Source of the DNA: an uncultured Gemmiger sp.
Lineage (GTDB): Bacteria; Bacillota; Clostridia; Oscillospirales; Ruminococcaceae
Direction: 5' to 3'
DNA: 36,151 bases
Assembly (NCBI GenBank): GCA_944382785.1
Contig: CALWNO010000026.1
Span: 1-36,151 of the forward strand
In this document: positions 1-36,151 of the stretch, piece by piece
How positions within the stretch are numbered: the stretch's first letter is position 1
How the letters are laid out: each line of letters starts with the position of its first letter
Made by a program: the position numbers and the translations under genes
The notes under the pieces: generated by a model
Told to the model about the DNA's origin: nothing
Seen by the model: the letters and a program-made list of their open reading frames with translations, nothing else
Database searches by the model: none

Positions 1-118
1 TATTTGCAGAAGTGAGCGTCACCTTTTTCCTCATTTTCTATCCCTAAAACGTTACCTTCACTTTTGCAATTTACCATAAAAAAGTGAATGCAAGAATCGT
101 TGCAACGATCTTATTCAT
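1..118 (-). pseudogene. 5' end of a leftward gene running off the left edge, apparently frameshifted
   Basis: On the minus strand an AAAGGAG site lies about 10 nt before an ATG at 118-116. It opens a short frame with a hydrophobic, signal-peptide-like start (MNKIVATILAFTFLW) that stops at 73-71. The stop follows directly on a run of six T (78-83). One extra T there would give a frame that stays open to the window edge, continuing FMVNCKSEG and then a polar stretch, as in a secreted or lipoprotein-like product. A good promoter lies upstream (185-213). I read this as the start of a small exported protein gene broken by a one-base slip in a homopolymer. It could be a real mutation, a sequencing error, or a true 15-residue peptide. 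The product is not recognised because the rest is outside the window. Confidence 0.4.
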
Positions 119-184
119 GGTTTCTCATCTCCTTTTGGTTCCTCTTGTGTTCATACGTACCATGCAGGGAGCTTCTTTACTTGC

Positions 185-213
185 ATTATAAAATCGCATT
201 GCTGAAATGTCTA
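185..213 (-). promoter_or_regulatory. Sigma-A type promoter for the left-edge gene
   Basis: Read on the minus strand: TAGACA (208-213), a 17-bp spacer, then a perfect TATAAT (185-190). Transcription would start near 178, leaving about 60 nt before the ATG at 118. It points away from the Pel-like operon. Confidence 0.65.
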
Positions 214-286
214 ATACCTATCTTTTGCTATCAGTCATTCGTAAAAGGCATAGATCTTTCGGTGCATTTCCTTTTTGCCCGCACGA

Positions 287-332
287 AAAAAGGAGCTGCT
301 GCTCAACTTTTGTTTCACAGCAGCTCCTTTTT
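287..332. terminator. Bidirectional rho-independent terminator
   Basis: A perfect 15-bp stem (287-301 with 318-332, core GGAGCTGCTG/CAGCAGCTCC) has a 16-nt loop and is flanked by A on one side and T on the other, so it can work in both directions. It sits between two divergent transcription units. It therefore probably ends something now lost (see the remnant at 331-384) or insulates the two promoters. Confidence 0.8.
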
Positions 333-384
333 ATAATGCCTGTGACAATTTTTTCAAAAAATCAAGTTCAATCGTTTTCTCCTC
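331..384 (-). pseudogene. Possible C-terminal remnant of a leftward gene
   Basis: On the minus strand 17 codons read EEKTIELDFLKKLSQAL followed by TAA at 333-331, directly in front of the terminator at 287-332. The composition is protein-like and the stop-then-terminator layout is what the end of a gene looks like. Upstream in the same frame are stops (TGA at 387-385, TAA at 426-424), so no intact gene exists. It may be the tail of a gene lost when the neighbouring Pel-like locus arrived. It is too short to identify and may be chance. Confidence 0.22.
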
Positions 385-480
385 TCAAAAATGCAAAGGT
401 ACGGGACAAATTTCAAGCCGCACTTATCTTTTTATTCGGCATATTTTTCGGCGGACACGCGGTACATTGTATATGAATTT

Positions 481-494
481 GCGGCAGGTGCCGC
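481..494. promoter_or_regulatory. Short perfect inverted repeat in the leader of the Pel-like operon
   Basis: GCGGCA-GG-TGCCGC lies 26 nt upstream of the first ATG (521) and 11 nt before its AAGGGAG ribosome site. It could be an operator or an RNA hairpin. I found no convincing -35/-10 pair between 335 and 520, so the operon promoter is unresolved. I also saw no recognisable c-di-GMP riboswitch core in this leader. Confidence 0.3.
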
Positions 495-520
495 ATCCAA
501 TACATAAGGGAGACGCTTGG

Positions 521-2335
521 ATGAATGTATTGTTTGCAGGACCGTGGGATTTGGCGGGCAAAACCACGGCGGAATATTTTTTACGGGAAGGGCATGAGGT
601 TTGCTGGCTGACGCAGGAAAGCAAACGCGCCTTATGGGACACCAAATTCAAAGGGACGGTATATCGGGGGCAGTTTACCGTTCAGCAGGTCCGGTCCTTT
701 CTGCAAGCCCACCGCGTGAACGTGGTGATCGTTCTGACAGCAGGTTTACGGGAAGGCACTGACCTTTGCCCGGACGAGGCCCCCTCCCTGTTAGGAAACC
801 TTCTTGCCGCTCTGCGGGAACACCCGATACATTCCTTTGTCTATCTTTCCTCGGTCGAACTGTTCTGGCAATCGCCTCTGACTCCACGGCAAGCCGCTCT
901 GGCATCCGACGAATTGCGCTGCCAGGCCAGCCGGGATTATGATGGGTTGCCCCTGCTCATTGTACGGTTGGGGTATCTTTACGGACGAGCGGCACCGGAG
1001 GACATGGGCGTGACCGGAGCGGCTCTAGGGGCCATCCGCCGGCAGCATCCCATCCGGTGTGCCTACAGCCCGGAGGACTGTATCGACGTACTGACCGCCA
1101 CCGATGCAGCGGCGGCCATCTACCGCATGGTTGTGCATGCTCTGACCGGCTGTTATCTGTTGGTTACAGGGCACCCCATCTCTCTGCAGACCTATTATCA
1201 TTGTCTGGAACAGGCGGCGGGCCGCCCCGCCGTGATTGAATGGGCGGGAGAACGCCATACCATGGAGGCGTCCCGGTATTCCGCTGAGCCTATCAAAACC
1301 GCCACCGGCTGGATGCCCTTTACCCTGCTGGAAGAGGATGGCTGGCAATTGCTGCAAGATGCGGCAGACACCCCCCGTGACCAACCGCGGGCCACCTCCA
1401 GGCTCCGCCTTCCCCATCCCGCACTGCGCAGCACTGTGGAAATGCTGGCCCTGTTCGGCATCACCCTGCTGCTTCTGCGCTTTTCCAAGGATGTATCCGA
1501 TCTCAAATATGTAGACATCCGGCTGATGTTTGTGGCCGTGATCGCCAGCGGCTACGGCAGCGGCATGGGGATGGCAGCCGTGGCGCTGGCCTGTATCTCC
1601 TATCTGTACAGCCTGGCAGCCTCCTATGTAGATATCAGCTATCTTCTTTACAGTGTGGATACCTGGGTACCCTTTGTGATTTACGCGGTCACCGGTTCGG
1701 TGCTGGGGTACCTGACCGGCCGCCGCCGGGACGAAGTGGAAGGGTTGCTCCGCAAAAACCGACTTCTGACCGACAAATTTGACCAACTGCAGGCCGTGCA
1801 GGGAGAAACCCTGGAAATCAAGACCCAACTGCAGCAGCGCATTGTGGCGGAGCGTCACAGTTTTGCCGATCTGTATCGCATTGTACAGGAACTGGACGCC
1901 CTGAACCCCCAACAGATTTTCCTGCACACGGTGGGCATTGTGGAAGATCTGCTGCAATGCAGCCATGTGGTGGTTTACCGCATGAAACCCGACGGCATCC
2001 GTGCGGAGTTGGCGGCCTGCTCAGATGCGATGCAGGATCGCGCCCCCACGGAGCCCAACGGGGAAAAATTGTCGGTTTTGTGCGAATTGCTGGCCCGGCG
2101 ACCGGTGTTTGTCAATACGACACTGACCCCTGGCTTCCCCGATCTGGCCGCCGCCATCCGCTGCAATGACCGGCTGTACGGCATCGTGGCGGCCTATGAG
2201 CTGGACCCGGAGCGCTTCACCACCTATTATCAGGATCTGCTCAAGGTGGTGGTAGGGCTGATCGAACGGGATCTGATGCGGGCCCTGCATGCACCGCACC
2301 GGGAAGCCGCCTGTGCAGGGGAGGTGAACCTGTAA
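521..2335 (+). CDS. pelD: Epimerase-like/PelD-like membrane sensor fusion
   Basis: 604 aa, start chosen at ATG 521 because AAGGGAGA stands 7 nt before it. Residues 1-290 are an extended-SDR/NAD-epimerase fold (VLFAGPWDLAG at 3-13, YLSSVEL at 108-114, LLIVRLGYLYG at 145-155). The glycine motif has Asp in place of the middle Gly. The expected YxxxK pair seems replaced by Leu127 and Glu131, so this half is probably not a normal epimerase. Residues 305-400 hold about four membrane segments, 400-445 a coiled coil, and 450-590 a GAF-like domain, as in PelD. Pseudomonas PelD has a further degenerate GGDEF domain that binds c-di-GMP; here the protein ends after GAF. The inferred role is regulatory scaffold of the glycan synthase, perhaps sensing a nucleotide or nucleotide-sugar through the epimerase fold. 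The stop overlaps the next ATG (TAATG). Confidence 0.75.
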   Translation: MNVLFAGPWDLAGKTTAEYFLREGHEVCWLTQESKRALWDTKFKGTVYRGQFTVQQVRSFLQAHRVNVVIVLTAGLREGTDLCPDEAPSLLGNLLAALREHPIHSFVYLSSVELFWQSPLTPRQAALASDELRCQASRDYDGLPLLIVRLGYLYGRAAPEDMGVTGAALGAIRRQHPIRCAYSPEDCIDVLTATDAAAAIYRMVVHALTGCYLLVTGHPISLQTYYHCLEQAAGRPAVIEWAGERHTMEASRYSAEPIKTATGWMPFTLLEEDGWQLLQDAADTPRDQPRATSRLRLPHPALRSTVEMLALFGITLLLLRFSKDVSDLKYVDIRLMFVAVIASGYGSGMGMAAVALACISYLYSLAASYVDISYLLYSVDTWVPFVIYAVTGSVLGYLTGRRRDEVEGLLRKNRLLTDKFDQLQAVQGETLEIKTQLQQRIVAERHSFADLYRIVQELDALNPQQIFLHTVGIVEDLLQCSHVVVYRMKPDGIRAELAACSDAMQDRAPTEPNGEKLSVLCELLARRPVFVNTTLTPGFPDLAAAIRCNDRLYGIVAAYELDPERFTTYYQDLLKVVVGLIERDLMRALHAPHREAACAGEVNL

Positions 2336-3246
2336 TGCCCTGGTTTTTGCCGACAGTCAGTGGACTGTACTTTCTGTTTTGTCTTTTGTATGCCCGGGCC
2401 GTGGCCTGCCGGGCAGAAAGCCTGCAAAAAGGCCTGTTTTGTCTTGTCCTGTGCCTCGCTCTGCCGGGGGCAGGGCCGCTGCTGCTCTGGTTTTACGATT
2501 TCTGTACCCGCCACACAAAACCGGCAGACTATACCGAATTCTGCCACGGCGGGGAATTTTGTCCCGACGATCTGCACCAGCTTCAGAAGCCGGACCTTCC
2601 TGCCGAAACCGACCGTGTGCCCATGGAGGAAGCACTACTGGTATCTGACCTTACTTACCGCCGGGAGATGGTGATGAGGCTGCTGGATGCGCAAGATCCC
2701 CTGCTCTGCCTGCCGGCGCTGCGCCGGGCCCTGGCCAACGAGGACAGCGAGACTTCCCATTATGCCAGCGTAGCCATTATGGAACTGCGGCGCAAACTCC
2801 AGCAACAGCTGGACGAGGCTGAATCCCGATGGCGCCAGGGGCCCCGGGATACCGACGCCTGCGCCGCATGGGAGGAACTGCTCTACAAGGTCATACAGAC
2901 GGATCTGTTTGACCGGGATGTTCGCCGTCGGCTGCTGCGCCGCCACACCGCTCTGACTGATCAGATGCTGCGCACCGCCCTGCCGCCCGAAACCTGTCTG
3001 CACCATCGAATCCGCATGGAGTTGCAGCAGGGACATTATTCCCAGGCCCAGCGGCTCTGTGCCCGGTATCTGGATATCTACCCCCACAGCGAGCAGGCGG
3101 TGCGGGACCAGATGGAGGTCTGTGTACAGGCCAAGAACGGGGCGGGCCTGCGCACTTTTTTATATAGTCTGCGTGACCGCCCGGTATTGCTTACGGCCTC
3201 TACCCTGGCCTGGGTCCGGGCATTCAGAAAAGAGGGACCCCAGTGA
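2335..3246 (+). CDS. pelE: PelE-like membrane/TPR protein
   Basis: 303 aa. The ATG overlaps the stop of the pelD-like gene by one base. Two membrane segments (about residues 5-22 and 33-54) are followed by an acidic linker and a helical, repeat-like C-terminal half. The stretches at 220-255 (LHHRIRMELQQGHYSQAQRL and following) look like TPR helices. This matches the architecture of PelE, which bridges PelD and the polymerase PelF in the Pel inner-membrane complex. The assignment rests on architecture and position between PelD-like and PelA/PelF-like genes, because PelE sequences are poorly conserved. It presumably sits in the cytoplasmic membrane with the TPR part inside. Confidence 0.65.
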   Translation: MPWFLPTVSGLYFLFCLLYARAVACRAESLQKGLFCLVLCLALPGAGPLLLWFYDFCTRHTKPADYTEFCHGGEFCPDDLHQLQKPDLPAETDRVPMEEALLVSDLTYRREMVMRLLDAQDPLLCLPALRRALANEDSETSHYASVAIMELRRKLQQQLDEAESRWRQGPRDTDACAAWEELLYKVIQTDLFDRDVRRRLLRRHTALTDQMLRTALPPETCLHHRIRMELQQGHYSQAQRLCARYLDIYPHSEQAVRDQMEVCVQAKNGAGLRTFLYSLRDRPVLLTASTLAWVRAFRKEGPQ

Positions 3247-5108
3247 ACAAAAATTGCAAAAACCTAATGGTCCTGCTCGGCCTGTGTGTAGCCTTTGCCG
3301 TGGTGATTCTTATCAGCAACAACGGCATGACCCTGCGAGGACTGACCATGCAGCCCGCGTCGGCCGCGGTGGCACTGCTGGACGAAGCAGACAGTGAACC
3401 CTTGCAGGTCACCGAAGCAACCAGCCCCCAAGCGCTGGTACTGTACAGCCCTCAGCGGCAGGATTCGGTGGAGTATGAGGAAAATGTCCGCATTGCCCTG
3501 AAACACCTGCGCATTGAAGCGGACACGCTGGAACTGGCGCGCACCCAAAGCGTCAGCTATACCGACTACGAAATGGTGATTCTGGCTTCGGCTTACTGGG
3601 AGGAGGAGCTGACCGATTCTGCCGCCCGGCTGATGAATTATGTGGAAAGCGGCGGCAAACTTCTGCTGGCTACCGTGCCGGAATCCATCGGGACCCAGTT
3701 TGATGCCAGTTACCGCCGCATGGGCATCGTGGATTTCGGAGATTATCTGAACTACAACTCCATCACCTTTGCCCAGGAGCTTCTGCCCGGTCTGACGGGG
3801 CGATCCTTCTCCGGCGAAACCTTCGCTGATGTGGCGTTATCGGTCACGCTGGAAAACAGTGCCCGGGTCTATGCCTGGGCCGAAGACGCCGAGGGCCGCC
3901 GCACGCCGCTGATCTGGTCCTATGACTGTGGGCAGGGACGGGTGACGGTGTTCAACTCCACTTCCGGCAGGGGGGACTTCTGGCGGGGGATTGTGGCGGG
4001 GTGCATCAACACCCTGTCCGACACGGTCATGTACCCGGTCATCAACGCCCTGTGCCTTTTCATCGACGATTTTCCCTCGCCCCAGTACGAGAGCGAAAGC
4101 GATGTGGTGCGGGAAGAGTACAACCGTTCAGCCCGGGAATTCTACCGTGATATCTGGTGGCCGGACATGCTGCAGATTGCCAACGCCTACGGGGATGTGT
4201 ACACCGGCCTGTTTGTGGCGACCTACAACGCGGAGACCGACCCGGCCAGGCAGACCTACACCGAGTCTTCCACCGAGTTGTATTTCGGCAACAGCCTGCT
4301 GAAAAACGGCTATGAAATGGGTGCCCACGGCTACAACCACCAGCCGCTGACCCTGGCCGGGGGTACTCCCGACGAGCTGCACTATACTCCCTGGGCCTCC
4401 GTTCAGAACATGACGGCATCGCTGCAAACACTGCGTGACATCACAGCACAGCTGTTTCCGGCGGTGACCCTGCGCAGCTATGTGCCACCCTCCAACTACC
4501 TGAGCGATGAAGGCCGCCGGGCGGTGTTGGAAGCTCTGCCCGAAGTGGAAGTAATTTCGGGCATTTATACCGACGAGGAGGAGGAAGGCCAGGTGTATGT
4601 ACAGGATTTCACTGTGGCGGAGGACGGCATTGCCGAGTTTCCGCGGGTGACTTCCGGCATGGCGCCGGATGATTATGAGCAGATGTCCGCCTTCAGTGCC
4701 CTGGGGCTTTACGGCGTGGTTTCTCACTTCATCCATCCCGATGACATTTTTGACGCCGAGCGCGGCGGCGGCAAAAGCTGGGAGGAGCTCTACCGCAGCT
4801 ACTGTGCGTGGCTGGGTGATCTCCATGAGACCTTTCCCTGGCTGCGTGCGCTGTCGGCCACCGAAGCCGGGGACGCCCTGCGCATCTGTGACGCAGCGGT
4901 ACCGCATCTTCTGTTTGAGGAAAACCAGATCACCGGCAGTGTGGAAAATCTGCTGGGGCCGGTGAGCTTTTATCTGAAAACTGACCGTACTCCCAGGGCG
5001 GCGGATGACGCCTGCACCATCCGCCGCATCAGTCCCGGGAACGGCGGCGGCTATTATCTGGTTACGGTACAGCGTCCCAATTTTACCATAAGGCTGGTGA
5101 CCGCATGA
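3243..5108 (+). CDS. DUF2194 polysaccharide-deacetylase-like membrane protein (PelA deacetylase counterpart)
   Basis: 621 aa. It starts at GTG 3243, overlapping the previous stop as GTGA. There is one N-terminal membrane anchor (residues 8-25). The first half, residues 60-250, resembles a glutamine-amidotransferase-like/Rossmann domain. The second half is a carbohydrate-esterase-4-like barrel with the metal motif IDDFPSP (Asp275-Asp276), HGYNH (His362 and His366) and VSHFIHPDD (His495, His498). In Pel systems PelA deacetylates the polymer; in Gram-positive Pel clusters a stand-alone deacetylase gene occupies this position. I infer deacetylation of an N-acetylhexosamine-containing glycan at the outer face of the membrane. 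No PelA-type hydrolase domain is present in this protein. Confidence 0.75.
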   Translation: MNKNCKNLMVLLGLCVAFAVVILISNNGMTLRGLTMQPASAAVALLDEADSEPLQVTEATSPQALVLYSPQRQDSVEYEENVRIALKHLRIEADTLELARTQSVSYTDYEMVILASAYWEEELTDSAARLMNYVESGGKLLLATVPESIGTQFDASYRRMGIVDFGDYLNYNSITFAQELLPGLTGRSFSGETFADVALSVTLENSARVYAWAEDAEGRRTPLIWSYDCGQGRVTVFNSTSGRGDFWRGIVAGCINTLSDTVMYPVINALCLFIDDFPSPQYESESDVVREEYNRSAREFYRDIWWPDMLQIANAYGDVYTGLFVATYNAETDPARQTYTESSTELYFGNSLLKNGYEMGAHGYNHQPLTLAGGTPDELHYTPWASVQNMTASLQTLRDITAQLFPAVTLRSYVPPSNYLSDEGRRAVLEALPEVEVISGIYTDEEEEGQVYVQDFTVAEDGIAEFPRVTSGMAPDDYEQMSAFSALGLYGVVSHFIHPDDIFDAERGGGKSWEELYRSYCAWLGDLHETFPWLRALSATEAGDALRICDAAVPHLLFEENQITGSVENLLGPVSFYLKTDRTPRAADDACTIRRISPGNGGGYYLVTVQRPNFTIRLVTA

Positions 5109-6562
5109 AAATCTGTTTGATTGTGGAAGGATGTTACCCTTATGTGGTGGGCGGTGTTTCGGCCTGGGTGCAGATGCTGATCCGGCAGATGCCGGAACAC
5201 CAGTTCGCCCTTGTGTCCATTGGGGCGCAAAGCAACCAGCGGGGTCAGTTTCGCTATGAGATTCCATCCAATGTGACCGAGCTGCGGGAATATTTTCTGG
5301 ATGAACCCATCGGCTCCACCGATTTTTCCTCTCCTGCCCAACCACTGACACAGGCCCAGCGGCAGGCCCTGCTGGATCTGGTACAGGGCACCGCGCCGGA
5401 CTGGGTCCCGTTGTTTGAACTGTTCGGCGGCGATCATCCCCGCCCGGTGCAGGATTTTCTGATGTCGGCGGATTTTCTTGCCCTTGTGCAGAGCCTGGCC
5501 GAAAGCTCCGGCCGTAACGTTCCCTTCAAAGATCTGTTCTGGACGCTGCGCTCCATGCTGCTGCCGGCGCTGGAACTGCTGCGCTGCCCGGTGCCTGAAG
5601 CCGATGTCTACCACACGGTGGCCACCGGGTACGCGGGATTGCTGGGGGCCAAATTCAGTTACTTTGCCCGCAAGCCCTTTCTTGTGACCGAGCACGGCAT
5701 CTACACCCGGGAACGGGAGGAAGAAATCCTGAAAGCTGACTGGGTACCGGGGTACTTCAAGCCAACCTGGATCGGATATTTCCGGGCACTGAGCCAGGCG
5801 GCATACCGGCAGGCTTCCACCATCGTCTCTCTGTTCCGGGGCGCTCGGGAATTGCAGATTAGCCTGGGGGCCGACGAGCAGAAATGCCGGGTCATTCCCA
5901 ACGGTATTGATATCAGCCGTTTTGCGGCCATTCCGCCCTTGGACCCGGCACCCCATCCGCTGCATATCGGAGCGGTGCTGCGCATCGTTCCCATTAAAGA
6001 CGTAAAAACCATGATCTACAGTTTTCACCGCATCAAATCGGCGCGCCCTGATGCCACCCTGGATCTTATCGGCCCCTATGACGAAGACCCCGACTACTAC
6101 CGGGAATGCCAAGATCTTATCCGGCGGCTGGACTGCAAGGACATTCGGTTTGTGGGCCGCGCCGACGTGACCCGGTGGTTGCCCAAGCTTGACCTGGTGA
6201 TTTTGACCAGCATTTCCGAAGGCCAACCCTTTGTGCTGCTGGAAGCCATGGCCGCCCACCGCCCGGTGGTGGCCACCAATGTGGGCTCCTGCCGGGAAAT
6301 CATCGAGGGGGCGGACGATGGCCTTGGCCCGGCAGGCCGGGTGGTACCGGTGATGAGCCCTGCCGCCATTGCAGAGGGGATTCTTGCCATCAGCCGCAGC
6401 CCGGAACAGCTGCGCGCCCTGGCGGAAAACGGTTATCGCCGGGTGGTACGTTTTTATCAGGACAAAGACTTTCTGGCGGCCTACCGGGCCCTATACCAGG
6501 AAGCCGTTCGCAAACCGGACAGGGAGGTGGCACGGTCATGGCAGGCATCGGCTTTGGGCTGA
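5105..6562 (+). CDS. pelF: PelF-type GT4 glycosyltransferase (exopolysaccharide polymerase)
   Basis: 485 aa, soluble. The ATGA overlap with the preceding gene suggests translational coupling. The N-terminus MKICLIVEGCYPYVVGGVSA and the TEHGIYTRER segment (195-204) are typical of PelF, a GT-B fold family 4 enzyme. The nucleotide-sugar binding EX7E motif is intact in SEGQPFVLLE (Glu372, Glu380), followed by PVVATNVGSCREII. PelF uses UDP-activated N-acetylhexosamine (UDP-GalNAc/GlcNAc in characterised Pel systems) and works with PelD, PelE and PelG at the membrane. Length and motifs are normal for the family. The sugar used here is not known. Confidence 0.92.
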   Translation: MKICLIVEGCYPYVVGGVSAWVQMLIRQMPEHQFALVSIGAQSNQRGQFRYEIPSNVTELREYFLDEPIGSTDFSSPAQPLTQAQRQALLDLVQGTAPDWVPLFELFGGDHPRPVQDFLMSADFLALVQSLAESSGRNVPFKDLFWTLRSMLLPALELLRCPVPEADVYHTVATGYAGLLGAKFSYFARKPFLVTEHGIYTREREEEILKADWVPGYFKPTWIGYFRALSQAAYRQASTIVSLFRGARELQISLGADEQKCRVIPNGIDISRFAAIPPLDPAPHPLHIGAVLRIVPIKDVKTMIYSFHRIKSARPDATLDLIGPYDEDPDYYRECQDLIRRLDCKDIRFVGRADVTRWLPKLDLVILTSISEGQPFVLLEAMAAHRPVVATNVGSCREIIEGADDGLGPAGRVVPVMSPAAIAEGILAISRSPEQLRALAENGYRRVVRFYQDKDFLAAYRALYQEAVRKPDREVARSWQASALG

Positions 6563-8019
6563 AAAAAGTTTTCCGCGGCAGCGGTATCTTTGCGGTGCTG
6601 CGGGGGTATTCCCTGGCTGCCGTGGTTACCGAAGGCCCCATGGTCCTGATGATCCTGCTTCTGTTTGCCATGCAGCAGCTGCTGGCAGGATTCGGAGCGG
6701 TGTACCGGGTGCGGGAACAGTTTTTGTTCTTTATGCCCCACACCATGATCTTTTCGCTGCTGCTGGCGGGGGTCGTACTGCTCTTTCTGGACCGGTTCAT
6801 CTCAGACTGTATGTATCAGCAGCGCCTGCAGGATGTGCTGCCCGCCCTTTTCGGCATGGTATTCTTCCTTCTGCTGGTCGGGGCCCCCATCATGGGGCTT
6901 TACCTGCTGACCCTGCCGGTGGGATGGGATGTGCGGCTGGCGGTGCAGCTTTTGTTCTGCACCCTGCTGGTCATCTGGGTACAGATGTCCTGCCTGTCCG
7001 CCGTCAAGCAGTATACCTATCTGTTGCTGGGCTTTGCGACAGGGGCCGCGTCGGCCCTGCTGCTCACATGGCTCTTTCTGCTGGGCGGGATACATCCGCT
7101 GACTGCCGCCTTATGGGGCACGGCACTGGGGTTTCTGGTGCTGTTGTTTTTGTACATGGCACAGCTTTTGCAGTGCTATCCCACCGGGGGATGGAATCTG
7201 CTGGTGTTTTTCCCGGCACTGCAACGCTATCCCGATCTGCTGCTTACCGGGCTTTTGCTGGGGCTGGGGCTTTACAGCCACAATTTTGTTTTCTGGGCCA
7301 GTGGGTACAAGGTCCGGGTCTTTCCTGCCGGTGTCTATTGCACGCGGTATGACGTGCCCGCCTTCTTCGCCACCCTGACCATCCTGCCCATGCTGGTACA
7401 GTTCGTGGTGGGGCTGGAAACCCGCTTTGCAGCCAAACACCGCGCCTTCTTTGACGCCATCCTGTATGGTGGGCGGCTGGAGGACATCCGGGCTGCCAAG
7501 CAGGAGATGGAGTCAGTCCTGTATGCAGAACTTGCCCACATGCTGCAGATGCAGCTTATTGTGGCCATCGCTTCGGTGGCTTTTCTGGGCAACTTTTTGC
7601 AGACCATGGGCCTGGATGAGACCATGACCGGCACCTTCCGGGTGCTCTGCTTCGGCTACTGCCTGTACGGTCTTGTCAAATGCGGCATCGTACTGCTGCT
7701 CTATTTTGACGACCGCACCGGTGCCTGTCGGGCGGCGGGACTGTTTGCCGGTCTGAGTCTGGCAGGCTCCCTTGTCACCCTGGTCCTGGGTCCGGACACC
7801 TGGGGTGCCGGATTCCTGGCGGCAGGCGCCATCACCGGATTCCGGGTCCTGCAGCGGCTGCGCCGCTATCTGGCAGACCTGGAATACCACGTATTCTGCG
7901 AACAGCCCTTGTTCGCACAACCGCAGCACGGCGTGTTCTGCCGCGCCGAGGAACACCTGGCCCGGATTGACCGGGCTTTTGCACAAAGGAGGCATCCCCG
8001 TGAAAAGAACCGGGAATAA
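6538..8019 (+). CDS. pelG: PelG-type polysaccharide transporter (MATE-like)
   Basis: 493 aa, about 12 membrane segments. The start MAGIGFGLKKVFRGSGIFAV is the PelG family signature. It overlaps pelF by 25 nt. PelG is a flippase-like member of the MOP superfamily that moves the growing glycan made by PelF across the cytoplasmic membrane. In the Gram-negative systems PelB and PelC then carry the polymer through the envelope. Neither is encoded here, as expected for a cell without an outer membrane. Confidence 0.9.
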   Translation: MAGIGFGLKKVFRGSGIFAVLRGYSLAAVVTEGPMVLMILLLFAMQQLLAGFGAVYRVREQFLFFMPHTMIFSLLLAGVVLLFLDRFISDCMYQQRLQDVLPALFGMVFFLLLVGAPIMGLYLLTLPVGWDVRLAVQLLFCTLLVIWVQMSCLSAVKQYTYLLLGFATGAASALLLTWLFLLGGIHPLTAALWGTALGFLVLLFLYMAQLLQCYPTGGWNLLVFFPALQRYPDLLLTGLLLGLGLYSHNFVFWASGYKVRVFPAGVYCTRYDVPAFFATLTILPMLVQFVVGLETRFAAKHRAFFDAILYGGRLEDIRAAKQEMESVLYAELAHMLQMQLIVAIASVAFLGNFLQTMGLDETMTGTFRVLCFGYCLYGLVKCGIVLLLYFDDRTGACRAAGLFAGLSLAGSLVTLVLGPDTWGAGFLAAGAITGFRVLQRLRRYLADLEYHVFCEQPLFAQPQHGVFCRAEEHLARIDRAFAQRRHPREKNRE

Positions 8020-9766
8020 GATCACGATCTTCCTGTTGGCGGCACTGGCGTTACTGGCACTGGCCGCAGCATCGGGCGCGGCCTTTCTCCGGCAGGCTGC
8101 CGCCCCCGCTCCGGAGGACGCCCCCTCCCCCGCGTCCGAAGCGACCGCAGCACCGAAAACCGTGCAGGACATCAACACCGTGGGCATGACCGAAAACAAA
8201 AGTATTTACAGTGAGGATGACCCCCAGAGCCTGGTGTACTTCTATGTCACCGTACAGCGGGGCGACGCCGGTTCGGACACCGACCATTCCTTTGCCCAGG
8301 TCAACAGCGCCGTTCGCTTTGCGGAGGACAGCCATGTGGACAACGACATTCTGGCCCGGGCGATCGTGCAGGTAGGCAATGCCGACGGGCCTCAGCCCGG
8401 TATGCTGGGCTATGATGCCACCGAAAGCAATGCCACCATCCGGGTACGGGGAAATTCGTCCTCGGTACGGCCGCAAAAATCCTACAAGCTGGATCTGGAC
8501 GACGAGGCCGGACTCTGGCGCGGGCAGAGCAACATTGCCCTGAACAAGCACAATTTCGACGCCACCCGGCTGCGCAACAAGCTCTATTTTGACCTGCTGC
8601 GCCCGGTGGAGAATATTTCCAGCCTGCGCACCCAGTTTGTGCGGCTGTATATCAAGGACGAAACGGCAGGCGAGACCTCCTTCACCGACTACGGGCTGTT
8701 CACCCAGGCGGAGGTACCCACCAAAAAATATATGGCCAACCACGGTCTGGATTCAGAGGGGTATCTGTACAAGGCTATCAGCTTCAATTTCGAAATGTCC
8801 GACGCCCTGAAGAACTTCGATGACCCGGAATTCGACCAGGCAGCCTTCGATCAGATTCTCAGCTGCAAAGGGCGGCAGGACAACCAGAAACTCATCGATC
8901 TGGTCAACCTCATTGCCGACAGGAGCGTGGATATCAACGAGATCGTGGGCAACTACATAGACCGGGACAACTATCTGACCTGGCTGGCTTACAACATCCT
9001 GATGGGAAACAACGACACCACGGTACAGAATTTCTATCTGTACAGCCCTCTGAACAGTCAGAAGTGGTTCTTCATCCCCTGGGATGGCGACAACTGCCTG
9101 CACTGGCAGGAAGACGAGCTGGAGGGACTGACCGGCAACTACGGCAGTTGGGAGCATGGCGTGGCCAACTATTGGGGCGTACTGCTCCACCAGCGCTTTT
9201 TGAAAAACGAGTCCAACCGGGCCGAACTGGCTGCCAGGGTGGACGAACTGCATGAAACCATCAACCGGGACACCGTCAACGCTCTGGCCCAACAGTACGA
9301 CGAGGTGGTGCGCCCCTATGCCCTGGCCATGCCGGATTTCTATTACCTGGGCAACACAGCCCAGGAACGGGACGCCATTCTGGCCGGTCTGGGGGACCAG
9401 GTGGAACTGGCATATCAGCAGTTCTACGACAGCCTGCATGAGCTGATGCCCTTCTTCATGTATCAGCCGGTGCAGGAGGACCAGACCATCCTGTTCCGGT
9501 GGGAGGATGCCTACGACTTCGACAATCAGCCCATCACCTATCGGCTGCAGGTGGCCGCTACACCGGACTTTGCCGCCCCGGTGGTGGATGTGTCCGGGCT
9601 GACCAGCACCGAATACCCGGTGTCCGCCGCCCAGCTGCCTGCCGGGACCTGGTATTTTGCAGTGACCGCCGAGACCCAGGATGGCCGCACTGCCCCTGCC
9701 ATGAACAAAATCCAGGTCAGCGACGTGTACTATCCCGGCGTGGACCGTACGGAGGTGACCTTATGA
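8000..9766 (+). CDS. CotH-family kinase-like secreted/membrane-anchored protein
   Basis: 588 aa. I chose GTG 8000 because AAAGGAGG lies 7-8 nt before it; the gene then overlaps pelG by 20 nt. There is a membrane anchor or signal segment at residues 8-30, followed by a Pro/Ala-rich linker. The CotH domain spans about 70-480: ATIRVRGNSSS (145-155), RPQKSYKLDL (157-166), LNKH (181-184) and the metal motif FIPWDGD (358-364). CotH proteins are atypical protein kinases; Bacillus CotH phosphorylates coat proteins. Residues about 495-575 form a fibronectin-III/Ig-like domain. Immediately downstream are VTC-like and DUF4956 genes, a trio that recurs with CotH genes. Substrate unknown: protein, glycan or teichoic-type polymer. 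Confidence 0.85.
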   Translation: MKRTGNKITIFLLAALALLALAAASGAAFLRQAAAPAPEDAPSPASEATAAPKTVQDINTVGMTENKSIYSEDDPQSLVYFYVTVQRGDAGSDTDHSFAQVNSAVRFAEDSHVDNDILARAIVQVGNADGPQPGMLGYDATESNATIRVRGNSSSVRPQKSYKLDLDDEAGLWRGQSNIALNKHNFDATRLRNKLYFDLLRPVENISSLRTQFVRLYIKDETAGETSFTDYGLFTQAEVPTKKYMANHGLDSEGYLYKAISFNFEMSDALKNFDDPEFDQAAFDQILSCKGRQDNQKLIDLVNLIADRSVDINEIVGNYIDRDNYLTWLAYNILMGNNDTTVQNFYLYSPLNSQKWFFIPWDGDNCLHWQEDELEGLTGNYGSWEHGVANYWGVLLHQRFLKNESNRAELAARVDELHETINRDTVNALAQQYDEVVRPYALAMPDFYYLGNTAQERDAILAGLGDQVELAYQQFYDSLHELMPFFMYQPVQEDQTILFRWEDAYDFDNQPITYRLQVAATPDFAAPVVDVSGLTSTEYPVSAAQLPAGTWYFAVTAETQDGRTAPAMNKIQVSDVYYPGVDRTEVTL

Positions 9767-10461
9767 ATCCCGCCTACCGCCATGAACTGAAATACCTGGT
9801 GAACCAGAGCGAATACCGCCAGTTGCAGACTGTGCTGCACTCCCTGCTGGGACACGATGCCCACGCAGGCCCCGGCGGCGAATACAATATCCGCAGCCTC
9901 TACCTGGACGACCTCTACCATACCGCCTACCGCCAGAAGATGGCTGGAGTGGAGGTGCGCAAGAAATACCGGGTGCGCATCTACAACTGTGCGGACCGGC
10001 ATATCGCACTGGAATGCAAGTACAAAAACGGCGCTTACATTTATAAAAAGTCCGTTCCCCTTACGATGGCGGAATACGGTGCCCTATGCCGGGGACACTT
10101 CGGCTTTCTGCTGCAAAAGCCCCAGCCTATGGCCCGGCAGTTCTTTCTGGAAGCCCGGGCCAACATCATCCGCCCCTGTGTGATCGTGGCCTATGACCGG
10201 GAAGCCTTCGTCAACGATGTGGGCACCGTGCGCATCACCTTTGACAAAACCCTCACGGCCATGGCCCCCCGGCAGGATCTTTTTGACCCTGAGGCGTCCG
10301 GTTATCATGTGCTGCCTCCAGGACAGATGATTCTGGAAGTCAAGTTTACCGGCATTCTGCCGGAGTACATCCAAAGTATCTTTCGCGCCTACTCCTTTGT
10401 CAGGACATCGGCCTCCAAGTTCTGCCTTTGTGCGGATCAGGTCCGGCATACCCTGGGATGA
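9763..10461 (+). CDS. VTC-domain (polyphosphate polymerase-like) protein
   Basis: 232 aa, ATGA overlap with the CotH gene. It has a complete triphosphate-tunnel fold signature: RHELKYLV (6-13), RSLYLDD (44-50), KKYRVRIY (67-74), LECKYK (83-88), YDREAF (144-149), VRITFDK (156-162), LEVKF (191-195) and SKFCLC (218-223). These supply the basic and acidic tunnel residues used by VTC4 to make polyphosphate from ATP. The protein is soluble without SPX or membrane parts, so any membrane contact would be through the DUF4956 neighbour. Inferred role: nucleotide triphosphate-dependent polyphosphate or phosphoryl-donor production serving this envelope glycan locus. Confidence 0.85.
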   Translation: MNPAYRHELKYLVNQSEYRQLQTVLHSLLGHDAHAGPGGEYNIRSLYLDDLYHTAYRQKMAGVEVRKKYRVRIYNCADRHIALECKYKNGAYIYKKSVPLTMAEYGALCRGHFGFLLQKPQPMARQFFLEARANIIRPCVIVAYDREAFVNDVGTVRITFDKTLTAMAPRQDLFDPEASGYHVLPPGQMILEVKFTGILPEYIQSIFRAYSFVRTSASKFCLCADQVRHTLG

Positions 10462-10492
10462 GCAGCGCGCCGTGCAGGAGGAATCTTTCATC

Positions 10493-11164
10493 ATGACCTT
10501 TCAAGATCTGTTCAAAAAATCCGCGTTGGAACTGTTTCCCAACCAGATTGACCCCTTGACCCTGATCCTTACCCTGGTCATCGCCTTCCTCATCGGGATG
10601 GGCATCTTTGCGGTCTACCGTCGCTGCTTCATCGGCGTGGTGTACGACCATGCCCTGAATCTTTCCCTGGTGATCATGACCTTGCTGGTGGCCGTGATCA
10701 TCGTCACCATCAGCACCAACATCACCCTGTCCCTGGGTATGGTGGGCGCGCTCAGCATCGTACGCTACCGCACCGCCGTCAAGAATCCACTGGACCTGAT
10801 GTTCCTGTTCTGGGCCATCACCTCCGGCATCGCCATCGGGGCGCAGTATTACTACATCGCCTTTGTGGCCTGGATTGTGGTCACCCTGGCCCTGGTCTTT
10901 CTTAAACGGCTTAAGGGCAACGCGGGCACCTATGTTCTTATTGTAACCTATCGGTCCGACCCCGATGTGGAGGAGGCCATTCGCCGCTGCCTGCACGACC
11001 AGCCGGGCAAATTCCGGTCCAAGGTGGTCAAGGGCGGCACCACCGAGCTGACTATGGAACTCTACCTGAAAACCGACAACCTGAACATTACCCAGCCGGT
11101 ACAGAACATTGACGGGGTGCAGGATGTCACGCTGGTGGAGTACCGGGGTAATCTGGAGGCATGA
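10493..11164 (+). CDS. DUF4956 membrane protein
   Basis: 223 aa, start at ATG 10493 preceded by AGGAGG, 31 nt after the VTC gene. There are membrane segments at about 22-41, 57-78, 102-116 and 119-137. The family hallmark LGMVGALSIVRYRTAVKNP occupies residues 81-99 between segments. A soluble C-terminal domain of about 80 residues (146-223) has an ACT/MgtC-C-like look. The function of DUF4956 is not established. Its constant company with CotH and VTC genes suggests a membrane partner, perhaps coupling polyphosphate synthesis to transport or to the outside of the cell. Confidence 0.82.
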   Translation: MTFQDLFKKSALELFPNQIDPLTLILTLVIAFLIGMGIFAVYRRCFIGVVYDHALNLSLVIMTLLVAVIIVTISTNITLSLGMVGALSIVRYRTAVKNPLDLMFLFWAITSGIAIGAQYYYIAFVAWIVVTLALVFLKRLKGNAGTYVLIVTYRSDPDVEEAIRRCLHDQPGKFRSKVVKGGTTELTMELYLKTDNLNITQPVQNIDGVQDVTLVEYRGNLEA

Positions 11165-12537
11165 TGCAGGCCCGCCGATGGATTCCGCTGCTTCTGCTGG
11201 GGCTGCTCCTGGCGGCCGCCGCCCTGCTGCGGCTGCGCATCCCACTGACAGCGGAAGAAATTCCCGCCTCGAACAAGCCGGTGACCAATCCCATGAAGGG
11301 ACTGGCCGCCTGGGGGGAGAACTACCGACAGGACCCCTATGTGTCCTTTGCCTATGTGCCGGTGTACTGGAATGAGCTGGAACCCCGACAAGGAGAATAC
11401 GACTTTGCCTCCCTGGAAGAGCGCTGCCACTTTGCCCAGTGGCGGGCCGACGGGGTGCGGCTGATCCTGCGCCTGGTGCCCGATACTCCCTCTGAGGAGC
11501 GGCACATGGATATCCCCCAATGGCTGTACGATGCCATGGACGGTGCGGGGACCTGGTACGATGGGGACTACGGGCAGGGGTTCAGCCCCGACTATGAAAA
11601 CGAGCTTTTCCGTCAGGCGCACCGGGCGCTGATCACCGCCTTGGGGCAGCGGTATGCCGATGACCCCCAGGTCGCTTTTATCGAGCTGGGCAGTCTGGGG
11701 CATTGGGGAGAATGGCATGTGGATACCGGCGCAGGCATCGCCCCCTTCCCCACCCAGACAGTCACCGACGGTTATGTACAGGATTACCTGGCCATTTTTT
11801 CCCCGGACCGTCTGCTGCTGCGCCGCCCCTATACAATCGGGCGGGACCACGGATTGGGATTGTATAACGATTCCTTCGGTCTGCCGGGGTCTCATGAAGA
11901 ATGGCTTTCCTGGATTTCCGACGGCTACCAGTCCGACCAGAACGGCGAGTGGCTGCCCGGTATGCCGGATTTCTGGCGTTCGGCTCCTTTCGGCGGAGAG
12001 TTTTCCCCCCAGCAGGAGGACGCCTGGTATTTTAGCGCTGATCAGTTTCCCACCACATTGGCTTTGCTGCAACAAAGCCACACCACCTTTCTGGGCCCCA
12101 ACGCCCCCGCTTACGGGGAGCTTTCCGGCACTGAGGCGGACCATTTGCGCACCTTGCTGGCTGAGATGGGCTACACCCTGGGGGTGCGGGATTGCAAGCT
12201 CTGGCGCGCCGCCTTTTCCCGGGCCTTGCAGGCGGAACTCACCTGGGAGAATACCGGCCTGGCCCCCTTGTACGCCGACTGGCCCGTTGCGCTGGAACTG
12301 CGGGACGAAACCGGTCAGACCGTATGGTCCGGCCAGGCAGACGCCCCCTTCTCAGACTTGGGACCCGGCCGCCACACTCTCACCTTTTCCCTGCCCGGTG
12401 CAGGGGCACTGCCCGGTGGGACCTACACTCTCTGGGTGGGTATCACAGACCCCTTGACCGGGATTCCGGGGGTGGCTTTGCAGATGGAAACGGAGCATGA
12501 TGGGGCTCTCTATCGTGTCGCAACGTTCTCCCTTTGA
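11161..12537 (+). CDS. Membrane-anchored DUF4832 glycosidase-like protein
   Basis: 458 aa. ATG 11161 overlaps the DUF4956 stop; the second ATG at 11164 fits the GGAGG spacing slightly better. A signal anchor covers residues 7-25. A TIM-barrel glycoside-hydrolase-like domain follows: NPMKGL (43-48), VPVYWNELEP (66-75), LRLVPDT (103-109), FIELGSLGHWGEWH (173-186) with candidate acids Glu175 and Glu184, and GGEF around Glu280. The C-terminal 100 residues are a beta-sandwich. As the last gene of the operon it may cut or trim the polymer at the cell surface, standing in for the hydrolase half of PelA. Activity is inferred from fold features only. Confidence 0.72.
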   Translation: MMQARRWIPLLLLGLLLAAAALLRLRIPLTAEEIPASNKPVTNPMKGLAAWGENYRQDPYVSFAYVPVYWNELEPRQGEYDFASLEERCHFAQWRADGVRLILRLVPDTPSEERHMDIPQWLYDAMDGAGTWYDGDYGQGFSPDYENELFRQAHRALITALGQRYADDPQVAFIELGSLGHWGEWHVDTGAGIAPFPTQTVTDGYVQDYLAIFSPDRLLLRRPYTIGRDHGLGLYNDSFGLPGSHEEWLSWISDGYQSDQNGEWLPGMPDFWRSAPFGGEFSPQQEDAWYFSADQFPTTLALLQQSHTTFLGPNAPAYGELSGTEADHLRTLLAEMGYTLGVRDCKLWRAAFSRALQAELTWENTGLAPLYADWPVALELRDETGQTVWSGQADAPFSDLGPGRHTLTFSLPGAGALPGGTYTLWVGITDPLTGIPGVALQMETEHDGALYRVATFSL

Positions 12538-12616
12538 AAAGCAGTCCGAAAAGGATGGTTTTCCGGGCCGGATTCCCTTGAGATATGGTGCGGACCACCC
12601 TTTTGCCGAACACAGA

Positions 12617-12657
12617 AAACACGCGGATGCGTCCTTTCTGGACACATCCGCGTGTTT
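12617..12657. terminator. Bidirectional terminator between convergent operons
   Basis: A 13-bp perfect stem (12617-12629 with 12645-12657, CACGCGGATG/CATCCGCGTG core) is capped by an inner GTCC/GGAC stem. AAA on one flank and TTT on the other let it serve both the Pel-like operon (+) and the ABC transporter operon (-). Confidence 0.85.
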
Positions 12658-12696
12658 GTTACTTGCCTTCTCCCCTGCTGATACAGGAGTGCTTCT

Positions 12697-13773
12697 TTAC
12701 AGCAGGTGGAGGCTTTCTTTTTCAAAGACGACCCAGGCGCTGTCGCCCACGTTATAGATCTTCTTGTTTTTGGGGTTGAAGTCGGTGATCTTGATCATGG
12801 TATTGCCCACCATGACATGATAGTTCTGGTAGGAACCCATGAAGCAGGACATAATCACCTTGCAGGGCAGCTGCCCCTGGTCAGCCAGAACGGCAGACTC
12901 CGGCCGGAGAACCAGGGTACATTGCTTGCCTTCCTCCAGAGCAGCGGCTCCCACCACATCCACAGGGTTTCCTTCCACGGTCACAACGGCGGAATCCCCC
13001 TGTTTGTGGGACAGCGGCCCCCGCAGGAAGTTGGCTTCCCCGATGAAGTCTGCCACAAACTCGTTGGCAGGATGATAGTAGACATCCTGCGGGGTTCCGA
13101 TCTGGGTCACCACACCTTTTTCCATGATGATGATCTTATCGGAAAGAGCCATGGCTTCGGACTGGTCGTGGGTGACATAAATGGCCGTGATCCCGGCCTC
13201 CTGCTGGATACGGCGGATCTCGGTGCGCATGGTTACACGGAGCTTGGCATCCAGGTTGGAAAGGGGTTCATCAAACAGCAGCACGCCCGGTTCCAGAACC
13301 AGGGCACGGGCCAATGCCACACGCTGCTGCTGGCCGCCGGACAGCTGGTTGGTCATCCGCCCTTCCATTCCTTCCAGGCCCACCAGCTTCAGGATATTGG
13401 TGACCTTTTCCTGGATGGTATGCTTGTCCAGTTTGCGCAGCTTCAGGCCATAAGCCACATTGTCGAAAATATTGTAATGGGGCAGCAAGGCATAACTCTG
13501 GAACACCATGGCGGTATCCCGCTTATTGGGGGTCAGGGCATTGATGGGCTCCCCGCCCAGATAAATCTCCCCTTCATCGGGACTTTCAAAGCCGGCAATC
13601 ATCCGCAGGGTCGTGGTCTTGCCGCAGCCGGAAGGTCCCAGCAGCGTCACAAAAGAGCCGGGCTCGATTTCCAGTTCGGCATCTTTGACGGCGTAAAAGT
13701 CTTTTCCTGTTTTGGGGTCCTTATAAATCTTGGAAATATGTTCCAGGCGTACGCCCTTTTTTTCTTTGGCCAT
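12697..13773 (-). CDS. ABC transporter ATPase (PotA/FbpC class)
   Basis: 358 aa; RBS GGAGG lies in the end of the permease gene, with a 1-nt gap. Walker A GPSGCGKTT (46-54), signature LSGGQ (144-148), Walker B VLLFDE (164-169), switch His202. A C-terminal TOBE-type regulatory domain spans about 240-358. It energises import together with the permease and binding protein encoded upstream on the same strand. This class serves polyamines, iron(III), thiamine or aminoethylphosphonate; sequence alone does not decide which. Confidence 0.92.
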   Translation of the reverse strand: MAKEKKGVRLEHISKIYKDPKTGKDFYAVKDAELEIEPGSFVTLLGPSGCGKTTTLRMIAGFESPDEGEIYLGGEPINALTPNKRDTAMVFQSYALLPHYNIFDNVAYGLKLRKLDKHTIQEKVTNILKLVGLEGMEGRMTNQLSGGQQQRVALARALVLEPGVLLFDEPLSNLDAKLRVTMRTEIRRIQQEAGITAIYVTHDQSEAMALSDKIIIMEKGVVTQIGTPQDVYYHPANEFVADFIGEANFLRGPLSHKQGDSAVVTVEGNPVDVVGAAALEEGKQCTLVLRPESAVLADQGQLPCKVIMSCFMGSYQNYHVMVGNTMIKITDFNPKNKKIYNVGDSAWVVFEKESLHLL

Positions 13774-13774
13774 T

Positions 13775-15490
13775 TCACTCTACCTCCTTGAGCTTGTGGC
13801 TGGTCCCGAAATACTTGATGACCAGATTCATCAAGAGGACAGAGCCATAGGTGATAACAATCAGGATTGTGGCAAAGGCACAGGCAATGCCGTAAGAGCC
13901 CTTCTCCGCGAATTCGTTGATCTGGACGGTGATAAGCAGGAACTGAGGCGTAACCAGCAGAATAATGGCGGAAATGGCCGTGATGCTGCGCACAAAAGCC
14001 GTGACCAGGCCGCTGAGGAAAGAATCCTTGATCAGCGGCAGTGTGACCGTCATGAACACCTGGAAACTATCGGCGCCCATATCGTAGGCGGATTCCTCAA
14101 TGCTCTTGTCGATCTGCCGCAGGGCAGAAATGCCGCTGCGGGTACCGGTGGGCAGAGAGCGCACAATAAAGACAATGATCAGGATGGCGGCACTGCCATA
14201 GATGCCGGACAGGAAGCCGGTACCGAACACACCGTTCACAAAGCCCCGGATATAGCCCACGCCCAGGACGGTGCCGGGCACGGCCATGGCCAGCATGGAA
14301 ACGAATTCAATAAAGCCTTTGGAACGGAAGTTCCGCTTGACCACCAGGTAGGAGATGATCATACTCAGCAAGGCCGTAATGGGAGCCGAAGCCAGGGACA
14401 GCAGGAAGGAGTCGCGGAACGCCTGCAGGCCCTTGTACTTTTCAAAGACGCGGATGAACCACTTGGGCGTCAGGGTGAAATCGTAGCCCCAGGTATTGAA
14501 ACAGGCACCCAGGGGAACACAGATATACATCAGGACAACGAACAGCGCCACCAGAGAGCACAGGATGGTCAGAGGCAGGGTCACGCTCTTGTCCTCAATA
14601 AGCATACGGGCCCGGGACGCCTTGCCGGTCAGGGTGGCAGCGGTCTTTTTCTCCAGCACATATTTCTGCACCAGATACATGAGCATGGTAATGCTCAGCA
14701 GGACCACGGCCATGGCGGCGGCGCCCTGTTTGTCGTACGCACCCGTGATCTGCAGATAAATGGTGGTGGCCAGGGTGTCATAGGAACCGCCGATGATCAT
14801 GGGGTTGGCGAAGTCGGCAATGGATTCAATGAAGGTTACCAAAAATGCATTGCCGAGGCCCGGCAGAATCAGAGGCAGGGTCACACTGGTGAACACCTTG
14901 AAGCGGGAAGCGCCCATATCCCGGGCAGCCTCTTCCAGGCTGGGGTCGATGTTCTTCAAAAGGCCCTTGAGCATCATGTAACACACAGGGAAGAAGGTCA
15001 GGGTCTGTACAACAGAAATGCCGCCAAACCCATAGACGCTGTTATCATAGATCTGCAGAAGATACCGGGTGATAATGCCCGCCTTGCCGAACAGCATGAT
15101 CATGGAAAGGGAGAGCACAAAGGGGGGTGAGACCACAGGCAGCATGGAGACTACCTGGAACAGCCTGGCGGTGAACTTGGTGCGGATCTTGACGTAAACT
15201 TCCACATAGGCAAACAGAAGGCCGATCATGGTGGACAGAATGCCCACGGTAAAACCGACTTTCAAGGTGTTGGTGATTGCCTTGCGGAAGCTGGGCATCT
15301 GGAAAATCCGCTCAAAGATAGACAGGGTGAGGCCGGTATCCTGACCATAGACACTGTCCACCAGCAGAATTGCCAGAGGGTAAAGAATAAACAGCGTCAG
15401 AAAAGCGATCAGAACAATGATGGTCGTGACCATAATGGGGTCTGCCAGCATCTTTTTCCGGTCCAATGCCGCGCTCTGGCGACTGGCCAT
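13775..15490 (-). CDS. Fused double-domain ABC permease (FbpB/AfuB-like)
   Basis: 571 aa with about 12 membrane segments. Two complete permease domains are fused, each with its own EAA loop for ATPase contact: SLEEAARDMGASRFKVF in the first half and SIEESAYDMGADSFQVF in the second. Iron(III)-type (FbpB/AfuB) permeases are commonly built this way. The start ATG 15490 has AGGAGG 9 nt upstream. It is separated from the binding-protein gene by 78 nt containing a hairpin. Confidence 0.9.
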   Translation of the reverse strand: MASRQSAALDRKKMLADPIMVTTIIVLIAFLTLFILYPLAILLVDSVYGQDTGLTLSIFERIFQMPSFRKAITNTLKVGFTVGILSTMIGLLFAYVEVYVKIRTKFTARLFQVVSMLPVVSPPFVLSLSMIMLFGKAGIITRYLLQIYDNSVYGFGGISVVQTLTFFPVCYMMLKGLLKNIDPSLEEAARDMGASRFKVFTSVTLPLILPGLGNAFLVTFIESIADFANPMIIGGSYDTLATTIYLQITGAYDKQGAAAMAVVLLSITMLMYLVQKYVLEKKTAATLTGKASRARMLIEDKSVTLPLTILCSLVALFVVLMYICVPLGACFNTWGYDFTLTPKWFIRVFEKYKGLQAFRDSFLLSLASAPITALLSMIISYLVVKRNFRSKGFIEFVSMLAMAVPGTVLGVGYIRGFVNGVFGTGFLSGIYGSAAILIIVFIVRSLPTGTRSGISALRQIDKSIEESAYDMGADSFQVFMTVTLPLIKDSFLSGLVTAFVRSITAISAIILLVTPQFLLITVQINEFAEKGSYGIACAFATILIVITYGSVLLMNLVIKYFGTSHKLKEVE

Positions 15491-15522
15491 AGAGGGTTCC
15501 TCCTTTCGGAAGCAAACTATAA

Positions 15523-15547
15523 GGGGATGGAGAATTTCTCCATCCCC
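15523..15547 (-). promoter_or_regulatory. Hairpin between binding-protein and permease genes
   Basis: Two perfect 12-nt arms (GGGGATGGAGAA / TTCTCCATCCCC) are separated by a single T. On the transcript (minus strand) only a short TTAT follows, so this is likely a partial terminator or an mRNA-stabilising stem. It would keep the binding-protein message more abundant than the permease/ATPase message, as is common in binding-protein-dependent transport operons. Confidence 0.7.
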
Positions 15548-15568
15548 CGAAGGTGTTTGTCGGCGCGG

Positions 15569-16723
15569 TTATTCTGTTTCGAAACGATCGTCACCGCCGC
15601 CCAGTGCGTTCATAACTTCCTCCACGTAGGTGGTGGTATTCTGCTTGGCATCCTCGAAGTCATAGTCCATGACGTTTTCGGGGTCCAGGCCGAACTCGCT
15701 GGCGATTTCGGGCTGCTTGGCGTTGTCGATGACCAGGAACTGGTAGGAACCGTTGTCCTGGGCCAGGTTGACACAATCGGGGCTCAGAGCGTACTCAATC
15801 CACAGTTTGGCGGCGTTCTCGTGCTGGGCGCCCTTGAAGATGGCGGTGGCGCCGATCTCGTAGGAAGTGCCGCTGGAGGGAATGATCAGTTCAATGTTGC
15901 CGTAGCCGTTGTCCACAATCTGGGTGATGCCGTCATGCAGGAAGCCGATGCCGATGACGCATTCGCCGGTGCCCACGTTCTTGGAGGGGCCGGAGCCGGA
16001 CTTGGTGTAGACCTGCACGTTCTTGTCCAGATCCACCAGGTACTGGATGCCCTCGTCATGGCCGTACTTCTGGATCATGGTATTGACAACCAGCTTGGCC
16101 GTGCCGGCGGTGTTGTAGTTGGAGGTCCAGATCAGGCCCTGGTATTCGGGCTTGAGCAGGTCGGGCCAGTCCTTGGGCGCTTCCAGACCCATGCGCTCCA
16201 GCTCGTCCTTGTTCACCATAAAGCCCAGGATGCCTTTGTAGATACCGTACCAGTTGCCGTCGGCATCGCGGTAGGCATCGCTCATCAGATGGGAGGCATT
16301 CTGTGCCTCGTAGGGCATCAGCAGGCCCTCGGCGGCACAGACGTTATAAGGATCGGTGGTACCGCCGAACCAGACATCGGCAGAGGGATTGCCGTTTTCT
16401 TCTTCGATCTTGCTCTGCACCTCACCGGTAGACAGGCGCTGGTACTGCACGTCGATGCCGTACAATTTTTCAAAGTTTTCGCAGGCGACGGCCAGGTATT
16501 CTTCCTCGCAGGAACCGTAGACGATCAGCTCGCCTTCGGCCTGAGCGGCAGCGATCAGGTCATCCAGGGAAGAGCCTGTCTCGGCAGTACCCGTCTCCGC
16601 GGTGGTGGCGGAGTCGGTGGCCGCCTGGGAGTCGCCGGTTCCGGAAGACGTGCCGGAACCACCACAGGCCGACAGGCTCAGAACCATTGCAGAAGCAAGC
16701 AACAGGGACGTAAACTTTTTCAT
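15569..16723 (-). CDS. ABC transporter substrate-binding lipoprotein (FbpA/AfuA class)
   Basis: 384 aa. It has a lipoprotein signal with the lipobox LSAC (Cys20) and a Gly/Ser/Thr-rich tether to about residue 50. The mature domain is type-II periplasmic-binding fold: ELIVYGSCEEEY near its start, then SADVWFGGTT, GSGPSKNVGTGECVIGIGF and SYEIGATAIFKGA. These are features of the iron(III)/aminoethylphosphonate-type binding family. RBS AGGAGG stands 9 nt before ATG 16723. First gene of the transport operon. The ligand is undetermined; the usual tyrosine pair of ferric-binding proteins is not evident to me, so iron should not be assumed. Confidence 0.88.
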   Translation of the reverse strand: MKKFTSLLLASAMVLSLSACGGSGTSSGTGDSQAATDSATTAETGTAETGSSLDDLIAAAQAEGELIVYGSCEEEYLAVACENFEKLYGIDVQYQRLSTGEVQSKIEEENGNPSADVWFGGTTDPYNVCAAEGLLMPYEAQNASHLMSDAYRDADGNWYGIYKGILGFMVNKDELERMGLEAPKDWPDLLKPEYQGLIWTSNYNTAGTAKLVVNTMIQKYGHDEGIQYLVDLDKNVQVYTKSGSGPSKNVGTGECVIGIGFLHDGITQIVDNGYGNIELIIPSSGTSYEIGATAIFKGAQHENAAKLWIEYALSPDCVNLAQDNGSYQFLVIDNAKQPEIASEFGLDPENVMDYDFEDAKQNTTTYVEEVMNALGGGDDRFETE

Positions 16724-16758
16724 GTATTCATACCTCCTCTGGTAGAATCTTTGAGAAA

Positions 16759-16787
16759 AGTATACGATTTAGTTAATCATTTGTCAA
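16759..16787 (-). promoter_or_regulatory. Strong promoter of the ABC transporter operon
   Basis: Minus strand: TTGACA (16782-16787), 17-bp spacer, TATACT (16759-16764). The start site is near 16752, giving a leader of about 28 nt. The 364-base gap 16724-17087 holds this promoter, the inverted repeat at 16805-16835 and the rightward promoter at 17020-17048; I see nothing else in it. Confidence 0.85.
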
Positions 16788-16804
16788 CAACTATATGTAA
16801 AAAT

Positions 16805-16835
16805 GTACAAATTGCAACAATATGGCAAAGTGTAC
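16805..16835. promoter_or_regulatory. 31-bp imperfect inverted repeat, candidate activator site
   Basis: Arms GTACAAATTGC and GCAAAGTGTAC match at 9 of 11 positions around a 9-bp spacer. The centre (16820) lies about 68 bp upstream of the inferred start of the ABC operon, a typical place for an activator. No regulator gene is next to it. Confidence 0.4.
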
Positions 16836-17019
16836 TTTTTGTCGTTCCGTGTGATGTCCCTTTGAATTCCCCCTCCGTGCAGAAACAGAGATTTTTTCTT
16901 GAAAGCCTCTGTCCCGGAAAAGACAAACCGTCACAAAAAAGCCGACATGCAAAGTTTCCACACGCTTTTCTTTTTCACAATCCCGGGGTGCGCAGAGACT
17001 GTCCGCAGGCAGCATCCTC

Positions 17020-17048
17020 TTGCCAACGGCGTTTTTTTTAGGTAAGAT
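17020..17048 (+). promoter_or_regulatory. Candidate promoter for the M42 peptidase gene
   Basis: TTGCCA (17020-17025), 17-bp spacer with a run of eight T, TAAGAT (17043-17048). Spacing is ideal; the -10 box is weak. Confidence 0.45.
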
Positions 17049-17087
17049 GGAGTCGGATACTTTTTTCGCAAAGAAAGGATGGGAAAC

Positions 17088-18137
17088 ATGACAGAGGAAA
17101 AGATGCCGCAGGCCCGTCAGGCCGTTCTGGCAGATACGCTGCAGAAACTGCTGGGGCAGGACAGCCCCACCGGCTTTACCGACAAGGTGGTGGCGGTGGC
17201 CCAGGATATGGCCCGGGAACTGGGCTTTGCCACCCGGCGCACCAACAAGGGCAACCTGGTGGTGACGGTGCCCGGCCGGGAATACGGCCGCAAGGTAGGA
17301 CTTTGCGCCCATGTGGACACCCTGGGTCTGATGGTGCGGTCGGTCACCGCCGACGGCATGCTGATGGTGACCAAGGTGGGCGGCCCGCTGCTGCCCACCC
17401 TGGACGGCGAGTATTGCCGCATCTACACCCGGGACGGCAGGGCATACACCGGCACGGTGCTCAGCCTGTCGCCTTCGGTCCATGTGCAGGATGATGCGGC
17501 CACCCGCCCCCGGGATGAGAAAAATATGGCCGTCCGCATTGACGAGAAGGTGCACAGCAAGGAGGACGTGCTGGCTCTGGGCATTGCCGCCGGGGACTAT
17601 GTCTGCTACGATCCCAAGACCACCATTACCGAAAGCGGTTTTGTCAAGTCCCGTTTTCTGGATGACAAGGCCAGTGCCGCCTGCCTGCTGACCCTGCTGT
17701 GGCAGATGAAGGAAACCGGTACCCGGCCCCGGTACGAAACCTACTTTACCCTCACCGTCCACGAGGAGGTGGGCCACGGCGGTGCCACCCTGCCCGTGGT
17801 GGACGAACTGCTGGCGGTGGATATGGGCTGTATCGGTGAGGACCTGAGCTGCACCGAGTACCAGGTTTCCATCTGCGCCAAGGACAACGGCGGTCCCTAC
17901 GACTACGGCATGGTCAGCCGGCTGGAAAAGCTGGCCAAAGAGCATGGCGTGGACTACGCGGTGGACATCTATCCCCACTACGGTTCGGACGTTGGCGCGG
18001 CCTGGCGTTCCGGCATGGATTGCCGGGCTGCCCTCATCGGTCCCGGGGTGCATGCTTCCCACGGTATGGAGCGCACCCATCTGGATGCCCTGCACGCCAC
18101 CATGGAGCTGGCGGCTCTCTATCTGGAGCTGGCCTGA
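17088..18137 (+). CDS. M42-family metallo-aminopeptidase
   Basis: 349 aa. Start ATG 17088 is preferred over the in-frame ATG 17079, which overlaps the AAAGG ribosome site. The cytoplasmic di-metal peptidase fold shows all expected residues: GLCAHVDTLG (His75, Asp77), SRFLDDKASA (Asp192 or 193 bridging), HEEVGHGGA (Glu226/227), AVDMG (Asp245) and HASHGMER (His325). The family (glutamyl aminopeptidase/cellulase-M-like) trims short peptides in the cytoplasm as large tetrahedral complexes. It is monocistronic, with a terminator 44 nt after the stop. Confidence 0.9.
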   Translation: MTEEKMPQARQAVLADTLQKLLGQDSPTGFTDKVVAVAQDMARELGFATRRTNKGNLVVTVPGREYGRKVGLCAHVDTLGLMVRSVTADGMLMVTKVGGPLLPTLDGEYCRIYTRDGRAYTGTVLSLSPSVHVQDDAATRPRDEKNMAVRIDEKVHSKEDVLALGIAAGDYVCYDPKTTITESGFVKSRFLDDKASAACLLTLLWQMKETGTRPRYETYFTLTVHEEVGHGGATLPVVDELLAVDMGCIGEDLSCTEYQVSICAKDNGGPYDYGMVSRLEKLAKEHGVDYAVDIYPHYGSDVGAAWRSGMDCRAALIGPGVHASHGMERTHLDALHATMELAALYLELA

Positions 18138-18180
18138 CAGCCGCCGCTTTCTGCACAATATCCTTTCTGGAAGAACTGCC

Positions 18181-18209
18181 AAGACCCGGTCTTTATCAGA
18201 CCGGGTCTT
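18181..18209 (+). terminator. Terminator after the M42 peptidase gene
   Basis: Perfect 12-bp stem (AAGACCCGGTCT / AGACCGGGTCTT) with loop TTATC and a short T-rich end. Confidence 0.75.
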
Positions 18210-18289
18210 TCCGGTGGTCGGATTCCCAACGCGGGAAAGAGGCTGTTTCCCGATCAGAACTACCCCTTTATTTTGTACGGAGGGTGTTC

Positions 18290-18295
18290 TATAGT
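18290..18295 (+). promoter_or_regulatory. Candidate -10 box for the EamA transporter gene
   Basis: TATAGT lies about 40 nt before the start codon at 18336. The hexamer 17 bp upstream (TTTATT, 18267-18272) is a poor -35, so the promoter is weak or activator-dependent. Confidence 0.3.
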
Positions 18296-18335
18296 ATAGG
18301 AAGTGCATTTTCGACAAAAGAGAAAGGGGCGCAAC

Positions 18336-19175
18336 ATGCTTTTTCTTTTACTGGCCTTGCTGGCCAGCTCGGTTCTTGCCCTGGTGCTGAAATACCTGAA
18401 CGCCGGCAGTCCGTACGGGGTCTATCTTGTCAACTATATCACCTGCGCTCTTCTGGCCTTCGCCGCCATGGAACCGAGAGCGCTCTACAACGGAGATCTG
18501 ACCCCCTGCTGGCTGGGCGGCATAACGGGACTGGTCTACCTGGCTTCCCTTGCCGTCAATGGATACAGCATCCATAAAAACGGTGCCATCCTTTCCTCGG
18601 TGTTCACCCGCCTGGGGGTGTTGGTGCCCATCGTATTGTCCGTAACACTGTTTGGGGAGCGCCCTACCCTTCTGCAGGGACTGGGCGTGGCGCTGGCTGT
18701 GGCGGCCGCCGTGATCATGAACGGATTTTCCCAAAAAACGGCCCCGGCTCCGGCAGAACACAAAGTATACCTGCTGCCGCTGGTTCTGACCCTGCTGCTC
18801 AACGGGACCAGCGATGCCATGTCCAAGGTATTCACCCAGCTGGGCCGCCGTCAGGACGACGGACTGTTTATGTTTTACATCTTTCTGTTCGCGGGGCTGG
18901 CCACCCTGGTTCTGCTGGTCAAAAGCCGCCGGGCCCTCACCGGGCGGGACGTTTTCTTCGGGGTGCTGGTGGGAGTTCCCAACTTTCTTTCTTCCCGCCT
19001 GCTTCTGGCCGCTCTGACAGAGCTCCCCGCCTTCCTGGTCTACCCCTCCTACAGTGTGGGGGTGATTCTGGTCATCAGCGTGGCCAGCTTTTTCCTGTTC
19101 CGGGAACGGTTGAACCGCCGTCAGATGGGGGCGGCCGGGATGATCCTGGGCGCGCTTGTGCTGCTCAACCTGTGA
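18336..19175 (+). CDS. EamA/DMT-superfamily transporter
   Basis: 279 aa, start ATG 18336 after AGAAAGGGG. About ten hydrophobic helices are arranged as two five-helix halves, joined by a loop near residue 130 (SQKTAPAPAEHK). The first half ends with the typical TLFGERPTLLQGLGVALAVAA pattern, shown here as GERPTLLQGLG near 100-115, and the second with FRERLNRRQMGAAG near the C-terminus. DMT proteins export or import metabolites such as amino acids or nucleotide sugars; substrate unknown. It is a single gene. Confidence 0.85.
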   Translation: MLFLLLALLASSVLALVLKYLNAGSPYGVYLVNYITCALLAFAAMEPRALYNGDLTPCWLGGITGLVYLASLAVNGYSIHKNGAILSSVFTRLGVLVPIVLSVTLFGERPTLLQGLGVALAVAAAVIMNGFSQKTAPAPAEHKVYLLPLVLTLLLNGTSDAMSKVFTQLGRRQDDGLFMFYIFLFAGLATLVLLVKSRRALTGRDVFFGVLVGVPNFLSSRLLLAALTELPAFLVYPSYSVGVILVISVASFFLFRERLNRRQMGAAGMILGALVLLNL

Positions 19176-19202
19176 GCCGGTCCGAAAACAACGGGAGATT
19201 TC

Positions 19203-19231
19203 TTGTCATTTTCCGGGGAAAGAGCTATACT
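19203..19231 (+). promoter_or_regulatory. Promoter of the truncated DUF554 gene
   Basis: TTGTCA (19203-19208), 17-bp spacer, TATACT (19226-19231). The start is near 19238, about 45 nt before the ATG at 19283, with AAGGG as ribosome site. Confidence 0.75.
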
Positions 19232-19282
19232 CATATCCTGTATGAATGAAAAAAGAATGTACAGCAGAAGGGTTCGGGCAGC

Positions 19283-19546
19283 ATGATCGGTTTGGGAACA
19301 ATACTCAATGTAGCGGCAATCATGGTGGGTGGTCTGATCGGATTGGTATTCAGCCGGGTGATCAGCGCCCGGTATCAGGAGACCCTGATGCAGGCCATCG
19401 GTGTCTGCGTCATCTTTGTGGGGATCAGCGGCGCCGTACAGGAGATGATCACCGTGACCTCCGACGGCCTGCAGAGCGGCGGGACCATGATGATCGTGCT
19501 CAGCTATGCCTATTCGGCGCCATTCATAACAAAAGGCGGCCGATGA
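19283..19546 (+). pseudogene. Truncated DUF554 (YdfK-like) membrane protein
   Basis: 87 codons. MIGLGTILNVAAIMVGGLIG, then YQETLMQAIGVCVIFVGISG and GGTMMIVLS, follow the N-terminal third of DUF554 proteins, which are normally about 230 aa with six or more helices. After LS the sequence leaves the family and stops inside the stem of a terminator. I find no remaining 3' part in other frames before the next gene. Promoter and ribosome site are intact, so it is probably still expressed as a two-helix stub. A deletion removing the rest and joining it to the terminator is the simplest reading. Confidence 0.75.
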
Positions 19547-19564
19547 AAACATCGGTCGCCTTTT
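19531..19564. terminator. Bidirectional terminator between DUF554 stub and hydrolase
   Basis: A 15-bp stem (19531-19545 with 19550-19564, one G-T pair) has an AAAA loop and AAAA/TTTT flanks. The stop codon of the DUF554 stub lies in the left arm and loop (19544-19546). It also serves the leftward hydrolase gene ending at 19584. Confidence 0.85.
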
Positions 19565-19583
19565 GTTGTGGTTGTATCAGAGT

Positions 19584-20483
19584 TCACACCAGGTGACGGT
19601 TCAGAAAGTCCAGGATCACATCCAGGGTAGCCTGGCAGTAGAAGACGTTGCCGCCGTGGTCCGCATTCTTGACCTTGTAGAATTCCACCGTCTTGCCCAT
19701 GGCTTTGATATGCCGGTAAAGTTCCAGGCTCTGGGTAAAGGGCACCGTCCGGTCCTTGCTGCCGTGCATGATGAGCACCGGCGGCATGACGGTATCCCGG
19801 TGAATGTAGGTAAAGGGCATCCGGCGCTCACACTCCTCCGGGTCATCCGGCGGGCAGAAGCCCAGGTAGTTGCTGGCCGGGGAATGGGCCGCCATATGAT
19901 CATAGGCCGAAGGGGCGTCGTTCATGGTCAGGCAGTTGACCGAGCCGTACAGGTCGATGCAGGCGTTGAGTTTGGGCAGGGGCGTTTTTTCGGCGTCGCA
20001 TTCCATGGTGTTCCAGGTTGCCATCATCATCATGGCCGTGTGGCCGCCGGAACTGTCCCCGCTGAGGAAAAGGTTGTTGGGGTCCACCGGAAATTCGTCC
20101 AGATGGCTCATCACATACCGGACGGCGGTTTTGCCGTCCTCCACCTGGCAGGGGAACCGATAGTCCGGGGCAAAGCGGTATTCAATGATGATGACCAGAT
20201 ACCCAGCCCGGACCAGCCGGCTGAAGTCCCCCATGTGGGAGTTCAGGTTCTGCTGCAGCCAGGCCGATCCCTGGATGTGAAAGATGGTGGGGTACCGGCG
20301 GTTGGCATCCAGCACCGAGGGGACCATCGCCCGCAGATGCAGCTCCACCCCGTTCTTGACGGCATAGACCACATCCGGGCGGCAGGCGACCCCCATCTCA
20401 TCCTTGCCGTAGATGATCTTCATGCCTTCTTCTGCGGCCATGTTCTCGGGGAATTCCTCATAGGTATAAAACGGTTCTTCCAT
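19584..20483 (-). CDS. Alpha/beta hydrolase (HSL/carboxylesterase-like)
   Basis: 299 aa, start ATG 20483 after AAGGAGGAG. Oxyanion motif FHIQGSAW (68-75), nucleophile motif GDSSGG with Ser144, acid Asp244 in GSKDRTVPF and His276 in NADHGG: a complete triad in the right order. There is no signal peptide, so it acts in the cytoplasm. Likely an esterase or peptidase-like hydrolase on small acylated compounds, possibly acetylated sugars. Single gene bounded by terminators on both sides. Confidence 0.88.
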   Translation of the reverse strand: MEEPFYTYEEFPENMAAEEGMKIIYGKDEMGVACRPDVVYAVKNGVELHLRAMVPSVLDANRRYPTIFHIQGSAWLQQNLNSHMGDFSRLVRAGYLVIIIEYRFAPDYRFPCQVEDGKTAVRYVMSHLDEFPVDPNNLFLSGDSSGGHTAMMMMATWNTMECDAEKTPLPKLNACIDLYGSVNCLTMNDAPSAYDHMAAHSPASNYLGFCPPDDPEECERRMPFTYIHRDTVMPPVLIMHGSKDRTVPFTQSLELYRHIKAMGKTVEFYKVKNADHGGNVFYCQATLDVILDFLNRHLV

Positions 20484-20519
20484 AGCTCCTCCTTCTTTGT
20501 ACATCTGCTTTTTGTATCC

Positions 20520-20525
20520 AGTATA
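20520..20525 (-). promoter_or_regulatory. Candidate -10 box for the hydrolase gene
   Basis: Minus strand TATACT, 37 nt before the ATG at 20483. No good -35 hexamer lies at 16-18 bp upstream, where the neighbouring terminator stem sits. Confidence 0.35.
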
Positions 20526-20544
20526 GCACCACTTTGCCAAAAGC

Positions 20545-20574
20545 AACAGCCCCGGCCGGGTGGTCGGGGCTGTT
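20545..20574. terminator. Terminator after the aldehyde/alcohol dehydrogenase operon
   Basis: A 13-bp stem (20545-20557 with 20562-20574, AACAGCCCCGGCC core, one G-T pair) has a 4-nt loop. It lies 38 nt past the end of the leftward aldehyde dehydrogenase gene. Confidence 0.75.
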
Positions 20575-20611
20575 TTGCTGTATGCGGATTCTGCTCTGCG
20601 GCAGGGCTCCT

Positions 20612-21991
20612 TTATTTCAGGAAGAACCGCAGCATCTTGTCCTTCTGGCGGGTGTAGGGCTGGTAGCGCACCGGCATGTCCAGCCAGGTCTTTTTATCCA
20701 CAATGCTGCGCAGATGGCTGAACGCCTCAAACCCGGCCTTGCCATGGTAGCCGCCCATGCCGCTCTCCCCCACACCGCCGAAGGGCATCTCGCTGGTGGC
20801 CAGGTGGATGATCACATCGTTCAGGCAGCCGCCGCCGAAGTGGCAGCGGTCCAGCACCTTGCGCTGCACAGCCTTGTCCTCGCTGAAGAGGTAGAGGGCC
20901 AGCGGATGGGGCTGGGACTCGATGTCGGCCAGGGCCGCGTCCAGGTCGGTGTAGGTCAGCACCGGCAGGATGGGTCCGAAGATTTCCTCGCCCATGACGG
21001 CATCTTCCCGGGTCACGTCCTTCATGACGGTGGGGGCAATGCGCTGGGCAGCTTCGTCCCCGGTGCCGCCGCAGACCACCTTGGCGGGGTCGATGAGCCC
21101 CATCAGGCGGCGGTAGTGCTTTTCATTGATGATCTTGCCGTAGTCCTCATTGGCCATGGGATCGGCGCCGAACTGGGCGGTGATCTCTTTCTGGATGGCA
21201 GCGATGAGTTCATCCCGGATGGAGGCATCACAGAGGATGTAGTCCGGGGCAACGCAGGTCTGTCCGCAGTTCAGATACTTGCCAAAGACGATCCGCTTGG
21301 CGGCCAAACCGATCTTGGCGGACTTTTCCACGATGCAGGGGCTCTTGCCGCCCAGCTCCAGCACGGCGGGAGTCAGGTACTCGGCGGCGCAGCGCAGCAC
21401 TTCCTTGCCCACAGCCTTGCTGCCGGTGAAGAAGATCATATCAAATTTCTGGTGCAGCAGAGCCTGGTTTTCGGCGCGGCCGCCGGTGATGACACAGACA
21501 TATTCCGGCGGGAAGCATTCCTCCACGATCTGCTGCAGCACTGCACCAGTGGCCGGGGCGTAGGCACTGGGCTTGACGATGGCGGTGTTGCCTGCAGCGA
21601 TGGCATCGATGAGCGGTTCCAGGGTCAGCAGTACGGGATAATTCCACGGGCTCATGATGAGCACATTGCCATAAGGAGAGGGAGACCGGAAGCTGCGGGC
21701 CGCAAACTGGGACAGCGGCGTGGGCACCCGGCGATCCCGCATCAGGCGGCGGACATGGCGGATCATCCAGGTGGCTTCGGACATAGTCAACCCGGTTTCG
21801 CACATATAGCTTTCGGTGGCAGACTTGCCCAGGTCGGTCTTGAGCGCTTTGGCCAGGTCCTCCTCATGGTTTTGCAGGGAAGCCTTGAGCTTTTTCAGGG
21901 CTGCAATGCGAGCCTCCGCGGGCAGGGTATGTCCGGCAGCGAAATACTCACGCTGCCGTTTGAGAATGGCTTGAATCTCCAGTTCCGTCAT
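20612..21991 (-). CDS. Aldehyde dehydrogenase (class-3/fatty-aldehyde type)
   Basis: 459 aa, start ATG 21991 preceded by AGGAGG. It overlaps the end of the alcohol dehydrogenase gene by 44 nt. Active-site residues are complete: PWNYP with Asn117, VKPS with Lys140, FTGS (188-191), LELGGKSP with Glu212, and NCGQTC with catalytic Cys246. The length and the C-terminal tail without a long extension match the short class-3-like ALDH group that oxidises medium or long aliphatic and aromatic aldehydes with NAD(P)+. Paired with an alcohol dehydrogenase, it would convert alcohols to acids, or run the reverse for redox balance. Confidence 0.92.
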   Translation of the reverse strand: MTELEIQAILKRQREYFAAGHTLPAEARIAALKKLKASLQNHEEDLAKALKTDLGKSATESYMCETGLTMSEATWMIRHVRRLMRDRRVPTPLSQFAARSFRSPSPYGNVLIMSPWNYPVLLTLEPLIDAIAAGNTAIVKPSAYAPATGAVLQQIVEECFPPEYVCVITGGRAENQALLHQKFDMIFFTGSKAVGKEVLRCAAEYLTPAVLELGGKSPCIVEKSAKIGLAAKRIVFGKYLNCGQTCVAPDYILCDASIRDELIAAIQKEITAQFGADPMANEDYGKIINEKHYRRLMGLIDPAKVVCGGTGDEAAQRIAPTVMKDVTREDAVMGEEIFGPILPVLTYTDLDAALADIESQPHPLALYLFSEDKAVQRKVLDRCHFGGGCLNDVIIHLATSEMPFGGVGESGMGGYHGKAGFEAFSHLRSIVDKKTWLDMPVRYQPYTRQKDKMLRFFLK

Positions 21992-23195
21992 GGGCGGAAA
22001 CCTCCTGAACTTGTTTATACATTTTTTCCAGCTGCTCGGGTCCCCACAGCACCGGCACCGGGTACAAGGGGTTGGCCTCGTGGTCGGCATAGCGGGCCAG
22101 CTGAGGGATGTCCTCGGTCCGGATGCCGGGCAGCGTTTCGGGAATGTCCATTGCGGCGTTCATGGCGTCGATATAGGCAATGAATTCCTTGGCGGCCACC
22201 TCATCGCTGGCGTCCTGGCAGACACCGGAAGCCCGGGCCAGCTGAGCCAGTTTCTTCCAGGCAGCGCTGCCGTAAGCTTTCAGCACAATGGGCAGCAGCA
22301 CGCTGTTGGCCAGGCCGTGGGCGATACCGTACCGGCCGCCCAGGCTGTGGGCCACGGCATGGACATAGCCCACATAACTCTTGGTGAAGGCGGTGCCGGC
22401 CAGGTAGGCGGCGCGCAGCATGTTGGCGCGGGCTTCCCGGTTGTGGCCGTTGTAATAGGCCTCCGGCAGGTTGTGGAAGATGAGCTTCACCGCTTCAACA
22501 GCGGCAGCCCGGGTGCCCTTGGTGGTGGAGCGGCCGATGTAGGCTTCCACCGCGTGGGTCAGGGCATCCATACCGGTGGTGGCGGTCAGCTGCGGGGGCA
22601 GATTGAGGGTCACATCCGGGTCAAGAACGGCATAGTGGGGAATCAGCGAAAAGTCGTTGATGGGATATTTATGATGAATCTTTTCGTCGGTGATGACAGC
22701 GGCCAGGGTGGTCTCGCTGCCGGTACCGGCGGTGGTGGGCACCGCGATGAGCAGGGGCAGGCGGTGCATCACATGCAAAAGGCCTTCCATCTTGTCCAGA
22801 GGCTTTTTGGGCCGCACAATGCGGGCGCCCACGGCCTTGGCACAGTCCATGGAAGAACCGCCGCCGAAGGCGATCAGCCCCTGACAGCCGTTTTCCAGGT
22901 AGAGGGAACGGGCTTCCTCCACGTTGGCAACGGTGGGATTGGCCACGGTGCGGTCATAGACCACGCAACGAATGTTCTCGGCCTTGAGGGTCTCCTCCAG
23001 GCGGGCGGTCAGACCCAGGCCGTGCACACCGGCATCGGTGACCAGCATGACGCAATCAATGCCATGCTCACGCAGAACAGCGGGAACACCGCCCACGCCC
23101 TCAATCAGTTTGGGTTCCCGATAGGGCAGAAAAGGCAGGGCAATGCGCATCCCTGTCTGAAACACGCGGCAATAAATCTTCTTGACAACGTTCAT
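21948..23195 (-). CDS. Iron-containing alcohol dehydrogenase
   Basis: 415 aa. I prefer ATG 23195, since the upstream in-frame ATG 23204 touches the GGAAAGG ribosome site. The nucleotide-binding part has GGGSSMDCAKA (111-121) and VPTTAGTGSE (152-161). The metal ligands of group III alcohol dehydrogenases are present: Asp210 and His214 in GMDALTHAVE, His279 in YVHAVAHSLGG and His293 in GIAHG. Uses NAD(P)H with Fe2+ to interconvert alcohols and aldehydes in the cytoplasm. First gene of a two-gene operon with the aldehyde dehydrogenase. Confidence 0.93.
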   Translation of the reverse strand: MNVVKKIYCRVFQTGMRIALPFLPYREPKLIEGVGGVPAVLREHGIDCVMLVTDAGVHGLGLTARLEETLKAENIRCVVYDRTVANPTVANVEEARSLYLENGCQGLIAFGGGSSMDCAKAVGARIVRPKKPLDKMEGLLHVMHRLPLLIAVPTTAGTGSETTLAAVITDEKIHHKYPINDFSLIPHYAVLDPDVTLNLPPQLTATTGMDALTHAVEAYIGRSTTKGTRAAAVEAVKLIFHNLPEAYYNGHNREARANMLRAAYLAGTAFTKSYVGYVHAVAHSLGGRYGIAHGLANSVLLPIVLKAYGSAAWKKLAQLARASGVCQDASDEVAAKEFIAYIDAMNAAMDIPETLPGIRTEDIPQLARYADHEANPLYPVPVLWGPEQLEKMYKQVQEVSAHDGTGDSSHSQTAA

Positions 23196-23231
23196 TTCTC
23201 TCATCCTTTCCCACAGTGAACGCTATGATAC

Positions 23232-23261
23232 AGAATAAGACAAAAATACAGGATATGTCAA
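23232..23261 (-). promoter_or_regulatory. Promoter of the alcohol/aldehyde dehydrogenase operon
   Basis: Minus strand TTGACA (23256-23261), 18-bp spacer, TATTCT (23232-23237), about 35 nt before the start codon. A perfect 10-bp palindrome TTTAGCTAAA (23269-23278) sits just upstream of the -35. It does not match the Rex consensus that often controls such genes. Confidence 0.6.
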
Positions 23262-23427
23262 GTGAAACTTTAGCTAAATATTTTTTGAAAACTGTGAAAA
23301 GTGACGAAACAACGTATACCAATCTTTTCCTGAAAGGGCTGAGCGGCGAAGCAGCTGTACAGCCCCCGCTTTTTGCTGCCAGTTATTTGCAACATTGTGC
23401 TATAAAGCATCTTTTGACAAACAAAAA

Positions 23428-23451
23428 CTCCCCCGGCAAAAGCCGAGGGAG
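23428..23451 (-). terminator. Terminator after larA
   Basis: Minus strand stem CTCCCTCGGC / GCCGGGGGAG with TTTT loop followed by TTTTTG, 20 nt beyond the larA stop. Confidence 0.85.
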
Positions 23452-23471
23452 CTTGGGCTACACAAAAAAGA

Positions 23472-24770
23472 TCAGGCCTGGGGCAGCGGGAAGGTGCTGC
23501 CGCCATGGGGCATGAGGGTGGTCTCAACGCCTTCCAGGCTGCCGCCGTTTTCCGCAGCAGCCATGGCCAGGGCCTCATCCAGCGTCCGGGCCACCTTGAT
23601 CTTGGTGCGGGTGAAGCGGTCGGCGGGAATGTCGGTGACCAGGATCATGTGGTAATTTTCCGCCGTCTCGGCAAAGAGGAAGCCCACAAAGCCGCCGATG
23701 GAGAAGTCGGCACGCAGCGCCTTTTCCCGCTCCTCCATGGTGTCGTAGTTGCAGATCTGGGCCTCGCAGTCAGGATCGCCGAAGCCTTCCCGACACTGGG
23801 ACAGCAGAATCATGGTCCCGCCGGGAGCCACCGCCGCCAGAGCGTTGGACAGGGTCTTGGAAGTCTGGTAGAGATTGATGTCCTTGGGGTAGCCGCCCGC
23901 GCTGGAAACCACCAGCGGGGTGCGGTGGGGGATGGGCACACCGTCCAGCTGCTCCACCACCTTGGCCGCCGCCGCGTGGGCCTTGCGCCAGTCGCCGGCA
24001 AAGGCACCCACGATCTGATAGTTGTCGTCCACGATGACGTTGAGCAGATAAGCGGGCTTGGCAAAAGCAGCACACTCCATCAGGTCACTGTGGAAGGGGT
24101 TATCCTCCGACATATTGCCGTTGCAGACCCGGGGGTTGGACCCGCTGCCCAGGCCCTTGTTCAGGGCATTGTTGTGGTTGGTGTTGATGGTCTCCCGCCC
24201 TGCAATGCCGGGGACGATGGACTTGCGTCCACCGCCGAAGCCCGCCAGGAAGTGGTACACCACACCACCGGTGAGGATGATCTTGTCACAGGCCATGGCG
24301 TAGCTGTCCAGCCACACCGGCGTACCCCGGCTGGTGGTGCCCATATAGGTGAGGTGTTCCTTGTCGTCGCACTGATGGTCAATGAACCGGATGCGGCGGT
24401 AAAGATCCTCCCCCACCAGGGAGATGTGTTCTTCCTCGGTCTGCTTGCGGTGGGTACCGGTGGCGCACAGGATCAGGATATCCTTGTCCGGAATGCCGGC
24501 CCGGTTGAGCCGTTCCACCAGGATGGGCAGGTAGGTGCTGGGCTGTTGCCAGCGGCGGGTGGTATCGGAAATGATGACGCAGACCTTGTCCCCCGGCTGG
24601 ACCGCCTCCTCAATGGGACCGGCTCCGATGGGGTGGTCCAGAGCGTATTCGATGTACTCCCGCACCGTCCGCTTGGGCAGGTTCACGGCGTTGGCATGGA
24701 CTTCCGCCACAATCTGCCCGGGTTCAAGGGGCACCGGAAATTCGATGTCGCTGTACTTCATGTTTTCCAT
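23472..24770 (-). CDS. larA: LarA-family nickel-pincer racemase/epimerase
   Basis: 432 aa; start ATG 24770 with GAAGG 9 nt upstream. Residues match the lactate racemase active site with a one-residue offset: His107 (ATGTHR), His173 (VYHFLAG), Lys183 (GGGRKSIVPG, tether of the NPN cofactor) and His199 (INTNHN, nickel ligand). SDTTRR (68-73) fits the substrate-binding arginine segment. LarA homologs racemise or epimerise 2-hydroxyacids by hydride transfer; not all use lactate. LarB, LarC and LarE, which make the cofactor, are not in this window. Single gene, divergent from the HD-domain gene. Confidence 0.9.
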   Translation of the reverse strand: MENMKYSDIEFPVPLEPGQIVAEVHANAVNLPKRTVREYIEYALDHPIGAGPIEEAVQPGDKVCVIISDTTRRWQQPSTYLPILVERLNRAGIPDKDILILCATGTHRKQTEEEHISLVGEDLYRRIRFIDHQCDDKEHLTYMGTTSRGTPVWLDSYAMACDKIILTGGVVYHFLAGFGGGRKSIVPGIAGRETINTNHNNALNKGLGSGSNPRVCNGNMSEDNPFHSDLMECAAFAKPAYLLNVIVDDNYQIVGAFAGDWRKAHAAAAKVVEQLDGVPIPHRTPLVVSSAGGYPKDINLYQTSKTLSNALAAVAPGGTMILLSQCREGFGDPDCEAQICNYDTMEEREKALRADFSIGGFVGFLFAETAENYHMILVTDIPADRFTRTKIKVARTLDEALAMAAAENGGSLEGVETTLMPHGGSTFPLPQA

Positions 24771-24818
24771 ATTTATTCGCCTTCTGTGCTCAAAATTGTG
24801 AACTCCATGACCATTTTG

Positions 24819-24847
24819 ATGGTAGCACTTTGCCCTGCAAAAATCAA
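24819..24847 (-). promoter_or_regulatory. larA promoter
   Basis: Minus strand TTGATT (24842-24847), 17-bp spacer, TACCAT (24819-24824); the leader is about 42 nt. Confidence 0.6.
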
Positions 24848-24859
24848 GGGACCCCTGGC

Positions 24860-24888
24860 TTGACAGAACGACGTACAAGAGCTACAAT
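24860..24888 (+). promoter_or_regulatory. Promoter of the HD-domain gene
   Basis: TTGACA (24860-24865), 17-bp spacer, TACAAT (24883-24888). Its -35 box lies only 12 bp from that of the divergent larA promoter. The leader is about 100 nt. Confidence 0.8.
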
Positions 24889-24993
24889 CAATCGCCTGCC
24901 AGGGATCGATTTTGTGGTCAAGGCGGTGCCATCTGTACAATGTAAGCAGACCTGGCCACACCGGCCGGGTCCAAAAAATGGAGGGGCTTTCCT

Positions 24994-25494
24994 ATGGACA
25001 ACCGCGAAACGGAATTGCTGTATCAGGCATTGTGCTATGAACAGGGACATCCCCGCCGCACCCAGCATGTCCTGAAGGTCTACGCCCTGGCCAAACTGCT
25101 GGGCGAGCGGGAGGGCCGCACCCCGGAAGAACGCATCATTCTGCAGGCAGCAGCCATTTTGCATGACATTGCCATCCGCCACTGCAAGGAACAGTATGAC
25201 GGGGATGCCCGCCCGGAACGGCAGAAGCAGGAAGCCCCTGCCCTGGTCCGGCAGTTTCTGGAACAGGCACAGTATTCTCCCGCCCTGTTTGCTCCCATCC
25301 TGGATCTGGTACTTCACCACCACGACTATGACGCCCCCCGCGGTCCCCTGCTGCAGCTGCTGATGGAAGCAGATCTGATCGTCAACGGATATGAATCGTC
25401 CCCATCCCGGGAATCTCTTTCCAAAATGGCGGAAATTTTTCAAACCAATACGGGCAAAGAGTTGTTCGCCCTCTGTATGCGGGACCGGAAATAA
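24994..25494 (+). CDS. HD-domain phosphohydrolase
   Basis: 166 aa, start ATG 24994 after TGGAGGGG. HD superfamily metal residues: His25 (RTQHVLKV), His57-Asp58 (ILHDIA), a histidine cluster 108-110 and Asp127 (EADLIV). The small stand-alone domain resembles YqeK/nucleotide hydrolase-like HD proteins. It likely removes phosphate from a nucleotide or small phosphomonoester in the cytoplasm; substrate not assigned. It shares a bidirectional promoter region with larA. Confidence 0.82.
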   Translation: MDNRETELLYQALCYEQGHPRRTQHVLKVYALAKLLGEREGRTPEERIILQAAAILHDIAIRHCKEQYDGDARPERQKQEAPALVRQFLEQAQYSPALFAPILDLVLHHHDYDAPRGPLLQLLMEADLIVNGYESSPSRESLSKMAEIFQTNTGKELFALCMRDRK

Positions 25495-25542
25495 AGGATC
25501 ACGCGGCTATGAACCGGGCCGTCCTTTCCAAAAATCAATCTG

Positions 25543-25575
25543 AGCAGGTGCGCAAAGGCTCGCACCTGCTTTTTT
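25543..25575 (+). terminator. Terminator after the HD-domain gene
   Basis: 10-bp stem AGCAGGTGCG / CGCACCTGCT, 8-nt loop, followed by a run of six T (25570-25575). Confidence 0.85.
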
Positions 25576-25658
25576 CTTGGCGCGCTTCCTTGTCCGATCC
25601 CGTTTTCCGGTACGCCTTGGGGGAAAGAGCACCTGGCAAGATCCGGCAGCCCACTTTG

Positions 25659-25724
25659 ATGTAATTATTGACATTACATTTCTCCCATGGTATACTCCCG
25701 TTAATGTAAATTATAAAATTACAT
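25659..25724 (+). promoter_or_regulatory. Promoter with two identical-format operators for the MDR oxidoreductase
   Basis: Promoter: TTGACA (25668-25673), 17-bp spacer, TATACT (25691-25696), start near 25703. Two 21-bp sites of the form ATGTAA-N9-TTACAT flank it: 25659-25679 covers the -35 box and 25704-25724 lies at the start site. Their centres are 45 bp apart. This is a textbook repressor layout. The ATGT/ACAT ends recall PadR- and some MarR/TetR-type operators, but the regulator is not encoded in the window. The 306-base gap 25495-25800 holds this and the terminator at 25543; otherwise nothing. Confidence 0.75.
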
Positions 25725-25800
25725 CTCATCCATCAAAGGTTGGGAAACCGCTGCACGGTTGCCCGCAAAGTACAACAATACCACACCGGGAGGTTCGCCC

Positions 25801-26802
25801 ATGAAGGCAGTCCAGATTGACAGATACGCAAAAGAGATCCACACCGTCCTGCGGGAGATTTCCACGCCAGACCCTGGCCCTGAGGAAGTCCTGATTCGGG
25901 TACGGGCAGCGGCGGTGAATCCGTTGGAGCTTTTGATCCTCACCGGCAGTGTCCGCCTGATCCAGGACTATCCCATGCCCCTGACCCTGGGCAATGAATG
26001 TTCCGGCGTAGTGGAGGCGGTGGGCAGCCGGGTAACCGGCTTTCAGGCGGGAGACAAGGTCTATGCCCGCCTGCCTCTGTCCAGAATCGGGGCTTTTGCG
26101 GAATATGTGGCGGTGGACCAGAACGCCCTGGCCCCCATGCCGGCCGGATATGATTTTGCCACCGCCGCAGCCATCCCGCTGACGGGGCTGACCGCCTGGC
26201 AGGCCATCACCGAGGAGCTGGAAGCCAAACCCGGCAGCACCCTGCTGATTCCCGGCGGGTCCGGCAGTTTCGGTCAGATGGCGGTACCTCTCGCCAAGGC
26301 GCTGGGACTGAAGGTGATCGTGACAGGCAATGCCCGGGCCCGGGATTCCCTTTTGGCCGCCGAGGCTGACCGGTACCTGGATTACCGCAAAGAAAACTAC
26401 TGGGAAGTCCTGTCCGGGGTGGACTATGTGATCGACACACTGGGAGCCGGAGAATTTCAGCGGGAATTGTCGGTGCTGAACCCCGGAGGACGACTGGTCA
26501 GTCTGCGCACCGGTCCCAACAAAGCCTTTGCGGTACGCAGCCGCGTCGGCTTTGCCCGGCGGGTCCTGTTCACTGCTGCCGGAGCCGGGTATGACCGGGC
26601 GGCCAGACGGCAGGGCAAAGAATACCGGTTCCTCTTTGTGCGGGCCGACGGCGCACAGCTGAAAGAGGTCACCCGCATGGTAGAACAGCACCACATTCAG
26701 CCCCGGATCGATCCCCGCGTCTTCACCCTGGAAACTGCCGGGGAAGCCCTGGCACTAGTGCAGAACGGGCCCACCGACGGAAAGGTGCTGCTCCGGCTCT
26801 GA
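25801..26802 (+). CDS. Zinc-independent MDR oxidoreductase (quinone oxidoreductase-like)
   Basis: 333 aa, start ATG 25801 with CGGGAGG 7 nt before it. N-terminal GroES-like domain with AAAVNPLELLILTG and LGNECSGVVEAVGS (residues about 62-75). Rossmann domain with IPGGSGSFGQMAVPLAKALG (about 156-175). Zinc-binding cysteines are absent, as in the NADPH:quinone reductase/enoyl reductase branch. The gene likely reduces electrophilic quinones or enones in a stress response, which would fit the tight two-operator promoter. Single gene followed by a terminator. Confidence 0.88.
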   Translation: MKAVQIDRYAKEIHTVLREISTPDPGPEEVLIRVRAAAVNPLELLILTGSVRLIQDYPMPLTLGNECSGVVEAVGSRVTGFQAGDKVYARLPLSRIGAFAEYVAVDQNALAPMPAGYDFATAAAIPLTGLTAWQAITEELEAKPGSTLLIPGGSGSFGQMAVPLAKALGLKVIVTGNARARDSLLAAEADRYLDYRKENYWEVLSGVDYVIDTLGAGEFQRELSVLNPGGRLVSLRTGPNKAFAVRSRVGFARRVLFTAAGAGYDRAARRQGKEYRFLFVRADGAQLKEVTRMVEQHHIQPRIDPRVFTLETAGEALALVQNGPTDGKVLLRL

Positions 26803-26843
26803 ATCTGCCGCAAAGCCCGTCTGTTCTATTCCTGTTTTCTATG

Positions 26844-26874
26844 GCTCCCGACTCCCAGAGTCGGGGGCTTTTTT
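26844..26874 (+). terminator. Terminator after the MDR gene
   Basis: 11-bp stem GCTCCCGACTC / GAGTCGGGGGC (one G-T pair), 3-nt loop, then six T. Confidence 0.85.
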
Positions 26875-26949
26875 GTCGCAGACCCGAAAGCACTGGTTTT
26901 TCTGTTTCTTCTATTCCATATCCCAGATTTCCTATATATGTTTTTTGCA

Positions 26950-26979
26950 TTGAGTTCCCGGACGGCGCCATGATACAAT
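26950..26979 (+). promoter_or_regulatory. Candidate promoter of the rightward sugar operon
   Basis: TTGAGT (26950-26955), 18-bp spacer, TACAAT (26974-26979). The leader is about 65 nt before the ATG at 27053. Confidence 0.5.
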
Positions 26980-27052
26980 CAAACCATACATACAGGCCCG
27001 TATTTTCCCCGTTTTTCACAGCTGCGGGACAGAATAAAGAGGAGGATTTGTC

Positions 27053-28219
27053 ATGAAACTTCGACTGGGCATGATCGGGGCGGGCAACATTGCCACCGCC
27101 CACATACACAACATTCTGGAGGGCAAGTGCCCGGATATTGAGATCACCGCCGTGGCAGACCGCAAGGAAAGCCGCCGTCAGTGGGCCCGGGAACAGCTCC
27201 CGGATGCCGCCATTTTTGCGGAAGGCAGCGACCTGATCGCCGCCAGGCCCTGCGATGCCGTTCTCATTGCGGTGCCCCACTACCAGCATCCTCCGCTGGC
27301 CATCCAGGCCTTCCGCGCCGGGCTGCATGTCATGTGCGAAAAGCCGGCCGGGGTCTATACCCTGCAGGTGCGGGAGATGAATGCGGAAGCCGACCGGCAC
27401 CCCGAACTGACCTTCGGCATGATGTTCAACCAGCGGACCAACTGCGTCTACCGCAGGATCAAAGAGATGCTGGACGCCGGAGAGCTGGGCGAACTCAAAA
27501 GGGTGAACTGGATCGTCACCGACTGGTACCGCACCCAGTTTTACTATGATTCCGGTGCCTGGCGGGCCACCTGGTCCGGGGAAGGCGGCGGCGTCCTGCT
27601 GAACCAGTGCCCTCACCAGCTGGATCTGCTGCAGTGGCTCTGCGGACTGCCGGTGCGGGTGCACGCCTTTTGCCACGAGGGCAAATGGCACGACATCGAG
27701 GTGGAGGACGACGTGACCGCCTACCTGGAATTTGCCAACGGCGCCACCGGAGTGTTCATCACCACCACCGGCGACGCCCCCGGCACCAACCGGCTGGAGA
27801 TCACCGGCACCCGGGGCCGCATCATCTGCGAGGATGACCGGCTGACCTTCGACCGGCTGGAAGTGGACGAACGCCAGTGGTGCGCCACCTGCCGGGAAGG
27901 CTTCCGCAAGCCGGACTGCCGGCGGGTGGAGGTGGAAACCGACGGACAGAATCCCCAGCACGTAGGGGTGCTCAATGCCTTTGCGGCGCATATCCGCACC
28001 GGCGCTCCTCTGGTGGCGGACGGCCGGGAAGGCATCAACGGGCTGATGCTGTCCAATGCCATCCATCTGTCCGGCTGGACGGGAGAAACCGTTTCCCTGC
28101 CCATCGACGAAGAGCGGTTCCTGGCCCTGCTGGATGAGCGCCGGGCGCATTCCCGCCGCAAGGAGGACACCGACGTGGTCATGGACACTTCCGGCAGTTA
28201 CGGCAGCACCGTAAAATAA
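27053..28219 (+). CDS. Gfo/Idh/MocA oxidoreductase, copy 1
   Basis: 388 aa; strong GAGGAGG ribosome site. N-terminal NAD(P) domain with GAGNIA (9-14) and the catalytic Lys97 in CEKPAG. The C-terminal sheet domain carries GGGVLLNQCPHQLD. The motif usually written DxGxH has Asn184 instead of Asp, with His188 kept. The enzyme would oxidise or reduce a sugar hydroxyl or keto group in the cytoplasm. The protein ends with an unusual polar tail (SRRKEDTDVVMDTSGSYGS). It is followed 22 nt later by a paralog. Confidence 0.9.
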   Translation: MKLRLGMIGAGNIATAHIHNILEGKCPDIEITAVADRKESRRQWAREQLPDAAIFAEGSDLIAARPCDAVLIAVPHYQHPPLAIQAFRAGLHVMCEKPAGVYTLQVREMNAEADRHPELTFGMMFNQRTNCVYRRIKEMLDAGELGELKRVNWIVTDWYRTQFYYDSGAWRATWSGEGGGVLLNQCPHQLDLLQWLCGLPVRVHAFCHEGKWHDIEVEDDVTAYLEFANGATGVFITTTGDAPGTNRLEITGTRGRIICEDDRLTFDRLEVDERQWCATCREGFRKPDCRRVEVETDGQNPQHVGVLNAFAAHIRTGAPLVADGREGINGLMLSNAIHLSGWTGETVSLPIDEERFLALLDERRAHSRRKEDTDVVMDTSGSYGSTVK

Positions 28220-28241
28220 CCGGCGCGGGGAGGACAGGTCA

Positions 28242-29417
28242 ATGGAACCCATCAGAACCGCCGTCATCGGTATTGGCAACATGGGCACCGCCCATGGGGT
28301 GTGCCTGGCGGAAGGAAAGGTGGACGGCCTGGTGCTGACCGCCGTCTGTGACACCGACCCCGCCCGGCGGGAAGATTTTACCCGCCGTTATCCCGGTGTG
28401 ACGGCCTATCCCGATATCCGGGCCCTGCTGGCTTCCCGCTGCGCCGATGCAGCCATCATCGCCGTGCCCCACCCCCTGCACAGCGCACTGGCCGGGCAGG
28501 CGCTGGACGCCGGCCTGCATGTGCTGGTGGAAAAGCCGCTGGACGTGCGCCTGTCCCGGGCCCGGGCGCTGTGCGAAAAAGCCAAAGGGAAAGACCGGGT
28601 CTTTGCGCTGATGCTCAACCAGCGGACCAATCCCCTGTTTGCCCGGGCGCGGAAAATTGTCCGGGGCGGTGAGCTTGGCGAACTGAAGCGGTCGGTCTGG
28701 ATCGTGACCAACTGGTACCGCACCCAGCATTACTATGATTCCGGGGACTGGCGGGCCACCTGGGCCGGTGAGGGAGGCGGAGTCCTGCTGAACCAGGCCC
28801 CCCACAATCTGGATCTGTGGCAGTGGATCTGCGGCATGCCGGTCCGTGTGGCCGCCAGCTGCGATGTGGCACGGTATCATCATATTGAGGTGGAGGACGA
28901 CGCAACCCTGTTCGTGCGGTATCCAAACGGCGCCACCGGTCTGTTTGTTACCTCCACCGGAGAGGCACCCGGTACCAACCGGCTGGAAATTTCCGGGGAC
29001 CGGGGCAAGCTGGTACTGGAAAACGGGGTCCTGAAATGGTGGCGGCTCCAACAGCCGGAATCCGGGATCCGCTTTGATTCCGCCGAAAATTCTCCGGTCC
29101 TTTCCTGCGACTACACCGAGATCCGGCCGGACCAGCCGGAGACGGCGCACCGGGGTATTTTGCAGAACTTTGCCGATGCCATCCGCCACGGCACCCCGCT
29201 GCTCAGTCCCGGTGAGGACGGACTGTGTGAGCTGGAACTTTCCAACGCGGCGTATCTCTCCCAGTGGCTGGGCAACAAAGCGGTGGACCTGCCTATGGAC
29301 ACAGACCTCTTTGACCGGCTGCTGGAAGAACGAATCCGCCATTCTGCCTACACCCCGGCCCGGACGGACAACCAGCCGGACGGCCGCTACAGCCGCCGCT
29401 GGCAGGTCAACTGGTAA
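28242..29417 (+). CDS. Gfo/Idh/MocA oxidoreductase, copy 2 (tandem paralog)
   Basis: 391 aa, GGGGAGG ribosome site. It aligns without gaps to copy 1 over the first 200 residues: GIGNMG (10-15), Lys98 in VEKPLD, NQRTN (126-130), Asn184 and His188. Residues 151-200 are identical at 39 of 50 positions. This is a tandem duplication that has diverged mainly in the C-terminal third. Two related dehydrogenases in one operon suggest either two steps on one sugar (oxidation, later reduction) or two substrates. Confidence 0.9.
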   Translation: MEPIRTAVIGIGNMGTAHGVCLAEGKVDGLVLTAVCDTDPARREDFTRRYPGVTAYPDIRALLASRCADAAIIAVPHPLHSALAGQALDAGLHVLVEKPLDVRLSRARALCEKAKGKDRVFALMLNQRTNPLFARARKIVRGGELGELKRSVWIVTNWYRTQHYYDSGDWRATWAGEGGGVLLNQAPHNLDLWQWICGMPVRVAASCDVARYHHIEVEDDATLFVRYPNGATGLFVTSTGEAPGTNRLEISGDRGKLVLENGVLKWWRLQQPESGIRFDSAENSPVLSCDYTEIRPDQPETAHRGILQNFADAIRHGTPLLSPGEDGLCELELSNAAYLSQWLGNKAVDLPMDTDLFDRLLEERIRHSAYTPARTDNQPDGRYSRRWQVNW

Positions 29418-29441
29418 CACATCAACACAAGGAAAACAGCT

Positions 29442-30353
29442 ATGACACACACCATTCAGCTTCCCTTTCCGGCCGCTGATCCCTTTATCCTGCCTACGGC
29501 GCAGGGCCGGTATTATCTGTACTGCACCTCCGAGGATGGGAATGGATTTCCCATCCGGGTCTCCTCCGATCTGCAGCACTGGGACCTTTGTGCAACGGTC
29601 CTAGGCCCCGGGAAATCCCGCTGGGGCAAAGACCGTTTCTGGGCGCCCGAATGCTACGCCTTTCACGGCCGGTACTACCTGTTTTACAGTGCCGACTGGA
29701 AGGTGAATCCCACCGGTGCCCGGGAAAATTTCCGCATTGGGGTGGCGGTTTCCGATTCTCCTGCCGGACCTTTCACCGACCTGGCGGATCGACCGGTCTT
29801 TGATCCCGGCTATCCCATCATTGACGCCAACGTGTACACTGAGAACGGACGCTTTTTCCTGTATTATTCCCGCTGCTGCTATGAACACCGGGTCCGGGAT
29901 CTGGAAGAGAGCTGGATCTACGGGGTGGAACTCCGGCCGGATTTTTCCGGCGTTATAGGGGAACCTGTCCTGCTGCTGCGCCCCGAACAGCCCTGGGAGG
30001 GCCGCTCCGCTCCCCAGACCGGCCGCCGCTGGAACGAAGGCTCCTTTCTGCTGCGTCATAACGGCCGATACATCATGACCTATTCCGCCAACTATTTCGG
30101 CGGGCCGGATTACGCCGTGGGGTACGCCACCGCCCGGCATCCCCTCGGCCCGTATACCAAGGCGGCGGAGAATCCCATTCTGCAGCGCAGTGGTCCCATT
30201 ACCGGAACCGGCCACAGCTGTCTGTTCCGCGGGCCGGACGGGTCCCTGATGATCTGTTATCACGGGCGTACCGCCGCCACCGGAGAGGATCGCATCGCCT
30301 TTCTGTCCCCTGCCCGGATCACCGAGGACGGCAGACTGTACGTCCTGTCCTGA
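29442..30353 (+). CDS. GH43-like five-bladed beta-propeller glycosidase
   Basis: 303 aa, no signal peptide, hence cytoplasmic. AADPFIL (Asp13, base), PIIDANVY (Asp128, pKa modulator), RWNEGSFLL (Glu199, general acid) and GTGHSC (His258) give the full GH43/GH117-type active-site set. Such enzymes cleave alpha-L-arabinofuranosides, beta-xylosides or related furanoside bonds. Being intracellular, it would act on short imported glycosides. Last gene of the rightward sugar operon, ahead of a strong terminator. Confidence 0.85.
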   Translation: MTHTIQLPFPAADPFILPTAQGRYYLYCTSEDGNGFPIRVSSDLQHWDLCATVLGPGKSRWGKDRFWAPECYAFHGRYYLFYSADWKVNPTGARENFRIGVAVSDSPAGPFTDLADRPVFDPGYPIIDANVYTENGRFFLYYSRCCYEHRVRDLEESWIYGVELRPDFSGVIGEPVLLLRPEQPWEGRSAPQTGRRWNEGSFLLRHNGRYIMTYSANYFGGPDYAVGYATARHPLGPYTKAAENPILQRSGPITGTGHSCLFRGPDGSLMICYHGRTAATGEDRIAFLSPARITEDGRLYVLS

Positions 30354-30362
30354 CCGGACGCC

Positions 30363-30404
30363 AAAACACCCCCGATCTCCTGTACAGGAGATCGGGGGTG
30401 TTTT
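30363..30404. terminator. Very strong bidirectional terminator
   Basis: Perfect 20-bp arms (AAAACACCCCCGATCTCCTG and its complement) around TA, ending in T on both strands. It begins 10 nt after the GH43-like stop and touches the stop codon of the convergent gene at 30405. Confidence 0.93.
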
Positions 30405-31466
30405 TCATCTGTTTTTCCGGTCCGCCATGGCCTGGGCCCGCAGGCAGAGTTCCGCCGCCCGGAAGGCGTGGGCCTGGGTCATGGCTGTTTCGGTGCGGTC
30501 CAGGCAATCCCGGATCAGCCGGCCGAAAAAGGGACAGCCCACCCGGCCGGTGGCATCAAACCGGTGTTCTCCCCGTGCATCGACCCAGTACACGTGGTTT
30601 TCCCCCGGAAGATCGTCGGCTATGTCCGCATATTTGCGCAGTTCGATGTATCCCTCTGTGCCCAGAAGGAAGGTGCGGCCGTCCCCCCAGTTGCTCAGCC
30701 CCGCCGGGGTGAACCAGTCCACACGAAAATATCCGGTGGCGCCGTTCTCCGCGGTCACGGTACAGTCGCCGAAGTCCTCCAGCCCCGGACAGTCCGGGTG
30801 GGCGTAATTGGCCGTACGGGCACTGTTGACAAGCGCCTTCTCCGCCCCGGTAAAATACAGGAACTGTTCCAGCTGATGGCTTCCGATATCGCACAGAATC
30901 CCGCCGTATCGCTCCTTTTGAAAGAACCATTCGGGGCGGGTGGACGCATTCAGCCGGTGCGGGCCGAAACCGTCCACATGCAGGACCCGGCCGATCCGCC
31001 CCTCCCGGATCAGAAGGTCCGCAAAGGTGGCGGCCTCGCTGTGCAGCCGTTCCGAATAGTACACCATGTACTTCCGGCCGGTCTGCCTTGCGGCCCGGCG
31101 CACCCGGTCCAGCTGTTCCAGGGTGGTCACGGGCGGCTTGTCCACAAAGTAGTCCTTGCCGGCAGCCATGACCTGCAGGCCAATGGCGCAGCGCTCAGAG
31201 GGCACCGCCGCCCCGGCCACCAGGCGCACCCGGTCGGAGGCCAGCAGTTCCTCCAGACAGGCGGCCGCCCGGGCCTGGGGAAAAGCCCGACGGAATTCCG
31301 CGACTTTGCCGGGATCTTCATCCCAGACCGCATCCAGGGTGGCCCCCGCTTCCAGCAGGGCCCGGGTCATGCCGTAACAATGCCCGTGGGCCAGCCCTGC
31401 CACGGAAAAGTAAAACTCTCCCGGGCGAACAGCGGGAAGGGGCTTTTCCAGCCGCGGCAGATCCAT
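30405..31466 (-). CDS. Gfo/Idh/MocA oxidoreductase, third type
   Basis: 353 aa; ATG 31466 overlaps the upstream TGA (TGATG) with AAGGAG 8 nt ahead. It is not close to the two tandem copies: the N-terminal motif is atypical (VAGLAHGHCYGM, 22-33). Catalytic Lys110 lies in VDKPPVT, and the usual Asp193/His197 in CDIGSH are present. Likely an NAD(P)-dependent sugar dehydrogenase or keto-sugar reductase. Last gene of the leftward sugar operon, next to the TIM-barrel protein. Confidence 0.87.
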   Translation of the reverse strand: MDLPRLEKPLPAVRPGEFYFSVAGLAHGHCYGMTRALLEAGATLDAVWDEDPGKVAEFRRAFPQARAAACLEELLASDRVRLVAGAAVPSERCAIGLQVMAAGKDYFVDKPPVTTLEQLDRVRRAARQTGRKYMVYYSERLHSEAATFADLLIREGRIGRVLHVDGFGPHRLNASTRPEWFFQKERYGGILCDIGSHQLEQFLYFTGAEKALVNSARTANYAHPDCPGLEDFGDCTVTAENGATGYFRVDWFTPAGLSNWGDGRTFLLGTEGYIELRKYADIADDLPGENHVYWVDARGEHRFDATGRVGCPFFGRLIRDCLDRTETAMTQAHAFRAAELCLRAQAMADRKNR

Positions 31467-32299
31467 CACAGCAGCTCCTTCAGGGCGTTGCAGGCTGCAT
31501 CAAAGGCTTCGTCGCTGCTGCGGTAGCAGCCGCTGCCCACCCGGCTTTCCTCCCCGGCCCGCTCCAGACCCTGCAGGCCGTCAAAGACCCGCAGGTGGGG
31601 TTCCACGGTCACCCGCTCCCCGCCCTGGGCACGGTAGGCGTCCAGAATCATTTTCACATGGCCGATGCCCTGCCCCGCCGGAACCACATTGCCGTCCGCC
31701 AGGGCGTCCTTGATATGCAGATACTCCACATACGGGTGCAGGCGCTCCCAGGCACTCCAGGTTTCCTGGCCGCACTGCACAAAGTTGGCAGGGTCAAACA
31801 CACCGCGCAGGGTCGGAAACTGGCGGTGGAGATCCTCGCACCGCTGTGCATTGTCCCCGTAGATGCCCTTTTCATTCTCGTGACAGAACAGGATTCCGCT
31901 GCCTTCGCCCACACGCAGCATTTCGCCCATCTGTTCCATGACCTGCCCGCGGCAGGAGGCGGGGTCCCGCCCCGCCGGGATGTAGAAGGAAAACATCCGC
32001 AGGCAATGGGCTCCCAACACCCGGGCCACCTCCAGTGTGTGGCGCAGCTGGTCCAAATGCGCCCCGAAGTCCCCGGTCTCCAGGTCGATCTTGCCGATGG
32101 GAGACCCCACCGACCAGACACAAAGTCCCGCCTCGTCCAGTTTGCGGCGGACTTCCTTTGCCTTTTCCAGCGAGATGGAAGAAACGTTTTCCCCGTCCAC
32201 CCCGCGGATTTCCAGGCCGCTGAGGCCGTTGCGCCGCATTGCTGCGATCTGGCCGTCCAGCGCGGGGGATGCCTCGTCGGCAAACGCATAAATCTTCAT
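31466..32299 (-). CDS. Xylose-isomerase-like TIM barrel (sugar phosphate isomerase/epimerase family)
   Basis: 277 aa, AGGAGG ribosome site. Metal-binding residues expected for the superfamily appear in order: Glu141 or Glu143 (CHENEKG), Asp169 (FDPANF), His195 (YLHIKDA) and Glu233 (VEPHL). Members include ribulose-type epimerases, myo-inosose dehydratase and 3-keto-glycoside-processing enzymes such as E. coli YcjR. Paired with Gfo/Idh/MocA dehydrogenases, a role on keto-sugar intermediates is likely. The exact reaction is not shown by the sequence. Confidence 0.87.
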   Translation of the reverse strand: MKIYAFADEASPALDGQIAAMRRNGLSGLEIRGVDGENVSSISLEKAKEVRRKLDEAGLCVWSVGSPIGKIDLETGDFGAHLDQLRHTLEVARVLGAHCLRMFSFYIPAGRDPASCRGQVMEQMGEMLRVGEGSGILFCHENEKGIYGDNAQRCEDLHRQFPTLRGVFDPANFVQCGQETWSAWERLHPYVEYLHIKDALADGNVVPAGQGIGHVKMILDAYRAQGGERVTVEPHLRVFDGLQGLERAGEESRVGSGCYRSSDEAFDAACNALKELL

Positions 32300-32332
32300 G
32301 AAAGATACCTCCTGCTTGTGTAGGGAAGGATA

Positions 32333-34234
32333 TCAGCGGCAGAGCAGCGGCGCGAACACGCCGCCCTGTACGCTGCGGGCAATGAAGGCCACATACCGGC
32401 CGGTCTTGGTGTCGTACCAGTCGGAGAAAGGCACCCGGGAGGTAGTCTCCCGCAAAACCAGGGCCACCGGGTCCAGCAGGGCCAGGCGGGTTTCCCGGTC
32501 CGGCGCCATGGCGGCGGTCCAGCAGATCCAGTCCGACTTGGTGTAATCCGCCCGGGAATCCAGCGGGAGCCCGTACCGGTTGATACGGGGCAGGTAGCTG
32601 GCCGTTTCGGCAGCATAGAAGCTTTCCGGCAGCAGGCCCAGGTTCAGCACCCGGTCCCACAGCAGGTTGTATTTCATGCTCCAGCCCTTCCCGTCCAGCG
32701 TCAGAGGGGTGTTGCCCTTGTCGCCGATGGTTTCCAGCAGACGGGCTGCCATCTTCCGGGCCAGAGCCTCATGGGTCTCGCTGCCGGTCAGGCGGGCATA
32801 GCAGGCCACCCCCACCACAGCCTTGGCGGCCAGGTTTACATTGTGGGCCAGATGCCCCGCAAAATCGTCGGTGCACAGCTGTTCATCCGGGTCCTGGCCG
32901 CATTCTACCAGATACCGGACCCACTTGTCCAGAAGGGGCCGATACCGTTCCGCCAGTTCCTTTCCGGCTCCGAAGGTGCGGGCGGCTTCCAGCATGATGA
33001 GCATGTTGCCGCACTCCTCCACCGGCATCTGGTAGGCAGGGTCATAGATATCGCTGCCGGCGGGATACAGGTAGTAGGGCGGGTAGCTCTGGCCGGGCCG
33101 CACATGCCGGCGGGCGGCATAGACCTGACCGGTGGCCAACGGATACCGGCCCACATCGTGGGGCGCAAAATCATACGTCCATACCGGCATGGAAGCAAAT
33201 TCCAGCACCGGACGGCACAGAGCGTTGACCAGTTCGGGGCAGAATTGCAAAAACAGCGGGATGGACGGGTAGCTCACATCCACCGTCCCGATGCAGCCGT
33301 TGGAATCATTTTCCTTGGACAGGAAGGCCATTTCTCCAGCCGGGGTGGCAATGAGCTTGTGGGCAGCAAAAGTCTGGCGCCAGGCTGCATTCACCAGCGC
33401 AACATATTCTTCGCCCCCCGCTTCCCGGGCCTGGTCGGCCAATGTCCGGTCCAGCTGCCGGCAGCGGTCCAGGATCTGGTCAAAATGGGCAAAGGCAAAC
33501 CGGATGGCGTCGGTGATCTGCCTTCCGTCCCGGCGATACCATGCCTTGCACAGATCGCCGAAATAGTTGATGGAAGCGATGTCGTCGTAAGCAATCACCG
33601 ACTTGGCCGGTGTGCCGTCCAACGGCAGGTTGCAGGTCGTCTGCACCCCATCCCCTGTCCGTTCGGTTTTGCCCTCCGAGGTGAGATACAGATATCCCCA
33701 GTCGATGGTGATGTGGTCCCCGGAATGGCTCAGGGGTTTCTGTACCGCCTGCCCGCACCAGGCGGCGGAGTGATCTGCCAGCATCAGCTCCGCCCCTTCC
33801 ATGGCCGGGCGGATCTCCCCGTCATAGCACAGACGGTCGGACAGATGCAGCCGCACCTGTACGGTGTGCGCCGCCCCATCCAGGGAAACCGCCGCCAGGG
33901 TGACCAGGGTCACCGGCATGCTCAGCAGGTCCAGGTCATCCGGCAGGGCGGGGGTGGCAAAGCAGGTTTCCAGCTGTACCCCGCCGAAGGTACTGACAAA
34001 CCGGGTGCGGGTGGCACTGACCTGCAGTTCGGTCAGGTCGGCTTCCGGCTCCGGCCCGGCTCCCAGGAACCGGCAGGGACAGCCGTCCACGGTCATGGTG
34101 CCGCGGATGGGTTTGACCGGGCCGCTCCAATGGCAGCTGTCGGTTTGGGTCAGTGTATCGGCAGGCATCCAGATGGACAGATAAGGGTCGGATGCGATGA
34201 GGGGAATGGCGGGAAGTCGGTCTATATGCGGCAT
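32333..34234 (-). CDS. DUF5127/DUF4965/DUF1793 (glutaminase A-like) protein
   Basis: 633 aa, GAGGAGG ribosome site, no signal peptide. An N-terminal beta-sandwich (about 1-260) with PYLSIWMPADTLTQTDSCHW near the start leads into an alpha/alpha-toroid domain (about 275-625). That domain carries WRQTFAAHKL, SKENDSNGCIGTVDVSYPS, EECGNMLIML, and KWSM-like GWSMKYNLLWDRVL. This is the layout of fungal glutaminase A-type proteins. In gut Firmicutes such genes usually sit in carbohydrate loci, and the fold resembles inverting glycosidases. Here it lies between sugar permeases and a sugar isomerase, so I favour glycoside cleavage over glutaminase activity. Confidence 0.8.
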   Translation of the reverse strand: MPHIDRLPAIPLIASDPYLSIWMPADTLTQTDSCHWSGPVKPIRGTMTVDGCPCRFLGAGPEPEADLTELQVSATRTRFVSTFGGVQLETCFATPALPDDLDLLSMPVTLVTLAAVSLDGAAHTVQVRLHLSDRLCYDGEIRPAMEGAELMLADHSAAWCGQAVQKPLSHSGDHITIDWGYLYLTSEGKTERTGDGVQTTCNLPLDGTPAKSVIAYDDIASINYFGDLCKAWYRRDGRQITDAIRFAFAHFDQILDRCRQLDRTLADQAREAGGEEYVALVNAAWRQTFAAHKLIATPAGEMAFLSKENDSNGCIGTVDVSYPSIPLFLQFCPELVNALCRPVLEFASMPVWTYDFAPHDVGRYPLATGQVYAARRHVRPGQSYPPYYLYPAGSDIYDPAYQMPVEECGNMLIMLEAARTFGAGKELAERYRPLLDKWVRYLVECGQDPDEQLCTDDFAGHLAHNVNLAAKAVVGVACYARLTGSETHEALARKMAARLLETIGDKGNTPLTLDGKGWSMKYNLLWDRVLNLGLLPESFYAAETASYLPRINRYGLPLDSRADYTKSDWICWTAAMAPDRETRLALLDPVALVLRETTSRVPFSDWYDTKTGRYVAFIARSVQGGVFAPLLCR

Positions 34235-34273
34235 GGAAAGCAGCCTCCTCTTGGCAGAATGGAGCCCGGGGCT

Positions 34274-35140
34274 TCAGCCCTTCAGGCCCTGGATACTGAT
34301 GCCTTCCACCAGGTTTTTCTGAAAGAAGAAAAACAGGGTCAGAACCGGCACCAGGGACAGAGCGGACATGGCAAAGGTAGCGCCGTAGTCCGCCTGGGAA
34401 CTGTCGTTGAACATTTTCAGCGCGTACGCCACAGTGTACATGGCGGGTTTGTTCAGGTAGAGCAACGCGCCCATGAAATCCTCCCAGCTGCCCATAAAGG
34501 TCAGCACCCCCACCGTCACCAGGGACGGTACGATCATGGGCAGGATGATCCGGCTGAACACCCCATACCAGCTGCAGCCGTCGATCTTGGCGGCGTCGTC
34601 CATATCCCGGGGAATGCCCCGGATGAACTGCATGATCAGGAAGATATTGAACCCGCTGGCAAAGAAGGAGGGTACGATCATAGGCAGGAAGGTACCCACC
34701 CAGCCCATATTGTTGAACAGAACAAAGCGGGGAATCATCATGACCTGACCGGGCAGCATCATGGTGATGATCATCATCACAAACCAGAAGTTGCGGCCCT
34801 TGAAGCGGATGCGTGCCAGGCCGAAGGCCACCAGGGCGGAGGAAAAGACCATTCCCACCGAGGACAGCACCGCCACCAGGATGGAGTTTTTGAAGAAGGT
34901 GCCGAAGGTATAGTTGCCGAAGCCCTTCCAGCCCATGATGTAATGCTCAATGGTGAAATTCCTGGGGATCAGGGAGGTGGCGGTGGAGAAGATATCACCG
35001 TTGGGTTTGAAGGAGGATGCCACCAGCCAGAGGATGGGATACAGCATCAGAAAGCTGACGATGAGCATCAGTACGTGGTAAACCGTGGTGCCGACAGCGC
35101 GGCGGGCGGAAACGCTGTGCGTAATATTTTTGATCGTCAT
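34274..35140 (-). CDS. CUT1 sugar ABC permease (MalG/UgpE type)
   Basis: 288 aa; ATG 35140 follows the upstream stop by 4 nt with GAAGGGAAG inside the upstream gene. Six membrane segments and the EAA loop DMDDAAKIDGCSWYGVFSRI, ending GISIQGLKG as usual for this subfamily. Together with the MalF-type partner it forms the channel for oligosaccharide or glycoside uptake. Confidence 0.92.
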   Translation of the reverse strand: MTIKNITHSVSARRAVGTTVYHVLMLIVSFLMLYPILWLVASSFKPNGDIFSTATSLIPRNFTIEHYIMGWKGFGNYTFGTFFKNSILVAVLSSVGMVFSSALVAFGLARIRFKGRNFWFVMMIITMMLPGQVMMIPRFVLFNNMGWVGTFLPMIVPSFFASGFNIFLIMQFIRGIPRDMDDAAKIDGCSWYGVFSRIILPMIVPSLVTVGVLTFMGSWEDFMGALLYLNKPAMYTVAYALKMFNDSSQADYGATFAMSALSLVPVLTLFFFFQKNLVEGISIQGLKG

Positions 35141-35144
35141 AGCT

Positions 35145-36068
35145 TTACTTCCCTTCCGATTCATAGTAGACCCACGCGCTGGAGGAGCGGAAGATCAGAG
35201 CGGTGAAGAAGGCAATGACCAGCAGCATGAACCAGGCCATGGCGGAGCCGTAGCCCATCTCAAACTGGTCGAAGGCCTTGTTGTACAGGTGTACGCCGTA
35301 ATACAGGGTGGTGTTCAGCGGCTTGCCCTGGGTGATCAGGTAGCTGGAGTTGAAGGCCTGGAAAGCGCCGATGACCTGATTGATCAGGTTGAAGAAGATG
35401 ATGGGGGTCAGCATGGGCAGGGTGATGGAGAAGAACCGGCGCACCGGACCCGCCCCGTCCACGATGGCGGCTTCATGGTAACTGGGGGGAATGTTCTTGA
35501 TGGCCGCCAGGAAGATGAGCATGGAGCTGCCGAACTGCCAGACACCCAGAGCGATCAGGGTTCCCAGCGCCGTTTTCGGATTGCCCAGCCAGGCGGTGTC
35601 ATCCGGCAGGCCCAGGGCACCCAGGATCTGGTTGATGACGCCGTTGACCGAGAATAATTGTTTCCACAAAAGGGCGATGGCCACGCTGCCGCCCATGAGG
35701 GAGGGAATGTAGAAGGCCGAACGATAAAATCCGGTGAGCCGGGTGGCCTTGGCCAGCACCAGCGCCACGATCAGAGAGACCGCCAGCTTGATGGGCACCT
35801 GGATAAAGGCAAACTTGAAGGTGACCCAGAAGGAAGTCCAGAACAGATCATCCTCAAAGAACATTTCCTTGTAGTTGTCCAGGCCGACCCACTTGGCCGG
35901 AGAAAGGATGTTGTAATCGGTAAACGAAAGATACAGAGAGGTGAAGAAGGGAATCAGGGTAAAGACCAGCAAGCCAATGATAAAGGGCAGTATGAAGACA
36001 TAGCCCGCCACATTGTCATGATCCAGCACAGAGCTGAGCTTGCGTCTGACGCCGGTGGTTTTCTTCAT
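35145..36068 (-). CDS. CUT1 sugar ABC permease (MalF/UgpA type)
   Basis: 307 aa; start ATG 36068 with AAGGAG 8 nt ahead. Six membrane segments (first at about residues 22-45), substrate-channel motif GLDNYKEMF and EAA loop SYHEAAIVDGAGPVRRFF. No ATPase gene is in the operon, so a shared MsmX/MsmK-type ATPase encoded elsewhere probably drives it. The binding protein gene is expected just right of the window. Confidence 0.92.
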   Translation of the reverse strand: MKKTTGVRRKLSSVLDHDNVAGYVFILPFIIGLLVFTLIPFFTSLYLSFTDYNILSPAKWVGLDNYKEMFFEDDLFWTSFWVTFKFAFIQVPIKLAVSLIVALVLAKATRLTGFYRSAFYIPSLMGGSVAIALLWKQLFSVNGVINQILGALGLPDDTAWLGNPKTALGTLIALGVWQFGSSMLIFLAAIKNIPPSYHEAAIVDGAGPVRRFFSITLPMLTPIIFFNLINQVIGAFQAFNSSYLITQGKPLNTTLYYGVHLYNKAFDQFEMGYGSAMAWFMLLVIAFFTALIFRSSSAWVYYESEGK

Positions 36069-36106
36069 GGCGATGGCTCCTTGTATTATAGAGTAGTAGT
36101 TATTAG

Positions 36107-36124
36107 AGCCCCTCTCCAAGGGCT
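36107..36124 (-). other. Small hairpin ahead of the MalF-type permease gene
   Basis: Minus strand AGCCCTTGGAGAGGGGCT folds into a 7-bp stem with a GGAG loop, 39 nt before the permease start. It has no T tract. By analogy with the hairpin at 15523-15547 it may separate an upstream binding-protein gene from the permeases. A TATAAT at 36085-36090 (minus) has no matching -35. Confidence 0.3.
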
Positions 36125-36151
36125 GTGCTACACTGTAAGGGATGCTGTGGA

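Follow-up and report, generated by a model that had tools for sequence, protein, structure and literature searches.

A Gemmiger PelD with a degenerate epimerase-like domain and no GGDEF-like tail: a probable class IV scaffold of a Gram-positive Pel synthase

What kind of PelD begins with an epimerase-like domain and stops before the domain that binds c-di-GMP in its relatives, and what may control a Pel synthase built around it? This question is raised by the first gene of a pel operon in the window, by which we mean the whole 36,151-nucleotide stretch of DNA from an uncultured Gemmiger sp. that was analysed. A preliminary description, made from the sequence alone, had proposed a degenerate epimerase fused to a truncated PelD and, from this, a new mode of Pel control. 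According to our analysis, the gene product is probably a class IV PelD, a membrane scaffold for a Pel synthase complex of the Gram-positive type. Its GGDEF-like tail would have been deleted in an ancestor of one Gemmiger clade, and its SDR domain would be a pseudoenzyme. The features of the gene and of its operon, all on the forward (+) strand, are as follows.

521-2335, +: pelD open reading frame, 604 amino acids; ATG start with GGGAG upstream, no internal stop
521-1384, +: PelD residues 1-288, degenerate extended-SDR (epimerase-like) domain (Pfam, model, Foldseek, alignment)
1415-1744, +: PelD residues 299-408, membrane helices (weak DUF4118 match, model)
1745-1885, +: PelD residues 409-455, coiled-coil portion of helix 379-458 (model)
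1907-2266, +: PelD residues 463-582, GAF domain (Pfam and model)
2285-2335, +: PelD residues 589-604 and stop, short variable remnant; tailed relatives run about 110 residues or more further (GGDEF-like, RxxD)
2335-3246, +: pelE, TPR-like, weak match
3243-5108, +: pelA-DA, DUF2194, deacetylase-like
5105-6562, +: pelF, NF038011, E=3.9e-117
6538-8019, +: pelG, PF16933, E=8.6e-112
7772-9766, +: cotH-like kinase gene, mechanical reading frame; real start probably close to 8020
9499-10461, +: VTC-domain gene (polyphosphate polymerase-like), mechanical start
10397-11164, +: DUF4956 / MgtC-like membrane protein gene, mechanical start
11161-12537, +: DUF4832 gene (glycoside-hydrolase-like), profile match

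Pfam recognised in the PelD an Epimerase domain (PF01370, E=1.9e-8, residues 12-206), followed by a weak DUF4118 match under its curated cut-off (E=3.1e-4, residues 308-406) and a GAF domain (PF01590, E=4.4e-8, residues 463-582). The AlphaFold2 model (mean pLDDT 83.5) predicted an SDR domain, membrane-type helices, a single long helix (379-458) and a GAF fold; as its pTM was 0.51, the orientation of the domains to one another is uncertain. The best Foldseek matches of this model in the PDB were UDP-sugar epimerases (2p5u, E=1.1e-15). Reading frame, Pfam, AlphaFold2 and Foldseek thus confirmed that an epimerase-like domain and the membrane, coiled-coil and GAF parts of a PelD share one frame, as first described.

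According to profile matches, the operon reads pelD-E-A(DA)-F-G-cotH-VTC-DUF4956-DUF4832, and the eight genes other than pelD are all open. The pelD stop codon and pelE overlap by one base, the last of the former being the first of the latter, and no DNA separates the two genes. A pelDEADAFG operon with accessory genes is the context of a class IV PelD. It is followed directly, on the minus strand (12697-15490), by genes for a 358-aa ATPase of an ABC transporter and for a protein of 571 aa that contains two stretches of permease domain. In two related loci, L057 and L067, a tandem pair of cotH-like genes was found inside the pel operon. A plasmid search with the PelD gave no match.

After the GAF fold, the model of the window PelD contains one helix (568-600) with a low-confidence end (593-604) and no further domain. 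The final 17 residues, beginning with Ala588, contain no RxxD. A concealed GGDEF fold, the finding that would have overturned the proposed truncation, was therefore rejected. The last residues resemble the beginning of the tail of L086, a PelD from the same genus.

To place this C-terminus among its relatives, PelD loci were collected in two ways. A protein search gave matches in 9 of the 148 genomes of the family and in 9 of the 35 of the genus. PelG matches over the cut-off were present in 12 of the 394 genomes of the order and in 13 of the 398 of the phylum; of the 12 phylum genomes besides the window's own, 10 were fetched. Left out were L057, whose contig stops short of pelD, L081, which duplicates the record of L009, L087 with its broken frame, L125 (a piece without pelD), the PelG matches of G820 and G835 and those under the cut-off, as well as L066 from alignment A3, and L062 and L066 from alignment A4. 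Of the intact PelDs with a readable C-terminus, 30 (21 from the order, nine from the phylum) have a tail at least about 100 residues long, and six are tailless, namely those of the window, L009, L082, L083, L084 and L085. G534 adds a seventh tailless copy, in which the frame is broken. The comparison with tailed relatives agrees with the model that the window PelD stops after its GAF domain.

RxxD is present in all 21 order tails and in all nine phylum tails, the latter unaligned. In 20 order tails (without L066), the R, the D and a second R are invariant, the second R lying 31 residues on in L086. These residues correspond to R363, D366 and R395 of Bacillus cereus PelD, which are described as needed for c-di-GMP binding (Whitfield 2020, PMC7112168). 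The window PelD lacks this receptor signature, RxxD plus a second Arg in a GGDEF-like domain. As Pfam recognised GGDEF in only one of 27 PelDs (E=0.0059), the identity of the tail rests on the motif, on weak profile matches and on predicted secondary structure. The best PDB matches of the tail profile were GGDEF chains, weak throughout (best E=0.0078), with no PelD chain among them, and the L086 model shows a tail in the order strand-helix-hairpin-helix-strand. Foldseek with this model returned SDR-family chains only among the best 50 matches. The GGDEF-like domain of B. cereus PelD is reported to be missed by sequence tools as well (Whitfield 2020, PMC7112168).

Relocation of the tail to another place in the genome was rejected. 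Searched up to E=0.1, all six tailless genomes were without a match to the tail profile, with the known tails of G525 and G534 recovered as controls; in the drafts G526, G528 and G000, which are 82-93.6% complete, a moved tail could escape detection.

In an IQ-TREE tree of 27 PelDs trimmed before the tail (midpoint root; 13 of the 27 rows of unusual residue make-up), the six tailless proteins form one clade with support 100/100, and the tailed L086 is its sister, again with 100/100. In the sampled set, tail loss has a single origin, which maps within Gemmiger. The PelD of Gemmiger formicilis An812 is 82% identical to that of the window. G534 carries two pel operons, a tailless one (L087) with the pelD frame broken near residues 291-304 and one with a GGDEF-like tail (L088); this draft is 81% complete with 1% estimated contamination, so that one contig is possibly mis-binned. 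Simple pairwise estimates of dN/dS among the six tailless PelDs (dS 0.37-1.2) lay at 0.15-0.42 in the SDR domain, at 0.08-0.26 in the membrane part and at 0.16-0.28 in coiled coil and GAF taken together. The SDR domain is under purifying selection. Across the membrane part (residues 299-408), 68 of 110 positions are invariant in these six proteins and L086, and the last 16 residues of the tailless proteins vary freely.

The architecture itself has precedents in print, and the control mode proposed in the preliminary description can therefore not be called new on its account. Degenerate SDR-PelD fusions are described in streptococci, clostridia and actinobacteria, with loss of the GGDEF domain given as specific to streptococci and with the same accessory genes (Whitfield 2020, PMC7112168). 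The PelD of Streptococcus intermedius is assigned to class IV, and its pelD is required for Pel (mBio 2025, PMC12345266). As published, streptococcal class IV PelDs share with the window protein a degenerate N-terminal SDR, membrane helices, a GAF domain and the absence of GGDEF, and streptococcal pelDEADAFG operons carry accessory genes of the cotH, polyphosphate-polymerase, DUF4956 and DUF4832 types. The window PelD combines four features of the class: altered SDR residues, membrane helices with GAF, no GGDEF, and the operon context. Its host differs, Gemmiger being a member of the Clostridia, as does the loss within a genus; the likeness is one to published descriptions. The Gemmiger tail loss most likely arose separately from the streptococcal one. 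What is new here is the mapping of tail loss inside Gemmiger, the layout with degenerate SDR and without GGDEF being already known from streptococci. Searches of the literature found no paper on PelD and Gemmiger, and no further PelD paper under PelD, GGDEF, Clostridia, Streptococcus and SDR; the review PMC7890745, which the mBio paper cites for the classes, may list further class IV members, and the word epimerase is absent from the main text of the companion survey PMC7112194.

Other PelDs depart from that of the window in one part or another. The clostridial L086, L062 and L063 have the same SDR-membrane-GAF order, a dead SDR and the same operon type, but keep the GGDEF-like tail with RxxD and the second Arg. 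Pseudomonas aeruginosa and B. cereus PelD share the membrane and GAF core and the PelDEFG context; unlike the window PelD, they have no SDR and possess a c-di-GMP-binding degenerate GGDEF domain. PelDs with an intact SDR, L117 (2536-4818, G660) and the resembling Brevibacillus type published in Whitfield 2020, also follow the SDR-membrane-GAF order, L117 differing by its intact GxxGxxG and YxxxK and by its tail. In L054 (11322-14153, G347) and L066 (5444-8545, G140), an extra N-terminal HD-GYP-like domain (HDIGK, HHE, GYP) precedes SDR-membrane-GAF-GGDEF. Such a PelD is predicted to be a c-di-GMP phosphodiesterase fused to a c-di-GMP receptor.

The SDR domain was examined in an alignment of 33 PelD rows, with seven SDRs of the window's own genome and the intact PelD epimerase L117 (motifs GGYGFIG and SPYGINK) as references. 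The Asp reported earlier within the glycine motif was found again: in G7-x-x-D10-x-x-G13, D10 (548-550) replaces the middle Gly of GxxGxxG. R123 (887-889) stands in the column of the catalytic Tyr and L127 (899-901) in that of the Lys. The preliminary description was right that the YxxxK pair is lost, and four residues off in naming Leu127 and Glu131 as the replacements; Glu131 corresponds to the Glu at Lys+4, and a profile alignment to 4zrm placed Tyr, Lys and Glu concordantly. Compared with L117, T31 (611-613) occupies the strand-2 Asp position for NAD, a column of lesser weight, with Asp in none of the seven own-genome SDRs; Y152 (974-976) takes the Asn position and I188 the Arg position, where two of the seven also lack these residues and less weight is due. 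The Tyr-Lys pair was present in one of the 33 rows, L117. The protein thus retains the SDR fold without YxxxK or GxxGxxG, the hallmarks of a UDP-sugar 4-epimerase, and the replaced Arg123/Leu127 positions suggest a catalytically dead epimerase.

Could the pseudo-SDR have taken over from c-di-GMP as a ligand sensor, with NAD(H), a UDP-sugar or another small molecule as allosteric input? The fold is retained under purifying selection, and the Rossmann strand ends show a mild excess of residues that are invariant in a clade of nine members (13 of 50 versus 27 of 235; one-sided p=0.0098, post hoc). Compared with the opposite strand ends, however, the enrichment was not significant (p=0.17), and the same columns showed no extra conservation in 17 other PelDs. 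Besides the catalytic pair, most NAD and sugar-site residues are replaced; with the Gly, Asp, Tyr, Lys, Asn and Arg of L117 all exchanged, control by NAD(H) or a UDP-sugar, as had been suggested, is unsupported. Relatives carry a dead SDR alongside the c-di-GMP tail, and the SDR therefore did not arise as a substitute for c-di-GMP. Taken as a whole, the sensor is unlikely. The strand-end conservation leaves room for a different ligand in a remodelled SDR fold. A bolder version, in which the synthase is uncoupled from c-di-GMP in a c-di-GMP-making host and a pseudo-SDR with a rebuilt pocket reads another metabolite and gates Pel, seems quite unlikely.

Alternatively, c-di-GMP might still govern the operon through another receptor or through transcription. 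The window's genome (2.68 Mb, 111 contigs) has six GGDEF matches, three with intact motifs and two degenerate, the sixth combining SGKEF with an HD-GYP domain. An EAL domain shares a frame with two of the copies, an intact one and a degenerate one (C68); EAL and HD-GYP were identified by eye from the sequence. Against this route, PilZ had no match in the window's genome, and the Pfam matches to the nine products of the operon included no c-di-GMP receptor domain. Strong GGDEF matches, by our own threshold of E below 1e-20, occur in three of the seven tailless genomes, the window's included (the one of the three in which the motifs themselves were read), and the other four have weak matches only. 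The proteins read at these weak matches lack the motif, with RLEDGLF or RLEDGVF in G556, G526, G532 and one G528 protein, and RMDGDKF in its place in the second G528 protein. Such a detour for c-di-GMP is, in our judgement, very unlikely.

Among tailed genomes, 19 of 21 have strong GGDEF matches, the exceptions being G059 and G525, the latter with its tail kept and a single weak match (RLEEGLF). The difference from the tailless genomes gave p=0.02 in Fisher's test, an unfair test with G534 in both groups and the genomes related. Streptococci are reported to be without diguanylate cyclases, unlike the three tailless Gemmiger hosts with strong matches; tail loss in Gemmiger is therefore not a simple consequence of an absent signal. 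Tail loss despite c-di-GMP as a general rule was likewise rejected, with strong matches in just three of the seven. In Gemmiger, the association between a lost receptor tail and a thinned-out set of c-di-GMP enzymes is loose, not strict. A conserved degenerate GGDEF protein (RLE[DE]G[LV]F for RxGGDEF) was seen in six Gemmiger genomes, the window's among them (L027, L090-L093, L095), with about 270 residues in most copies.

The broken frame in G534 and the scarcity of PelD matches in the genus (9 of 35) might suggest decay of the truncated PelD and gradual loss of the operon. This is extremely improbable: dN/dS among the six intact copies lies well below 1 in all three parts, and the eight other operon genes are open in the window.

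We thus return to a class IV PelD with a pseudo-SDR as the probable explanation. The ancestor of one Gemmiger clade would have lost the c-di-GMP-binding GGDEF-like tail by deletion. The window PelD would then no longer answer c-di-GMP, and the PelDEFG complex would therefore run without this switch, with the pseudo-SDR there chiefly for structure or for contacts between proteins. Such a complex would then be controlled through transcription or through accessory products, for example the DUF4956 protein. In S. intermedius, deletion of SIR_1592 (MgtC and ACT domains) is reported to raise Pel, and the control of streptococcal Pel without c-di-GMP is stated to be open, with c-di-AMP and ppGpp named as candidates (mBio 2025, PMC12345266). 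Judging by its weak MgtC match, the window DUF4956 protein may be the counterpart of SIR_1592.

Gemmiger offers a natural comparison within one genus, with similar operons with and without the receptor tail, both of them in the draft G534. The roles of the tail and of the pseudo-SDR are therefore directly testable.
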